Part shown: piece by piece, positions 1 through 64,000 of the stretch
How positions within the stretch are numbered: position 1 is the stretch's first letter
Layout: each line of letters starts with the position of its first letter
Assembly: GCA_030684835.1 (NCBI GenBank)
Contig: JAUXWZ010000196.1
Location: forward strand, 1 to 64,000
Direction: 5' to 3'
DNA from: Beijerinckiaceae bacterium
GTDB lineage: Bacteria; Pseudomonadota; Alphaproteobacteria; Rhizobiales; Beijerinckiaceae
DNA: 64,000 nucleotides
Translations under genes and position numbers: made by a program
The notes under the pieces: model-generated
Databases searched by the model: none
Told to the model about the DNA's origin: nothing
The model's input: only the letters and a program-made list of their open reading frames with translations

Positions 1-45
1 GGCGATGACTCTTTGGCGAAGATCAACGGAAAGCGATTTGGCCAT
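1..45 (-). CDS. IS630-type transposase, N-terminal 15 codons (cut by window edge)
   Basis: Reading leftward from an ATG at 45 gives MAKSLSVDLRQRVIA, which resembles the usual start of IS630-family transposase (helix-turn-helix half): a short basic lead followed by LSxDLRxRV. A strong AAGGAGG ribosome-binding site lies about 10 bases upstream on the same strand. Only 15 codons are inside the window, so the family call rests on a short motif and the rest must be read to the left. If right, a mobile element abuts the upstream side of gdhA. Confidence 0.55.
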   Translation of the reverse strand, partial: MAKSLSVDLRQRVIA

Positions 46-180
46 GCACGCCGGCCTCCTTCGCCAGCATGCAGTTTGAATCAGACTCGCGCCCGAATGG
101 GAATCCCCTTCGATTCATTCAGCTCGAAAAACGCTCTAGCATGGATCCACCAGGGCCTAACCAGCCCTCACAACACATAA

Positions 181-1542
<1,362 letters not shown>

Positions 1543-1670
1543 GGGCAGCCTTAACTTGTTTGCAAGATTTGAGCGATGTTGCAGACCTCTGCGACCGCCT
1601 CCAAAATCGCCGCGTCTTCCCACCCACACGAGGGGCAAGGCGCGTGTCGATGACCGGGGGCGTCCGGTCG

Positions 1671-2894
1671 CTAGCGCGCCAAACGGGGCGCCCGGCGCAG
1701 CGCGCCCGACACCACCAGCGCTGCCAAGGCGACGGCGATGGGCGGAAATGCGACCCAGTTGACCAGATCCCATCCTGAATAGGCAAGAATTTGCCCCGAT
1801 GAAAAGGACGCCACCGCCATCGTGCCAAACACCAAAAAGTCGTTGAACGCCTGAACGCGATTGCGCTCCTCGGGCCGATGCGTCTCGACGACCATGGAGG
1901 ACGCGCCGATGAAGCCGAGATTCCAGCCCACGCCCAAAAAGATCAGGCCAATCCAGAAGTGCCAGACGGTGACGCCCATCAGGCCAACGATGGCCGCTAT
2001 CGCAGTCAGCGCCAGGCCCGCCGCCACGACTCGCCCCGCCCCAAACTTCTGAATCAGCGAGCCGGTCCAGAAACTCGGCAGGAACATCGCAACAACGTGC
2101 CACTGGATGCCCCAGTTGGCATCCGTCAGCGCGTGCCCGCACATGCGCATGGCGAGCGGCGCGGATGTCATCACAAGGTTCATTAATGCGTACGACACCA
2201 TGGCGCACAGGGCCGCCGTGATGAACTTTGGCTGCGCGGCGATTTCACGAAGCGGCCTGCCCTTACCCGCTGCTTTTGTCGCTGCGGCAGAAGGCTTTGG
2301 CAGATTCGTGGTCGACAGCACCGCCATGCAAGCCATTGCGATGAGGCCCTGCACGAAGAAGCTGACCATGAAGAGATAGGGTTGCCACAGATCCATGGTC
2401 CAGTTGACCATCTGCGGCCCAAGAACGCCTGAAAAGACGCCGCCCGCCATGACCCATGACAACGCCTTGGGCCGGAACGCCGGACTCGCTGTATCGGTAG
2501 CGGCAAAGCGGAATGTGTGCGCGACCGCCTGATAGAAACCGGCGATGAACGTCGCCAGACAGAACAGCGCGAACGAACCGGCATAAATCGCCACAGCGCC
2601 GATGAGGCCCCCGGTAAAGCCGCAGGAGGTGCCGACATAGAACGCGGCCTTGCGCCCCCTCGCCTGCGCAATCCAGCCGGCCGGGAACGTGCCTAACGCT
2701 GTCCCAATAACGAAGACCGTTACCGGGATCGTCGCGTATTGCGGCGCGGGTCCGATAATGGAGCCGACAATGGCGCCCGTGGTCATAATGACCGTCGAAT
2801 TGGCGCCCGCCAAAGCCTGCGCGGCCGCCAGCTTCAGAACGTTGGCGCGCGCGCTTCGGTCATCATAGACAGGCGCCTCGGCGGCGGTGGTCAT
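1671..2894 (-). CDS. MFS transporter
   Basis: A 407-residue integral membrane protein of the major facilitator superfamily with about twelve hydrophobic segments. An RKAAFY-type basic loop after the second or third helix, (WIAQARGRKAAFYVG), is typical of the MFS A-motif region. The ATG at 2892-2894 has GGAG eight bases upstream. It stands alone, convergent with gdhA and divergent from the truncated haemoglobin gene. The substrate cannot be read from the sequence. Confidence 0.85.
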   Translation of the reverse strand: MTTAAEAPVYDDRSARANVLKLAAAQALAGANSTVIMTTGAIVGSIIGPAPQYATIPVTVFVIGTALGTFPAGWIAQARGRKAAFYVGTSCGFTGGLIGAVAIYAGSFALFCLATFIAGFYQAVAHTFRFAATDTASPAFRPKALSWVMAGGVFSGVLGPQMVNWTMDLWQPYLFMVSFFVQGLIAMACMAVLSTTNLPKPSAAATKAAGKGRPLREIAAQPKFITAALCAMVSYALMNLVMTSAPLAMRMCGHALTDANWGIQWHVVAMFLPSFWTGSLIQKFGAGRVVAAGLALTAIAAIVGLMGVTVWHFWIGLIFLGVGWNLGFIGASSMVVETHRPEERNRVQAFNDFLVFGTMAVASFSSGQILAYSGWDLVNWVAFPPIAVALAALVVSGALRRAPRLAR

Positions 2895-3021
2895 GGGGTC
2901 GGCTCCTGTATCCGAAGCCCCTAATATGCTGCGATGGCCCGCCTGTCACGCTCGCCGGCTTGTTCTGGATCAAGGCTCTGGGTCCACAGACATCCGATGA
3001 GTGATTTAATGGAGGAAGCCT

Positions 3022-3459
3022 ATGACCGACACGCCGACCCTTGAAGACGCACAAAGCAAGCAGGCGCACCCGGACGAAGAGGCCAAGGCGCGCCAGATCA
3101 TCGAAGACTCACTCGAACCAGCCCTGCGCTGCTTCTACGCCAAGGTGAAGACGGACGACCTCATCGGCCCCGTTTTCGAGCGCACCGTGCATGACTGGGA
3201 CGCGCATATCCAGATCATGGTGGATTACTGGTCCAGAGCACTGCTCGGCACGACGCGCTACCAGGGCCAACCTTTCGCGCCCCATGTGCCGCTGAAGATT
3301 GGTCAGGCGCATTTTGACCGCTGGCTCGCCCTCTGGAACGAAGCGGCGCACGAGACTATGCCGCCCGGATTGGCCAATCACGTTTCAAAAATGGCTGGCA
3401 ACATGAGCCATTGTTGGGGTCGTGCGCTGGAATCAATGCTTACCCAGCAAACGCCCTGA
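3022..3459 (+). CDS. group III truncated haemoglobin
   Basis: A 145-residue protein with the 2-on-2 globin fold of group III. FYAKVKTDDLIGPVF gives the B-helix Phe-Tyr pair and the following turn; HFDRWLALW carries the likely proximal haem histidine (F8). The MVDYWSRALLGTTRYQG stretch is typical of group III. Such proteins bind O2, NO or peroxide in the cytoplasm; the physiological role is usually unknown. GGAGG at 3011-3015 precedes the ATG. It sits 66 bases before thiM on the same strand and may be co-transcribed, but no functional link to thiamine is evident. Confidence 0.9.
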   Translation: MTDTPTLEDAQSKQAHPDEEAKARQIIEDSLEPALRCFYAKVKTDDLIGPVFERTVHDWDAHIQIMVDYWSRALLGTTRYQGQPFAPHVPLKIGQAHFDRWLALWNEAAHETMPPGLANHVSKMAGNMSHCWGRALESMLTQQTP

Positions 3460-3525
3460 CGCGAATTGCATCTGTCCCCCTTCCGCGATTCGCCTTAAAG
3501 AATTGGCGGGGAACGGAGGACGGGT

Positions 3526-4350
3526 GTGAACATCGACGCTCAAGCGTTGGCGCTACTGGCGGGTGAGCTTCTTGAAGAAGCGCGCGCGCGCCGCCCGCTC
3601 GTCCAGAACATCACAAATTTTGTGTCGATGGATATTGCCGCAAATGCGCTGCTCGCGCTTGGCGCCTCGCCCGCGATGATTCACGCGCCGGAGGAGACAG
3701 ACGAGTTCATCACCATCGCCGACGCGCTCGTTATCAACGTAGGCACGTTGTCGGCCCCTTCCGCGATCAGCATGGACAGGGCTGCGTCCGCCGCCCGCAT
3801 GCATGGCAAGCCGTGGCTGCTGGATCCAGTGGCGGCGGGGCTTCTGACATTCCGCGATGAAGCCATCCGAAAGCTTTTGCGTCATCGCCCCACGATTATT
3901 CGCGGCAATGCGTCGGAGATCATGGCGGTCGCGCGCATCGCGGGTCTGACGCAAGACGCTGCGACCCCCCATGGCGTGGACAACCGACATCAGGCCAGCG
4001 AGGCCGAGGCGCTCGCCGTTAAACTCGCGCGCCATTGTTTTTGCGCGGTCGTGGCGACGGGCGCTGTCGACGTTGTCACGGACGGAAAGTCTGTTGTGCG
4101 GCTGGGCAACGGATCGCCACTGGCGCCTCGCGTCACGGCGCTTGGCTGCTCCATGTCGAGTGTCATGGCCGCTTATATGTCGCTCGCCGAACCGTTCGAT
4201 GCGGCGCTCGCCGCAACGATACTCTACGGCGTGACGGGCGACATCGCCGGCGAGACGGCGCGTGGTCCCGCCTCATTCCGAACCGCTTTCCTCGACACGC
4301 TATTTTCCATTCGCGCGAGCGACCTCGCGTCCCGCATCAAGGTGATTTAA
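3526..4350 (+). CDS. thiM: hydroxyethylthiazole kinase
   Basis: Phosphorylates 4-methyl-5-(2-hydroxyethyl)thiazole in the thiamine salvage pathway. The 274-residue product has the ribokinase-like fold: VQNITNFVSMDIAANALLA binds the thiazole, WLLDPVAAG and NASEI are conserved ATP-site segments, and TALGCSMSS near residue 200 carries the anion-hole glycines and conserved cysteine. A GTG start at 3526 follows GGAGG at 3515-3519. The TAA stop overlaps the ATG of thiE (TAATG), showing translational coupling. No TPP riboswitch fits in the short leader. Confidence 0.95.
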   Translation: MNIDAQALALLAGELLEEARARRPLVQNITNFVSMDIAANALLALGASPAMIHAPEETDEFITIADALVINVGTLSAPSAISMDRAASAARMHGKPWLLDPVAAGLLTFRDEAIRKLLRHRPTIIRGNASEIMAVARIAGLTQDAATPHGVDNRHQASEAEALAVKLARHCFCAVVATGAVDVVTDGKSVVRLGNGSPLAPRVTALGCSMSSVMAAYMSLAEPFDAALAATILYGVTGDIAGETARGPASFRTAFLDTLFSIRASDLASRIKVI

Positions 4351-4979
4351 TGAATCGCGATCCCTCGATCTATCGCATCTGCCTCGTGACCGATCGCGAG
4401 CTTTCCGCAGGCCGCTCGCTCATCGACGTGGTTGGCGCTGCCGTGCAAGGCGGCGTGACGATGGTGCAATTGCGCGAGAAGACCGCGACAACGCGCGAGT
4501 TTCTGGAAGAAGCGCGCGCGCTGAAGGCGTTGCTTGCGCCGCACGGCGTGCCGCTCATCATCAACGACCGCGTGGATATTGCGCTGGCTGTCGATGCAGA
4601 AGGCATACACGTCGGACAGAAAGATATGCCTGTGGCTCAGGTGCGCGCGCTTGCGCCCGGACGAATCGTTGGCCTCTCGATCACCAACGCGGCGCAGATG
4701 GCGGGCGCCGACACGCATCTCTGCGATTATCTGGGCGTGGGGCCCCTCTATCTGCAACAGACAAAGCCTGACGCTTCGACGCCGCTGGGCGTGGAGGGAT
4801 TTGCGAAGCTGCGCGCGATGACCGACAAGCCCATCATAGCAATAGGCGGCTTGAAGGCCGACAAATCGGCGCCCGTGCTTGCGGCGGGCGCAAATGGTTT
4901 GGCCATCGTGTCCGGCATTATATCGGCTGCGGACCCGAAAGCGGCTGCGGCGCAGTTCGCAGCGCTATTTCAAAAATGA
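4350..4979 (+). CDS. thiE: thiamine-phosphate synthase
   Basis: Joins HMP-pyrophosphate and thiazole phosphate to thiamine phosphate. The 209-residue product is a TIM barrel: LVTDRELSAGR at the start, VQLREK on strand two, LIINDRVDIALAVDAEGIHV, VGPLYLQQTKPDA for the phosphate-loop region, and IIAIGGL near the end are all as expected. The start at 4350 shares one base with the thiM stop; a longer frame from 4035 is only read-through in another phase of thiM. The last ten bases overlap the 3' end of thiL on the opposite strand. Confidence 0.95.
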   Translation: MNRDPSIYRICLVTDRELSAGRSLIDVVGAAVQGGVTMVQLREKTATTREFLEEARALKALLAPHGVPLIINDRVDIALAVDAEGIHVGQKDMPVAQVRALAPGRIVGLSITNAAQMAGADTHLCDYLGVGPLYLQQTKPDASTPLGVEGFAKLRAMTDKPIIAIGGLKADKSAPVLAAGANGLAIVSGIISAADPKAAAAQFAALFQK

Positions 4980-5962
4980 GAATATGAGCCGCGCGCAAAC
5001 TTTCTTTGCGCGCCGGCCGCATCAAGGAATACCGCGCCCAGATGCGTGTATTCATTCACCTGCCCAATGCGCGCAACAGCGACGCCTGCCGCACGCGCCG
5101 CGGCTTCAAACGCTGCGGCGTTGAGCGGCGGGACGGCGCAAAGAATTTCGTAATCGTCGCCGCCGGTAATCGCCACATCAAATAGCGATGGCTCAAGCCG
5201 CATGGCGGCGCGCACTGCGTCAGACAGCGGAACACGCGACAATTCAATACGGGCGCCAACGCCAGACGCGCGGATCATCTTTGAAATATCCCCGACCAGA
5301 CCGTCGGACACATCCATAGCGCCCGACGCGTGATCGCGCACAACATGGTTGATCGCGAGGCGTGGCTGCGGAAACATGAAACGGCCCAAAAGATAATCGT
5401 GTGACGCGTCCGTCAGGCGCTCGATCCAGGGGGCCTGACGCTGCCTGACATGAAGGCCCAGCGCCGCATCGCCGATGAAGCCGGACACGTAGATGAGATC
5501 GCCCGGCCGCGCGCCCGTGCGCGGCACAAGGTGGCCTGTCGGCACAGCGCCAAGCGCCGTAATCGAGATAGAGAGCGGCCCCGGCGTGCGCACCGTGTCG
5601 CCGCCCAGCAGCGGGCAGCGCCAACGCGCGGCATCATCGCCAAGCGTGACGGCGAATGTTTCAATCCACTCCTGTGTAACGTCCGCCGACAGCGCCAGCG
5701 TCATCACGAAGCCGAGCGGATCGGCGCCTTTTGCGGCAAGATCAGAAACATTGACGCGCAGCGCCTTGCGGGCAATTGCTTCGGGTCCGTCATCGGGCAG
5801 AAAATGAACGCCGGAGACAATTGCGTCCGCCGTTACGACGAGATCGCACCCCTCTGGCGGCGTGAAGCACGCGACGTCATCCTTCAGGCCCAAAGCGCCG
5901 GGCCCGGCGATCGGGGCGAACAACGTCGCGATCAGATCGTCTTCAGACATTGGGCCAGTCAT
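4970..5962 (-). CDS. thiL: thiamine-monophosphate kinase
   Basis: Phosphorylates thiamine phosphate to the coenzyme thiamine diphosphate. The 330-residue protein is a PurM-like kinase: LKDDVACF and VVTADAIVSGVHF form the N-terminal metal-binding segment, LGGDTVRTPGPLSISITALG the central one and MDVSDGLVGD a later aspartate-rich metal site. It is the last gene of the nrdR-ribD-ribE-ribH-nusB-thiL series and converges with thiE, so the two ends of thiamine metabolism meet here. An in-frame ATG at 5950 is an alternative start. Confidence 0.95.
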   Translation of the reverse strand: MTGPMSEDDLIATLFAPIAGPGALGLKDDVACFTPPEGCDLVVTADAIVSGVHFLPDDGPEAIARKALRVNVSDLAAKGADPLGFVMTLALSADVTQEWIETFAVTLGDDAARWRCPLLGGDTVRTPGPLSISITALGAVPTGHLVPRTGARPGDLIYVSGFIGDAALGLHVRQRQAPWIERLTDASHDYLLGRFMFPQPRLAINHVVRDHASGAMDVSDGLVGDISKMIRASGVGARIELSRVPLSDAVRAAMRLEPSLFDVAITGGDDYEILCAVPPLNAAAFEAAARAAGVAVARIGQVNEYTHLGAVFLDAAGAQRKFARGSYSHF

Positions 5963-5991
5963 GATGACGTCCCTTTCTCAGTCATTGCGCC

Positions 5992-6453
5992 TTACACGCG
6001 CGGCGCGAATTCATCCGCCCGGACCTTTCGTCCGAGCTTATCGAGAACAGCGTTGATCATGCCCACTTCATCGGAGCCGAGAAAAGCGGCTGCGACATCG
6101 ACATATTCCTTGATGACGACGCGGGCTGGCACGTCGCCCCTGCCCTTCAATTCGTACACGCCTGCACGCATCACGGCGCGCATCACGGCTTCAACGCGGC
6201 GCAGCGGCCAGCCTTCCTGAAGCGTGGCGTCGGTAAGCCGGTCGATCGCGACCTGATCGGACAGTACGCCCTTCACGACATCGCGGAAGAGATCCATGTC
6301 GGCGTCTTCGTATTGCTCGCCCTCGACCTCGTTGCCGATCCAGTGCGTCTCGAACTCGGCGAAAATCTCGTTGAGGCCCTTGCCTGCAACTTCCATCTGA
6401 TAAAGCGCCTGCACGGCGGCAAGCCGTGCGGCGGAACGGTTTCGCGCAGCCAT
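5992..6453 (-). CDS. nusB: transcription antitermination factor NusB
   Basis: NusB pairs with NusE (ribosomal protein S10) in rRNA antitermination complexes. The 153-residue all-helical product begins RSAARLAAVQALYQMEV, the standard NusB start, and ends with PARVVIKEYVDVAAAFLGSDEVG, matching the conserved last helices (normally INEYVEIA...F...). Its ATG shares a base with the ribH stop codon (TAATG), and thiL follows closely, consistent with one operon. Confidence 0.95.
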   Translation of the reverse strand: MAARNRSAARLAAVQALYQMEVAGKGLNEIFAEFETHWIGNEVEGEQYEDADMDLFRDVVKGVLSDQVAIDRLTDATLQEGWPLRRVEAVMRAVMRAGVYELKGRGDVPARVVIKEYVDVAAAFLGSDEVGMINAVLDKLGRKVRADEFAPRV

Positions 6454-6944
6454 TAGTCGAGCCCCGTCAGCTTGCGCAAATGATGCAGCGTGACAGCGGC
6501 GCGCGCCGCATCACCGCCCTTGTCGCCTTGCGCCGGATCAGCGCGCACAATGGCCTGCGCTTCGTTTTCCACGGTCAGGATTCCGTTACCCACAGGCAGC
6601 ATGTCGCGCACCGTTAAATCGATCAGCGCGCGCGAGCTTTCGCCAGCGACGATTTCGAAGTGATACGTCTCGCCGCGAATGACGCAGCCCAGCGCAATCG
6701 CGCCAGCGTAATTGCCATGGGTGGTGAGAATTTTAATCGCTCCGGGGATTTCAAGGGCCCCTGGCACGTTCACAACGTCCCACGTTGCGCCAACAGCCTC
6801 AAGCGCGCGGGTGACGCCCCTGAGAAGCAAGTCGCCGATTCCATCGTAATAGCGCGCCTCGACGACGAGGAATTTCGCGCCTTCCACGGATGGCAGAGCT
6901 TTGAGTTCTCGGCGCGCTTCGGCCATGATTTGTCCTGGGGTCAT
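6453..6944 (-). CDS. ribH: 6,7-dimethyl-8-ribityllumazine synthase
   Basis: Condenses 5-amino-6-ribitylamino-uracil with dihydroxybutanone phosphate in riboflavin synthesis. The 163-residue product has the family's key motifs: [31 protein letters not shown] with the catalytic histidine, and [15 protein letters not shown]. It lies 62 bases downstream of ribE and overlaps nusB by one base. The N terminus is about ten residues longer than short homologues, which is common in this group. Confidence 0.95.
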
Positions 6945-7006
6945 TGTCGCACGGCATGCGGCGACCTGACCGTTTCAATAAAGAGGCGGGCGATGGGGCG
7001 CAACCC

Positions 7007-7633
7007 TCAGAGCGACGCCGCCCCGGCCTCTTCGCGCGCCTCGACCAGCCGCGCAGCGTAGCGCGCCATCAAATCGGCCTCGATATTGAGTTTGTCGCCA
7101 GCCTTGCGCAGACCCCACGTCGTCACCTTGAGTGTGTGGGGAATGAGGAGAATGGAAAAGTCGTCCTTCTCGACTGTGTTGACGGTCAGCGACGTCCCAT
7201 CGAGGCAGACAGAGCCCTTAGCAGCGATGAACCGCGCGATAGGGTGCGGCGCCCGGATATCAAAGCGCGCCATGCCATCAAAGGCGCTCACGTCCAGGAT
7301 TGTCGCCAGTCCGTCGACATGGCCCGTGACGATATGCCCGCCAAGCTCAGCGCCGATCTTGAGGGAGCGCTCGAGATTGATCTTCGTTCCAGCCGCCCAT
7401 GTTCCGACTGTCGTTAGCGCCAGCGTTTCCGCGGCTGCGTCAACGTCGAACCAGTTGCGGCCATTTGCGACGCCCTTGTCCACCACTGTTAGACACGGGC
7501 CGCTGCAGGCGATGGAGGCGCCCAGATCAATCCCGTCAACGTCGTAAGAGCATGAGATGCGGATGCGATTGAGCTGTCCGCGTTTTTCGACGCTGGCAAT
7601 TTCGCCCACGTCCGTGACGATGCCGGTAAACAT
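7007..7633 (-). CDS. ribE: riboflavin synthase, alpha chain
   Basis: Dismutates two lumazines to riboflavin. [12 protein letters not shown] at the start is the classic riboflavin synthase opening, and the 208-residue chain shows two lumazine-binding repeats: SIACSGPCLTVV in the first and SVCLDGTSLTVN in the second, with GHIVTGHVDG between them. The ATG at 7633 overlaps the ribD stop (TGATG); a GTG one codon earlier is less likely. Confidence 0.95.
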   Translation of the reverse strand: MFTGIVTDVGEIASVEKRGQLNRIRISCSYDVDGIDLGASIACSGPCLTVVDKGVANGRNWFDVDAAAETLALTTVGTWAAGTKINLERSLKIGAELGGHIVTGHVDGLATILDVSAFDGMARFDIRAPHPIARFIAAKGSVCLDGTSLTVNTVEKDDFSILLIPHTLKVTTWGLRKAGDKLNIEADLMARYAARLVEAREEAGAASL

Positions 7634-8766
7634 CACTCAATCCTTTCGTAGCGGCGCATGCGATCGGGGCCGAGGCGCGCATCCTCGACGAGACGAAACC
7701 CCTCACCTGCGTTGAGTTTCGCACGCGCCGAAGCGGTCAGCGATAGCGTGCCCGCACGCCCCAGCGGCCGCTCGTTGGTAAACAGCACAACATCATCGAC
7801 GAGGCCGCTTTCGATCAGGCCGCTGCCGACGGATGGTCCGCCTTCACTGAAGACGCGCGTCAGCCCGCGCTCGGAGAGAAGCCGCAGCGCCGCAAGCAGA
7901 TCGAGCTTCCCGTCGCCGCCCACTCTGCAATGAACAACCTGCACACCATGCGACTCAAGCTCCGCCTGCGCAGCAGCTGGCGCGCGCGGCCCGCAAATGA
8001 CGAGAACAGGCACGTCGCGCGCCGTGGCGGCCAGACGCGAGCGAGGCGAAATGCGCAACTGCGTGTCGAGAACCACACGAAGCGGCCGGCGGTTCTCAAA
8101 GCCCGGCAATCGCACGGTCATCAGCGGATCATCCGTGCGCGCCGTGCCCGCACCAATCATGATCGCGTCATGCATCGCGCGCATCACGTGGACGCAGTTG
8201 TTGGCCGCCAGTCCCGTGATAGCGAGGCGCGGGTCGTGCGGCCCACCGGCGGCAAAACCATCGGCTGTTTCGGCGAGTTTCAGCGTCACCATCGGGCGCT
8301 TTTCGGAGACGCGCAGGATATGACCGAGATTGGCGCGACGCGCTTCCTGCGCGCAAACGCCTTCCAGAACCTCGATGCCCGCATCACGCAACATCTTGTG
8401 GCCGCGCCCCGCAACGCGCAGGTCAGGATCCTGACACGCCGACACGACGCGCGCGATGCCGGCCGAGATAATTGTCTGCGCGCACGGCGGCGTGCGGCCG
8501 AAATGGCTGCATGGCTCAAGGCTGACGTAAATCGTAGCGCCGCGCGCCTTGTCGCCTGCATCCATGATGGCGACGGTTTCGGCATGTGGTCGCCCGCCCG
8601 GCTTCGTGGAGCCGCGTCCCACAATCACGCCGTCGCGAACCACAAGCGATCCAACCGAGGGATTAGGGGACGTCGAGCCCTGCCAGCGGCGACCGAGGGC
8701 GATCGCGGCGCGCATGAAGCGTTCGTCTTCGTCGAGGGTGTGCGTAGTTGGCGCAGAAAGCGTCAT
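7633..8766 (-). CDS. ribD: bifunctional pyrimidine deaminase/reductase RibD
   Basis: Deaminates and reduces the riboflavin pyrimidine intermediate. Residues 1-150 are the deaminase: [10 protein letters not shown] supplies the zinc His and catalytic Glu, and [14 protein letters not shown] the two zinc cysteines. Residues from about 155 to 377 are the reductase, with KLAETADGF and [13 protein letters not shown]. The ATG overlaps the nrdR stop by ATGA. The 377-residue length is normal for the fused protein. Confidence 0.95.
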
Positions 8767-9257
8767 GGCTCGTCCACGCGGGCGCCATCGTCGGCGCGTT
8801 CCGGCGCATCTTCATTCAACTCGTCGATCAGCGTTTCGAAATCGCGCGCTTCACGAAAGTTGCGATAAACGGAGGCGAACCGCACGTAGGCGACGCTATC
8901 AAGCGAGCGCAAACCTTCCATCACAAGCTCGCCAATGCGGTCGCTCTGAATTTCGCTTTCGCCCTGGCTTTCCAGTTGGCGCACGATGCCCGTCACCATG
9001 CGCTCGATGCGATCGTTATCAACGGGACGTTTGCGCAAGGCGATTTCAAACGAACGCGCAAGCTTGTCGCGGTCGAACGGCATGCGCCGACCGGATTTTT
9101 TCACGACGACGAGTTCGCGCAATTGAACGCGTTCAAACGTGGTGAAACGCCCTGCGCAGCCCGAGCACACGCGGCGGCGGCGGATAGCGGACGAATCCTC
9201 CGTCGGCCGCGAATCCTTCACCTGTGTATCCAGACTGCCGCAATAGGGACAGCGCAT
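8763..9257 (-). CDS. nrdR: transcriptional repressor NrdR
   Basis: A 164-residue zinc-ribbon and ATP-cone repressor of ribonucleotide reductase genes. [17 protein letters not shown] and [17 protein letters not shown] are the four-cysteine ribbon (residues 3-34) and [16 protein letters not shown] begins the ATP cone (about 50-140). It heads the riboflavin gene cluster, an arrangement common in alphaproteobacteria, and lies 158 bases after glyA on the same strand. Confidence 0.95.
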
Positions 9258-9415
9258 TGCTTTCCTTCGTCATCCAACGGGCAGGATTAAATCCGGCCGC
9301 ACCAGTACGCACAAAATTAGCCGCAGGCCTCCGCCGCGCGTGGCGCGAGGAAGAACGCGCGTCCTGACTTGAGCATCCCACCTCCCAGTTCCGACCGAGA
9401 CAGCGCGCTGCCCGT

Positions 9416-10720
9416 TCAATAAATCGGGAAGCGCTTCGTCAGCTCGCTCACGCGGGCGCAAACCGAGGCTTCCGCCGCCGCATTACCTGCTTCGCCATTG
9501 GCCGAAAGACCGTCCAATGTTTCCGCAACGAGGTCGCCCACCATGCGAAACTCTACAACACCAAAGCCGCGCGAGGTTGCCGCTGGCGTGCCGAGGCGCA
9601 CGCCCGACGTGACGAACGGCTTTTCCGGGTCGAACGGCACGCCGTTCTTGTTGCAGGTGATGTGCGCGCGGCCAAGCGCGGCTTCCGCAGCCTTGCCTGT
9701 GACCTTCTTCGAGCGCAGATCGACAAGCATCAGGTGATTGTCAGTGCCGCCGGTGACGATGTCATATCCCTTTCCCGACAGCATGTCGGAAAGCGCCTTG
9801 GCGTTTTCGACAATGGCGCTCGCGTAAACCTTGAAGTCGGGACGCAGCGCCTCGCCGAACGCCACCGCCTTGGCGGCGATGACATGCATCAACGGCCCGC
9901 CCTGCAGGCCGGGAAAAATCGCGGAATTGATTTTCTTGGCGATGTCCTCGTCGTTTGACAGAATCAAGCCGCCGCGCGGACCACGCAGCGTCTTGTGCGT
10001 CGTGGATGTGACGATATGGGCGTGCGGGAACGGCGAAGGGTGTGCGCCGCCGGCCACGAGACCGGCAAAATGCGCCATGTCCACGAGAAAGTAAGCGCCA
10101 ACCGCGTCGGCGATTGCGCGGAAGCGGGCAAAATCCCAATGGCGGGCATAGGCCGAGCCGCCAGCGATGATGAGCTTGGGCTTGTGTTCGCGCGCAAGAG
10201 CTTCAACAGAGTCCATGTCGATACGAAGAGTCTGCCGGTCAACACCATAGGAAATCGGCTTGAACCACTTGCCCGACATGTTGACGGGCGATCCGTGGGT
10301 CAGATGACCGCCGGCTGCCAGGTCGAGGCCCATGAAGGAATCGCCCGGCTGCAGCAGCGCCAGGAAGACAGCCTGATTGGCCTGACTGCCGGAATTGGGC
10401 TGGACGTTGGCGTATTTGCAATCAAACAGGCGCGTGACGCGCTCGATGGCAAGCTGTTCGGCAATGTCGACGAATTGGCAGCCGCCATAATACCGGCGGC
10501 CCGGATAGCCCTCGGCGTACTTGTTGGTCATCACCGAGCCCTGCGCCTCCAGCACGGCGCGGGAAACGATGTTTTCGGAGGCGATCAACTCGATCTCGTC
10601 GCGCTGGCGGCCAAGTTCGAGATCAATGGCGCGGGCGATCTCGGGATCGGCCTCTGCAAGGCTGGCGGAGAAGAACGAGTTGGATCGTACCGCGTTGGCG
10701 GCTGCTGTCTGGGTCATCAT
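9416..10720 (-). CDS. glyA: serine hydroxymethyltransferase
   Basis: Interconverts serine and glycine with tetrahydrofolate, using pyridoxal phosphate. The 434-residue product shows [27 protein letters not shown] and the PLP-lysine motif [15 protein letters not shown]. Two adjacent ATG codons open the frame; either could be used. It precedes nrdR and the riboflavin genes on the same strand and may share transcripts with them. The leader shows no recognisable riboswitch. Confidence 0.95.
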
Positions 10721-10861
10721 CGTCTCTGGGGTGCGGCGACCTCCAAGGGGAATCGCCCCTTGTTGGCGCGGACGGAAACCGGTCTGTCAGATAATGCCTT
10801 CCCGGCTTTGCGTCTAGCCAACGGTACATCGACTGCGACGCTCGGTAGCGAAAAAGCAAAA

Positions 10862-10888
10862 CGCCCGCCCGGCAATGCCGGACGGGCG
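10862..10888 (-). terminator. rho-independent terminator after ldtP
   Basis: A 12-bp GC-rich stem (one G-U pair in the leftward transcript) with a three-base loop, followed on the minus strand by TTTTGCTTTTT. It lies 20 bases past the stop of the L,D-transpeptidase gene. Confidence 0.85.
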
Positions 10889-10908
10889 CTCTCAATCTTG
10901 TGGGCTGA

Positions 10909-12201
10909 TCAGCGCGACGGCGGCAACAGATCGTCGTCAGCGGCGCCTGAGGCAACGACTGCGGGGCCTGCCCCGCCAAAGCCGTCGCGGCGATAGATGT
11001 CCTCGCGGAACTGCACAACGTTGTCGGACGCCCAAGCCGTCACGTAGACCCAATAGACGTTGACCGCAGGCTGAAGCCGCACGTCGACGCGCTGGCCGCC
11101 ACGAATCGTTTCGTCGATGCGGTCGCGATTCCAGTCGCCGTTGTCCTTGAGCAGCCAGTTCACGAAGTCGCGCACGTTTTGAACGCGCACGCAGCCCGAG
11201 GATACGAAGCGGTAATCGTCACCGAAAATGCCCTTGGCCGGGGTGTCGTGCATATACACGCCGTGAGGATTGGCGATGTCGATACGCACGAAGCCCAAGG
11301 AATTGACGTCGCCGCCCGGATCCTGCCGGAACATGTATCTCGTGGCTTCCATCGAGTTCCAGTTGACCTGGCTCGGCTGAATTTCCTGCCCCGCGCGATC
11401 GTAGATGCGGATCTTATTTTCTGTCAGATAGTTGGGATCCTTCTGCATCTTGGGGATCAGATCCTTTCGGATGATCGATGCAGGGACAGTCCAAAACGGA
11501 TTGAAATTCACAGCGGTCGCGCGGGCCTGCATGACGGGCGACTGACGGTCGATTTTGCCGACTCCCGCTGTGTGATGGGACACGATCTGCCCATTCTCAA
11601 CCGTCTCGATGGCGGCGGCGGGGATATTCATCGTCACATGGCGCGCGCCGAGATTGCCCGCAAAGGCGCGCAGGCGAACAAGATTGAGTTCAAGCTGGCG
11701 CAGGCGCTCCTGCACAGGCACGTTAAGCGCCTGATATGTCTGCCTGGCGACAACGCCCGTTGCATTGATGCCGTGACGAGTCTGGAAGCGACGAACACCC
11801 GCCTCGACAAACGAGTCGAAAGTCGGCGAGACATTTACGCCCGCGTCCAGGTCGCCCGTATAGATGAGCCTCTGGCGAAGGGCGACGACTGTCGGTCCGC
11901 GCACGCCCAGCTTCAGGGTCGCGCCGCCGGGCACTTCGCGCCAGCCGCCCTGGTCAGCCATGCGACGATACTGAGTGATCGCCATTTCTGTGTTCTGTAC
12001 GGACTGCGGCGACAGCAGCGGCGTCACTGCGCGCTGCACGCGCAAGCGGCCGTCGCTTTCAAAGCGTTGCCCCCATTCGGCCTGATTGCCGAACAGACCG
12101 TCCTGCGCCAGCGCCGCCGGCGCGGCGGCGACGCCGCCAAACCCGAGTGCGAGGCCTTTGGCGAAGGTCCGGCGAGAAATCGGTTTGGTAAATCCAGTCA
12201 C
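10909..12201 (-). CDS. ldtP: L,D-transpeptidase, LdtP type (YkuD/YcbB family)
   Basis: Forms 3-3 peptidoglycan cross-links or attaches proteins to the wall in the periplasm. The 430-residue protein starts with a twin-arginine-like signal (SRRTFAKGLALGFGG, cleavage near residue 32), has a peptidoglycan-binding domain with a VVALRQRL and FQTRHGINATGVV pattern near 100-165, and a catalytic domain ending in VYMHDTP ... FVSSGCVRVQNV with the active-site cysteine. The SSGC form of the motif is as in YcbB relatives. A GTG start follows GGAG. The LdtR-type regulator lies three genes' distance upstream, as in other Rhizobiales, so control by LdtR is likely. Confidence 0.85.
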   Translation of the reverse strand: MTGFTKPISRRTFAKGLALGFGGVAAAPAALAQDGLFGNQAEWGQRFESDGRLRVQRAVTPLLSPQSVQNTEMAITQYRRMADQGGWREVPGGATLKLGVRGPTVVALRQRLIYTGDLDAGVNVSPTFDSFVEAGVRRFQTRHGINATGVVARQTYQALNVPVQERLRQLELNLVRLRAFAGNLGARHVTMNIPAAAIETVENGQIVSHHTAGVGKIDRQSPVMQARATAVNFNPFWTVPASIIRKDLIPKMQKDPNYLTENKIRIYDRAGQEIQPSQVNWNSMEATRYMFRQDPGGDVNSLGFVRIDIANPHGVYMHDTPAKGIFGDDYRFVSSGCVRVQNVRDFVNWLLKDNGDWNRDRIDETIRGGQRVDVRLQPAVNVYWVYVTAWASDNVVQFREDIYRRDGFGGAGPAVVASGAADDDLLPPSR

Positions 12202-12423
12202 ATTCAGCTCCAGTCGTCGTGGCGTCGTCCCCTACGGGACGGTTTGGCGTGCCTGCTGATCAGAAGACGCCGCCTCACAAAAACAATGCCCTCCACACGG
12301 TTCACCAATGGTAAACGAACCTTTGAGGACGCATAACATCATTGTGCGTGAGAGAGAACGAACAGCACGGCCAGATTGTGGCGACGCGGCGCTTCAAGCT
12401 GTTTGCGCTTGTTGCAGTGCAAA

Positions 12424-12448
12424 AAAAGGGACGCTGTGCGCCCCTTTT
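12424..12448 (-). terminator. rho-independent terminator
   Basis: In the leftward transcript an AAAAGGG/CCCTTTT stem extends through a short CGC/GCG pair and ends in seven U. It lies 53 bases past the stop of the small membrane-protein gene at 12501. Confidence 0.75.
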
Positions 12449-12500
12449 GCAACATTCAGTGGCGAACGCTCGCCGAATGCTTTCGAGTTAACAACGGCCT

Positions 12501-12812
12501 CTAAACGCCGGACTTACGGTCGCGCCAGAACCACGTTGCGGTTGCAGCCGAAGCGATTACGATGACGGCGCAGCTGATTACCAGCCCGGCGCTGTATGGG
12601 GTGCCGCGTGAGAAATAGTTCGCGATCCCTATGAGGGAAGCGACAAACCCGACGCCGATCGCGATTTTGATGAAATTTGCTGCCGCTTCTTCCTTTTGGG
12701 CGGCAGAACGGCTGACATCTGTAATCCCGCGCGAAGCGTCCAGCTCGGCCGCCTTTTTCTTCCAGTCCTCACCCAATAGACTTTTCTTGTCTGCCTCTGA
12801 AAGCTCAGCCAT
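12501..12812 (-). CDS. small two-helix membrane protein, unknown function
   Basis: A 103-residue protein starting MAELSEADKKSLLGEDWKKK, with a charged N-terminal helix (about 1-45) and two hydrophobic segments near 47-65 and 73-93. The ATG at 12812 is chosen because GGAAGGG lies just upstream; the frame stays open further but without a site. It sits between ldtP and ldtR on the same strand, so a role in the envelope is a reasonable guess, but I do not recognise the family. Confidence 0.7.
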   Translation of the reverse strand: MAELSEADKKSLLGEDWKKKAAELDASRGITDVSRSAAQKEEAAANFIKIAIGVGFVASLIGIANYFSRGTPYSAGLVISCAVIVIASAATATWFWRDRKSGV

Positions 12813-12939
12813 GGACCTAACCCTTCCGTTACGCGTCGGCCTCCCTGCGCAAGTTTGCGCGCCTGACGCTGTCCACATCCTATGCTCTTATCGGGCAATT
12901 GCCTAACCCAAGCAGAGTGCCGCCTGCCGAAACCGCGCC

Positions 12940-13452
12940 TCAGAGCTTGTAGCGGATCTGGTCGGTCCAAAAGCGCTCGAGCCTGCCCAGCGCATTATTG
13001 ACGCGCTCGAAATCCTCTGCCGGGATGCCGCCGATCTGCTCGACCGTGCTGACGTGCTTCTCGTAGACGGCCGACACCGCGTCGTGAACCTGCTTGCCCT
13101 TGGGCGTGAGGCTGATGCGCACAGCCCGGCGGTCAACGCGCGAGCGGGCGTGATGGAGATAACCCATCTCGACAAGCTTCTTGACGTTGTAGGAGACATT
13201 CGAGCCCAGATAGTAACCGCGGGTGCGAAGCTCGCCGGCGGTTAATTCCTTGTCGCCGATGTTGTACAGAAGCAGTGCCTGAACGGAGTTGATCTCGGTG
13301 TGACCCTTGCGGTCGAACTCATCCTTGATCACATCGAGAAGGCGGCGGTGCAAACGCTCGACCAGCGTGAGCGCCTCCAGATACACTGGGCGCACTGCGT
13401 CGAGCTTGTCATTGCGCACCGTGTTAGCTTCCATCTTCGTCACCGTGTTCAT
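12940..13452 (-). CDS. ldtR: MarR-family regulator, LdtR type
   Basis: A 170-residue winged-helix regulator. NSVQALLLYNIGDKELTAGELRTRGYYLGSN (recognition region, about residues 58-88), followed by VSYNVKKLVEMGYL, matches LdtR, described in Liberibacter and rhizobia as controlling the L,D-transpeptidase gene ldtP and osmotic tolerance. The dimerising helices flank it (LTLVERLHRRLLDVIK and VNNALGRLERFW). ldtP lies close by on the same strand. The ATG at 13452 is preferred; a GTG three codons upstream is possible. Confidence 0.85.
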   Translation of the reverse strand: MNTVTKMEANTVRNDKLDAVRPVYLEALTLVERLHRRLLDVIKDEFDRKGHTEINSVQALLLYNIGDKELTAGELRTRGYYLGSNVSYNVKKLVEMGYLHHARSRVDRRAVRISLTPKGKQVHDAVSAVYEKHVSTVEQIGGIPAEDFERVNNALGRLERFWTDQIRYKL

Positions 13453-13703
13453 CGTACTCACCCCGTCTCGCCCTGGCTCTGCGGCCGTCTTATGGGTTTA
13501 AATTACCGATGGCGGATAAAAGCGAGTTTAAGCAATACGATGAATCCCGCGTTTACCTTCGCAATCCGCAGCGCGGTGAATAAATGCTTGATAGAATAGA
13601 GTAAACTTTCATTCACCAAAGCTAAGCCATGGCCTTTTCTGGCGCGTCCGCAGACGTTCGCCGGACAGATTAAGGCAGCCATCAAGGGGCGCTCGCGCAG
13701 GCG

Positions 13704-14162
13704 TCAGGGGCGCTCGCGCTCTTGTGCGGCCAGCCATGTGAGCGCGAAGTAAAGCGCGATGAGAGCGACGTAGGCGGCGACCATTATGGGACCGCGCGCG
13801 AAGCCCCCGCCAACGAAGGCGCCAGCCATCAATTCACCCGCCGCCGTGGCGAGCCACAGCGCCCCACCCCAAGGCGCCACAAGCCAAAGCCCGACCGCAG
13901 CGACGAGATCGGCGACGGCAAAGGATGCGATGGTGACGGAAATCCGGAACGGCAACGCGTCGAACGGGATCTCGTGCGGGCTGAGAATGGCCGCCCAGTG
14001 GAGCACGCCGAAGGACAGCCAGAGCACCGCGAGGGCCCGCATGTAAACGACCAGCATGACGCCCCAGCGGGTCGCCGCGCGGCGCTTGCGCTCGGCTTCT
14101 GGCCCGACGAGAATGACCTCGCTGTCGAGTCCGTCCGATTTCTGGATGTCTCGCAGGGTCAT
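13704..14162 (-). CDS. DUF6163 family membrane protein
   Basis: A 152-residue protein with a short cytoplasmic lead (SDGLDSEVILVGPEAERKRR) and four hydrophobic segments between about residues 30 and 145. This lead and the WGVMLVVYMRALAVLW first helix fit the DUF6163 proteins found next to ldtR in Rhizobiales. Function unknown. I place the start at MTLRDIQ (14162); the ribosome-binding site there is weak, and an in-frame extension runs into a run of short direct repeats. Confidence 0.75.
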   Translation of the reverse strand: MTLRDIQKSDGLDSEVILVGPEAERKRRAATRWGVMLVVYMRALAVLWLSFGVLHWAAILSPHEIPFDALPFRISVTIASFAVADLVAAVGLWLVAPWGGALWLATAAGELMAGAFVGGGFARGPIMVAAYVALIALYFALTWLAAQERERP

Positions 14163-14177
14163 CAAGCGAAATCTGCC

Positions 14178-14250
14178 TTGTTGGCATGCAGGCGGCGCTG
14201 ACATGCAAATCATGCTGACATGCAAGCGGCGCTCGCATGCAAGTGGCGCG
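14178..14250. repeat. short imperfect direct repeats
   Basis: Four to five spaced copies of a CATGCA-centred unit, two of them in the form CATGCAAGCGGCGCTCG or a one- or two-base variant, crowd the 70 bases between the divergent DUF6163 and hemB genes. They may be regulatory or a simple expansion. Confidence 0.55.
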
Positions 14251-14261
14251 AGTGCGCCTGA

Positions 14262-15317
<1,056 letters not shown>

Positions 15318-15323
15318 TCTCCA

Positions 15324-15503
15324 TCAGCCGGTAATGCGCCGAATCTGTTCACGCGTCCCATCGCGCAGGTTGTGCCAGCCCCTCTCGACACGCTCCCAGT
15401 TGACGAATGGTCCTTCAAGACTGCCGATGTTGCGCTGATCGATGATCCAGGCGCCGCCGATGGTCAACGCGGCGCCGACAATGATTCCAAATAACAAGCG
15501 CAT
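15324..15503 (-). CDS. small membrane-anchored protein, unknown function
   Basis: A 59-residue product beginning MRLLFGIIVGAALTIGGAWI, a single N-terminal hydrophobic helix, followed by a polar tail (FVNWERVERGWHNLRDGTRE). The ATG at 15503 has GGAG seven bases upstream. It converges with hemB, six bases apart. I recognise no named family; the size, site and start make it a credible gene. Confidence 0.65.
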   Translation of the reverse strand: MRLLFGIIVGAALTIGGAWIIDQRNIGSLEGPFVNWERVERGWHNLRDGTREQIRRITG

Positions 15504-15562
15504 CGCTGACTCCAACTTGTGGTGAGTAAGCGATAACGCAGCAGTGTACCGGATGGTTCAGT

Positions 15563-16678
15563 TCAGCGCGCGCGCTTGAACGTCCATTCCGGATTCGCGC
15601 CACGGATCATGAGCATTTCAGCGACGTTCTGCATGGTCAGAAGGCCAACAACAGCGCCATCTTCATCGACAACGCTGATGGCCGGAGCGCGCAGGCGGTT
15701 CATTTCGCGCACGCCGTCATCAAGTTTGTCGCGGCGGCGAAGACTTGGCGGCGCCTCCGCTAGAGCCTGCGTGATTGGCGCAGCGTCTCCCGACGCGCGC
15801 AGCGCAGCGATCAGCGCGTCGCGCGTGAGAAGCCCGACCGGCTTGCGAAAGGCGTCCACAACGGGAAACTCATGCTGGCCTGTGGCGAGCAGTATGTTGA
15901 CTGCATCGCCGATCGTGGCGTCAACCGGAACGACGGCGAAGCGCGTCTCCATCGCATCGGCGACATGGAGACTGCTTGTCATATTCTCCAGCGTGCCCGA
16001 CTGCGCTTCGGCTGAGGCGGCGAGGTAGATGAAGATCGCGATAAAGACGAGTAGCGGCGCGCCGTTGGCGAGGCCGAGGAAGCCGAACACGAAGGCCATG
16101 ATCTGACCGATGCGCGCGGAAATCTGCAGCGCGCGGTTTTTGTCCATCCGCATGGCGAGGACGGCGTTCAATACGCGCCCGCCATCCATCGGAAAAGCCG
16201 GAATGAGGTTGAACACGAAGAGCACAACATTGGCCGCAGCCAGCCGCGCGATGAGGCTGACATTGGGATCTTCGACCCGGCTCATACCGCGCGCCAGCGT
16301 CTCTGTATCGGCGGCGAGCCACAGCCAGAGCAAAAGGACCGCGGCGATGACGACATTGACCGCAGGGCCCGCGAGGGCGACGAGCAATTGCTCGCGCGGC
16401 TTCGTAGGCATGCGCTCAAGCGCGGCGACGCCCCCGATAGGCAACAGCGTCACGTCCGGCGTCGCGATGCCGAAGCGGCGCGCCATCGTAATGTGGCCGA
16501 ACTCATGCGCCAGCACACAGGCGAACAGCAGCACGATGAAGACGACGCCGCTCACCGCCGCCTGCGAGCCTCCGCTCTGAAAGGCGGCGTAGCCGATCCA
16601 TGCGAGCAACAGCAGGAACGTGACGTGAATGCGAACTGCCGTGCCGGCAATGCGTCCGAGCGTGAGCGACCAAGGCAT
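15563..16678 (-). CDS. site-2 protease family (M50) metalloprotease with CBS pair
   Basis: A 371-residue intramembrane protease. HEFGH at residues 58-62 gives the zinc site, and NLIPAFPMDGGRV about 150 residues on supplies the third ligand region. At least five hydrophobic helices span residues 18-230; two CBS domains fill the rest and probably sense adenine nucleotides. The start MPWSLTLGRIAG at 16678 follows AGGATA; a longer frame adds a basic, unlikely N terminus. Family members cleave membrane-bound regulators; the target here is unknown. Confidence 0.88.
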   Translation of the reverse strand: MPWSLTLGRIAGTAVRIHVTFLLLLAWIGYAAFQSGGSQAAVSGVVFIVLLFACVLAHEFGHITMARRFGIATPDVTLLPIGGVAALERMPTKPREQLLVALAGPAVNVVIAAVLLLWLWLAADTETLARGMSRVEDPNVSLIARLAAANVVLFVFNLIPAFPMDGGRVLNAVLAMRMDKNRALQISARIGQIMAFVFGFLGLANGAPLLVFIAIFIYLAASAEAQSGTLENMTSSLHVADAMETRFAVVPVDATIGDAVNILLATGQHEFPVVDAFRKPVGLLTRDALIAALRASGDAAPITQALAEAPPSLRRRDKLDDGVREMNRLRAPAISVVDEDGAVVGLLTMQNVAEMLMIRGANPEWTFKRAR

Positions 16679-16761
16679 GGGCTTATCCTGAAGCGGCTTG
16701 CGCGCCGCGTCCTTATTATGTGGGCGCCGGCAGCCGCGACGCAAAGGCTCAGTTGCTTCTC

Positions 16762-17400
16762 TCAGCGAATAGGCGCGTCGAGCAGCTGCGTATCGTCTGC
16801 GACAGGAAAGCTGAAGTGCCACCACTCGGGCGGGTAGTTCTTAAACCCCCGCGCCTCCATAAGCCTGCGCAGCAGTCTACGATTGGCCTGAGCGGCCTCC
16901 GTCACGACAAGGCAGTCAATCCCCGACAAATCGTCGAAGAAGTCAAAACCCGTTCCAAATTCGAGCAGGGCGCCGCTTGCGTCCAACAAGCCGAGATCCA
17001 CCGCCGATCCTCGCGAATGAGACGAGCGCCGGGAGAGGAAGCCGCGAGCGAAAAGGTCGAGCTTATCGATGTTGGGATGATATGCGGCGCGCAAACGGGC
17101 GGCCGAGGGCGAAGCATCTTCGGTTTGTGACCACAGCAGAAAATAATCGCTCGCCCGCTGCGGACGGTAGCCATCCCAGACGATTATTTGCAGTCCTTCG
17201 CGCGCAGCGTCTTGCGCCACGCCGGCCAGCGCCAACGCGACCGGAGCCAACAGCCAGCAATCAGCCGCCTCGTAGCCAGGCGCCGGCGCGCCGGTGAAAT
17301 TGTCCGATCCCGCATAGCGGACGTCCTGCGCGATTGCGGGAGCGACATCGCGCAGCCTTACGAAACCTGTTGGCGGCTGCAAAAGAGCTTGAGCATTCAT
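16762..17400 (-). CDS. D-alanyl-D-alanine dipeptidase (VanX/DdpX family)
   Basis: A 212-residue M15 zinc peptidase. SSHSRGSAVDLGL holds the His and Asp ligands and PEWWHFSF holds the catalytic Glu and third His; IIVWDGYRPQRA carries the conserved arginine. Enzymes of this type release D-Ala from D-Ala-D-Ala, for recycling of wall peptides, or for glycopeptide resistance when paired with vanHA. No vanH or vanA is nearby, so recycling is more likely. No clear signal peptide is seen, so it is probably cytoplasmic. Confidence 0.88.
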   Translation of the reverse strand: MNAQALLQPPTGFVRLRDVAPAIAQDVRYAGSDNFTGAPAPGYEAADCWLLAPVALALAGVAQDAAREGLQIIVWDGYRPQRASDYFLLWSQTEDASPSAARLRAAYHPNIDKLDLFARGFLSRRSSHSRGSAVDLGLLDASGALLEFGTGFDFFDDLSGIDCLVVTEAAQANRRLLRRLMEARGFKNYPPEWWHFSFPVADDTQLLDAPIR

Positions 17401-17499
17401 TGGCTGGCTCTGGCCAGTTGCATCTTATGGCCCACTTGCAGCAGCGGGCCCCGGGGGCCACATTCTGAATCAGGCGCCCCTCTGGCGCCGGGAGTCGCC

Positions 17500-17976
17500 A
17501 TGTCCATGCCCAGCCAAGCGCCCAGCCACAACGTTCCGCTCGGCGAATTGCCCGCCCGCGCACTGGATGGCGTGCGCACGCGGCGGATGCTCGCGATCCT
17601 TTTCGATCTGATCTTCATCACAATCATCGTGGCCATCGCCTTCATGTTGCTGCTGGTGCTGGGCATTCTGACGTTCGGCCTGTCGTGGCTGGCAATTCCT
17701 TTTTTGTATCCGGTGGTCGCCCTTTTCTACAACGGCATGACCATCTCGGGCGCGAATATGGCGACGCCTGGCATGCGGATGATGGACCTCGAGATGCGGC
17801 TGGCGGACGGGCATCGCGTGCCCTTCATCTACGCCGCGGTGCATGCCGTTCTCTTTTACCTGTCCTGGACAATGCTGACGCCGTTTATCCTTTTGGTGTC
17901 GCTGGTTGCGCGCAACAAGCGTTGCCTGCATGACATTCTCGCAAGCGTTGTCGTCACGCGGCGGGCGGCGCGCTGA
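17500..17976 (+). CDS. RDD family membrane protein
   Basis: A 158-residue protein with the RDD pattern: an Arg-rich lead (GVRTRRMLAILFDLIFI), three to four hydrophobic segments and a GMRMMDLEMRLADG central loop. Function is poorly known; some homologues have been linked to ion exchange. The ATG at 17500 follows GGGAG by seven bases. It is divergent from the dipeptidase gene. Confidence 0.8.
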   Translation: MSMPSQAPSHNVPLGELPARALDGVRTRRMLAILFDLIFITIIVAIAFMLLLVLGILTFGLSWLAIPFLYPVVALFYNGMTISGANMATPGMRMMDLEMRLADGHRVPFIYAAVHAVLFYLSWTMLTPFILLVSLVARNKRCLHDILASVVVTRRAAR

Positions 17977-18061
17977 GACAGTGTTTTACTGTGGTCCTTG
18001 AGGCCTGCGCGCAGAGTGCTATTCTGTTTTCCACTTCGCAGCGCACCCGGAGAATTAAAGC

Positions 18062-18814
18062 GTGACGAGCGAACCGCGCGACGCGCCGCAATTCTACCTG
18101 ACCTCGCCTTCCCCCTGCCCTTACCTGCCGGGCAAGCAGGAGCGAAAGGTATTCACCCATCTCGTGGGTCGCCGCGCAGTCGCGCTTAACAATGCGCTGA
18201 CGGAAAGCGGCTTTCGCCGCTCGCAGACGATCGCCTACCGGCCCGCTTGTGAGCAGTGCCGCGCCTGCGTGTCCGTGCGCGTTCTCGTCAACGAGTTCAC
18301 GATCAGCCGCAACATGCGCCGCGTGCTCGACGCCAATGCCGATCTCGTGGGCGAAACCCTGCCCGCACGGCCGACCTCGGAGCAATACTCGCTGTTTCGC
18401 CATTATCTCGATTCCAGACATCGAGACGGCGGCATGGCGGACATGAACGTTCTTGATTACACGATGATGATCGAGGACAGCCACGTTGAAACGCGAATCG
18501 TGGAGTATCGCGGCCGCGGGCCGGACACTGCGATCAACGGACGCGGAGCAGGCCCGCTCAAGGCGATGTGCCTGACCGACGTTCTGGCTGACGGTCTGTC
18601 GATGGTTTACTCGTTTTATGATCCTGAACTGGCGGCCGAGCGTTCGCTTGGCACCTACATGATCCTCGATCACATCGCGCGCGCCAAGAAGCTCGGCCTG
18701 CCGCACCTCTATCTTGGCTATTGGGTAGAAGGCTCGCGCAAGATGGCCTACAAGGCCCGCTTCACGCCCCAACAGCGCCTCGGGCTGGATGGCTGGGAAA
18801 GTTACGGGCGCTGA
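18062..18814 (+). CDS. bpt: aspartate/glutamate leucyltransferase
   Basis: Adds leucine from Leu-tRNA to proteins beginning with Asp or Glu, marking them for ClpS-ClpAP degradation. The 250-residue product has the ATE N-terminal motif [11 protein letters not shown] near residues 62-72 and the C-terminal GNAT-like half with [22 protein letters not shown] start at 18062 follows CGGAG. It converges with parC. ATE1-type arginyl transfer is an alternative name for the fold, but Bpt is the bacterial assignment. Confidence 0.92.
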
Positions 18815-18851
18815 GGTTTTTGACTAATCAGGGCCCCCGCAGGCGTTCTCC

Positions 18852-21107
18852 TTACCCCGTGAACTTGTTGTTCTTCGGGAAGCCCTTTGGCGGCAGGCGG
18901 CCCGCCTCGGCGCGGTTGCCAATCCAGTCCTTGAGATCGGCTTTGGCGACCGTAAACGTGCGGCCGGCGCTGTCCTTCCAGGTCAGGCCATCGGCCATCG
19001 CAAACACGCGCACGTCCGCGACGCCGCCGTCCTTGTACTTTTGCAGGCGGACGCCCTTGCCCCGCGCCATTTCCGGCGCCTGATCGAGCGGGAAGACGAG
19101 CAGCTTACGATTTTCGCCAACGATGGCGACGTGATCGCCGTCCACGGGCGCAATGGTCGCGACCTTCGACCCCGCATCCACGTTGAGAAGCCCCTTGCCT
19201 TTGCGCGTGCCCGCGATCATCTCGTCCTGCGGCGCGACAAAGCCACGCCCATCCGTGGAGCAAATCAGCATCTTCGCGCCCGGCGTGTAGATGAACACGG
19301 CAAAGACATCGGCGCCCTCATCCATGTCGGCCATGAGGCGCACTGGCTCGCCAAAGCCGCGCCCGCCGGGCAATTTTGAGGCCTCAAGCGTGAACACGCG
19401 ACCGTTGCTCGCCAACAGCAGAACCTTCGATGTCGTCTCCGCGTGGAACGACGTGAGCAGCGCGTCGTCGCCCTTGAAGGTGAGCGCCGACGGATCTTGC
19501 TGATGCCCTTTCAGCGCACGAATCCAGCCCTTGCGACTGACGACGATGGTGACAGGTTCGCGCTCGATCATCGCCTCGGTGAGATCGAGATCAGACGTAT
19601 GGGGCGCAATTTCAAATGAAGTTCGCCGCTTGCCCATCGGCGAATCGGCGGCGAATTTCTTCTTCAGGTCGCGCACCTGGCCCTTGATCGTGTTCCACTG
19701 CTTCGATTCGTCAGCCACGAGCGCTTCAAGCTCGGCCTTTTCCTTGCTCAACGCGTCGTTTTCGGTCTTGATCTGCATTTCCTCGAGTCGGCGCAGCGAG
19801 CGCAGCCGCGTATCGAGGATGTAATTGGCTTGCAGGTCCGTGAGTTTGAAGCGCGCCTTCAGCGCGTCCTTCGCTTCGTCCACCTCGCGGATGATGCGAA
19901 TCACCTCATCAAGATTGAGATAGGCGATCAGCATTCCGGCGAGAACTTCGAGGCGACGCTCGATCTCGCCCAAACGATTGCGCGACCGGCGCACCAGCAC
20001 ATTGCGACGATGGTCGAGCCATTGCTTCAGCGCTTCGTGCAACGCAACGACGCGCGGCACGACGCCTTCGACCAGCACGTTCATGTTGAGCGGAATGCGG
20101 CTCTCGAGTTCCGACAACCGGAACAGGGATTCCATCATCACTGCGGGATCGACGGTGCGCGAGCGCGGCTCGATGACAACGCGCACATCTTCTGCCGATT
20201 CGTCGCGCACCTCGGCGACGAGCGGCAGTTTCTTTTCGTCAATCAGCTCCGCCAGCTTCTCGATGAGGCGGCTTTTTTGCACCATGAACGGAATTTCGGT
20301 GACGACGACGTTCCATGTGCCGCGTCCGCCGTCTTCCTTCCCCCAGCGCGCGCGCACACGGAACGAGCCGCGGCCGGTGCGATATGATTCGGCGATCTGT
20401 TCGGGCGTGTCGATGATGACGCCGCCCGTGGGGAAATCAGGGCCCTGCACAAAAGCGAGCAATTGGTCGGTGTTCGCCTTGGGATTGGAGATCAGATAGA
20501 GCGCCGCGTCGCAAAGCTCGGCGACGTTGTGTGGCGGAATCGAGGTCGCCATGCCAACCGCGATGCCGGTTGACCCATTGGCGAGCAGATTCGGGAAGGC
20601 CGCCGGAAGAACGATCGGCTCTTTCTGGTCGCCTGAATAATTTTCGCGGAAGTCGATGGCGTCATCGTCGATACCCTCCAGCAGAAGGCGCGCGACGTCC
20701 GTCATGCGCGCTTCCGTGTAGCGGTAGGCCGCCGCCGAATCGCCGTCGATGTTGCCGAAATTGCCCTGCCCGTCGACGAGCGGATAGCGGGACGAAAAGT
20801 CCTGAGCCAGCCGCACCAGCGCGTCGTAAATCGCCTGATCGCCATGGGGATGGAACGAGCCCATCACGTCGCCGACAATCTTCGCGCTTTTTTTGAAAGG
20901 CGAGCCCGGATCCAGCCGCAGGATGTTCATGCCGTACAGAATGCGGCGGTGAACCGGCTTCAGCCCGTCGCGCGCGTCAGGCAGCGCGCGGCCCATAATG
21001 GTGGACAACGCGTACGCAAGGTAACGCTCCTCCAGCGCATCGCGAAGGTTGACGACTTCGCCCACGGGTTCGCGGGGCGGCGGCGGCGGCGTCACATTTT
21101 TTCCCAT
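18852..21107 (-). CDS. parC: DNA topoisomerase IV subunit A
   Basis: Decatenates daughter chromosomes together with ParE. The 751-residue product starts with the breakage-reunion domain ([26 protein letters not shown]) and holds the catalytic tyrosine in [10 protein letters not shown] near residue 130; [19 protein letters not shown] follows. The C-terminal third is a short beta-pinwheel with three to four repeats, fewer than GyrA, which supports ParC over GyrA. parE is not in this window. Confidence 0.95.
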
Positions 21108-21342
21108 GAAAGCGGGTTACATGAGCGATCACGCCGCTGCAAGTTCTTGTTTCGTACTCAACTGGGGATAGCGCTGAATTAGGCCTGCGTGTTGCCCATC
21201 CGCACTAGCGGACGCATCGAACGCTTTTTAAAGAGAGCGCACATAACATTTGATGGGTTGGGATCATTTAGCGCGGGCGCGGCGTTGTGTGACTGCGCAC
21301 ATCAACACGGCCCAGCGTGTGGCAAAAAGAGAAACAGGAGCA

Positions 21343-21576
21343 ATGAGCAAGCAGATGGGCAAGCAGATGGCTTTGAAAATGTCCGGCATCCTCTTCGCCA
21401 CCACACTCGCCCTCGGCCTTCTCGGCGCAATGGTTCTTTTGATGACGCCCGGGTCCACCAAAGTGGAAGCGCGCGAAGAGGCCACCGGCATTTGTCGCAC
21501 TATTCCGGTGTCGCTGGATGAGGGCTACAGCATTTCGCGAATCGAGATGCGCCAGGTTTGCGACCTCGACCGCTGA
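21343..21576 (+). CDS. small exported or membrane-anchored protein, unknown function
   Basis: A 77-residue protein with a hydrophobic segment at about residues 14-35 (SGILFATTLALGLLGAMVLL), then a short tail with two cysteines (ATGICRTIPVS, RQVCDLDR). The ATG at 21343 has CAGGAG three bases upstream (21335-21340), closer than usual; a longer frame begins at 21250 without a site. The paired cysteines could form a disulfide in the periplasm. A terminator follows. Not recognised. Confidence 0.65.
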   Translation: MSKQMGKQMALKMSGILFATTLALGLLGAMVLLMTPGSTKVEAREEATGICRTIPVSLDEGYSISRIEMRQVCDLDR

Positions 21577-21635
21577 CCGAATCGAATTCACGGTAGCGCC
21601 GACGAATCTCGGCCAGAGATCGATCGGCAATGGAG

Positions 21636-21657
21636 AGCCCGGCCCCTGTGCCGGGCT
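21636..21657 (+). terminator. rho-independent terminator
   Basis: Perfect 8-bp AGCCCGGC/GCCGGGCT stem, 6-base loop, TTTCTGATT tail; ends the small gene at 21343-21576. Confidence 0.8.
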
Positions 21658-21684
21658 TTCTGATTCTGAACGATGGCAACGAAA

Positions 21685-21708
21685 AAGCCCGGCCTTGCGA
21701 CCGGGCTT
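21685..21708 (-). terminator. rho-independent terminator after omp1
   Basis: Perfect 8-bp AAGCCCGG/CCGGGCTT stem with an 8-base loop; in the leftward transcript it is followed by a U-run. It is 25 bases past the omp1 stop and back-to-back with the previous terminator. Confidence 0.78.
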
Positions 21709-21732
21709 CTGTTGCGTTCCGACGAACCGACC

Positions 21733-22545
21733 TTAGTAGGCCGCGACGACCGGACCGGAGACGGCGCCCCAATTGAAGCGATAGTTCAAGCCGGCGCGCA
21801 CGACGTGGAAGCGCGTCTCGACATCGAGATTGGCTGACGAGCGAATGCCCGGGTAAACAGCCGAATACAGATTTTTGTCGCCAAGATCCACGTACAGATA
21901 CTCGGTCTTGAAGCTGAGGTTGTTGGTCAGCGCATATTCGAGACCAAGGCCGGCCACCCAGCCATTGTGCGTGGTGCCCCGCGACAGGCCACCGCCGAAG
22001 CACGCCCCACCACCAGCAGGGCAGAGCGCAACGGCGCCTGCGCTGTCGACCCTACCGTAGGCCCAGCCGCCGGTGACATAGAGCAACGCGCGATCCCAGC
22101 CATAGCCAAGGCGGGCACGGATAGTGCCGAAGCTTGTTACTTCGCTACCGGCCGTCACATTTGCGTTGCCGAACCCGACGACTGCCCCGTTGATATTCAC
22201 CTGGCCTTCAATGTTCGACCATTGATAGTCGGCCTCGACGCCGATGACCCAACGGTTTGCAAACTGCCAATTGTAACCGATCTGCGCGCCGAAAAGGGCG
22301 CCGCTGGACGTGATCGACGGTTTGCCGCTGTAAGCGATGCCGAAGATGTCTCCACCATAGGGATACTGGAACTTGTCGCCACCGTATCCACCGTTCACGC
22401 CGACATAGAAACCGGTCCACGTAAAGACGGGCGCATAGACAGGCGCGGGAGCCGGAGCGCGGACCGGCAGATCGGCGGCGAGAGCGCCGCCCGCCAGAAG
22501 GGCTAACGAAGTTACAGAACCTAATGCGAGCGCACGAGTTAACAT
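21733..22545 (-). CDS. Omp31-like outer-membrane beta-barrel protein, copy 1
   Basis: A 270-residue protein with a clear signal peptide (MLTRALALGSVTSLALLAGGALAA, cut near residue 23), a proline-alanine spacer and an eight-stranded barrel opening with FTWTGFYVGVNGGYG and ending in VVRAGLNYRFNWG. This is the Omp31/Omp25 type of Rhizobiales. AAGGA precedes the ATG at 22545. The signal peptide and promoter region are nearly the same as those of the gene at 23496, while the mature parts have diverged, so the two are paralogues from the tandem duplication described below. Confidence 0.88.
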   Translation of the reverse strand: MLTRALALGSVTSLALLAGGALAADLPVRAPAPAPVYAPVFTWTGFYVGVNGGYGGDKFQYPYGGDIFGIAYSGKPSITSSGALFGAQIGYNWQFANRWVIGVEADYQWSNIEGQVNINGAVVGFGNANVTAGSEVTSFGTIRARLGYGWDRALLYVTGGWAYGRVDSAGAVALCPAGGGACFGGGLSRGTTHNGWVAGLGLEYALTNNLSFKTEYLYVDLGDKNLYSAVYPGIRSSANLDVETRFHVVRAGLNYRFNWGAVSGPVVAAY

Positions 22546-22811
22546 CTGAGAAATCCTTTGTTGTTTCGGCAATATGCCGACATTCCAACTCCGTTGATAA
22601 ACGTTCATCTACAAACTACCCATAACACTCCGTTTAGGCCGAACCTTATTTTTGATAGGTTGTTATAACACTGTAGGTCAACCGTCGCTGTAGCAAGCAG
22701 GCAACACTAACTATTTCTTAGTTAAGCCACTGCGAGGTCCATTTGGCAACGTGGGACCGAAAGATTCGAACCGACGCCCCCATAAAGAATATACTTGATA
22801 AACAATTGCCT
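22546..22811. repeat. duplicated leader region of omp1 (partner at 24360-24680)
   Basis: Both blocks contain, in the same order, a TGATAAAC segment, CTTATTTTTGAT, TATAACACT and GCTGTAGCAAGCAGGCAACA followed by CTAACTATTT. They hold the promoters of the two omp genes and show that the duplication included non-coding DNA. No gene is seen in this block. Confidence 0.75.
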
Positions 22812-23402
22812 AAGTTGCGCCCGACTTCTCCAGCCATTTGCGACGCAAGCGCATCACGCTCTAGAAAATAGCGCGTCAGTTAATAAGCTTTCGCAATTGC
22901 GTGACTATTCCCGCCTGTAGAAGCAACCCGTCATCACACAGGAACTCTGGCAGCTTAATAAGGCGGTCGGCGTATGGCTCGCCCGCGGATCGGCTCACGG
23001 CGCCGCCCGTGCGCGGAGAGAACCACACAAGATTATCCACAGCCCCAGTGACCGCGCAGCGTTCCAGATTAAGACCGAAACCGAGTTCGGAGAGACGCGC
23101 GCTCAAAACGCGCCATCAACGCAGGCGCACGACGCGCATCGGGCAAGTGATCGCTGAGCGCCCCAATTATATCAAACAGGAGTTCGTGAGAATCGCCTCT
23201 GGCAGAAACGCAGCCACGCGCGCACAAGATTGACGCCAGAAAGCGCGAGCCGGACTCCATCAATGCGACCGCGCGCTGGCGCAGCGGCTTGATGGACAGG
23301 CTCCCAAATGTCCTTCAAGCCTTGCGCACACGTCATCAACTCGACGATGGCGCTGCTCTCGCCATGCCGCGGGACACCAAAATGACGTCTTCGTCGCGCC
23401 AT
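22812..23402 (-). pseudogene. recO pseudogene
   Basis: A degraded copy of the intact recO at 24681-25421. Matching pieces in the same order are the start codon region at 23402, HGESSAIVELMT, LALSGVNL, HELLFDIIGALSDHLPDAR and [15 protein letters not shown] with PYADRLI. Against the intact gene it has lost about 110 bases in the N-terminal OB fold and carries several frameshifts, including one just after a LLLQAG segment. It cannot make RecO. It arose with the omp duplication. Confidence 0.85.
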
Positions 23403-23419
23403 TCCAGGAGCGACGAAGG

Positions 23420-23475
23420 CCTTCACGTGACGAAGGGAGAGGACTGAGTATCGCTACAGGCGCGGCGCTCAATCG
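23420..23475 (-). pseudogene. 3' remnant of rsmD
   Basis: These 56 bases match the last 19 or so codons of rsmD (25439-25495), including the shared segment AGGCGCGGCGCTCAATCG. The match stops sharply at about 23475, which marks one breakpoint of the tandem duplication. Confidence 0.75.
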
Positions 23476-23495
23476 TCCCCTTCTAAGTGATTGTC

Positions 23496-24359
23496 TTAAT
23501 AGGCGGCGACAACGGGGCGAGCAGCGGGCCCGCCAAAGCGATAGTTCAAACCGGCGCGCACGATATGCAATCGCGTGCGGTGAGAGTTATCCAATCCCTG
23601 GCCGGGAAAGCTTGCACTAATTGTGCGATATCTTTCGCGTCCGAAGTCAGCATAAAGGTATTCAAGTTTTGTTGACCAGTTGTTGGTGAAAGCGTATTCC
23701 ATACCGCCACCCAACGTCCAGCCGAAGTCGAATTTAGACTTTCCCTGATGGCAACGGCCGAAACCACCGCCCACAGGCGGGCAGCCGTCAACTGTATTGT
23801 CATTAAGCCGGCTGACAGAAATATCGGAGAGAGCCGCGCCACCCGTGACATAGAAAAGGGCACTGCCGGCTGCAAAGCCCAGACGAATGCGAGCGGTGCC
23901 GAACCAGTCTGAGTCGACGACATCGTTGACACGGATACCAAACGGACTTGCCGCGCCGCCGGTGAGGCGGTTGCCCGAAAGACCAAGGTAGGAGAGATCG
24001 GCCTCAACACCCCAAACGAAAGCGCCCATTTGGTAATTATAGCCGAGCGTAAGACCGCCGGTGAATCCATCGGAACGGTGATTGCCATTGCCTTGGATCA
24101 GCCACTCTGCCGCAGCGCCCGGGACAATAGCGTTGGCAACGCCATTAACTGTAGCAGGGACCGTCAGCTGGTTATTGTGTCTACCCCAAGCATAACCTGC
24201 GTTTACACCCAGATAAAGGCCAGTCCAGCTATGAGCGGCTACAAAGACAGGGGCCGGCGCGGGAGCCGGACTGCGGATCGGCAGATCGGCGGCGAGAGCG
24301 CCGCTCGCCAAAAGCGCTAATGAAGTTACAGAACCTAATGCAAGCGCACGAGTCGACAT
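23496..24359 (-). CDS. Omp31-like outer-membrane beta-barrel protein, copy 2
   Basis: A 287-residue paralogue of the protein at 21733. The signal peptide (MSTRALALGSVTSLALLASG, cut after ALA) is almost the same; the barrel begins HSWTGLYLGVNAGYAWG and ends VRAGLNYRFGG. It has longer loops than copy 1 and two cysteines in one loop (DGCPPVGGGFGRC). AAGGA lies upstream of the ATG at 24359. Such proteins are major outer-membrane constituents; a specific pore function cannot be read. Confidence 0.88.
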   Translation of the reverse strand: MSTRALALGSVTSLALLASGALAADLPIRSPAPAPAPVFVAAHSWTGLYLGVNAGYAWGRHNNQLTVPATVNGVANAIVPGAAAEWLIQGNGNHRSDGFTGGLTLGYNYQMGAFVWGVEADLSYLGLSGNRLTGGAASPFGIRVNDVVDSDWFGTARIRLGFAAGSALFYVTGGAALSDISVSRLNDNTVDGCPPVGGGFGRCHQGKSKFDFGWTLGGGMEYAFTNNWSTKLEYLYADFGRERYRTISASFPGQGLDNSHRTRLHIVRAGLNYRFGGPAARPVVAAY

Positions 24360-24680
24360 GTGATAAATCCTTTGTTTTTGCGGCACTATGCCAGCATTCC
24401 AACTCCATTGATAAACTCTGGTTACAAACTACATCTGGAAACTCAGTTTAGACCTGAGCCTTATTTTTGATTTATTTTATAACACTACCCGGTCAATCGT
24501 TGCTGTAGCAAGCAGGCAACACTAACTATTTTCGTAATCAAGCCTCAGCAGGGTCCGTCCAACCTGAGGCCGAAACATTCGAACCGAAGCCAAACTTGAT
24601 TTCAAGCGACAAATTACAGTTTGCACCGAAGCCGGGGCTCACGGTTCGTCTGCATTAGAAAAACTTGAGAAATCAATCTT
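24360..24680. repeat. duplicated leader region of omp2 (partner at 22546-22811)
   Basis: About 320 bases without a gene. The part next to omp2 repeats the omp1 leader; the part next to the recO stop is AT-rich and shows nothing recognisable. Confidence 0.7.
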
Positions 24681-25421
24681 CTAGATCGCGTCCGACTTTG
24701 CCAGCCCCGACTTCTCAAGCCATGTGCGACGCGCCTGCGGCTCTTTGAGCCCGCGCGGCGCAAGCACATCACGCTCGAGAAAATAGCCCGTCAGTTGATA
24801 AGCTTTCGCAATTTCGTGGCTTCCCGCCTGCCGAAGCAACCCGTCGTCGCGCAGGAACTCTGGCAGCGGAATGAGGCGGTCGGCGTAAGGCTCGCCCGCG
24901 GATCGGCTGACGGCGCGGCCCGTGCGCGGAGAAACCCACACAAGATCATCCACAGCCCCAGTGACCGCGCAACGCTCCAGGTCAAGCCCGAAACCGAGTT
25001 CGGAGAGAACCGCCAGCTCAAAGCGCGCCATCAACGCAGGCGCAAGTCGCGCATCGGGCAGATGATCGCTGAGCGCCTCGACCATATCAAACAGGAGCTC
25101 ATGAGGATCGCGCTCTGGCAGAAAACGCAGCCACGCGCCTATGAGATTGACGCCGGAAAGCGCGAGCCCGGACTCCATCAAGGCGGCCGCGCGTTGGCGC
25201 AGCGGCTCGATGGCGTAGACGCCCAGATGTTCTTCAAGCCGTGCGCGCCAGACGACGCCAACGCTGTTGCCCGGCTGCAAAACGGGCTGCATGCGCCGTG
25301 AGCGCCCCCCTTTCACAATGCCGAGGTGGCGGCCATGCGCGCGCGTCATCAGCTCGACGATGGCGCTGCTCTCGCCATGCCGCCGGACACCAATGATGAG
25401 GCCTTCGTCGCGCCATTCCAT
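24681..25421 (-). CDS. recO: DNA repair protein RecO
   Basis: Loads RecA on SSB-coated single strands with RecR and anneals strands. The 246-residue product has the N-terminal OB fold (MEWRDEGLIIGVRRHGESSAIVEL split over residues 1-24) and a helical rest with [21 protein letters not shown] in place of the zinc site of some homologues: only one cysteine remains. It is the intact copy of the duplicated pair and lies 12 bases after rsmD. Confidence 0.93.
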   Translation of the reverse strand: MEWRDEGLIIGVRRHGESSAIVELMTRAHGRHLGIVKGGRSRRMQPVLQPGNSVGVVWRARLEEHLGVYAIEPLRQRAAALMESGLALSGVNLIGAWLRFLPERDPHELLFDMVEALSDHLPDARLAPALMARFELAVLSELGFGLDLERCAVTGAVDDLVWVSPRTGRAVSRSAGEPYADRLIPLPEFLRDDGLLRQAGSHEIAKAYQLTGYFLERDVLAPRGLKEPQARRTWLEKSGLAKSDAI

Positions 25422-25433
25422 GGGGCGAGTTTA

Positions 25434-25994
25434 TCAGGCCTTCACGTGACGAAGGAAAAGAACCTGAGTGTCGCCATAGGCGCGGCGCTCAATCGCCTCA
25501 TAGCCCGAAGGCGGCTCTAGCTGCGCATCGGCGGCTTCTTCAACCAAAACAAGCGCTCCGGGCTCGAGCCACCCCCCGTCGCGCAGCGAGGCGAGGGCGC
25601 GCGGCGCAAGTTCGTGTCCATAGGGAGGATCCAGAAACGCAATCGTAAAAGGTTCGCCCGCCGGTGCAGCCCCAAGTTTTGTTGCGTCCCGGTGGAAGAC
25701 TTTTGTGCGACCGCCGACGCCCAGCGCGTCGACGTTGGCGCGCAACAACGCGCGCGCCTCCGCCCCGTCATCAACGAACAGCGCAAAGCGCGCCCCCCGT
25801 GAAAGCGCTTCGAGCCCCAGCGCGCCGGTGCCGGCGAAAAGGTCGATCACCCGGCCGCCTTCGAGCAACTCGCCGTAGCCATGCGCAAGGATGTTGAACA
25901 AGCTCTCGCGCAGCCGGTCCGACGTAGGACGCACCGCCATCGACGATGGCCCTGTGAGGACACGGCCGCGATATTCACCGCCCACGATGCGCAC
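25434..25994 (-). CDS. rsmD: 16S rRNA (guanine-966-N2) methyltransferase
   Basis: Methylates G966 of 16S rRNA. The 186-residue product begins VGGEYRGRVL, has the SAM site VIDLFAGTGALGLEALSRGA and the catalytic DPPYGHEL. A GTG start at 25994 lies about ten bases after the pseudouridine synthase stop, so both RNA-modification genes are probably one operon with recO. Confidence 0.93.
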   Translation of the reverse strand: MRIVGGEYRGRVLTGPSSMAVRPTSDRLRESLFNILAHGYGELLEGGRVIDLFAGTGALGLEALSRGARFALFVDDGAEARALLRANVDALGVGGRTKVFHRDATKLGAAPAGEPFTIAFLDPPYGHELAPRALASLRDGGWLEPGALVLVEEAADAQLEPPSGYEAIERRAYGDTQVLFLRHVKA

Positions 25995-26004
25995 GGCTTA
26001 GCCC

Positions 26005-28095
26005 TTAACGCGGCGGGCGTGAGCCGCCCGGCCGTCCGCCCGGCTTTCCGCCAGAACGACCACCCGGCTTTCCGCCGCCCGAACGACCTGATCCGCCCGA
26101 ACGACCTGCGCCACCCACAGGACCTGCGCCACCCCCGGGCCCGCCGGCGCCCGGCCCCTTGCCGCCTGGCTTGGAGCCAAAGCTTTTCGCGCCGAAGCTC
26201 TTACCCGGGCGCCCCTCGCCACGACCCTCGGTACGCGGCGGGCGATCACCGAAATCCTTGCGCGGCGGACGATCTCCGAAGTCCTTCCGGGGAGGACGGT
26301 CGCCGAAGTCCTTGCGGGGTGGGCGATCACCGAAATCACGACGCGCAGGACGGTCGCCACCTTCCGAACGCGCCGGACGGTCGCCGAAGTCCTTGCGCGG
26401 CGGGCGATCACCGAAGTCCTTGCGGGGAGGACGATCTCCGAAGTCACGACGTGCAGGACGGTCGCCACCCCCGGCACGCGCCGGACGCTCGCCAAAATCC
26501 TTACGCGGCGGGCGATCACCGAAGTCCTTGCGGGCAGGACGATCTCCGAAGTCACGACGCGCAGGACGGTCGCCACCCCCGGCACGCGCCGGACGGTCGC
26601 CAAAATCCTTGCGCGCCGGACGCTCGCCAAAATCCTTGCGCGGCGGGCGATCTCCGAAATCCTTCCGGGGAGGACGATCCCCTGCGCCGGGACGCTCGGT
26701 GCGCTCAAAGCGGCGGCCACCCTCCGGCCGCTCGCGTCGATCCGTCGCGTCGTTGCGCGGCGCCCAGGGGCGTCCGCCGCCTTCAGCGCGCGGGCCACGC
26801 GAATCGGGACGCGCGCCACTGCCCGCCTCCGCCTTTCGCCAATTACCGCGCCCCTCAGCCGCCGGCCCGGACACGGACCTGTCTTTGTCGTTACGGCGCA
26901 TTGATCTTTCGCCGCCGTCACGCTCCTGCGCAAAACGCCTTGCGTTTCGTCCGCCCGATCTGCCCTCGTCGCGCGCGCCAGTCATGACGCGCTCAACCGG
27001 CACTGTGCGCCCGCGGCGATCCGCCGTCTCGCTGCGCTCGATCTTGCGGCGTCCCTCGCCTGCCCCGGCTTCAGCTTTCTCGGAGCGCATCAGCGACACA
27101 TGCTTGCGATTGCGCGGGATGAGATCGCGCGCGGACTTTGGCCGCTGCTCGGGCTCCTCGCGCGGGGCGCCCCGGGCGGGTCCGCGCTGCGGACGCTCTC
27201 CGCCGCGCGCGCCGCGTTCACCACGCTCGCTGCGTTCACGCGGGGCCGGACGCTCTTCGTTGGGATGGCGGCGCGCGATCTTTTCGCGATCCTTGGTGTC
27301 GAGGACCGGCGCCTCGAAATCGACGCCAGCTTCCGCCGCAAGCACTTCGCCAAGTTGATCCTTGAGAATGCGCGTCTTGACCTCGTCGACAGCGCCCTCT
27401 TCCAGTTCGCCCAACTGGAACGGGCCGTAGGACACGCGAATGAGGCGGTTTACGGAAAGCCCGAGATGCTCCAGAACGCGCTTGATCTCGCGGTTCTTCC
27501 CCTCGCGCAGCCCCATGGTGAGCCACACGTTGGCGCCCTGCACACGGTCGACCTTCGCCTCGATGCCGCGATATTCAATGCCCTCGATGACGACGCCCGA
27601 AGCAAGCGCATCCAGTTGGGCCTGATTAACATCGCCATGAGCGCGCACACGATAGCGGCGCAGCCAGCCCGTTGAAGGCAATTCGAGCACGCGGGCCAAG
27701 CCCCCGTCGTTGGTGAGAAGCAGCAGACCTTCGGTGTTGATGTCGAGGCGTCCGATGGTGACGAGCCTTGGCAATCCGTCGGGCAGGACGTCAAAAATTG
27801 TGTTGCGCCCTTCCGGGTCGTGATCGGTCGTCACGGTGCCGCGGGGCTTGTGAAACATGAACAATCGCGTGCGCTCGCGCCCGGCGATCGGGCGATTGTC
27901 GACGTTGATCTGGTCTTGCTCGGTTACGTTGAAGGCGGGGCTGTCCAGAACGCGCCCGTTCACGCTCACGCGGCCGTCGGTTATCCAACGCTCCGCATCG
28001 CGGCGGGAGCAGAGTCCAGCGCGGGCCATCACCTTGGCGATGCGCTCGCCGTCCGGCGTTTCACCCGGCTTGTCGTTTTCACTTCTGTCGGTCAT
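26005..28095 (-). CDS. rluB: RsuA/RluB-type pseudouridine synthase with long repetitive tail
   Basis: Residues 17-65 form an S4 domain (RIAKVMARAGLCSRRDAERW) and 70-250 the catalytic domain, with the active-site aspartate in GRLDINTEGLLLLTNDG and GLREGKNREIKRV. The fold modifies a uridine in 23S or 16S rRNA; RluB is the likely target type. The remaining 440 or so residues are low-complexity: Arg, Gly, Asp and Pro rich, with 17 nonapeptide units of the form DRPPRKDFG and a Gly-rich end. The total of 696 residues is more than twice that of the E. coli enzyme. The start at 28095 follows AGGAC. Confidence 0.9.
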   Translation of the reverse strand: MTDRSENDKPGETPDGERIAKVMARAGLCSRRDAERWITDGRVSVNGRVLDSPAFNVTEQDQINVDNRPIAGRERTRLFMFHKPRGTVTTDHDPEGRNTIFDVLPDGLPRLVTIGRLDINTEGLLLLTNDGGLARVLELPSTGWLRRYRVRAHGDVNQAQLDALASGVVIEGIEYRGIEAKVDRVQGANVWLTMGLREGKNREIKRVLEHLGLSVNRLIRVSYGPFQLGELEEGAVDEVKTRILKDQLGEVLAAEAGVDFEAPVLDTKDREKIARRHPNEERPAPRERSERGERGARGGERPQRGPARGAPREEPEQRPKSARDLIPRNRKHVSLMRSEKAEAGAGEGRRKIERSETADRRGRTVPVERVMTGARDEGRSGGRNARRFAQERDGGERSMRRNDKDRSVSGPAAEGRGNWRKAEAGSGARPDSRGPRAEGGGRPWAPRNDATDRRERPEGGRRFERTERPGAGDRPPRKDFGDRPPRKDFGERPARKDFGDRPARAGGGDRPARRDFGDRPARKDFGDRPPRKDFGERPARAGGGDRPARRDFGDRPPRKDFGDRPPRKDFGDRPARSEGGDRPARRDFGDRPPRKDFGDRPPRKDFGDRPPRKDFGDRPPRTEGRGEGRPGKSFGAKSFGSKPGGKGPGAGGPGGGAGPVGGAGRSGGSGRSGGGKPGGRSGGKPGGRPGGSRPPR
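26221..26679 (-). repeat. 17 tandem 27-bp units encoding DRPxRxxxG
   Basis: Seventeen in-frame copies of a 27-bp unit. Most read D/E-RP-P/A-R-K/R-DFG; units 4, 8, 12 and 17 carry AGGG, SEGG or TEGR at the end, giving a higher-order rhythm of four to five units. No indel breaks the frame. Confidence 0.9.
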
Positions 28096-28174
28096 GGCGT
28101 CCTGATAGCAGAGTGTCCGGCGCAGGTCGAACGACCTGCCGCTGTTTTTGGCCATATTTTAGAGGTTTTTGGGC

Positions 28175-28651
28175 GTGCCCTCACCGCTAGACACCCTCGC
28201 AAGCGACGATCCGATGGCGCGGGCGTTCGCCGAGGCACGCGCGGCGGCGGTGCGCGGCGAGGTCCCGGTGGGCGCGGCAATCGCGAAATACGGCCGCGTG
28301 ATCGCATCAGCCGGCAACCGCACGCTTCAGGACCGCGACCCCACAGCCCACGCGGAAATGTTGGCGTTGCGCGCGGCGGCGCAGGCCATCGGCTCGGAGC
28401 GGCTGATCGACTGCGATCTTTACGTGACGCTGGAGCCCTGCGCGATGTGCGCAGGCGCCATTTCCTTCGCTCGCATCCGCAGGCTGTATTTTGCGGCGGA
28501 CGATCCCAAGGGCGGCGCGGTGGAGCATGGCCCACGCTTCTTCGCGCAGGCCACATGTCACCACGCGCCCGAAGTTTACGGCGGCATCCGGGAAACCGAA
28601 GCCGCCGATTTATTGCGCGCGTTCTTCAAGGATAAGCGGGCGCCTAAGTAA
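28175..28651 (+). CDS. tadA: tRNA adenosine(34) deaminase
   Basis: Converts A34 to inosine in tRNA-Arg(ACG). The 158-residue product has the zinc motifs HAEMLALR (His and catalytic Glu) and PCAMCAGA (two Cys), and GEVPVGAAI. A GTG at 28175 fits AGAGG at 28161-28165 better than the TTG at 28169. It is divergent from the pseudouridine synthase and overlaps the DUF1328 gene by eight bases at the 3' end. Confidence 0.92.
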   Translation: MPSPLDTLASDDPMARAFAEARAAAVRGEVPVGAAIAKYGRVIASAGNRTLQDRDPTAHAEMLALRAAAQAIGSERLIDCDLYVTLEPCAMCAGAISFARIRRLYFAADDPKGGAVEHGPRFFAQATCHHAPEVYGGIRETEAADLLRAFFKDKRAPK

Positions 28652-28817
28652 TTTTTCGGTACGCAACAAAACCGAGAACCGCGAACGCGACAGCAATGAT
28701 GAGCGCGATCCAGAATAGAATCATCGCGATGTCGATAAAGGCTCCGGCAAGTCCACCAAAGCCGAGAACTGCGAGCACAAGCGCGACGATCGCGAAAATA
28801 GCAGCCCATTTTAGCAT
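28644..28817 (-). CDS. DUF1328 (UPF0391) small membrane protein
   Basis: A 57-residue protein starting MLKWAAIFAIVALVLAVLGF, with two hydrophobic helices separated by GGLAGAFIDIA and ending YRKIT. This is the DUF1328 pattern, often stress-induced in alphaproteobacteria, function unknown. AAGGAG lies eight bases before the ATG. It overlaps the end of tadA on the opposite strand. Confidence 0.85.
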   Translation of the reverse strand: MLKWAAIFAIVALVLAVLGFGGLAGAFIDIAMILFWIALIIAVAFAVLGFVAYRKIT

Positions 28818-29251
28818 CGCCTGATCTCCTTTCGCGTAGTTTGTTTATAGATATTTCTACCAAATGAACGTGCAAAGACAAGCTCAATTCTGCGCTTCTA
28901 AACACGTCAGCAACACGTGAACCAGAGCATCGCAGCAAGCAGTATATGCACAATGATTTGGCAACGTGGCTCATCACAACTTCCTCCTGAAATTTTGTAC
29001 TCTTTCGCACGTTGGGTCAAAGTTCTGTTTAAGCAGGAATGTCTTAGTATAATTTTTATTATAGGCTCAGTCATTTCGACTGATGAACCTGCATGACTTG
29101 GCAACAAGTCACTGGAACTATTCATACGGAGAGGTGTTGATCGGCAAGCCCGTTGAGACGGAGCACTCTCCGTCGCGGGCGAACTGCTGCCGAACAGCCC
29201 CGTCAAGGATTGTGGAGCGGCTATCCCAAGAAATCCAAGCTGGAGTTAATT
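28818..29251. other. intergenic region with an EcfG-like promoter
   Basis: 434 bases with no certain gene, AT-richer than the surroundings. It holds the divergent leaders of the DUF1328 gene and of the secreted repeat protein. A strong AGGAGG site faces an ATG at 28974 on the minus strand, but the frame runs into the DUF1328 gene and is not accepted as a gene. Confidence 0.6.
29114..29138 (+). promoter_or_regulatory. EcfG-type general-stress promoter candidate
   Basis: GGAAC at 29114-29118, 16 bases, then TGTT at 29135-29138. The alphaproteobacterial general-stress consensus is GGAAC-N16/17-CGTT. It lies about 115 bases before the start at 29252. Confidence 0.5.
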
Positions 29252-30046
29252 ATGAAACCGACTACTTATTTGTCTGTCTCGGCCATCGTACTTGGCATGC
29301 TGGTAGCAGGACCGGCATCGGCTCAGACGGGCGCTCCCGCAACCGGCGCTCCGGCCCAGAGCAGGTCTGTGGATGCCGGCAAAATCAAGGATCGGCTCGG
29401 CGAGATCAACGTAGAAAACCGGAAGGAATTCAGGGGCGAACTCGTTCGCGCCCAAAACCCGGAAGGACACACGGTTCTCTTCATCATCGGGCCCGAAAAT
29501 TTCGAGGGTGACGAGTCGCCGAGCGGCTTCAGCCAAGATAAGGTGCGCGGGCAATTGACCCAGGCCGCTTTCACGAACATTGAGTTCATTGACGGCACGA
29601 CCGCAGTGCGGGGCGAACTCGACGATAAGGCCATACTCGCGCTTTCCGCGGAGCAGGGCTGGCTCGGAACCGGTGGGCAAGCGCAGAGCAGCAAGCCTGA
29701 AATAGATCGGCTCAAGGAGCACCTTGACAAGATTGGCATGAGCGACACTTCGCAACTCAATGGCAAAGTCGTTCAGGCCCGCAGCTCGACCGGCCAGCCT
29801 TTGCTGGTGCTGGTCGGACCGGAAGACTTCGACGGCGACGACTCTGTTTCTCTGTCCGCCTCGGACCTGAGCGGAATGCAGCAGAAAGGGTTCCGCGAAG
29901 CGAAGACGGTCGAGAATATCTCCATGGTTCGCGGCAAGCTGGACGATCTCCACGTGATCGCGCTGTCTGGATCGGGGCTTCAAAGCGACATGGCGACGGG
30001 CACCGTGCCGGGTGCAGGTAGCAGTCCAGGCATGGGCGTACGCTAA
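29252..30046 (+). CDS. secreted protein with two internal repeats, unknown function
   Basis: A 264-residue protein with a Sec signal (cut after ASA near residue 25) and two related units of about 85 residues. Each begins with a short amphipathic helix, then FRGELVRAQN / LNGKVVQARS, VLFIIGPENFEGD / LLVLVGPEDFDGD, and ends VRGELDDKAILALS / VRGKLDDLHVIALS. I do not recognise the family; the paired beta-rich units suggest a small barrel-like domain. GGAG lies six bases before the ATG. An EcfG-like promoter upstream points to a stress role. Confidence 0.8.
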   Translation: MKPTTYLSVSAIVLGMLVAGPASAQTGAPATGAPAQSRSVDAGKIKDRLGEINVENRKEFRGELVRAQNPEGHTVLFIIGPENFEGDESPSGFSQDKVRGQLTQAAFTNIEFIDGTTAVRGELDDKAILALSAEQGWLGTGGQAQSSKPEIDRLKEHLDKIGMSDTSQLNGKVVQARSSTGQPLLVLVGPEDFDGDDSVSLSASDLSGMQQKGFREAKTVENISMVRGKLDDLHVIALSGSGLQSDMATGTVPGAGSSPGMGVR

Positions 30047-30076
30047 AGATCCAGCACGACACATAAAGCCAGAAGG

Positions 30077-30100
30077 GCCCGGCTCGTTAGCGAGCCGGGC
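30077..30100 (+). terminator. rho-independent terminator
   Basis: Perfect 10-bp stem GCCCGGCTCG/CGAGCCGGGC with TTAG loop, followed by TAGTTTGTTG. It separates the secreted repeat protein from the convergent bufferin operon. Confidence 0.8.
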
Positions 30101-30126
30101 TAGTTTGTTGCTGCACCATAATGTAA

Positions 30127-30654
30127 TTAGGCGCGCCTATGAATCAGATAATCAAGCGAGGCGCGACCGGCGCCTTCCCTCATCAGATAGAGGAGACATA
30201 CTGCCCACACACCATGCAGCGCATAGGCGCCCGGATAAACAAAGATCTGGATGACCAATGTCATTATCAGCAATGCGAAGGCGGATAACCGCGTCGCGAG
30301 ACCCAGTAGGATTAAAACCGGAAAGACGTGTTCGGCAACGGTAGCGGCGAAAGCCGCAAGCTCCGGCGGAAGTATCGGCAGTCGATACTCCTCCTTGAAT
30401 AGGTCAATCGTCGCTTCGGCAAAGCGAGGAACGCCCACGCTGAAACGCCCGTCAATAATGTCTATGGAGAAGTTATCGACCTTCGTTTGTCCAGACTTCC
30501 AGAACACTGCGGCGATGGAGAATCTGGCAAGCGCCGCCAGTAGATCTTGAGGGATGTGTGCGAAGACGCGATCAAGCAGGCCAAGGGCGCGCATAAATGG
30601 CCATTGAGTCTCACGGGACGTGGCGGCGCCTCCTGCATTTTCTAAAGCGCTCAT
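30127..30654 (-). CDS. bufD: DoxX family membrane protein, bufferin operon (BufD type)
   Basis: A 175-residue DoxX protein with four hydrophobic helices. LLDRVFAHIPQDLLAALARFSIAAVFWKSGQTK is the N-terminal part that DoxX proteins share (split here as LLAALARFSIAAVFW and KSGQTKV). It is the last gene of the bufABCD operon, starting two bases after bufC. DoxX proteins accompany bufferin loci and may serve quinone or redox chemistry at the membrane; the exact role is not known. Confidence 0.85.
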   Translation of the reverse strand: MSALENAGGAATSRETQWPFMRALGLLDRVFAHIPQDLLAALARFSIAAVFWKSGQTKVDNFSIDIIDGRFSVGVPRFAEATIDLFKEEYRLPILPPELAAFAATVAEHVFPVLILLGLATRLSAFALLIMTLVIQIFVYPGAYALHGVWAVCLLYLMREGAGRASLDYLIHRRA

Positions 30655-30656
30655 TG

Positions 30657-31418
30657 TTAATCTCCATCATCGTACGTGAATAAGCAGGCGGCGCCGGTTG
30701 AAATCAGAACGTTTAAAACCTGAGCCAGGTTAAACTCTGACGACGACAAGCATGATTGCGCCGCAGCCTCTGCAAGCACGCCGCCCCGTGCGAGGCTTTC
30801 CAGTAATTCCGCGCCGCCGGGCGGCAGCAGACTGGTTTCAACGTGCAAGTTCGGACGCGTAACAAGCGCATCTTCCGCCGTAAATGGATCGATATTTTCA
30901 ACGGACTGCGCGCCTTGGTGTGCGCCCCACACGGAGACAATGGCGAAGTTTGAACGCACGATACGTGCCGCCGGATGCAGAGTTATACGCAAATTTGCAA
31001 GCCGCTCCGGATCAAGCGCGGCGAAATCCGCGCTCAGAAGCGGTAAGTAATCCTGCGCATGATATGCGCTCACGCGCGCAGCCTCGAGACGGGCGACGTC
31101 AGCCAGATATGGCGTACATGAGGCGGGCTGAAAGCAATCTATAAAATTGCAAAAATCTCTGCCATATAGGTGCATTATGGGCGAGGACGGCTTGTTCGAA
31201 GCTACATAAATGCGCGCCATGGCGCGAAAGAAATCGTCCCCAACAATTTGCCGGCAGACCGGATAATTTGTGCAGAGGGCTTCGACCAGCGACACTGCGA
31301 CGTTGTTACGATAAACGTTGAAACGCTGCAATGAAATGAAATCATTCGACGCAATCAAGCCCTTTGGCGTCGCGTCGGATTGGCTGATGCCGTTTGCGAA
31401 GGCGGCGAAATCCATCAT
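30657..31418 (-). CDS. bufC: DUF2063 protein, bufferin maturation partner (BufC type)
   Basis: A 253-residue protein. The N-terminal half (about 1-90) is the DUF2063/HvfC domain with FNVYRNNVAVSLVEALCTNYPVC cut here into FNVYRNNVAVSLVEAL and NYPVC, then YGRDFCNFI. In MbnBC-like and bufferin systems this partner carries the leader-binding surface and works with the DUF692 enzyme on the precursor. Its ATG overlaps the bufB stop (ATGA) and it is followed by bufD, so translation is coupled. Confidence 0.88.
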   Translation of the reverse strand: MMDFAAFANGISQSDATPKGLIASNDFISLQRFNVYRNNVAVSLVEALCTNYPVCRQIVGDDFFRAMARIYVASNKPSSPIMHLYGRDFCNFIDCFQPASCTPYLADVARLEAARVSAYHAQDYLPLLSADFAALDPERLANLRITLHPAARIVRSNFAIVSVWGAHQGAQSVENIDPFTAEDALVTRPNLHVETSLLPPGGAELLESLARGGVLAEAAAQSCLSSSEFNLAQVLNVLISTGAACLFTYDDGD

Positions 31419-32302
31419 GCAGCGCTCCTTTCGTTGATCACATCAGCGAGGAGCGCATCAGCCTTAGCGGCCTCTTCGAAAAGCGTATGCGCATCCGGCA
31501 CATCATTATCCCATTCGATCAGAGTTGAAACAGGGCCGCCTATTTTTAGCGCATGCGCATAGAGGCGCCACACATCGGGTTGAACGGGGCGATCATGAGC
31601 GTCTATCAGAAGCGGCTCTCCCGGCACGTCATCGGTTGCATATCCGCCAAGATGAATCTCTCGAACGCGCTCCAGCGGAAATGCATTCAAATATACAAGC
31701 GGATCACGACTGTGATTGACGCACGAGACCTGCACGTTGTTGATGTCGAGCAACAGATCACACCCTGCCCGGTGCGTGACTTCGCGAATGAAGTCCACCT
31801 CATCCCATGTACTCGACTCGAACGCGACATAAGTGGACGGATTTTCGAGAAGGATTTGGCGACCAAGCCGATCCTGAACACGCCCGAGGTGGCTAACGAC
31901 ACGCGTCAGCGCAGCATTGTCATAGGCAAGGGGTAAGAGATCGTTGAAGAAAACGCCGTCATGCGTAGACCATGCAAGATGCTCCGACACCCAGCGGGGC
32001 TGGTAACGACGGACAAGTTTATGCAAGCGATCAAGGTGAATATCATCAAGGGCGAGTCCGCCAATTGAGAGCCCGACGCCATGCACGGAGAGGTCAAAGC
32101 GTTCACGAAGCAAGGTCAATTGGCGGTGCGGCATGCCGCCCGCGCCCATATAATTTTCGGCATGCACTTCAAGGAAGCGCACGCATCCGGCATTCTCCAT
32201 GATGTCTTGAAAGTGCTGTGGCTTAAAGCCCACGCCGGCCCACGTGCGCGCCGGCGTGCTTTGACAGACTGGGTTAGCCGTCGCGGGATTTTGCAATGTC
32301 AT
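31415..32302 (-). CDS. bufB: DUF692 multinuclear iron enzyme, bufferin maturation (BufB type)
   Basis: A 295-residue TIM barrel related to MbnB. Metal-ligand segments are visible in order: EVHAENYMG (residues 45-53), VSEHLAWS, ENPSTY, LLDINNVQVSCVNHSRD, EIHLGGY, LIDAHD and EWDND. Enzymes of this family use two or three irons and O2 to convert cysteines of a precursor into thiol-bearing heterocycles. The start MTLQNPATAN at 32302 has GGAGGGGAAAG before it; a longer frame reaches 32338. It lies 42 bases after bufA. Confidence 0.92.
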   Translation of the reverse strand: MTLQNPATANPVCQSTPARTWAGVGFKPQHFQDIMENAGCVRFLEVHAENYMGAGGMPHRQLTLLRERFDLSVHGVGLSIGGLALDDIHLDRLHKLVRRYQPRWVSEHLAWSTHDGVFFNDLLPLAYDNAALTRVVSHLGRVQDRLGRQILLENPSTYVAFESSTWDEVDFIREVTHRAGCDLLLDINNVQVSCVNHSRDPLVYLNAFPLERVREIHLGGYATDDVPGEPLLIDAHDRPVQPDVWRLYAHALKIGGPVSTLIEWDNDVPDAHTLFEEAAKADALLADVINERSAA

Positions 32303-32344
32303 TGAAACTTTCCCCTCCACGCGGCGGCCAGTTGTCAAGAGACG

Positions 32345-32641
32345 TCAGCTGCGCTTCGCGCGAAATTCCTTAAGCTGACCAAAGCCGCTAGTTGACGTCT
32401 TGGACGCCATTTTTTCGCACGTTCCCTTGGCGACGTATTTCCACGCGTTGCCTTGGTAATCTACAGTCGACGTGCCCGCACATGTGGTTCCCGCTCCTGC
32501 GGCGCAATCATTCTGGCCCTTCAGCGAAACGCCGAAGCAACGTTCGCGGCTCGAGTCTTGAGCGGACGCCGGCGCCGTTGATATTGCGAGGGCGCTGGTA
32601 AGAGACGCGGCGAGTGCAAGCGATAAAGTACGACGATCCAT
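32345..32641 (-). CDS. bufA: bufferin precursor peptide (DUF2282, BufA type)
   Basis: A 98-residue exported peptide. The signal sequence ends near ASAQ (residue 27-28). Four cysteines at 35, 46, 54 and 75 lie in [19 protein letters not shown] and KGTCEKM, separated by YQGNAWKYV: this is the bufferin signature, where cysteines are modified by BufB/BufC to copper-binding groups. The signal peptide probably doubles as leader. AGGAGG precedes the ATG. It is the first gene of the operon and has its own sigmaF-like promoter. Confidence 0.93.
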
Positions 32642-32684
32642 TTAATCCTCCTGGACAGCGCCATTCCGCGGGCTGCAAGGGAAG

Positions 32685-32710
32685 TACGGAGCGTTGCGTG
32701 GTTGTGTTAC
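32685..32710 (-). promoter_or_regulatory. sigmaF-type promoter of bufABCD
   Basis: On the minus strand GTAACA (32710-32705), 16 bases, CGTA (32688-32685), ending 43 bases before the bufA ATG. It matches the form I recall for Caulobacter sigmaF promoters (GTAACC-N16-CGAA) with one change in each box. Confidence 0.75.
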
Positions 32711-32774
32711 ATGGGACACGGTTTCGTGAACGTCGCTTGGTTGATCCGGCGCTAAAGTAAATTTGCAGCATCCG

Positions 32775-32800
32775 GTAACGAAATGACCAAGACCCGCGAA
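32775..32800 (+). promoter_or_regulatory. sigmaF-type autoregulatory promoter
   Basis: GTAACG (32775-32780), 16 bases, CGAA (32797-32800). The ATG at 32783 falls between the two boxes, so a transcript from here would start near 32807 and could only use the ATG at 32855. Confidence 0.7.
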
Positions 32801-32854
32801 AAGACTCTTGAACACACGCGCATCGAGGTACGCGAAGAGGATCAACTTGGCGAC

Positions 32855-33370
32855 ATGATGCGCTTGGCTCTTGCTGGAAATTCGGCCGTTTATGCTGACC
32901 TTCTCAAGGAGGTCGCCAAGCTTGCCCGAGGCTCCGCGCGGAGCATGCTGCGGCGACGCGGCCAGAGTGACGCCGATCTTGAAGATATCGTTCAGGAGGT
33001 TCTCCTCGCCGTTCATCTGAAGCGGGGCGCCTGGGATAAAGTTCGCCCATTTCGACCATGGCTTGGGGCGATCGTGCGGCACAAGCTCATCGACGCGATG
33101 CGGCGGCGAAGACTGGGCGATGTGTCTGTAGACGAGATTGCGGACATCCTGCCCGCGGAGACTACGGCGCCTTCCGACGCGCACGACGTGGAGCGCACTT
33201 TGGCATGTCTGCCGGAACGGCCGCGCGCCATTGTGCGCGCCATCGCGATTGAGGGGCGAAGCGCTGCGCAGGTGGGCGCTGATTTTGGCATGAACGAAGG
33301 CGCAGTGCGCGTTGCGCTGCATCGCGCGCTGAAGGACCTCGCCGCCAGATTTAGAGGGCGGACGGAATGA
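32855..33370 (+). CDS. sigF: ECF sigma factor, SigF type
   Basis: A 171-residue two-domain sigma factor. Region 2 lies at about 20-85 (LEDIVQEVLLAVHLKRGAWD, PFRPWLGAIVRHKLIDAMRR) and region 4 at 115-165 (RPRAIVRAIAIEGRSAAQVG, then GMNEGAVRVALHRALKDL). The open frame begins at 32783, but that ATG has no ribosome-binding site and lies inside a promoter-like motif, so I prefer 32855, with AGAGG 14 bases upstream. It is coupled to the anti-sigma gene by ATGA and divergent from bufA. In Caulobacter the same pair controls the bufferin operon under heavy-metal stress. Confidence 0.88.
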   Translation: MMRLALAGNSAVYADLLKEVAKLARGSARSMLRRRGQSDADLEDIVQEVLLAVHLKRGAWDKVRPFRPWLGAIVRHKLIDAMRRRRLGDVSVDEIADILPAETTAPSDAHDVERTLACLPERPRAIVRAIAIEGRSAAQVGADFGMNEGAVRVALHRALKDLAARFRGRTE

Positions 33371-34002
33371 AAACAGACGATCTTATTCGCGCGTTGGCCG
33401 AAGATGCGCCATCCGATACCGGCCCGGCGCGCAATCGGGCGCTGCTGCTGCTCGCCGCCTCGTCAATTATCGTGGCGATCGTCTTCGTGCTTTTGTTCAA
33501 TTTGCGCGCTGACCTTGCCGGTTCCGGGGCGTGGCCAACCTTACGCAAGCTCGCCGTCACGCTGCTGCTACTGGGGGCCGGCGCGCGGGGCGCCACCCTA
33601 TTGATGCAGCCAGACGCACGGCTGCGTGACGCGCTGATCTGGCTGGCGGCGCCTATTGCGGCAATACTGACCCTCATTGGCGTCGATGTGGCGCTGAACG
33701 GCAACGCGAATCTCGGCGCACGGGCGATGGGCGCAACAGCGCTGCAATGCCTGGCATCCGTAAGCCTTCTGTCGCTCGCGCCGCTTGCAGCGTTTCTCTA
33801 CGGGCTGCGGGAGGGGGCGACGACGCGTCCCGATATCGCTGGCGCGCTTGCGGGCGTCGCCGCTGGCGGAATTGCCGCGAGTCTCTATGCGCTGCACTGC
33901 ACCGACGACGGTCCGCTATTTGTGGGCGTTTGGTATGGGCTCGCCATCATGCTCGTTGGCGCAGCGGGCTGGTTTGCGGGACGCCGCATCCTGCAATGGT
34001 GA
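33367..34002 (+). CDS. nrsF: NrsF-type anti-sigma factor (DUF1109), membrane sensor
   Basis: A 211-residue protein with six hydrophobic helices after a short cytoplasmic lead that probably holds the sigma factor. Two cysteines, C128 and C178, are 50 residues apart; this equals the spacing of the essential pair C131 and C181 I recall for Caulobacter NrsF, which are thought to sense metals. It overlaps the sigma gene by four bases (ATGA). Release of sigmaF would switch on bufA, sigF and, by the promoter motif, msrB. Confidence 0.9.
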   Translation: MKTDDLIRALAEDAPSDTGPARNRALLLLAASSIIVAIVFVLLFNLRADLAGSGAWPTLRKLAVTLLLLGAGARGATLLMQPDARLRDALIWLAAPIAAILTLIGVDVALNGNANLGARAMGATALQCLASVSLLSLAPLAAFLYGLREGATTRPDIAGALAGVAAGGIAASLYALHCTDDGPLFVGVWYGLAIMLVGAAGWFAGRRILQW

Positions 34003-34006
34003 ACAC

Positions 34007-35083
34007 CTAGCCGCGCGCCTCGATCCATTCCGCGACAATGGCTGCTGATGCGTCGCTGTTCTGCTCCATCATCAGCATGTGTCCGTTGCCTGTGAACCCG
34101 CGTTCAGCAAGATAGGTGTGCTCGACGCTGACGCCCGCCTGCCGCAGGAAGCTGGTCGTGCAGTGATCATAAGGCGCGTGATAACTCGCCTCGCCCGTGA
34201 TCATGAAGACAGGCACTTTCGCGATATTGGCGAGCTTGCGCGCGGGCTCGGCCTGTCGCCAGCAAGTCGCGCAATCGGGCCGTGTGGGGCCGTCTTCCTT
34301 GTGGAACGCGAGCGCATCGCCATCTTGGAGCGGCGGGTCCCACGTGAGTTGCACATCGCAGAGGCCAGAGACTTTTGTGCGACCCTGATCCGCGAACCAG
34401 TCGGGCGCGCCAAGCGCCGCGTTGTCGTGGACTGGCGGGCCATTTGGTTCAACCGCGATGAGCGCCTTGACGAATGCGGGTCTGCGATCGGCGACAATCC
34501 AGCCGAAGGCGCCCGCCTGCGAATGCACAACCAGAATAGCCTCGCCAATCTTGTCGAGCAGCGCGCACAAGGCCTGCGCGTTAATCTCCTGCTGGAAGGC
34601 ATAGTCAGCGATGGACGGCAATTGCGTCGCAATGAAAGCGTCGAAAAGCGGATCGCCGGGGCGTCCCTCGCCCGGCCATTGCGTATGCAGTTTCGCCTGC
34701 GGCCATTTCTCGAAACGCTCCGGCGCAACGAAACGCTGAACGGCAAAATCTGTTTTCAGCGGCCCGAGCTTGCCGTGAAATTCTTCCCGCCACGCAGACC
34801 GGCCGCGCCCGACCTGATCGACCACGTACGTCGCATGGCCCCGGCGCAGGAAGAATTGCGCCCAGCCTTCCCGGCCATCCGCCGTCTGCGTCCAGTTCAT
34901 GCCGCCCTGTTGCCCACCATGCACAAAGACGATGGGCGTTTTGAACCGCTGCTCATGGGGGATCTGGAATTCAACGTACATCTGCCCGACCATCGGCCGG
35001 TCGGGGGAGCTTTCCAGATAACGTCCGCCAACGTGGAAATGCCCCTGGCGCGCTATCATCAGCGGCGGCTTGTCGCTCGGCAT
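34007..35083 (-). CDS. alpha/beta hydrolase
   Basis: A 358-residue hydrolase. FVHGGQQGGMNW gives the oxyanion loop and VVHSQAGAFG the nucleophile serine elbow near residue 190; a GNGHMLMME segment near the end supplies the histidine. The start at 35083 follows GGGAGG. No signal peptide is seen. It lies four bases past the convergent nrsF gene. Substrate unknown; similar proteins are annotated as esterases or lactonases. Confidence 0.8.
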   Translation of the reverse strand: MPSDKPPLMIARQGHFHVGGRYLESSPDRPMVGQMYVEFQIPHEQRFKTPIVFVHGGQQGGMNWTQTADGREGWAQFFLRRGHATYVVDQVGRGRSAWREEFHGKLGPLKTDFAVQRFVAPERFEKWPQAKLHTQWPGEGRPGDPLFDAFIATQLPSIADYAFQQEINAQALCALLDKIGEAILVVHSQAGAFGWIVADRRPAFVKALIAVEPNGPPVHDNAALGAPDWFADQGRTKVSGLCDVQLTWDPPLQDGDALAFHKEDGPTRPDCATCWRQAEPARKLANIAKVPVFMITGEASYHAPYDHCTTSFLRQAGVSVEHTYLAERGFTGNGHMLMMEQNSDASAAIVAEWIEARG

Positions 35084-35109
35084 GTTTCCTCCCGCTATGT
35101 GGGCGCAGT

Positions 35110-36327
35110 CTAGCGCGGCGCGATGCGCCATAACAGCAGCGCGACGACGATTGTGCCAGCCATCATCGCGCCCGCAAAGAGCGCGACGCCGGGCCAAGCC
35201 GCATTCGCCCAGAAGACGCCGCCCGCGGTGCCGGCCGCTCCTCCCCCAACATAGTAAAATAAAAGATAAAGCGACGAGGCCTGCGCCTTGTCCTTCGCGA
35301 CCAATGTCGCTGCCCAGCCGCTGGCGATGGCGTGCGCGCCGAAGAAACCGAAGGTGAGGATGACAAGCCCCGCAGCAATTGATGCAAGGTGATCCGGCGT
35401 CATCAACACAAGCCCAAACGTCATCAGGCAGAGCGACGCAACGAGCACCGGTCCCCGCCCGTATTTCGCCGCCTGCCCGCCCATAAAGGCCGAGGCAATG
35501 GAGCCTGCGGGATAAACCACAAAAATAAGCCCGGCCAATGCCTGGGTAAGTAGAAAGGGCTCTGCCTGCAGGCGGAAGCCCAGATAATTATAAACCGTCA
35601 TGAAGCCGCCCAGCAGCAGAAAGCCGAGCACAAGCAACAGCGCGATGCCCGGGTTGCGCGCGCAGGCCAGCATAGATGACGCCAGCTTGCTGAGCGAGGG
35701 CGTGCGCGCCTCAAAGTATTGCGATGCAGGCAACGCGCGCCAGAACACGAAAGCTGACGCAAAACCTGTGAGCGCCAGCGCAGCGATGGCGAGGCGCCAT
35801 GAGCCGTAATCGGCCAGCGCCGCAGTGATGAGGCGCCCGCTCATGCCGCCAAACGCGCCGCCGCCGATGTAGATGCCGACGGCGGACGCCACGGCTTTGG
35901 GCTCCATCTCCTCGGCAAGGTACGCAAGCGCCACAGCGGGCATGCCCGATAACGTGACGCCCGCCAGCGCCCGCAGCCAGAGAACCTGACTCCAGTCCTG
36001 CGCGAAGGCGAGGACGAATGTGAGCGCGGACGATGCGAGCAGCGCGCCCAGCATCATCGATTTGCGCCCAACAACTTCCGACAGCGAGCTGGCGAACAGC
36101 ATTGCGAAAGCCATTGTCGCGGTGGTCAACGACAACGCGAGCGAGCTTTCAGCAGCGGAGACGCCGAAGGTTTCGCTGAACAAAGGCAGCACGGGCTGCG
36201 TGCAATAAAGGATCGCGAAAATTGAAAACCCGCAGAAGAAGATCGCGATATTGGTGCGCCTGAACTCAGGCGTGCCAGCCGCGATGCGCGCAGATGCGCC
36301 AGCGTCGACGCCCCCTGCGCGCTCCAT
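35110..36327 (-). CDS. MFS transporter (YnfM-like)
   Basis: A 405-residue twelve-helix carrier. LSEVVGRKSMML is the A-motif loop and GIYIGGGAFGGMSGRLI a helix-five motif seen in drug-proton antiporters. TQPVLPLFSETFGVS in the first periplasmic stretch matches the YnfM group. It stops 27 bases before the hydrolase start, on the same strand, and starts two bases after era ends, so it may be read from the era operon. Substrate unknown. Confidence 0.85.
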   Translation of the reverse strand: MERAGGVDAGASARIAAGTPEFRRTNIAIFFCGFSIFAILYCTQPVLPLFSETFGVSAAESSLALSLTTATMAFAMLFASSLSEVVGRKSMMLGALLASSALTFVLAFAQDWSQVLWLRALAGVTLSGMPAVALAYLAEEMEPKAVASAVGIYIGGGAFGGMSGRLITAALADYGSWRLAIAALALTGFASAFVFWRALPASQYFEARTPSLSKLASSMLACARNPGIALLLVLGFLLLGGFMTVYNYLGFRLQAEPFLLTQALAGLIFVVYPAGSIASAFMGGQAAKYGRGPVLVASLCLMTFGLVLMTPDHLASIAAGLVILTFGFFGAHAIASGWAATLVAKDKAQASSLYLLFYYVGGGAAGTAGGVFWANAAWPGVALFAGAMMAGTIVVALLLWRIAPR

Positions 36328-36329
36328 CG

Positions 36330-37241
36330 TCAGCCTTTCGGGAAATCCAGCCCCATTTCGCGATAGCGCTCGGGATCATCAATCCAGTTTTCGCGAACCT
36401 TCACGAACAGGAAGAGATGCACCTTCTGTTCGGCGGCCTCCATGATGTCCTTGCGCGAAGCCGAACCGATGGACTTGATCGTGCGCCCGCCCTCGCCCAG
36501 CACGATCTTGCGATGACCTTCGCGCGTCACATAAATAGTCTGCTCGATGCGCGCGGAGCCGTCCGGCAAGTTCTTCCACTGGTCGGTTTCAACTGTCATC
36601 TGGTAGGGCAGTTCGTCGTGCAGGCGCTCGAAAATCTTCTCGCGCGTGATTTCAGCGGCGAGCGAGCGCAGCGGCGCGTCGGAGATTTGATCTTCAGGAT
36701 ACAGCCACGGCCCGGGCTTCATCATCGCCGCAAGCCTTTCCTTCATTTTCTCGACGCCATGGCCTTTGAGCGCCGAAATCATGAAGGTCTCTTCGAACGG
36801 GCAGATCTCGTTAATGCTCTGCGCCAGCGCGAGAAGTTCCTGGTGCTCCACGGTGTCGATCTTGTTGAGCGCAAGCGCGCGGCGGCGCGTGGTCTGCTGC
36901 GCCAGTTTCTCGAGGATCGCCCTCGTCTCGTCATCGAGGCCCTTGCGCACGTCGATGAGAAGACACACGACATCGGCGTCAGCAGCTCCGCCCCACGCGC
37001 TGTTGACCATGGCGCGGTCGAGCCGGCGCTTGGGCGCAAAAATGCCCGGCGTATCGACAAAAATGATCTGCGCATCGTCATGAAGCGCAATGCCACGCAC
37101 CTGGGTGCGCGTGGTCTGCACCTTGCGCGAAACGATGGAAACCTTGGCGCCGACCAGCGCATTCAGCAGTGTCGATTTGCCTGCGTTGGGCACGCCGATA
37201 AGGGCGACGAAACCGCAGCGTGTCTTGTCCTGATCGCTCAT
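36330..37241 (-). CDS. era: GTPase Era
   Basis: Binds the 3' end of 16S rRNA and helps 30S assembly. The 303-residue product has G1 GVPNAGKST (16-24), G3 DTPG, G4 NKID and a C-terminal KH domain with EGGRTIKSIG. Its ATG overlaps the rnc stop by ATGA; lepB, rnc and era form one operon. Confidence 0.96.
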   Translation of the reverse strand: MSDQDKTRCGFVALIGVPNAGKSTLLNALVGAKVSIVSRKVQTTRTQVRGIALHDDAQIIFVDTPGIFAPKRRLDRAMVNSAWGGAADADVVCLLIDVRKGLDDETRAILEKLAQQTTRRRALALNKIDTVEHQELLALAQSINEICPFEETFMISALKGHGVEKMKERLAAMMKPGPWLYPEDQISDAPLRSLAAEITREKIFERLHDELPYQMTVETDQWKNLPDGSARIEQTIYVTREGHRKIVLGEGGRTIKSIGSASRKDIMEAAEQKVHLFLFVKVRENWIDDPERYREMGLDFPKG

Positions 37242-37960
37242 GTCGAGCCTTTCTCGCTGCGTTCGTTCACGCCCTCGCGGGTCATGAAGGCGCGCGCTGC
37301 CGCTTGTTCGGCGGTGCGCTTGGATGCGCCCTCCGCCTCGACTGATTCAAAGCCCGGGATTTCGACGGAAATGAGAAACTTGGGCGCGTGCGCTGGACCC
37401 GAGCGGCCCGCCTCGCGATAGACAGGCGTGTCGAGCCCCCGGGCCTGCGCCCATTCCTGCAGCGCAGTTTTGGGGTCGCGTAGCGGGCGGCGCGGCTTGA
37501 GCATCCGCTCGGACCAATTGCGATTCACCAGGTCGCGCGCAGCCTCGTACCCGGCGTCGACATATACAGCGCCGATGAGCGACTCGCACACATCGCCGAG
37601 GATCGCGACCTTTGTCGCGCCTCCCGTCTGCGCTTCGCCGCCGCCTAGGCGCACATGCTCGCCCACACCCCATTCGCGCGCGATGTCAGCGCAGGTTTCC
37701 TTGCGCACGAGTTCAGCGAGGCGGCGTGAGAGTTCACCTTCCGCCGCTTTGGGAAACGCCACATGCAACATGTCGGACACCGCGAGGCCGAGCACGCGAT
37801 CGCCCAGAAATTCGAGGCGTTGATAAGAATCGACGCGCACGCCGCGCGCCGGGATTGCGCTGACGTGAGTTAATGCGCGCTCCAGCAGGTTGCGGTCCTT
37901 GAAGTCGTAACCCAGCCTGCGCTCCAACTCGCCAAGCTCTGGCGAAGCGCTCTTGTCCAT
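37238..37960 (-). CDS. rnc: ribonuclease III
   Basis: Cuts double-stranded RNA in rRNA and mRNA processing. The 240-residue product has the signature LEFLGDRVLGL (residues 49-59) with its acidic residues, LGDVCESLIGAVYVDAGYEAA for the second acidic pair, and a double-stranded-RNA-binding domain from about 160. The start at 37960 lies one base after the lepB stop; a longer frame into lepB is not credible. Confidence 0.95.
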   Translation of the reverse strand: MDKSASPELGELERRLGYDFKDRNLLERALTHVSAIPARGVRVDSYQRLEFLGDRVLGLAVSDMLHVAFPKAAEGELSRRLAELVRKETCADIAREWGVGEHVRLGGGEAQTGGATKVAILGDVCESLIGAVYVDAGYEAARDLVNRNWSERMLKPRRPLRDPKTALQEWAQARGLDTPVYREAGRSGPAHAPKFLISVEIPGFESVEAEGASKRTAEQAAARAFMTREGVNERSEKGST

Positions 37961-37961
37961 G

Positions 37962-38732
37962 TCAGCGCACCGGCGAGAAGATGCGACTCCAGCGCACGCT
38001 CCATGGCCACTTCCAGAATTGCCAGGCCGCCTCGCCTTCCTCGACAGAGAAGAAGATGATTTCCGCACGGCCGACGAAGTTTTCGAGAGGCACCGGCCCC
38101 ACGCCGCCATCCGCGCCCGATACGCGCGAGTCGGTTGAATTGTCGCGGTTGTCGCCCATCATGAAGTAGTGGCCAGCCGGCACCTTGAAGGTGGGCGTGT
38201 TGTCGTAGAAGCCGCGGTCGCCATCACGCTCGATGATCACGTGGCTCGTGCCGCCCGGCAATGTTTCGCGATATGTCGGCACGTCGGCTTCGCGCCCGAA
38301 GGCGTCGCGCGTGCGGATGCTCGTCACGCGTTCACGCGGCGCAACCTCGCCGTTGATATACAGGCGACCTTCGACCATTTGCACAGTTTCGCCGGGCAGG
38401 CCGATCACGCGCTTGATGTAATCGGTCGAGCCGTCGCGCGGCAGTTTGAACACGGCGATGTCGCCCCGCTTGGGGTCGCTGCCGATGATCCGCCCGCTGA
38501 ACAGGTCCGGGCTGAAGGGGAAGGAGTGCTTGGAATAGCCATAAGAATATTTCGAGACGAACAGATAATCGCCGATCAGCAGCGTCGGAATCAGCGACCC
38601 GGAGGGGATGTTGAACGGCTGAAACAGGAAGGTGCGGACAACGAGCGCAATCAGGAGCGCCTGAACGATGACCTTGACTGTTTCGCCGAAGCCCCCCTCT
38701 TCCTTCTTCTTCGCCACCTTCTTCTCCGCCAC
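37962..38732 (-). CDS. lepB: signal peptidase I
   Basis: Cleaves Sec and Tat signal peptides at the membrane. The 256-residue protein has one N-terminal helix (20-40), the catalytic serine in IPSGSLIPTL (Ser46; leucine replaces the usual methionine after it), and the general-base lysine in DYIKRVIGLPGE (Lys107); GDNRDNSTDSR is box E. The GTG start has AGGAAGG upstream. It is followed at once by rnc. Confidence 0.95.
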   Translation of the reverse strand: MAEKKVAKKKEEGGFGETVKVIVQALLIALVVRTFLFQPFNIPSGSLIPTLLIGDYLFVSKYSYGYSKHSFPFSPDLFSGRIIGSDPKRGDIAVFKLPRDGSTDYIKRVIGLPGETVQMVEGRLYINGEVAPRERVTSIRTRDAFGREADVPTYRETLPGGTSHVIIERDGDRGFYDNTPTFKVPAGHYFMMGDNRDNSTDSRVSGADGGVGPVPLENFVGRAEIIFFSVEEGEAAWQFWKWPWSVRWSRIFSPVR

Positions 38733-38873
38733 GCTTGCCGCCTTCCTGCGTCTCGACTGATGGGGACCGCTCGCTCACCTGCAGAGGGATCGCACGGGAT
38801 TCGTGACGGTCGCCCGCCGGGACCGAGGGTATAACCGGACCATGGCTGCGCGCCAAGGCGCAAAGGACGCATG

Positions 38874-39296
38874 TTAGCCCTGCGCAGGCGGCGCCGTATC
38901 TGCGGACAGGGCTTCAATCACCACAAAGGCCTGCGCCAGCGGGTGATCGTCGGTAATCGTGACGTGGACGACGGCCCTCATGCCTGCCGGGGTGAGCGAT
39001 TGCAACCGCTTCAGCGCCCCGCCGGTCAAAACGATTGTCGGCTGGCCGCTGGGCAGGTTCACGACGCCCATCTCCTTCCAGGCGATCCCCATGTGGAGGC
39101 CGGTTCCGAGCGCCTTGGAGCACGCCTCCTTGGCCGCAAAACGCTTGGCGTAGGAGGCCGCCCGCTGGGCGCGTCCGTCCGACTTCGCCTGTTCGACAGG
39201 CGTGAAGCAGCGGTCGACGAAGCGCTGGCCGAAACGCTCTAGCGTTTTCTCGACGCGTCGGATGTCGATGAGATCCGTGCCGATGCCCAGGATCAA
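38874..39296 (-). CDS. acpS: holo-[acyl-carrier-protein] synthase
   Basis: Transfers phosphopantetheine from CoA to ACP. The 140-residue product begins [15 protein letters not shown] with the metal-binding Asp and has [15 protein letters not shown]. The start is a TTG at 39296, nine bases after the pdxJ stop. Length is normal for the family. Confidence 0.94.
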
Positions 39297-39305
39297 GGCC
39301 GCGCC

Positions 39306-40061
39306 TCAGCCGACATTTCGACGTCCCTCGTCCATGGCCGCCCTCATCAGTCGGATCGTCTGCGGAAAGCCGACGAAGATCGCTTCGCCCACAAGGAAGT
39401 GGCCGATATTCAACTCCACAATCTGCGGCAGCGCCGCGATCTTGCGCGCGGTTGCGTAGTCGAGCCCGTGGCCCGCGTGACACTCGATCCCAAGTTCCGC
39501 CGCGCGCGCGGCGGCGACACGGATGCGGCCAAATTCGTGATCGGCTTTCTCCTGCTCGCCATAAGTGATCGCGTCGCACCACGCGCCGGTATGGAGTTCG
39601 ACCACCGGCGCGCCAATGGATTTGGACGACTCCAGCGCATCAAGCGACGGCTCGATAAACAGCGACACACGCAGGCCCGCCCGCGCCAGTTCGGCGGCGA
39701 TCACCTTGAGGCGATCATGCCCGCCCGCGACATCGAGGCCGCCTTCTGTCGTGCGCTCGCTGCGCTTTTCTGGCACGAGGCAGGCCGCGTGCGGGCGCGT
39801 ATGAAGTGCGATGGCGACCATTTCGTCGGTGGCCGCCATTTCAAAATTGAGCGGCTTTGAAATCTCGCGCTGCAGGCGCGCCATGTCCTCGTCGCGGATG
39901 TGGCGGCGATCTTCGCGCAAGTGGGCCGTGATGCCATCTGCGCCCGCTTCAATCGCCAGAAGGGCCGCGCGAACGGGATCGGGCAACGCGCCGCCGCGCG
40001 CGTTCCGCACGGTGGCCACGTGATCGATGTTGACGCCCAGACGCAGGTGCGGAGGTGACAT
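39306..40061 (-). CDS. pdxJ: pyridoxine 5'-phosphate synthase
   Basis: Closes the pyridoxine ring from aminoacetone phosphate and deoxyxylulose phosphate. The 251-residue TIM barrel has [17 protein letters not shown] at the start, [16 protein letters not shown] and [12 protein letters not shown]. The start MSPPHLRLG at 40061 is preferred to an ATG twelve codons upstream. It precedes acpS, as in other Rhizobiales. Confidence 0.95.
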
Positions 40062-40189
40062 GGGTTTTCTCAGGCTCGCGACGACGGGGCGTTTCAATCA
40101 GGTATCGCCGCTTCAAATAGGTAGCGCCGCCGCCGTGCAGGCACAAGCTGAAGCGCACAGACACAGGCGAACGCGGCCGGATCTTACGC

Positions 40190-42004
40190 TTATTGCGCCG
40201 CTTCGACGATTTCGCCCATGCGCACCTGCGTTTCAAGCAGCTTGCGATAAACGCCGTCGGGCCGGCGCATAAGCTCTTCGTGACGCCCGTCCTCCACAAT
40301 GCGCCCGGCGTCAAACACAAGGATGCGATCAAGGCTCTGGATGGTGGACAGGCGGTGCGCGACGACGATGGTCGTGCGGCCAGCCGACAATCTGTCCACC
40401 GCCTGACGGATATAAAGCTCGGACACCGAGTCCAGGCTGGAGGTCGCCTCGTCCAGAATGAGGATCGGCGTCGCAGCAAGGATGGCGCGGGCGATAGCGA
40501 CGCGCTGGCGCTCGCCGCCCGAGAGCTTCACACCGCGCTCGCCAACCAGCGTCTCGTAGGCCTTCGGCAGGCCGCGCACAAAAAGATCGACATGGGCCAG
40601 CCGCGCCGCCTCTTCGATCTGCTCGCGCGTGGCGTCCGGCTGCCCGTAGGAAATATTCTGCGCCAGCGTGCGGTGAAACAAAACGGGGTCTTGCGGCACA
40701 AGGCCGACAGCCCGGCGCAGCGATTCCTGCGTAACCTGCGCGATGTCCTGTCCGTCAATCAGGATGCGGCCCTCGTTAAGGTCGTAAAGCCGCTGAATGA
40801 GTTTCACGAAGGTCGATTTACCGGCGCCAGAATGGCCGACAAGGCCGACACGCTGCCCGGCTGGAATGACGAGAGAGAAATTCTCGTAAAGCGCCGCGCT
40901 CGCGCCCGTATAGCGAAACGTGACGTGATCGAACTCAATGCGCCCCTTCTGCACCGCAAGCGGCTTGGCGTTGCTGGTGTCAGCGACCTGCAGGTCCGCT
41001 TCGCGAAACTCCAGCACGTCATCCATATCGTTGACGGTGCGCTGCACGGTGCGCACGTGCTGGCCGATGTCGCGCAGATAACCATTGATCAGAAACTGCG
41101 TCGCGATGAGGCTCGCGAAATCGCCGGGGCTCGCCTCGCCGCGCGACCACAAAAGGACGCCTGCGCCGAGCATGCCGGTCTGCAACGCGATGAGCATGAC
41201 TGACTGCACGAGGCCGCTGACCGCGCTGCGATCCCACGAACGCACAGCCTTGTGCGCCCAGTCGGTCGAGACTTCGCGGAACATGTTGTCCTCGCGCTCT
41301 TCGGCGGCGTAGCTCTTCACGGCGGCGTTGCCGGTGACGGAGTCCGCCAGCATGCCGCTCATGCGCGAATCCTGTTCGCGCGCGGCGATATTGGCGGGGC
41401 GCACGTAGAGCACCGATAGCGCGATGGTGACTGTCAGGAACACCACAATGGAAATGGCGACGATGATCCCGAGCATGGGCCAGCGCCACCAGAAAATTCC
41501 GCACACGCCCAAGACCACGATGAACGCTGGCAGCAGGCCGAAGGCCATCGTGTCGGTGAATGTGTCGTAGGCGCTCATGCCGCGCGTGATCTTGCGCACG
41601 GTCGAGCCCGCAAACGAGTTCGCGTGCCAGTCGGACGAGAAACGCTGCACCTTGCCAAACGCATCGCGCCCAATGGCGACGATGGTGCGCGCGCTCAACC
41701 GATTGAGAACAAACGTCACCAGCTGGCGCGAAATGGCAAACAACGCGCCAAGGCCGATGAACAGCGCGACCGCGCGCCAGACAGGCGCCGTGTCGCCCCG
41801 CGTGCCGGACACAATCGCGTCAATCACAACGCCGGAGGCGAGCGGAACGCTCACATCGACCAATGTCGAGGCAATGCGCGCGACCAGCAGGAAGCCGAAG
41901 AGGCCCGGAAACATGAGCCAGTAATGCGTCACGAATCGCCAGACGCGACCGTACTTGGAGCCGTCGTCGTTTTTTCTCGAGCTTTCGTCGTTCTGTCGGG
42001 ACAT
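40190..42004 (-). CDS. ABC transporter, fused permease and ATP-binding domains
   Basis: A 604-residue half-transporter of the exporter type. Six helices occupy about residues 25-310; the ATPase follows with Walker A GHSGAGKST, signature LSGGERQRV and Walker B ILILDEATSSLD. It must dimerise. Family members export lipids, peptides or drugs; nothing here tells which. It lies between pdxJ and rsh on the same strand. Confidence 0.9.
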   Translation of the reverse strand: MSRQNDESSRKNDDGSKYGRVWRFVTHYWLMFPGLFGFLLVARIASTLVDVSVPLASGVVIDAIVSGTRGDTAPVWRAVALFIGLGALFAISRQLVTFVLNRLSARTIVAIGRDAFGKVQRFSSDWHANSFAGSTVRKITRGMSAYDTFTDTMAFGLLPAFIVVLGVCGIFWWRWPMLGIIVAISIVVFLTVTIALSVLYVRPANIAAREQDSRMSGMLADSVTGNAAVKSYAAEEREDNMFREVSTDWAHKAVRSWDRSAVSGLVQSVMLIALQTGMLGAGVLLWSRGEASPGDFASLIATQFLINGYLRDIGQHVRTVQRTVNDMDDVLEFREADLQVADTSNAKPLAVQKGRIEFDHVTFRYTGASAALYENFSLVIPAGQRVGLVGHSGAGKSTFVKLIQRLYDLNEGRILIDGQDIAQVTQESLRRAVGLVPQDPVLFHRTLAQNISYGQPDATREQIEEAARLAHVDLFVRGLPKAYETLVGERGVKLSGGERQRVAIARAILAATPILILDEATSSLDSVSELYIRQAVDRLSAGRTTIVVAHRLSTIQSLDRILVFDAGRIVEDGRHEELMRRPDGVYRKLLETQVRMGEIVEAAQ

Positions 42005-42050
42005 GCAGCTTCAATATAGGTCGGCGCGCCGCTGCGCAAAGCCGGACACG

Positions 42051-44258
42051 CTATCCGTTGACGCGCTCAACCTTGGACACGACGCTCGATTGCTTGAGCT
42101 GAGACAATATCCCGCTCAGGTGTTTGAGGTCGCGCACTTCAATGTCGATAACGACGTCGCGCACATCCGGGGAGCGGTTCACGAACTGGACGTGATCGAT
42201 GTTCGCCCCGGACTCTCCAATCAGCGTTGCGATTAGCCCCAGCGTTCCAGGCTCGTTGATGGCCGACACGACAATCTGCGCAGGATAAAGGCCGCGATGC
42301 TCCTCCTCAATGTCCCAGCGCACGTCGAGCCAGCGCTCAGGCTGGTCATCGAAATGCGTCAGGGCCGGTGACTGGATCGGATAGATCGTGATCCCCTCGC
42401 CCGGCGTGAGGATGCCGACGATGCGGTCGCCGGGCACCGCGCCGCCCACGGGCGCAAAGCGGACGGGCAGATCGCCGCCCAGGCCCCGGATCGGGATTGA
42501 GTTGAGCGAGGTCGGCTCATCGGACCCCGGCACTTTGAAGACGAGGCTTTCTGCCTTGCTGAGTCCAAACCAGCCGGCCTCACCCTTGGCGGCGCCAGCG
42601 CCGGACGCCCGCTCCGGCTCAAATTCGGGATGGATCGCCTTGACGACGTCGCCTGAAAACATTTCGCCCCGGCCCACGGCGGCCAGCACATCATCCACCG
42701 ACTGGCGCGCCAGACGCGGCAGCGCGGCCTTGAGCTTTTCGGGCGAGAATGTCTTTCCTGCTCGCTCGAACGCCCGCTTCACGATCTGGCGGCCAAGTTC
42801 TGCATATTGCGTGCGCACGGCTTCGCGCGTGGCTCGCCGGATGGCGGCGCGCGCTTTGCCGGTGACGACGAGCGTCTCCCATGCAGATGGCGGCGATTGT
42901 CCTTCGGCCGTGACGATGCTCACCTCGTCGCCGTTGCTCAGTTCAGACAACAGCGGCGCGATGCGGCCGTTGATGCGCGCGCCAACCGCCTTGTTGCCGA
43001 TGTCGGTGTGGACCGCGTAGGCAAAATCGATGGGAGTCGCGCCGCGGGGCAGCGCGATCAGGCGGCCCTTGGGCGTGAAACAGAAAACCTGATCATGGAA
43101 AAGTTCGAGCTTCGTGTGCTCCAGAAACTCCTCCGGCGTATCGCCTTCGCCCAAAAGTTCGATGGTGCGGCGCAGCCAGCCATAAGCGCGGCTTTCGCGT
43201 TGAAGCGCCTCCGCGTCGGACACGCGCCCCTCCTTATAGAGAGTGTGGGCGGCGATGCCGATCTCGGCGATGTCATCCATGTCGCGGGTGCGCACCTGCA
43301 GTTCGACGCGCTGGCGTCCGGGACCGATGACCGTGGTGTGGATCGAGCGATAGTCATTCTGCTTGGGCGTCGAGATGTAATCCTTGAACCGACCCGGCAC
43401 GACAGGCCATTTGGTGTGGACCACGCCGATGACGCGGTAGCAGTCGTCCGTGGAAGCCACGATGGCGCGGAAGCCGTAGATGTCGGACAATTGCTCGAAC
43501 GAAACCGATTTGCGCTCCATCTTGCGCCAGATTGAGTAAGGTGACTTCTCGCGACCCTTCACATCGGCCTTGATGCCCCGAAGGGTGAGTTCGGCCATCA
43601 GCTCGGTTTCGATTCGTACGATGACCGCGCCGTTTTTCGCCCGCAGGTCCGCCAAGCGCGCCTCGATCATGGCGGCGGCTTCCGGCATCAGATTGCGGAA
43701 GGACAGGTTCTCCATTTCGTCGCGCAGGCTTTGCATGCCCATGCGGCCCGCCAACGGAGCGTAAATATCGAGCGTTTCCTCGGCGATACGCCGGCGCTTG
43801 CTTTCAGGTACGAAATGCAGCGTGCGCATGTTGTGCAGACGGTCAGCGAGTTTGACCAAAAGCACGCGCACGTCCGCGGAAATAGCCAGCAGCAGCTTGC
43901 GGAAGTTTTCCGCTTGTTCGGCCCGCTTGGAGACGAGATCGAGCTTCTTGATCTTGGTGAGGCCGTCGACCAACTGGCCGATCTCCGCGCCGAAAATCTG
44001 GTCGATCTCCTCCCGGGTGGAGGCCGTATCCTCAATCGTGTCGTGCAGGACGGCCGCAACGATTGTCGCGTCGTCGAGCCGAAGCTCCGTCAGGATGGCG
44101 GCGACTTCCAGCGGATGGGAAAAATAAGGATCGCCAGATGCGCGTTTCTGCGACCCGTGGGCGCGCATCGCGTAAACGTACGCCTTGTTGAGCAGCACCT
44201 CGTCCGCGTGCGGATTGTACCGGCGCACGCGTTCAACGAGTTCATACTGCCGCATCAT
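42051..44258 (-). CDS. rsh: bifunctional (p)ppGpp synthetase/hydrolase (Rsh)
   Basis: Makes and degrades the stringent-response alarmone. The 735-residue protein has the HD hydrolase with HDTIEDT near residue 65, the synthetase with SIWRKMERK and DIYGFRAIV, then TGS (about 390-450) and ACT (last 80) domains. Both catalytic halves look intact, as is usual for the single Rsh of alphaproteobacteria. I choose the ATG pair at 44258; the longer frame adds 27 unlikely residues. Confidence 0.94.
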   Translation of the reverse strand: MMRQYELVERVRRYNPHADEVLLNKAYVYAMRAHGSQKRASGDPYFSHPLEVAAILTELRLDDATIVAAVLHDTIEDTASTREEIDQIFGAEIGQLVDGLTKIKKLDLVSKRAEQAENFRKLLLAISADVRVLLVKLADRLHNMRTLHFVPESKRRRIAEETLDIYAPLAGRMGMQSLRDEMENLSFRNLMPEAAAMIEARLADLRAKNGAVIVRIETELMAELTLRGIKADVKGREKSPYSIWRKMERKSVSFEQLSDIYGFRAIVASTDDCYRVIGVVHTKWPVVPGRFKDYISTPKQNDYRSIHTTVIGPGRQRVELQVRTRDMDDIAEIGIAAHTLYKEGRVSDAEALQRESRAYGWLRRTIELLGEGDTPEEFLEHTKLELFHDQVFCFTPKGRLIALPRGATPIDFAYAVHTDIGNKAVGARINGRIAPLLSELSNGDEVSIVTAEGQSPPSAWETLVVTGKARAAIRRATREAVRTQYAELGRQIVKRAFERAGKTFSPEKLKAALPRLARQSVDDVLAAVGRGEMFSGDVVKAIHPEFEPERASGAGAAKGEAGWFGLSKAESLVFKVPGSDEPTSLNSIPIRGLGGDLPVRFAPVGGAVPGDRIVGILTPGEGITIYPIQSPALTHFDDQPERWLDVRWDIEEEHRGLYPAQIVVSAINEPGTLGLIATLIGESGANIDHVQFVNRSPDVRDVVIDIEVRDLKHLSGILSQLKQSSVVSKVERVNG

Positions 44259-44327
44259 CGGGAAAGGCGTCCTGGAAAGGTAGGCAACTGTCTTTCCAGA
44301 ATATCGACCCTGAGAGCCAGATGCACA

Positions 44328-44349
44328 AGGCCGGCGCAAAGGCCGGCCT
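44328..44349 (-). terminator. possible terminator hairpin after rpoZ
   Basis: Perfect 8-bp AGGCCGGC/GCCGGCCT stem with a 6-base loop, about 40 bases past rpoZ. No U-run follows, so it may only pause or attenuate before rsh. Confidence 0.35.
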
Positions 44350-44387
44350 CGATTTGGTTAGCGAAATCGGCGGCGCCGCGTCCTTGC

Positions 44388-44780
44388 TTACTCGCCTTCG
44401 TCGTCCGTCTCGGCCGGCGGCACGAGGCCTTCAAGACCGCGAAGAAGATCTTCCTCGGTCATCCGGTCGAACTGGATTTCGCCTGAGGCGTTCTCGATCG
44501 CGCCAGCGGCAAGCGTCAGGGCGGGAACGACTTCCGTTTCGGGTTCGTCCACCTCAACGTGCTTCTGCAGCGAGTGGATGAGGTCTTCGCGCAGATCGTC
44601 CGGCTCCATCCTGGTGTCAGCGATTTCACGCAGGGCGACGACGGGGTTCTTGTCGTTGTCGCGATCGACAGTGATTTGCTGACCCGCCGAGATGAGGCGA
44701 GCGCGGTGACTTGCTAGAAGGACGAGATCGAAGCGGTTTTCGACTTTGTCGATACAATCTTCGACTGTGACGCGTGCCAT
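44388..44780 (-). CDS. rpoZ: RNA polymerase omega subunit
   Basis: Helps assemble RNA polymerase. The 130-residue protein starts [20 protein letters not shown], the standard omega opening, with [11 protein letters not shown] later and an acidic tail. The ATG at 44780 has GGAGG upstream. It lies just before rsh, as in many proteobacteria, where omega is also part of the ppGpp site. Confidence 0.95.
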
Positions 44781-44831
44781 TGCGGCCTCCAGAAGGCGAT
44801 AAATTCGCACCGTGGCTATGAAGGCCAGTGC

Positions 44832-44945
44832 TTACGGCATCAGGGCAAGCCGCGCAACCATTTTGGCGGCGGCGGAGTTGCGTTTCCGGCGGATCATCTG
44901 AAGAGCGCACAAAAAAGAGGCGTCCGAAAGCTGAGCAGAAGACAT
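44832..44945 (-). CDS. possible 37-residue peptide, unknown
   Basis: An ORF of 38 codons starting MSSAQLSDASFLCALQMIRR and ending ARLALMP, basic in the second half. GGAGG lies five bases before the ATG, a better site than most genes here. No homologue is known to me. It lies 50 bases upstream of rpoZ and could be a leader peptide or a real small protein. Confidence 0.35.
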   Translation of the reverse strand: MSSAQLSDASFLCALQMIRRKRNSAAAKMVARLALMP

Positions 44946-45225
44946 TTAACCTCCACCTAAAGTAAAATGGAGGTCTCCGGGTGTAATGGTCGTCGCATTC
45001 CGCCGCGCAGGGGCTGTAGCGGACTTCAGTTTGAAACGATTCAAATCTAAGGATAATTTCCTTATGTTCACTTGACTACAGTCGGCTGCAGCGTAAATGT
45101 CCCCAACCGCGATAAAAGTGACTCGTAGGCCGGAAAGTATTGATCTTCTCTGTGAATTTCGCACAACGGTGAAGCTTATAACTCAATGGGCGGGTTGGTT
45201 GAGTTCCGCACCCAGGACAGACGAT
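44946..45225. other. divergent intergenic region
   Basis: About 280 bases, partly AT-rich near 45040-45080, between the rpoZ side and the NYN gene. It must hold the NYN promoter; I see no RNA gene or clear operator. Confidence 0.5.
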
Positions 45226-45816
45226 ATGACGACAGAGACTGAGCGAATAGCCCTATTTATCGACGGCGCTAATCTGTATGCGACATCGAAAACACTTGGG
45301 GTTGACATCGATTACAAGCGCTTATTGAAGGAATTTCAGGATCGCGGCAGACTTGTACGAGCATACTACTACACCGCGCTTTTGGAGGATCAGGAATACT
45401 CTTCAATTCGCCCGCTGATCGACTGGCTCGACTACAATGGCTACGCCGTAGTCACCAAGCCTGCGAAAGAAACCATCGACTCGCTTGGACGGCGGCGGGT
45501 GAAGGGGAACATGGATATCGAACTCGCAGTGGATGCGATGGAGATGGCCGACAAAATCGACCACATGATCCTTTTCTCCGGTGACGGCGATTTCCGGCGC
45601 CTTGTGGAGGCTGTGCAGCGCAAAGGCTGCAAAGTGTCGGTCGTCTCGACCATGAGCACGCATCCTCCTATGGTGGCGGACGAACTGCGCCGTCAGGCTG
45701 ACGAATTCGTGGATCTTGTTTCGCTTGCCCCAAAGGTGAGCCGGAACCCGGCTGAACGTCCAGAACGGGCGCCCCGCACCGCTCCCGAGCGGCGGCCGCC
45801 CAGCACCACGGAATAG
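45226..45816 (+). CDS. NYN domain protein (LabA/DUF88 family), putative RNase
   Basis: A 196-residue protein with a PIN-like NYN domain: LFIDGANLY (first Asp), KGNMDIELAVDAM and FSGDGDFRRLVEAV (further acidic residues) are the likely metal site. The last 30 residues are Pro and Arg rich. Family members are RNases or RNA-binding proteins. The ATG at 45226 is the first with an AGGA site; the frame upstream has none. A UDG gene follows on the same strand. Confidence 0.88.
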   Translation: MTTETERIALFIDGANLYATSKTLGVDIDYKRLLKEFQDRGRLVRAYYYTALLEDQEYSSIRPLIDWLDYNGYAVVTKPAKETIDSLGRRRVKGNMDIELAVDAMEMADKIDHMILFSGDGDFRRLVEAVQRKGCKVSVVSTMSTHPPMVADELRRQADEFVDLVSLAPKVSRNPAERPERAPRTAPERRPPSTTE

Positions 45817-45852
45817 TCGTCGCCCGGCGCAAAGTCACAAGGACTGAACAGC

Positions 45853-46545
45853 TTGCCGGCGCCGACACAAACATCAAAGACGAGAACGGGCTCTGCAGCG
45901 CATGTTGCAGAGCCCGATCGCAATTGTCCGCTCTGCCCAAGGCTCGCGGCATTCCGCGACGAGGCGCGGGTCAGGGAGCCCAGCTGGCACAACGCGCCGG
46001 TGCCCTCATGGGGGGAGCCGAATGGCCCGCTTCTCATCGTGGGGCTTGCGCCGGGTTTGCGCGGAGCCAACCGGACAGGGCGCCCTTTCACGGGGGATTG
46101 GGCTGGCGACCTGCTCTATGCAACCCTGCTTGAATTTGGCCTCGCGTCGGGCGTCTACGACGAGCGACCAGATGACTCGCTGACTCTGGTCGGCTGTCGC
46201 GTCACCAACGCGGTGCGCTGCGTCCCGCCGCAGAACAAGCCGACGCCTGCGGAGATCAACACCTGCAGGCCCTTCCTCGTGCAAACAATCAATGTGGGGC
46301 AGCCCCGCGCCATCGTTGCGCTGGGGCGCATCGCCCATGAAAGCGTGTTGCGGGCGCTTGGGGCGCGGCTCGCCGAGCATCCCTTCGGGCATGGCGCCGA
46401 ACACGACCTCACCCTACCCGATGGCAGCGCCACGACGCGGCTCTTCGATAGCTATCATTGCTCCCGATACAACACCAACACGGGCGTCCTGACCGAGGCC
46501 ATGTTCCGCAACGTCTTCAGAAACGTGCGCGCCTTTCTGAATTAA
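45853..46545 (+). CDS. uracil-DNA glycosylase, family 5 (UdgB type)
   Basis: Removes uracil and other deaminated bases from DNA. The 230-residue protein has LIVGLAPGLRGANRTGRPF, the family motif A with alanine in place of the usual acidic residue, and DSYHCSRYNTNTG as motif B. Cysteines in CPLCPRL and further on (VRCVPPQN, NTCRPF) fit the iron-sulfur cluster. The start is a TTG at 45853 with AAGGA upstream. Confidence 0.9.
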   Translation: MPAPTQTSKTRTGSAAHVAEPDRNCPLCPRLAAFRDEARVREPSWHNAPVPSWGEPNGPLLIVGLAPGLRGANRTGRPFTGDWAGDLLYATLLEFGLASGVYDERPDDSLTLVGCRVTNAVRCVPPQNKPTPAEINTCRPFLVQTINVGQPRAIVALGRIAHESVLRALGARLAEHPFGHGAEHDLTLPDGSATTRLFDSYHCSRYNTNTGVLTEAMFRNVFRNVRAFLN

Positions 46546-46609
46546 TTGATTCCTGTTTGGACAACCTGTCTTGCGGCTCTAGCTAACAGCGGGGGGTTCA
46601 AAACAAGGA

Positions 46610-47317
46610 ATGGCCGAAATGCTCGATCGTCGCCGCTTTTTCGCTCTCACTGCGGCGGGAGCCGCAGTTGCCACTCTGCCCCGCATGGCGTTCGCCCAGG
46701 ACAAACCATTTTCGCTACCTCCGCTCGGCTATCCGTATGAAGCACTTGAGCCGCACATCGACGCGCAGACGATGAACCTTCATCACACGCGCCACCATCA
46801 AGCGTTCATCACCAACCTGAACAACCTTGTCGAGAAGTGGCCGGAACTTGCAAAGGGAACGCCCGACGACGTCCTGCGCAATCTCTCCAAAGCACCTGAA
46901 GCCATTCGCACGTCGATTCAGAATAACCTTGGAGGTCATTGGAATCACACGTTTTTTTGGGATATTATGACGCCCGGCGGAGCCAAGGAGCCGCAGGGTG
47001 AACTCAAGGACGCCATCGACAAGTCCTTCGGGAGTGTCGACAAGATGAAGGAACGCGTGAACCAGGCTGGCGCGGGAAGGTTCGGCTCCGGATGGGCGTG
47101 GCTCGTGGTTGGCAAGGACGGCAAGCTCGACGTCATCTCAACGCCCAATCAGGACCCACCGCACCTGCAGGGCGTGCGATCCACGATCCTCGGCGTCGAC
47201 GTGTGGGAACACGCCTATTACCTGAAGTACCACAACCGCCGCCCCGATTACCTCGCGGCGTGGTGGAACACTGTGAACTGGGACAAGGCCTCAGCCAACT
47301 TCGCGAAGAAGGGTTGA
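46610..47317 (+). CDS. exported Fe/Mn superoxide dismutase
   Basis: Removes superoxide. The 235-residue protein opens with a twin-arginine signal ([20 protein letters not shown], cut near AFA-Q at residue 29), so it should fold in the cytoplasm and be exported to the periplasm. The metal ligands are in [21 protein letters not shown] and [17 protein letters not shown]. Most alphaproteobacterial SodB proteins are cytoplasmic; the leader is the unusual part. A terminator follows. Confidence 0.92.
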
Positions 47318-47348
47318 AAACCCGCGCAACACATTGAGCAAAAATAGG

Positions 47349-47377
47349 AAATGGCCGTGGCTAAACCTCGGCCATTT
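47349..47377. terminator. terminator between sod and smpB
   Basis: A 9-bp stem AAATGGCCG/CGGCCATTT with an 11-base loop between convergent genes; A and T tracts on both sides allow use in either direction. Confidence 0.65.
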
Positions 47378-47406
47378 TGCGCAGATTAGTCCATTCGGGG
47401 CGGGCG

Positions 47407-47883
47407 TCAGCCCTTGTCGCGCATCAGGCGGGCTTTCTCGCGGCCCCAGTCGCGGGCCTTTTCTGCCTGCCGCTTGTCGTGCAGCTGCTTACCCTTGGCG
47501 AGCGCGATCTGTAGCTTCGCCCGGCCCTTTTCGTTGAAGTAGAGCTTGAGCGGCACGATGGTCATGCCCTCGCGTTCGACGCCCTGCGCCAGGCGGGCGA
47601 TCTCACGAGCTTTCAGCAAGAGCCTACGCGGGCGGCGCGGCTCGTGGTTCATCCGATTGGCTTGGAGATATTCCGGGATGTTGGCGTTGATGAGTTCGAC
47701 ATCGCCCTTGCGATTGACGCCCACGTAGCTCTCCGCGATCGTCGCCTTGCCGGTGCGCAGCGACTTCACCTCGGAGCCCGTCAGCGAGATCCCTGCCTCC
47801 AGCGTGTCGCCGACCGCGAACTCATAACGCGCGCGGCGGTTGTCCGCCGCGATCTTGAAATTCGGTGCTTCCTTGACGGCCAA
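47407..47883 (-). CDS. smpB: SsrA-binding protein SmpB
   Basis: Brings tmRNA to stalled ribosomes. The 158-residue protein has [20 protein letters not shown] and [13 protein letters not shown], with the basic tail [14 protein letters not shown]. It sits just downstream of dapA on the same strand, about 40 bases away. The tmRNA gene is not in the window. Confidence 0.95.
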
Positions 47884-47923
47884 AATGCTTGCTCCGGGGC
47901 CAGCGCCCCCTTGGGCTCAGATG

Positions 47924-48811
47924 TCAGACGAGACCCGCGAAGGCCATCGCCTCGCGCAGCTTCGCCTTGTTGGCGTCGACCATGGGCACGAGCGGAAGGC
48001 GAACCTCCTCGCTCAGCACTCCGAGTTGCGACAAGCCATACTTGGCCCCGGTAACGCCAGCTTCAAGGAAGGTCGCCAGATGAAGCGGCGTCAGCTTGTC
48101 TTGAATCTCCAGCGCCTTCCGGGCGTCGCCCGCGTTCCAGGCGTTCTGCAATTGCGCGCAGAGTGCGGGGGCGATGTTGGACACGACGGAGATGCAGCCA
48201 TGCGCGCCAGCAGCGAAGGTGGACAGCGCGGTGATGTCGTCGCCTGAGAACTGAATGAAGTCCGGCCCCATGGCGGCGCGCTGCATCGAGATACGCCCAA
48301 CATTGCCGGTCGCGTCCTTCACGCCAGCGATGTTCTTCAGTTCGTACAAACGCTTCATCGTGTCGACAGAGATGTCGATCACCGAGCGCGGCGGAATGTT
48401 GTACATGATGATCGGGATGCCAATGGCGTCATTGATCGCCTTGAAGTGCTGGTACAGCCCTTCCTGATTTGGCTTGTTGTAATAGGGCGCGACGATCAGC
48501 GCCGCGTCGGCGCCCGCCTTTTCGGCATGGCGGGCCAGTTCGACCGCTTCCAGCGTGTTGTTGGAGCCCGCCCCCGCGATGACAGGCACACGGCCCTTCG
48601 CCTCGGCAATGCACATTTCAACCACGCGACGGTGCTCGTCGTGCGAGAGCGTGGGGGATTCGCCGGTGGTGCCAACAGGCACAAGACCTTGAATTCCCTG
48701 CTCAATCTGCCAGTTGACGTGCTTGCGGAAGGCCGCCTCGTCGACGACGCCATCGCGGAAAGGCGTCACGAGTGCGCTCATCCAGCCCTTCAATTGCTTG
48801 CCCGCCGTCAT
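47924..48811 (-). CDS. dapA: 4-hydroxy-tetrahydrodipicolinate synthase
   Basis: First step of the lysine and diaminopimelate branch: pyruvate plus aspartate semialdehyde. The 295-residue TIM barrel has [12 protein letters not shown], the catalytic tyrosine in IMYNIPPRS and the Schiff-base lysine in GVKDATG. The ATG at 48811 follows AGAGGAT by ten bases; a GTG one codon before is possible. Confidence 0.95.
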
Positions 48812-49060
48812 CACTCAAATCCTCTAGAATCGGATCGAAAAGACCGCCGAATCATAAGTTTCGACCGCCTGAGCCGACGAACGCCGCATGCTTGCCGCAT
48901 TTAGACGTTCACCTGTGGCGGCAAGTGATACCTGCTGGCGTCGCACGTGGAAAGAGGCCAGCGCGAGAGAGCCTTGCGATCGCCGCCGGGGGGCCGGGCA
49001 AGAATGCAGCGCGCCGATGCGCCTGTAGTTAGCGAAACGTAAACCCGGAGCGCGCAACCT

Positions 49061-51502
49061 GTGCTCTCACAACCTGACGGGGGCCCCGCCGTGCGACCAT
49101 TCGCAAAGCGAACCTATCTCGGAATCAGCGCGATCGCTGTTGCAGCTGCCGCGTCTTCGCTTGGCTATGGCCCGGCGTATTTTGGCGTGCATGTTCCCGC
49201 CGTAAATCTTCCCGGCTTCACACAGAAGACGAGCGTGGAACCCGCAAAGCCTACGGCGTCCACTCCGTCGCAGCCTGACAGAAGCCAAGCCGCGAAAACC
49301 GCGAGCGATGTGAAAGCAAACCAGACGACGCCGCGGCAAGCCAGTCTCGGTAAATCCGGCGCTCCCGAAGGCGCGGCCGCCGTGCCAGGCAAACCGGCAG
49401 TTGTCGCTGCGCTGACGCCATTGCCGAGCCCTTCAAGCGCCGTGGACGCCATCACGTCGGCTACAACAACGCCCGCGACGACACCTGGTGCGGCGCCAGC
49501 CACAGCGTACGCCCCGGCCTCCAATGCTGCACCTGATGCTGGCGCCGTAGGCGCGCCTAATTTGGCCGAAGCGTTGTACCCTCCCCTCCCGGAACGGCTG
49601 GACGCCGCCGCATTGCGGAGCGCCATCGCTGCCTATCGCGCGGGCGACCTCGCCAAAGGCGACGAAGCCGCACGAAACGCACTCGACGAGGTTGGGCGCA
49701 CCACACTGGAATGGGCGGCCCTGCGCCTTCAGGCGAAGGCGGCGGGATACGGACGGATCGCGACATTTATCGACAAGAACAACGACTGGCCAACGAGCGG
49801 CTTCCTCCAGTCGCGGCTTGAGGATGCGCTCTACGCCAGCAAGGCGCCGCATACACTTGTGCGCGAACGCTTCGCGACGAAGCCGCCGACCACCACGTCC
49901 GGGCGTATCGCGGTTGCGCGCAGCGATTTGGCCGCAGGCCGCAAGGCTGAGGCCGTGGCGCTTGTGAAAAAGATCTGGCGTGAGGACGATCTTGGCGCTT
50001 GGTCAGAAGGCGCGATCCGCAAGGAGTTCGGCGAGATGCTGGACGCGGCCGATCACAAGTTCCGCTCGGACCGCATGTTCTACAAGGGTCAGCACGCCGC
50101 CTCGGTACGCGTGGCTGAACTCGTCAGCAAAGACTATGTCGCGCTGGCCAAGGCGCGCACTGCCGTTCACCGCGAGGCGGCTGCAACGAAGCTGATGGAC
50201 GCCGTGCCGCCAGCGCTGCGTGAAGACCCGAGCTACACGTTCGCGCGCGTGCAGATCCTGCGTCGCGCCAACAAGCACACTGAGGCCGCAGAGCTGCTTG
50301 GCAAACTCAAGGATTCAAAAGATCTCGTAGAGCCCGGCGCATGGTGGACGGAGCGGCGCATGATCGCGCGCCGCCTGCTCGACGCTGACGAAGCGAAACT
50401 TGCCTACAAAGTGGCGGCGGATCATCCCGCCATTTCGGGTGAAGAGTTCATCGACGCTGAATTTCATGCGGGCTGGATTTCGCTGCGGTACATTAACGAC
50501 GCGGACACGGCGTCTCGCCATTTCGCCGCTGCTGGCGAGATCGCGCGCACGCCAATCTCCCAAGGGCGCGTGCTCTACTGGCAAGGCCGCGCGGCTGAAG
50601 CCCGCGAACTCACCGATCAGGCGACCGCCTTTTACACACAGGCCGCAGAACATTCGAGCGCCTACTACGGACAGCTTGCGCGCGCGCGCCTCGGGCTTGA
50701 AGAACAGCCGGTTCGCAGGGCGCACAAGGCCGCCGAGGGCGACGCCCGTCTGCCGGCAATTCGCGCCATCGAGGTCTTCGAGGCGATTGGCGAGAAGGAA
50801 CTCGCCTTCCGCCTCACCGTCGATCTCGCGCGCACGCTTGAAGACGAAACGCAAATCGCCGCGCTTGGCCACATTCTCGCGCGAGCGAAGGATGCGCGCG
50901 GGGCGCTTATGGTGGGCAAGCTTGCGTCATATCGCGGCATTGCGCTCGATGACGTCGCCTTCCCCATCTTTGGCGTGCCAGAATTTGAAGAACTGGCCCG
51001 CGCCGCCGAAAAGCCGCTTGTCTTCGCCATCGCGCGACAGGAAAGCGCCTTCCAGCACGATGTCGTGTCGCACGCTGGCGCGAAGGGGCTGATGCAGATG
51101 CTCACGTCCACGGCGCGCGTAACTGCGAAACGGGCGGGCGTGCCGTTTGAAGAGCGGCGGTTACTCACCGACGCCGCGTTCAACGCGCAACTCGGTTCGG
51201 CGCATCTTTCCGAACTCATGGACGATCACGCCAATTCCCTGATCCTCACCTTCGCGGCCTACAACGCGGGCGGCGGGCGGGTGCGCCAGTGGATCAACGC
51301 CTATGGCGATCCGCGCAAGGCGGATGTCGACCCTATCGACTGGGTGGAGCGCATCCCCTTCACCGAGACCCGCAATTACGTCCAGCGCGTGGCCGAAAAC
51401 CTCGCCATGTACCGCGCCCGCTTCGGCGCGCCGGACGCCCCGGCGCTTGCCGCGCGCGACCTGCGGGCAAGAGAGGCGCGGCTGGCGAGCAAAGTGAACT
51501 AA
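49061..51502 (+). CDS. soluble lytic murein transglycosylase (Slt type)
   Basis: Cuts peptidoglycan in the periplasm. The 813-residue protein has a basic lead and hydrophobic signal (about 15-35), an Ala/Pro/Thr-rich linker of over 100 residues (to about 165), a long helical superhelix, and the SLT domain near 650-790 with the catalytic glutamate in ARQESAFQ and GAKGLMQML, YNAGGGRV. A GTG at 49061 opens the frame; a second GTG at 49091 directly before the signal is a good alternative. Divergent from dapA. Confidence 0.92.
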   Translation: MLSQPDGGPAVRPFAKRTYLGISAIAVAAAASSLGYGPAYFGVHVPAVNLPGFTQKTSVEPAKPTASTPSQPDRSQAAKTASDVKANQTTPRQASLGKSGAPEGAAAVPGKPAVVAALTPLPSPSSAVDAITSATTTPATTPGAAPATAYAPASNAAPDAGAVGAPNLAEALYPPLPERLDAAALRSAIAAYRAGDLAKGDEAARNALDEVGRTTLEWAALRLQAKAAGYGRIATFIDKNNDWPTSGFLQSRLEDALYASKAPHTLVRERFATKPPTTTSGRIAVARSDLAAGRKAEAVALVKKIWREDDLGAWSEGAIRKEFGEMLDAADHKFRSDRMFYKGQHAASVRVAELVSKDYVALAKARTAVHREAAATKLMDAVPPALREDPSYTFARVQILRRANKHTEAAELLGKLKDSKDLVEPGAWWTERRMIARRLLDADEAKLAYKVAADHPAISGEEFIDAEFHAGWISLRYINDADTASRHFAAAGEIARTPISQGRVLYWQGRAAEARELTDQATAFYTQAAEHSSAYYGQLARARLGLEEQPVRRAHKAAEGDARLPAIRAIEVFEAIGEKELAFRLTVDLARTLEDETQIAALGHILARAKDARGALMVGKLASYRGIALDDVAFPIFGVPEFEELARAAEKPLVFAIARQESAFQHDVVSHAGAKGLMQMLTSTARVTAKRAGVPFEERRLLTDAAFNAQLGSAHLSELMDDHANSLILTFAAYNAGGGRVRQWINAYGDPRKADVDPIDWVERIPFTETRNYVQRVAENLAMYRARFGAPDAPALAARDLRAREARLASKVN

Positions 51503-51667
51503 GCGGCGCATCCAGCCGCATTCACAGGGCCTTATCATGCGCGGGTTGCCCCGCGCATCCAGCCTTGGGCGACAATCATTTGCTGCGCGTCTGGATAGCC
51601 GGGTCAAGCCCGGCTATGACGCTTCCTGAGATGCGTCTTTCCAACAAACAGCGGCGTGGAGACGGAC

Positions 51668-52555
51668 ATGATCGAAGAGCTTGCGATTGAAAGCCGCTTC
51701 CTCTCGGCGCCAGACGGGTTGAAACTACATGCGCGCGATTACGGCTCTTCGCGCTGGACCGGAGCGCCTGTGCTTTGCCTGCCGGGGCTTTCCAGAACTG
51801 CCGCCGACTTTGACGTGATCGCCCGCGCGCTGGCGCAAGGCGCCGCAACCCGGCCGCGCCGCGTGGTGGCGCTCGATTATCGCGGGCGTGGATTGTCGGA
51901 CCGCGACCCAGATTGGAAAAACTACGACCTGCGCGTGGAGAACGCGGACATTCTCGCGTGTATGGATGCGCTGAGCATCGAACACGCAATCTTCCTGGGC
52001 ACATCGCGCGGCGGCCTCCACACGATGATGACAGCGGCGACGCGGCCCGGCGTCATCAAGGCCGCCATCCTGAACGACATTGGCCCTGTCATTGAGGCGC
52101 AGGGACTGGCGCGAATTCGCGGCTATATCGGCAAACTGGCAACCCCCCATTCGTGGTCCGATGCGGTGGACCTCGTCAAGCGCGTCATGGGCGGCCAGTT
52201 TACGTCCCTGAGTGAAGACGATTGGCTGACCTATGCGCAACTGACCTTTGAAGAAGCCAACGGAAAGTTTGCGCCGCGCTACGACGCGCGCCTAATGAAG
52301 ACCTTGGAGAGTCTGGACCTTGAAGCGCCCTTGCCCAACGCGTGGCCGCAGTTCGAGGGGCTCGGCAACGTCCCGACGCTCTGCCTGCGCGGCGAGAACT
52401 CGGATTTGCTATCGCCGGTGACTGTTGCGGAAATGGGCAAGCGACATCCCCGTTTTGAGGCGCACACCGTGGCTGGACAAGCCCATGCGCCGCTGCTGCT
52501 GGATGAGCCCACGATCAAGGTGATCGCGGATTTCATCACACGCTGCGAGAGTTGA
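51668..52555 (+). CDS. alpha/beta hydrolase
   Basis: A 295-residue hydrolase. LCLPGLSRTAADF is the oxyanion loop, GTSRGGLHTM the nucleophile elbow with its serine near residue 115, and AGQAHAPLL carries the histidine. The start at 51668 has GGAG six bases upstream. Substrate unknown. Not near other catabolic genes. Confidence 0.85.
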   Translation: MIEELAIESRFLSAPDGLKLHARDYGSSRWTGAPVLCLPGLSRTAADFDVIARALAQGAATRPRRVVALDYRGRGLSDRDPDWKNYDLRVENADILACMDALSIEHAIFLGTSRGGLHTMMTAATRPGVIKAAILNDIGPVIEAQGLARIRGYIGKLATPHSWSDAVDLVKRVMGGQFTSLSEDDWLTYAQLTFEEANGKFAPRYDARLMKTLESLDLEAPLPNAWPQFEGLGNVPTLCLRGENSDLLSPVTVAEMGKRHPRFEAHTVAGQAHAPLLLDEPTIKVIADFITRCES

Positions 52556-52824
52556 AAGCATCAGCTCTCAATTTTTCGCCCGCCTGACTTTCAGGACGCC
52601 AGCCAGCGGCTCGGCAACCACTGGCTGAGCAAATCGCTCGCACTGTCTATGGCTGCGGCGCGAGCCAGCCGCAAACCAGGCCAAACAACTGGCGCGGGGC
52701 AATAGGCAAGGTGAATGCCGACGCAATGGCGTTTAAGCGCTCCAGACCCTTGCCATCCGCGCGGCGCTCGGGCATATGGGCGAACCGTCGCGCGCCGCCC
52801 AAAAGGCGTAAACGCCGACGAGAC

Positions 52825-52918
52825 GGAGACGTGGCCGAGAGGCTGAAGGCGGCGGTTTGCTAAACCGTTATAGGGTTGTAAAGCCCTATCGAGGGTTCGA
52901 ATCCCTCCGTCTCCGCCA
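52825..52918 (+). tRNA. tRNA-Ser (anticodon GCU)
   Basis: Acceptor GGAGACG pairs with CGTCTCC, discriminator G and encoded CCA. The anticodon loop TTGCTAA gives GCT at 52859-52861, the long variable arm (TATAGGG/CCCTATC) marks the serine class, and GAGGG-TTCGAAT-CCCTC is the T arm. Reads AGC and AGU. No integrase or duplicate 3' end is seen nearby. Confidence 0.97.
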
Positions 52919-53114
52919 TCAATTTCGGATTTCATCTTATATTTCAGTAATTTAGTGGATTCGACTTCAGGTTGTCCATACTTAGGCTCTCGAAAGAGCC
53001 AAAGACGCTTGTCCTCACGGGCAGTCAATTCGCATCCGCTCAACGCCGCGTGCCTGGCATATTTTGACACCGCCTTTGGCAAGCGCGCTGCACACGGCCA
53101 TTGCTGATCGGAGA

Positions 53115-54344
53115 CTATGCGATCAGGCCGCGTAGTGCCGCAATCGCTGACGTGCCGGGAAATACATGTTCTGAAAGCGCAGAGGCGTTCAGCCCGATAT
53201 GCTCCGCCAAAACGCCCTTCAGCACGGCTCGAAGGTCCGTGGTCGGAGTCAAATCGCGACCGTCTAACAATTGAGACGTTTTGAGGCCGGGCCAGTCAGC
53301 GACGATCCTGCCGCCTTTCACCGCGCCGCCCGCAAGCAAGGCGACCGTCGCCGTTCCGTGGTCGGTTCCGACATTGCCGTTTTCTTTCACGGTCCGTCCA
53401 AACTCGGTGATTACGACGATGACCGTTTCCCGCCATACGGCGCCAAGCTCTTTCTCAAACGCCGCAAAGGCGCGATCAAGACCGCCCAAGCGGGTCGCAA
53501 GCTGTCCGGTCGCCCCTCCTGCATTCACATGCGTGTCCCATCCCTCGAGCGCGAGGGCGGCTACGCGCGGGCCGTCTGGCGCCGCCATGAGTTTGGCCGC
53601 TCCCGTGGCAATCTGCACCATGCCCTCGGGGTGCGAAGGGCCACTGCCAGGACGAAGATCCTTCATTCCCGAAGCTGCCGCGAATTGAGCGGTGTCCAAC
53701 CCTTGCCGGAGGGCCTCTGCGAGCTGCGGCTCCCCCTCGTCATACATTTGAAGAACACGCATTGCGAGGTCCTCATCGGCCTGCTGCAAGCCTTGGGGAG
53801 CCCATCCGAGGATGGACGATTCGCCTCTGACAATGAGAGGGGCAATCACGCCGACACCGAGAGCCCCTTTGGCGGAGATGCGTTCTCCCGGAGGCAATAA
53901 GCCCATAGCTCGGTTGAGCCAACCCGATCTGGTCAATCCCGCGCGCGGCTGGCCGCTTTCCAGAACGTCCTGCCCATCAAAATGCGACCGCTGCCTGTAG
54001 CCAGTCGCCGTCGCATGAACGACAAGCGCCTCACCTTTCGTGTAGAGGCGGGCGAAGTTCGTCATCGCCGGGTGAAGCCCAAAGAAGCCGTCAAGCGAAA
54101 GAGCGGCGCCTTGGCCGGATGCGGGCAGCGCAATCTTGTCACGCAGTCCTGCATAGGACGGATCGCCAATCGGCGGCGCCGCAGCAAGGCCATCAAGGCC
54201 GCCCCGCAGGACAATGACAACAAGTCGCGGATCCCGACCGCTCGCCGCGAACGCGAATCGCGGAGCGAATGACCACGCGAACAGGCCACCGGCGGCTCCT
54301 AGAATCTCTCGCCTTGAAGGGTGAAGTCTGTCTGCGGACGGCAT
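53115..54344 (-). CDS. DUF1501 family exported protein
   Basis: A 409-residue protein with a twin-arginine signal (SRREILGAAGGLFAWSFAP, cut near residue 33) and the alkaline-phosphatase-like DUF1501 fold: VVIVLRGGLDGLAAAPP at the start, SHFDGQDVLESG, WDTHVN and VITEFGRTVKENGN with TDHGTA later. Members probably bind metal and are periplasmic; the substrate is unknown. It lies 17 bases after the DUF1800 gene, and these two families are usually paired. Confidence 0.88.
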   Translation of the reverse strand: MPSADRLHPSRREILGAAGGLFAWSFAPRFAFAASGRDPRLVVIVLRGGLDGLAAAPPIGDPSYAGLRDKIALPASGQGAALSLDGFFGLHPAMTNFARLYTKGEALVVHATATGYRQRSHFDGQDVLESGQPRAGLTRSGWLNRAMGLLPPGERISAKGALGVGVIAPLIVRGESSILGWAPQGLQQADEDLAMRVLQMYDEGEPQLAEALRQGLDTAQFAAASGMKDLRPGSGPSHPEGMVQIATGAAKLMAAPDGPRVAALALEGWDTHVNAGGATGQLATRLGGLDRAFAAFEKELGAVWRETVIVVITEFGRTVKENGNVGTDHGTATVALLAGGAVKGGRIVADWPGLKTSQLLDGRDLTPTTDLRAVLKGVLAEHIGLNASALSEHVFPGTSAIAALRGLIA

Positions 54345-54361
54345 AGCGTGTCTCCTCAGCT

Positions 54362-55777
54362 CTAACGCCGCTGAATTTCCGGGCTCATCAGAAGTATGGC
54401 GAAGCCTTGAGCCCGACTTTCCGCACGCCCTACAGCCTGCCGGGTCTGAGCCGAACAGGCGTCGCCAAAAAGTGTGTCCAATGCCTGAGTCGGATTTGCG
54501 CCTCCCGGCGTGCGCCGGGCGATCGCCGTCGCCACTTCAAGGCGGACCTTCATTCCCGCTGGCGTAATCCAGTCGGTGCTAGCGTCGGGGAAGCCGTTCG
54601 GCCCGGGCGGATTCCACAAGGGCTGTCCCAGCAATTGCGCGAACTGGAGCGCCTGCCCCAGCACCAATGGATGCTCGGTCGCCCGCAGCGACGCAACCAC
54701 GAGTTCGAGCGGCGGACGAACCTTGCGCGCCTCCTTCGCTGCGATCCCGGCTTCAACGAGAGCGATGTAGACCTTCGACAGATCGCCACCCGTCGCGCGG
54801 AAGACTTTCGCGATCTTAGCGACGCGAGCGACGTCCGGTTCATCCTCGACGAAGTGGCGGACAAGTTTCCAGGCGATGAAATTTGCGGTGGATGGATGAC
54901 TGGCCAGATCGTCAAGAATCCGCTCGCCCTGGGCGAGACCTTCATCCGCATAGGTTCGCCCGACGACCGTCTTCTTTCCTGGCTCATGTCGGTTGGCGTT
55001 GAAGTGGAAGGCGCCCAATTCCCCCTCTTCATCAAGACGGCTGCCAACCGTCCATCCCGTCAGGGCCTTCGCCAATGTCGTTACGTCGTCCTGGCTATAA
55101 CCGCCATTGACGCCCATCGTATGCAGTTCGAGAAGCTCGCGCGCGTGGTTCTCGTTGAGCCCCCTTCCCCGCCGGGCGCCCGCTCTCGAATTGGGGCCGA
55201 TGGACAAGCGGTTGTCGAGATACATCAACATCGCGGGATGCTGCTCAGCCGCTTTCAGCAAGGCGCGAAAGGAGCCGAACATATTTGGCCGTATAGCCTC
55301 GCGCTCGAAGGCTCCCGCGGTCATCTGAACATAATTGCCTTTGCCAATCGCTATGGCGAAGTGATTTGACCAGAACCAGACAAGACGTTCAGTGAGCCCA
55401 GTATTGGCGTCCAGGGCGGCGCGAAAGCGGAACGTCGCTTCCGCGTTGAAAATTCGGCGAGCGGGTGGAAGATAGCCGGGCGGAACGCGTTCGCCCTTCT
55501 GCATCGCCTCTTTTCGAGCTGCCTCGATGGCTTTCTCGGTCTCCGCCTGTTGCTTGATGGCCGCCCGACGCTTTTCTTCTTCCTGAAATTGCTCGTGCTC
55601 GCTGAGAGCTTGCGCCACGGTCAGTAGTTTATCGTCGGCGATCGGATGATCGCCACCGCTGGCGATTTCGCTCAGGAGGAGCTTGGCGAAGTCGGCAGAT
55701 TGACGGCCAGCCGGAGATATCCGTGGTCCAAAGCCGAACCGGCGGCTCAAAAGAAAATCCTGATCGATCACGAGCAT
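54362..55777 (-). CDS. DUF1800 family protein
   Basis: A 471-residue mainly helical protein. FLLSRRFGFGPRI at the start, RLVWFWSNHFAI, NHARELLELHTMGVNGGYSQ and EFxx-type helices give the DUF1800 pattern. It is the usual partner of DUF1501. No clear signal peptide is visible. A long charged stretch near residues 55-105 may form a coiled coil. A GTG one codon earlier is an alternative start. Function unknown. Confidence 0.87.
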   Translation of the reverse strand: MLVIDQDFLLSRRFGFGPRISPAGRQSADFAKLLLSEIASGGDHPIADDKLLTVAQALSEHEQFQEEEKRRAAIKQQAETEKAIEAARKEAMQKGERVPPGYLPPARRIFNAEATFRFRAALDANTGLTERLVWFWSNHFAIAIGKGNYVQMTAGAFEREAIRPNMFGSFRALLKAAEQHPAMLMYLDNRLSIGPNSRAGARRGRGLNENHARELLELHTMGVNGGYSQDDVTTLAKALTGWTVGSRLDEEGELGAFHFNANRHEPGKKTVVGRTYADEGLAQGERILDDLASHPSTANFIAWKLVRHFVEDEPDVARVAKIAKVFRATGGDLSKVYIALVEAGIAAKEARKVRPPLELVVASLRATEHPLVLGQALQFAQLLGQPLWNPPGPNGFPDASTDWITPAGMKVRLEVATAIARRTPGGANPTQALDTLFGDACSAQTRQAVGRAESRAQGFAILLMSPEIQRR

Positions 55778-56132
55778 CACCGATTCCGCCGAGGCCGCTC
55801 ACTACTCACCGCAAGCGCGCAGCATATCATACGCTGTGGTTCAATTGAGGCGGCGCTAATCGTTTGTCGAGCGATTCATGAGATAGCGAGCAAACATACC
55901 AATGTGGGGCCTCGCGCGATTGCTACGCCAAGCGGCAGCGCTAATGGGGACGCTAGATGCGTCGACGAGGATCCACGAGCCAATCACAAGCTGCCGCGAA
56001 TACTCCTCCATCGCCTTCGGGGGTCCCTTCCGCCTCCGCAAAGATGGCGCGCGCCTCCCCTTCAATCGCCTTTCTGAAGGTGACCACGGACGCGAACATG
56101 CCGGGTGTACCGCCAAGCGCGCGTGCTGGACC
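55778..56132. other. gene-free stretch
   Basis: About 355 bases between the DUF1800 gene and msrA. A leftward open frame (55856-56116) has no ribosome-binding site or family pattern; nothing else is recognisable. Confidence 0.5.
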
Positions 56133-56750
56133 CTAACCGCCCCAAAGTTCGTTCAGACGCCGCGCGCGTCCGCAGCTTGTGCTGTAGTATTTATATCTGA
56201 TGGGATTTTTAATATAATAATTCTGATGGGACTCTTCCGCCGGATAAAATGTCGTGGCGGCGACGATCTCGGTGACGATGGGTTGCTTGAATCGGCCAGA
56301 TTTCTCAATCGCCATCTTCGTTGATTCTGCCAACCGCTTCTCTGTTTCATTCGCGTAATAGATACCTGCCCGATACTGTGAGCCCTTGTCGCAGAACTGC
56401 GCATTTGCCGTAAGGGGATCGTGGTTTCGCCAGAAAACTTCGAGCAGCTTTTCGTAGCTTACTTTCGACGGGTTGTAGACAATCTTCACTGCCTCGGTAT
56501 GACCTGTCCCTCCTGCCGAGACCTCCGCATAAGTTGGATTCACGCGCGTGCCGCTGGTATATCCCGAGGTTGTAGAGACCACCCCGTCCAGTGCGTCGAA
56601 AGGTGGCTCCATGCACCAGAAGCAGCCTCCTGCAAAGATGGCGGTGGCGAGCCGGGGCGTCGCCTGTTGTGCCGCAGCGCCTGACAACGCGGCAGGCAAG
56701 CCAACCGAAAGCGCGAGGCTGGCGCTGAAGATAATGGCTCTGGTGTTCAT
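56133..56750 (-). CDS. msrA: peptide methionine-S-sulfoxide reductase, exported
   Basis: Reduces the S form of methionine sulfoxide. The 205-residue product has a signal peptide (cut near residue 28), the catalytic GGCFWCMEPPFDALDGV with its first cysteine as nucleophile, GHTEAVKIVY and HQNYYIKNP, and a C-terminal cysteine (STSCGR) for resolution. AGGAG precedes the ATG. It lies 36 bases after msrB and is probably read from the same sigmaF-like promoter. Confidence 0.94.
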   Translation of the reverse strand: MNTRAIIFSASLALSVGLPAALSGAAAQQATPRLATAIFAGGCFWCMEPPFDALDGVVSTTSGYTSGTRVNPTYAEVSAGGTGHTEAVKIVYNPSKVSYEKLLEVFWRNHDPLTANAQFCDKGSQYRAGIYYANETEKRLAESTKMAIEKSGRFKQPIVTEIVAATTFYPAEESHQNYYIKNPIRYKYYSTSCGRARRLNELWGG

Positions 56751-56786
56751 CGCAGTTTCTCCTGTCGCCTGCCCGCTGCGCGCGGC

Positions 56787-57281
56787 TTAAGACGGTTTTG
56801 TGGGTATGAATTTCAGCGCCACGCCGTTCATGCAATATCGTAGCCCGGTTGGCTTCGGCCCATCGTTAAATACGTGCCCGAGATGGCCGCCGCAGCGCCG
56901 GCAATGGACCTCCGTGCGTACGCCAAGCCAGCCGCGATCCACCGAGGTGGCGACCGCGCCGGCAATGGGTCGTGTAAAGCTCGGCCAGCCGGTGCCGGAG
57001 TCGAACTTGTCAGCCGAAAGATAGACCGGGAGGTCGCATCCGGCGCACACAAATGCGCCAGTGCGGCCCTCATGATCGAGCGGGCTTGATCCGGGTCGTT
57101 CCGTCCCGTGCTTACGCAGCACATTGTACTGTGCAACGGTGAGCAAGCGGCGCCATTCCGCATCGGTGCGTGAGACCTCGAACTTGCCGGCCGCATGACC
57201 TGGAGACAAGGAAGACGATAATATCGCCTGGCCGCCCGCCAATACAGCTGCGCCGCCAAGAAGCATGTAACGTCGGTTCAC
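56787..57281 (-). CDS. msrB: peptide methionine-R-sulfoxide reductase, exported
   Basis: Reduces the R form of methionine sulfoxide. The 164-residue protein has a signal (NRRYMLLGGAAVLAGGQAI, cut near HAA at 32), zinc cysteines in CAGCDLP and CRRCGGHLGHVFNDG, and the catalytic cysteine in LRYCMNG. A GTG start at 57281 has AGGAGG upstream. With msrA it forms an exported repair pair. Confidence 0.94.
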   Translation of the reverse strand: MNRRYMLLGGAAVLAGGQAILSSSLSPGHAAGKFEVSRTDAEWRRLLTVAQYNVLRKHGTERPGSSPLDHEGRTGAFVCAGCDLPVYLSADKFDSGTGWPSFTRPIAGAVATSVDRGWLGVRTEVHCRRCGGHLGHVFNDGPKPTGLRYCMNGVALKFIPTKPS

Positions 57282-57340
57282 GAGCTGTATCCTCCTTAAA
57301 TTCGACTCTCCGATCCTGAATTAGGACCTGCAGATAGTTG

Positions 57341-57366
57341 TTCGCGGAAGACGAGGCGTTCGTTAC
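57341..57366 (-). promoter_or_regulatory. sigmaF-type promoter of msrB-msrA
   Basis: On the minus strand GTAACG (57366-57361), 16 bases, CGAA (57344-57341), 59 bases before the msrB start. Both boxes and the spacing are identical to the motif at the sigma gene (32775-32800). Confidence 0.75.
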
Positions 57367-57810
57367 GTATGCATGAGATTATATTTACCGCCAGCGAACA
57401 ACAACAACAGAGAGCGGATTACAGTTCAGCTGGAGTAATCACTTTAAGTTCATCTTCAATGGCTACGCGGCCGGGCGAGATCTGCGGCGGCCTTCAGGAA
57501 CAGTTTCTACTAATTAGTATCTGGATCTCCAAATTACAAGTTTGGCTGCATCCACCTTCGTTGTAACCTTATCACGAGCCCCGAAGTTCTGAAGCTCATG
57601 CGCAGGGGCGAACGTCAACTCTGGGTATTATTTGCGGGCAGGCACCATCCCTGATCCGCGCCCGGGGCTATCGTGTTGCGCACAGGCAGCAGAGGTCTGC
57701 GTGCGCTCATGTTGCGAAACGCGGGCCGCGGCGGGCCCCAAGCGACCAGATTTGGCCTTGTCGCTCGCCACCAATAGCACGTAGTCTGCTGGAAACAGGG
57801 AGGACACAGG
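57367..57810. other. gene-free, AT-richer stretch
   Basis: Lies between the msrB promoter and the CMD-domain gene. A rightward frame at 57369-57566 lacks a good site or pattern. It should hold the promoter of the downstream gene; none could be called. Confidence 0.5.
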
Positions 57811-58497
57811 GTGCTAAAAATCATGGCGCTTGCAGCAGCGTTCATTGGGGCCGTCGCGGTACAGGAGGCAAACGCGGCCGAAAGGCCGGCAGCTCCGTCC
57901 GCGCCTGCGTGGCCGCGCGACATCGATCCGCGCTCGGGCTTTCGCCTTCCACTGCCGCGTCGCGAAGACCTGGACGAGTACGGTCAGAAGACCTACGACC
58001 GCGGCGCAACGCCAGGGGCAAATATTGCGGGCCTCCAGGGACCGGCTGGTATTCAGCTCCATAGCCCCTGGGCGACGCATCAACTTTCCATCCTGAGCAA
58101 GTATCTTCGCGATGACGCAGGACTCACCCCCCGCGTTCGGGAAATAGCTTTCCTCACAACGTCACGGGAAATGGACAACCAGTTTGAATGGACCGCGCAC
58201 GAACCCGTCGCACTCAAGATTGGCGTGCCAGAAGCGGTGATCGATGTCATCAAATACAAGAAAAGCACTGACGGACTGGAAGAAGCGGACGCAGTGATCA
58301 TCAATCTTGGACGGCAGATATGGAGCAAGCACAAGGTCGACTCCAGGACATTCGCAAGTGCGCACGCGCTCTTCGGATCACGAATGTTGGTCGACCTCGT
58401 GCTTCTGATGGGTCATCACGCAACAATCGCCGCGCTGCTTGCAACATTCGATATGCAGCTTCACGAAGGGCGAGAACCACTGCTGCCTGAAATTTAA
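57811..58497 (+). CDS. exported carboxymuconolactone decarboxylase-like protein
   Basis: A 228-residue protein with a signal peptide (cut near ANA at 22) and a CMD/AhpD-like helical domain with the EWTAHEP segment. The catalytic CxxC of AhpD peroxidases is absent, and the mature part has no cysteine. A GTG start follows GGGAGG. It lies 31 bases before the TctC gene and is probably co-transcribed. The pairing suggests handling of an aromatic or organic acid outside the cytoplasm, but this is inference. Confidence 0.82.
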   Translation: MLKIMALAAAFIGAVAVQEANAAERPAAPSAPAWPRDIDPRSGFRLPLPRREDLDEYGQKTYDRGATPGANIAGLQGPAGIQLHSPWATHQLSILSKYLRDDAGLTPRVREIAFLTTSREMDNQFEWTAHEPVALKIGVPEAVIDVIKYKKSTDGLEEADAVIINLGRQIWSKHKVDSRTFASAHALFGSRMLVDLVLLMGHHATIAALLATFDMQLHEGREPLLPEI

Positions 58498-58528
58498 AAC
58501 TACAACAAGCCGTTCTGGGGAGGACAAT

Positions 58529-59575
58529 ATGAGATACTTTCGTTTGCTCTATGCAACAGGGTTGAGCGCGCTCGCAATATCGACGGCCCCTCTTGGCGCG
58601 CAAGAGACGGACGCTTTCTACAAGGGACGCACAGTCACAATTATTGCTGGCTCTGCCGCAGGCGGCGGCATCGACATCTATGCGCGCCTTGTAGGGCGAC
58701 ATCTTGGAAGACATATTCCTGGCGCGCCCAATGTCATAGTCCAGAACATGCCCGGTGCGGGAAGCCTGGCTGCGGCGCGTCACATTTACTCTGTCGCGCC
58801 AAAGGACGGCTCGGCGCTCGGCGTCGTACTTTCAACGGCGCTCTTTGACCCATTGCTGACCGGCCAATCACTTGCAAACTACGATCCACGTACATTCAAC
58901 TACATCGGTAACGCACATGCAGATACATCCGTATGCATCGTGCGCCGGGACGCGCCGGTCCAGAGCTATGCCGAACTCGCCGATAAAGAATTGATTGTGG
59001 GCGGCACAGGCGCGGGAAGCGGACTGGTTGACTACCCGCTCCTGGAAAAACAATTGCTGGGCTCGAAGCTGAAGCTCGTGTCAGGCTACAAGGGCTCTGC
59101 TGATGTCAGCCTGGCCATCCAGCGCAATGAAGTTCAGGGCGTCTGCGGCTTGCTTTGGTCGAGCGCAAAGCAGCAGTTCCCGGATCTTTTTCAGAAGGAT
59201 GGCTTGCACAAGGTGCTCGTCCAGCAGGATGCGACACCCCTTCCCGAGCTTCAAAAGATGGGCGTGCCGTTGATCATGGAATATGCGCGCACCGAAGACC
59301 AAAAGCAGGCGCTCGTCGCCTACCTTTCCCGCTCAGCGGTCAATCGACCGTTCCTGATGCCACCGGGGGTGCCGCAACAACGCCTCGCCACAATGCGCAA
59401 GGCGTTCATGGACACGATGCACGATGCCGAACTCGTGGCTGAAGCCAAAAAGCAAAGACTTGGAGTGGACGCCAACACCGCCGAGGAAGCGCTCAGCCTC
59501 GTCAAGACGATCTACGCAACCCCGCCCCGTATCCTGGAAATCCTTCGGCGCGCACGCGAAAACGCGGGAGGATAA
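58529..59575 (+). CDS. TctC-type periplasmic solute-binding protein
   Basis: A 348-residue Bug/TctC receptor. The signal is cut near residue 24; FYKGRTVTIIAGSAAGGGID is the conserved start with its ligand loop, and VIVQNMPGAGSLAAA the second. Such proteins feed organic acids to TctAB carriers, but no tctA or tctB is present in the window, so it is an orphan here. GGGGAGG lies before the ATG. Confidence 0.88.
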   Translation: MRYFRLLYATGLSALAISTAPLGAQETDAFYKGRTVTIIAGSAAGGGIDIYARLVGRHLGRHIPGAPNVIVQNMPGAGSLAAARHIYSVAPKDGSALGVVLSTALFDPLLTGQSLANYDPRTFNYIGNAHADTSVCIVRRDAPVQSYAELADKELIVGGTGAGSGLVDYPLLEKQLLGSKLKLVSGYKGSADVSLAIQRNEVQGVCGLLWSSAKQQFPDLFQKDGLHKVLVQQDATPLPELQKMGVPLIMEYARTEDQKQALVAYLSRSAVNRPFLMPPGVPQQRLATMRKAFMDTMHDAELVAEAKKQRLGVDANTAEEALSLVKTIYATPPRILEILRRARENAGG

Positions 59576-59640
59576 GCTGCTGACGTCTGTAGGTCGACGT
59601 CAGCATCCCATAACATGGCAGGCAAACGACGATAAATTAT

Positions 59641-59668
59641 GAGGCGGCGCCTTTGCCGGCGCCGCCTC
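59641..59668 (-). terminator. terminator after the GGDEF-EAL gene
   Basis: An 11-bp GC-rich stem (GAGGCGGCGCC/GGCGCCGCCTC) with a six-base loop; AT-rich tail in the leftward direction (ATAATTTAT). It may also end the tctC transcript. Confidence 0.6.
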
Positions 59669-59704
59669 AACGCGTCGCGTCACTTTCCAAAGCCGTGCAG
59701 GCGC

Positions 59705-62068
59705 TCAGCGCCGACCTGGGAAGACCAAGACGCCTTCATCGGCCGGAGCGCACTTGCGCAGCCACATCTCGAACTGATCAAACGGCATAGGCTTGCTGTA
59801 AAGAAATCCCTGCCCTGCCTCGCAATCGTTCGCGAGCAAGAATTGCTGTTGAGCGGGCGTTTCAATTCCCTCGGCAAGAACCTTTATATTAAGAACTTTT
59901 GCGATCCCAATTATCGCCATAACGATGGAGCATGCATGGCTGTCTGTCGGCAAGCCCGACACAAAGCTGCGATCTATCTTTAGTGTGTCGATGGGGAAGC
60001 GGCCAAGATTTTCGAGGCTTGAGTAGCCCGTTCCGAAATCGTCCAATGCGATAGTCACGCCGATTTTTTTAAGCCTATTTAGACGCTCGACCACAATCTC
60101 AGGCTGATCGACAATCATGCTTTCGGTAATTTCCAATTCCAGCATTTTCGCTGGTAATCCGGCCGCCCGGAGCGCACGCCTCGCGACGTCAGCAAGATCA
60201 ACTTGTCCGAATTGAAGGGCTGATATGTTCACAGCAACTGAAAAGCTGCTCCAACCCGCAAGCATTAGTTTGCGGCAATCAATGCACGCCTGCGTTAGCA
60301 CCCATGCTCCCATGGGAATGATGAGGCCGGTCTCCTCAGCCAACGGGATGAATTCTTGGGGTGAAATCAGGCCGCGGGTGGGATGGCGCCAACGCACTAG
60401 CGCTTCCATTCCAATAGGTCGGTTCGTTGAGAGGTCGAGCTTGGGATGATAAAAGATTTCAAGCTGCTTTTCATCAATCGCTTTGGCAAACTCTGCGCGC
60501 ATCGCCAGGCGGTTCGCGATTGATATATGCATGTCGGGGGTGAAGACGTGCGGAAGGCCCTGTCGCTCAACTTTTGAACACGCCATGGCGGCGTCAGCGC
60601 AGCGCATGAGATCCGAAAAGCTCCTGGCATGCTGGGGGAAAAGGCTGATCCCAATGCTGACAGTGAGCGCTATTGGGCGACCTTCAATGATGGGCAGAGC
60701 TTCAATAGCGAGGCGAATTTCTTCTGCAACCAGGACAGCGTGTGTCTCCGCGTTTCCAGCTGTGCGGAACATGGCCACAAACTCATCGCCGCCGATACGA
60801 GCAACCTGCCCGATGGACTCCATCATGGGCGATATTACGCGCGCAACAGCCTTAAGGACCTCGTCGCCGGCAGAGTGTCCTCTGATAGCGTTGATATTGG
60901 CGAGTCCATCAAGATCGATAAACAGGCAAGCAACCTCGAAGCCGATAACATCGGCTCTCTGCAGCTCTATCGTTTCGAGTTCCTCAAATGCCGCGCGATT
61001 TGGAAGGCCGGTCAGGGGATCGTACTTTGCAAGCCGGTGAAGCTTGGCCTCATTCGCGCGCAAAAGTGCTTGCGCCTTGTCTTTTCTGAAAAATAGGAAC
61101 GCTAAAGCAAGACTGAAAAGCAAAATAACAAGAGTGCTTTTTTGGGCTTGGAGCTTCAGTGCTGTACTTATCTGCATGGCCTGTTTCGCGTCTGGTGCAA
61201 AGTCTACACCGGCCATTGCGATCAGCGGGTAATTGGAGACTGTCCGATACGAGATGTAGGTCGAAGACTTCCCTTCCGCGTAATGATCGAGATAGGAGCC
61301 GTGAACGTTCATGGCTTGCATTACATTAACTTTAGATTTCGCTACGAAATCCCGGGCAAACGCGCTAACGCTATTGCCTGCAGCCCTCATGACGCCATCG
61401 GTACCCACCAACGCCTTGTAATCCCGGCCTTGTGTGCGTAGTTCGTCGAAGCCCGTCACCAATGCTTTGGCCTTCAGCCGAACGAGGATTACTCCTTCCA
61501 CCGCGTCATTCGATGAGGGGAAACGCCTTGCCACAGGGATCAAAGACTGATCGGACGTTTGCGTAGACGTCGGCGCTCCAACGACTAGGTGTCCCGATAA
61601 GCTTTTTACAGCCTCGCGGAAGTAATCGCGATGAGCGTGGTTAGAACCTGGCGAAGCAATATTGGTGGAGGTGACCATATCGCCGTTCGAATCCAGCACA
61701 TCGAGACTATGGATGAGCCCATTATCCAGAATTTGCGACTGACGTATCAGTCTCGTCGCCGCATCCGGCGTGTCTCCGTTCAGTGATGAAACCGCGAGAA
61801 GCATGACGTTGTCGACAGCTTCGAGGGTGCGAATGACATAATGCTCAAACGATTTTACGCTCGCATCGGCGCGCTCCGAGGCACGCATGACGGCGGCCTC
61901 TTTTTCAGCGGCTATTCGCGCCCCAACGAAGGCCCAGACGCCCACGATGAGACAAAGGGCTCCAACTGCGAGAAGCGCATACGGTACTGAGGTTTTTAGA
62001 TTTACCCACAGTGTGCCCGGACGTTCTTCATCAGGTTTATCGCGCGTCACGTCCGAATTCATGGGCAT
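59705..62068 (-). CDS. membrane sensor with GGDEF and EAL domains
   Basis: Makes or degrades cyclic di-GMP. The 787-residue protein has helices near 28-52 and 315-330 enclosing a periplasmic Cache-like sensor (HRDYFREAVKS, SSTYISYRTV), then GGDEF with DLDGLANINA and IGGDEFVAMF, and EAL with MEALVRWRHP, AVNISALQF, ELEITES, LDDFGTGYSS, KIDRSFV and AEGIET. Both active sites look complete, so either activity is possible. The ATG at 62068 follows AGGAC. Confidence 0.93.
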   Translation of the reverse strand: MPMNSDVTRDKPDEERPGTLWVNLKTSVPYALLAVGALCLIVGVWAFVGARIAAEKEAAVMRASERADASVKSFEHYVIRTLEAVDNVMLLAVSSLNGDTPDAATRLIRQSQILDNGLIHSLDVLDSNGDMVTSTNIASPGSNHAHRDYFREAVKSLSGHLVVGAPTSTQTSDQSLIPVARRFPSSNDAVEGVILVRLKAKALVTGFDELRTQGRDYKALVGTDGVMRAAGNSVSAFARDFVAKSKVNVMQAMNVHGSYLDHYAEGKSSTYISYRTVSNYPLIAMAGVDFAPDAKQAMQISTALKLQAQKSTLVILLFSLALAFLFFRKDKAQALLRANEAKLHRLAKYDPLTGLPNRAAFEELETIELQRADVIGFEVACLFIDLDGLANINAIRGHSAGDEVLKAVARVISPMMESIGQVARIGGDEFVAMFRTAGNAETHAVLVAEEIRLAIEALPIIEGRPIALTVSIGISLFPQHARSFSDLMRCADAAMACSKVERQGLPHVFTPDMHISIANRLAMRAEFAKAIDEKQLEIFYHPKLDLSTNRPIGMEALVRWRHPTRGLISPQEFIPLAEETGLIIPMGAWVLTQACIDCRKLMLAGWSSFSVAVNISALQFGQVDLADVARRALRAAGLPAKMLELEITESMIVDQPEIVVERLNRLKKIGVTIALDDFGTGYSSLENLGRFPIDTLKIDRSFVSGLPTDSHACSIVMAIIGIAKVLNIKVLAEGIETPAQQQFLLANDCEAGQGFLYSKPMPFDQFEMWLRKCAPADEGVLVFPGRR

Positions 62069-62238
62069 TTGTGTCCTGCGGTCAATGTGACCAGACCGTC
62101 CCATGTCGTACCCTTGGCAACCTTTCAGATAAGTAAATTTTATTCCAACATTGAAGCTTAAGTGCCTGATATAACACACAGGCGTTAGCCCGAGCTTACG
62201 CAGTTACAGAACGGGCGTTTCTAAGCACGCCACCCTGT

Positions 62239-63174
62239 CTAGCGCGGCGCCCCGGCGCCAAGCGGAACTGTCAGCGTCAAATATCCGACATCCCCTTGTA
62301 GGCGGTTCTTGGCATTAAATTCACGCATCCACCGGGCGGATGCGTAAACGGGTCGTTGTCCAATTTGAAAGTTATAGGTCATGTTGGGGCCGACTGCAGA
62401 TACTTGACCCTTTAATGAGCCCTGCACCGCACCTACGCCGTTGTCGCCAGTCAATTGCTGATAGTGATATCCGGCGAGACCGGCAGAAAATGAAGCCGAT
62501 ACGTGATACATGACGGCCGCCTCGACGTGGAGCTCCGTCCCAGTCCTATATTTGGTCGCTGGATTATCACCGTTGAAAGTTACACCAGGCGAGAGGGAGA
62601 TTTCTATTTTTGATGCAGGATCAATCCACGTCACGGAGCCTGTAATATCACCGGCCCAGCGATTAAATCCGATATTGGCAATCCGGGTTTTCGAAAAATC
62701 ACCGATAGGGACGTTCACCATTCCGCTTAATTTGTAGTGGAATTGGCCGCTCTGCCAGGCAATGAAGGCAAGCGGCAAGGGATCTCCGATTGCCTTGGTG
62801 TCATTTGAAAAAAGAGTCCAGGCTCCAGGTCGAATCCCGGACGGATTCAAACCGGCGGCGACTCGCTGGTAGCCCATTGGGGCGTAAAGCCCCAATCCGA
62901 AAGTCCCGCCTAGGAACGTTGCGTCCGCCACCCACAAGAACGACAAAACCTCAAGCGCCGCATTCGCTTTCAGCTTCAGGGTGTCGCTACTTTCGCGTCC
63001 TGAGTAGAGGAATGTGAACGACGACCCATAAAAGCCCGGCGGCGGCGTGTATCCAGCCATCGAGGCCCTTACGCCCAGAAGGTATATGCTTTTCCGGTTC
63101 TCGGCGGCGGAAGCGTCAAAAGCGAGAGTGCAGAAGACTGCTATTGCGTAATTACGAATCGTTATGGCAGTCAT
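62239..63174 (-). CDS. outer-membrane transporter-like protein (SphA/MetA, COG4313 type)
   Basis: A 311-residue exported protein with a signal (cut near ASAAE at 24) and beta-barrel character. AGYTPPPGFYGSSFTFLYSG at the start and IANIGFNRWAGDITGSVTW, then GPNMTYNFQIGQRPVYASAR near the end match the COG4313 transporters often found with aromatic degradation genes. The start at 63174 is chosen for its signal; a longer frame reaches 63252. Confidence 0.8.
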   Translation of the reverse strand: MTAITIRNYAIAVFCTLAFDASAAENRKSIYLLGVRASMAGYTPPPGFYGSSFTFLYSGRESSDTLKLKANAALEVLSFLWVADATFLGGTFGLGLYAPMGYQRVAAGLNPSGIRPGAWTLFSNDTKAIGDPLPLAFIAWQSGQFHYKLSGMVNVPIGDFSKTRIANIGFNRWAGDITGSVTWIDPASKIEISLSPGVTFNGDNPATKYRTGTELHVEAAVMYHVSASFSAGLAGYHYQQLTGDNGVGAVQGSLKGQVSAVGPNMTYNFQIGQRPVYASARWMREFNAKNRLQGDVGYLTLTVPLGAGAPR

Positions 63175-63883
63175 CAAGCTATCTCTTTGCTTAGGGTAAT
63201 CGGACTGTACAGCGTGTCCAAGGGATAAGTGAACAGCTTTACTTAACGTCATCTAATTCGAATCATCTCTACTGATTAACGTAATCTTATGAAAGCGCAT
63301 CGTCCATCCAAAGAACTGCCTTCGCAGCTTGAGTATTGCACGCTTTCATGGGGTGCGAATGCGAGCGCCTATAACGTTCGTCTCGCGCCAGTATGGAAAA
63401 GAGGCGATTGCCTGCGATTTCTTCGACCGAGCGCGTTTTGTTGGTGGAGCGGTCATGATCTTTGGGGTGACCTATGGTTAACTGCAGATCTCAGATACCT
63501 TTGACGCCTGCGGATTCATTTCAGAAAACCTCAAATAGGCGATGCGCCGGCTGAAATGATACGCCACCAGCCTGCTGCATCGGTTCCACGGGATATTTTG
63601 AAATACGGACTACCGGGCGGCGCCTGACGATTTCAGACCCGCGTGTTGGAGATGTATCTGTTGATTGTTCACTCACTCGACGGCGTGAAACCTTGAGGTT
63701 CGCCCCGCGTGGAGGTGCGCTTTTCGTTACGCGACGCCTTTTGGACAGCGCAAAGCCGACTTCGCTGAGCCTCACGACGACGGGACGCCGAAGCGTCAAT
63801 CCTGTTGAAAGCTCTCATCGGCGGGCGACTTTCCTTGCGCAGCTTGCGTTTCCGGATCAAAGCTTGGCAATCAAACTGATGAG
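63175..63883. other. long gene-free stretch
   Basis: About 700 bases. Short frames on both strands (for example 63289-63504 rightward, 63521-63799 leftward) lack sites and family patterns. The leftward one is Arg-rich and may be remnant DNA of a lost element. Nothing firm can be called. Confidence 0.5.
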
Positions 63884-64000
63884 ATGAGTTTCAGAATGGC
63901 CGACGTCGTTGAATTGGATGAAGCTGCAAAAGTGAACAAGCGAGTTGCGCTTTTGATAGCGACCCTCGCGCTATGCCTCGCGCTTTCAGATCTTGGCGGC
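63884..64000 (+). CDS. DUF4337-like protein, N-terminal part (cut by window edge)
   Basis: Thirty-nine codons reach the right edge. MADVVELDEAAKVNKRVALL followed by IATLALCLALSDLGG matches the start of DUF4337 proteins: a charged lead then one hydrophobic helix. Either ATG at 63884 or 63896 may be used. The function of the family is unknown. Confidence 0.6.
   Translation, partial: MSFRMADVVELDEAAKVNKRVALLIATLALCLALSDLGG

Follow-up and report, generated by a model that had tools for sequence, protein, structure and literature searches.

On the minus strand of the window, by which we mean the whole 64,000-nucleotide stretch of DNA that was analysed, four intact genes lie at positions 30127-32641 in the order bufA, bufB, bufC and bufD, and across a shared intergenic region they face a plus-strand pair (32783-34002) that encodes an ECF sigma factor and an anti-sigma factor. 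The first-pass annotation had described the former as a complete bufferin operon, with these coordinates and in this order, and in that it was right; the regulator, which is divergent from bufA, was missing from its account.

The four genes of the operon

All on the minus strand, bufA (32345-32641) encodes a bufferin precursor of the Buf1 type with 98 amino acids, bufB (31415-32302) an MNIO (DUF692) maturase with 295, counted from an ATG, bufC (30657-31418) a DUF2063 partner protein with 253 and bufD (30127-30654) a DoxX-family membrane protein with 175. The longest possible reading frame of bufB would start at a TTG at 32338; the ATG is preceded by a purine-rich stretch. With the ATG as start, 42 bases separate bufA from bufB, so that the ATGA or near-zero spacing originally claimed throughout the operon holds for bufB and bufC, which overlap by the four bases of an ATGA, and for bufC and bufD, which are 2 bases apart, but not for bufA and bufB. 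No stop or frameshift interrupts any of the six genes (bufABCD, sigF and nrsF). Between the convergent bufD and the plus-strand gene at 29252, an 11-bp G+C-rich hairpin can be folded at 30076-30101, which is a possible terminator common to both.

The family assignments first made from the letters were borne out by the Pfam models for DUF2282 in BufA (PF10048, 86 bits against a cut-off of 22.4), for MbnB_TglH_ChrH in BufB (328 bits, cut-off 25) and for DUF2063 in BufC (PF09836, 80 bits, cut-off 27.2), and BufD matches the DoxX model (PF07681, 60 bits, cut-off 23.6). In relatives, A, C and D lie on the strand of the BufB gene in 86 of the 109 loci with a BufB match, a count that excludes three copies of the locus studied here and includes some loci that are cut by a contig end or come from one genome. 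Because of these domain scores and the same gene set in relatives, a chance match is excluded.

The BufA precursor holds four cysteines (Cys35, Cys46, Cys54 and Cys75) behind an N-terminus that, judged by eye, resembles a signal peptide, and its gene directly precedes that of the MNIO, as is typical of Buf1. When the 107 DUF2282-like ORFs of relatives, which come from 101 related loci, are aligned, Cys35, Cys46 and Cys54 are present in all of them and Cys75 in 106; the ORFs had been picked for their resemblance to the window's BufA, so that divergent precursors are under-represented. For Buf1, it is reported that the central cysteines are modified and that the first and the last form a disulfide (PMC12452194). 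Membership of Buf2 was rejected, namely since the NCBIfam BufA2 model gives 26.4 bits, below its cut-off of 60, and there are four cysteines rather than six or twelve. Separately, two bufA-like ORFs stand ahead of a single bufB in six of the related loci (L055, L069, L074, L076, L099 and L109); the lower-scoring of the two has an altered core in L074 and in L076.

The enzyme itself scores 356 bits on the NCBIfam equivalog model MNIO_BufB (NF050167), above the cut-off of 310, which places it in the BufB group. It further matches PDB entry 3BWW (E 2e-36), TglH (8hci, E 3.6e-14) and, more weakly than 3BWW, MbnB. Metal-site segments had been pointed out in BufB from the start, and the alignments to these three proteins do cover them. 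In particular, the main match to 3BWW spans the HG, H, EN, DxNN and H segments, and DxH and the final E are reached solely in a weak second stretch; with TglH, the latter two fall inside a single stretch, and DxH also aligns to MbnB. Matched by motif, residues in the DINN and DAHD segments correspond to N175, D242 and H244 of HvfB, and the other motif segments presumably carry iron ligands. The three HvfB residues are required for activity (PMC13419390).

BufC and BufD, as well as the anti-sigma factor NrsF, exceed the cut-offs of Pfam and stay under the narrow equivalog cut-offs of NCBI. Namely, BufC reaches 41 bits on the NCBIfam HvfC model (cut-off 142) and BufD 50 bits on HvfX (cut-off 80); BufC is 34-45% identical to 24 relatives (set A1) and has no match among PDB sequences at E 1. 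Could the locus then represent another class that pairs an MNIO with a DUF2063 protein, of the oxazolin/Hvf type or Buf2, and make a different peptide? The HvfB, HvfC and HvfX models do match its genes, and in published networks the enzymes of bufferin and oxazolin clusters are unseparated up to the threshold tried (PMC12452194). However, the precursor combines DUF2282 with its four cysteines and has no EGKCG repeats, and BufB, at 356 bits on the bufferin model, obtains 214.8 bits on the HvfB model NF003818, whose cut-off is 360; we regard a class of this kind as extremely improbable. Membership of the oxazolin (HvfABCX) group as such was rejected on the NF003818 score and on the lack of an EGKCG repeat in BufA. 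The DUF2063 partner follows the MNIO gene and DoxX comes after it, as is common in Buf1 clusters, and identification as a Buf1 bufferin operon is supported by this gene set together with the four cysteines and the family models. The presence of another bufferin set elsewhere in the genome was considered and rejected, as the search at E 0.001 of the 96%-complete assembly gave one MNIO and one DUF2282 match only.

The divergent regulator and its putative promoters

The product of sigF (32783-33370, plus strand) is an ECF sigma factor of the sigma-F type, with the Pfam domains Sigma70_r2 and r4_2 and a score of 208 bits on NF009165 (NCBIfam, cut-off 198). The anti-sigma factor encoded by nrsF (33367-34002, plus strand) matches Pfam's NrsF (PF06532) with 154 bits and the NCBIfam NrsF equivalog with 87.5, below the cut-off of 300. 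It has exactly two cysteines, Cys128 and Cys178, both of them kept in 21 of 21 relatives, and an NrsF-family anti-sigma factor with two conserved cysteines adjoining an ECF sigma gene is the arrangement of ECF16. In one related locus, from the BEIJ2 MAG (L040, 1-3153), sigF and nrsF stand upstream of bufABC on the same strand and are not divergent.

The shared intergenic region holds two putative sigma-F promoters, one facing each way: GTAACA-N16-CGTA at 32685-32710 (minus strand) ahead of bufABCD and GTAACG-N16-CGAA at 32775-32800 (plus strand) ahead of sigF-nrsF. Both fit GTAAC-N17-CGWA; compared with the promoter type GTAACC-N16-CGAA, the sigF motif is one base off and the bufA motif two. 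Among 20000 dinucleotide shuffles of 32642-32860 (219 bases), none had a match on both strands and 75 had any match, and the same script finds three further matches elsewhere in the 64-kb window. What is more, the motif is present upstream of bufA in 21 of 26 related loci with a neighbouring sigF, as opposed to 6 of the 75 in which no sigF was seen (Fisher p 5e-12), in a survey which took in 101 upstream regions and spacers of 15-17, with two regions shorter than 200 bases (L079 and L104), and in which short-flanked loci may conceal a sigF. It is missing in 5 of the 26 loci with sigF, and in the sigF regions of relatives it is present in 21 of 28 and missing in 7.

Since the putative sigF promoter overlaps the listed ATG of this gene, the listed start is probably wrong. 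The next in-frame ATGs are codons 25-26, and translation probably begins at this pair, which lies close to the start of the alignment with the relatives shown.

In Caulobacter, Sigma-F controls a DUF2282-DUF692-DUF2063-DoxX operon (PMC3511200), and the sigma and NrsF genes are listed in Buf1 clusters and not in Buf2 (PMC12452194). The locus is, in short, a genuine Buf1 operon, complete and of the ordinary kind, with the usual sigma-F/NrsF control, and the regulator genes should be annotated together with the bufferin operon.

Host lineage and the 5.4-kb block

The host had been suspected to belong to Hyphomicrobiales, and the comparison of RpoB (match in 21 of 28 genomes) does place it there, with identities of 83-84% to Ancylobacter, Rhodoplanes and Bradyrhizobium as against 72-73% to Shimia and Pseudotabrizicola; no 16S was found for this placement, by a search that also missed 5 of 14 control genomes. 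The further suggestion that this order would add a lineage to the pathway has to be given up. Namely, a counterpart in Sinorhizobium meliloti has been in print since 2018 and predates the term bufferin: the authors describe rpoE7-ecfR7 and the divergent SMb20530-SMb20527 as orthologous to Caulobacter SigF-NrsF and CC3254-CC3257 (PMC6180224). Moreover, among the best 80 of the 510 loci found, that is, the nearest 80 kept from named records, 53 belong to Hyphomicrobiales (18 named genera), 20 to Rhodobacterales and 2 to other orders, and 5 carry no order. Relatives of BufB also occur in 354 plasmid records, including 41 from Sinorhizobium and 39 from Rhizobium. The locus adds one example to a widespread copper-buffering pathway, whose chemistry, regulation and presence in Hyphomicrobiales were known already.

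Within the host genus, BufB is matched in 11 of 51 genomes, nine times at full length (the window included) and twice (G007 and G025) by a fragmentary or distant sequence; some S. meliloti strains are likewise reported to be without the locus (PMC6180224). Might the genes, intact as they are, be silent or unneeded in this host? Such patchiness is what one would cite in favour, but all six genes are free of stops and frameshifts and keep the enzyme motifs, the cysteines and both promoter motifs, and we consider this reading very improbable.

The operon and its regulator sit in a 5.4-kb block (28652-34006) between tadA and an alpha/beta hydrolase gene. This block is absent from a congener without BufB that is rated 100% complete (G001), where the flanks are collinear on both sides and the tadA-hydrolase gap measures about 300 bp instead of 5.4 kb. 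The content missing there comprises a DUF1328 gene, the 29252 gene, the buf operon and sigF-nrsF. Another congener (G095) is unusable as a witness of the empty site, its contig ending inside the hydrolase gene and its tadA not being found. The DUF1328-type gene (28644-28817, minus strand), which encodes a small membrane protein, lies at the edge of the missing block and overlaps tadA at the latter's 3' end. The plus-strand gene at 29252-30046 encodes an exported-looking protein, built of two halves that are similar by eye and without a Pfam or NCBIfam match; among the 51 genus genomes it is matched in this one only, and a 56% identical second copy lies on contig C7. Outside the block, an S4/pseudouridine-synthase protein (26005-28155, minus strand) bears a long tail at its C-terminus, made of repeated GDRPPRKDF-like units, and for the whole window Rfam at gathering thresholds returns a tRNA at 52825-52915 only.

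How did the block come to be where it is? The G+C content is 54-58% in the buf genes, 60% in the 29252 gene, 62-65% in sigF-nrsF and 63-68% in the flanking genes, so that the regulator is not distinct by composition. No convincing direct repeat flanks the block, and none of the 16 neighbourhood proteins scanned with Pfam is a recombinase or integrase. On a tree of 40 BufB proteins the genus label needs four changes, and a single clade for eight genus copies is rejected by the AU test (p-AU 0.0031), whereas the test does not reject a group made of the window's BufB and its four nearest congeners (p-AU 0.32), and the window's BufB is for this reason not proven foreign to all congeners. The AU test, which was run after the first tree had been seen, drew on 40 of 108 gathered rows. 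Of the nine full-length copies from the genus it took in all but one, the copy of G029 with its long branch, and truncated or fragmentary rows were left out of the BufB trees. The locus has the look of a block that came or went as a whole, and both gain by transfer and repeated, differential loss are possible. A tentative idea, to which we give somewhat less than even chances, is that sigma-F/NrsF and the bufferin operon, perhaps with the 29252-30046 protein, form one copper-stress cassette with its own regulation, which would pass as a unit from one alphaproteobacterium to another and settle in chromosomal gaps without an integrase of its own. With its patchy spread and a congener in which the site is vacant, the locus lends itself to testing whether bufferin operons are passed on as regulated units.

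Proposed function and related systems

We consider it very likely that this standard Buf1 operon, with its own sigma-F/NrsF switch, buffers periplasmic copper through a thiooxazole-bearing BufA, the heterocycle chemistry and the copper role being what we infer from characterised relatives. As in Caulobacter, the ECF sigma factor would be held by membrane-bound NrsF, whose two cysteines would be the target of a thiol-reactive metal or oxidant; once these have reacted, the sigma factor would be released and would transcribe its own operon as well as the divergent bufABCD from the two putative GTAAC-N17-CGWA promoters. By analogy with characterised Buf1, BufB, as an iron enzyme aided by BufC, would then convert Cys46 and Cys54 of BufA to 5-thiooxazoles before export, and Cys35 and Cys75 would form a disulfide. 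The exported BufA would chelate excess periplasmic copper.

It may be asked whether the peptide mainly answers another stress, such as chromate, cadmium, other metals or oxidants, with copper being secondary. Caulobacter Sigma-F has been described via its chromate and cadmium responses (PMC3511200), and some bufferins have been proposed to act in stress caused by other metals (PMC12452194). Against this stands the report that Caulobacter Buf1 chelates both Cu(I) and Cu(II) and improves growth in excess copper (PMC12452194), and we judge a mainly copper-independent role to be unlikely. What speaks against the proposed induction is that reporter fusions in S. meliloti did not respond to H2O2, cadmium or chromate, in a list of compounds from which copper is missing (PMC6180224).

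The locus of S. meliloti, a member of the same bacterial order, is alike in that ECF16 sigma and anti-sigma genes are divergent from four genes including DUF692 and DUF2063, with RpoE7-dependent promoters of the GTAACA type on both sides (PMC6180224). It is unlike ours in that the four genes are presented there as conserved hypotheticals and not named bufferin; where the locus is described, SMb20530 and SMb20527 bear no DUF2282 or DoxX label, and they are likened here by description, not by alignment (PMC6180224).

The sigF-nrsF genes of Caulobacter crescentus, together with CC3254-CC3257 (Buf1), share with our locus the DUF2282-DUF692-DUF2063-DoxX order, a sigma-F with an NrsF that has two conserved cysteines, and a promoter, there GTAACC-N16-CGAA (PMC3511200). 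The functional cysteines of Caulobacter NrsF are C131 and C181 (PMC3511200), to which Cys128 and Cys178 are near in number, a likeness drawn by numbering alone. Caulobacter differs from our host, for which a single match each to MNIO and DUF2282 was obtained, by having a further DUF2282-DUF692-DUF2063 set under sigma-F control, CC2907-CC2905 (PMC3511200).

Finally, oxazolin/Hvf and fontiphorin clusters resemble the locus in that an MNIO and a DUF2063 partner produce 5-thiooxazoles, often with DoxX, whereas their precursors carry repeated Lys-Cys or EGKCG motifs and not DUF2282. The common name captophorins has been proposed, in a survey of MNIO partners that counts DUF2282 precursors as well (PMC12668002).
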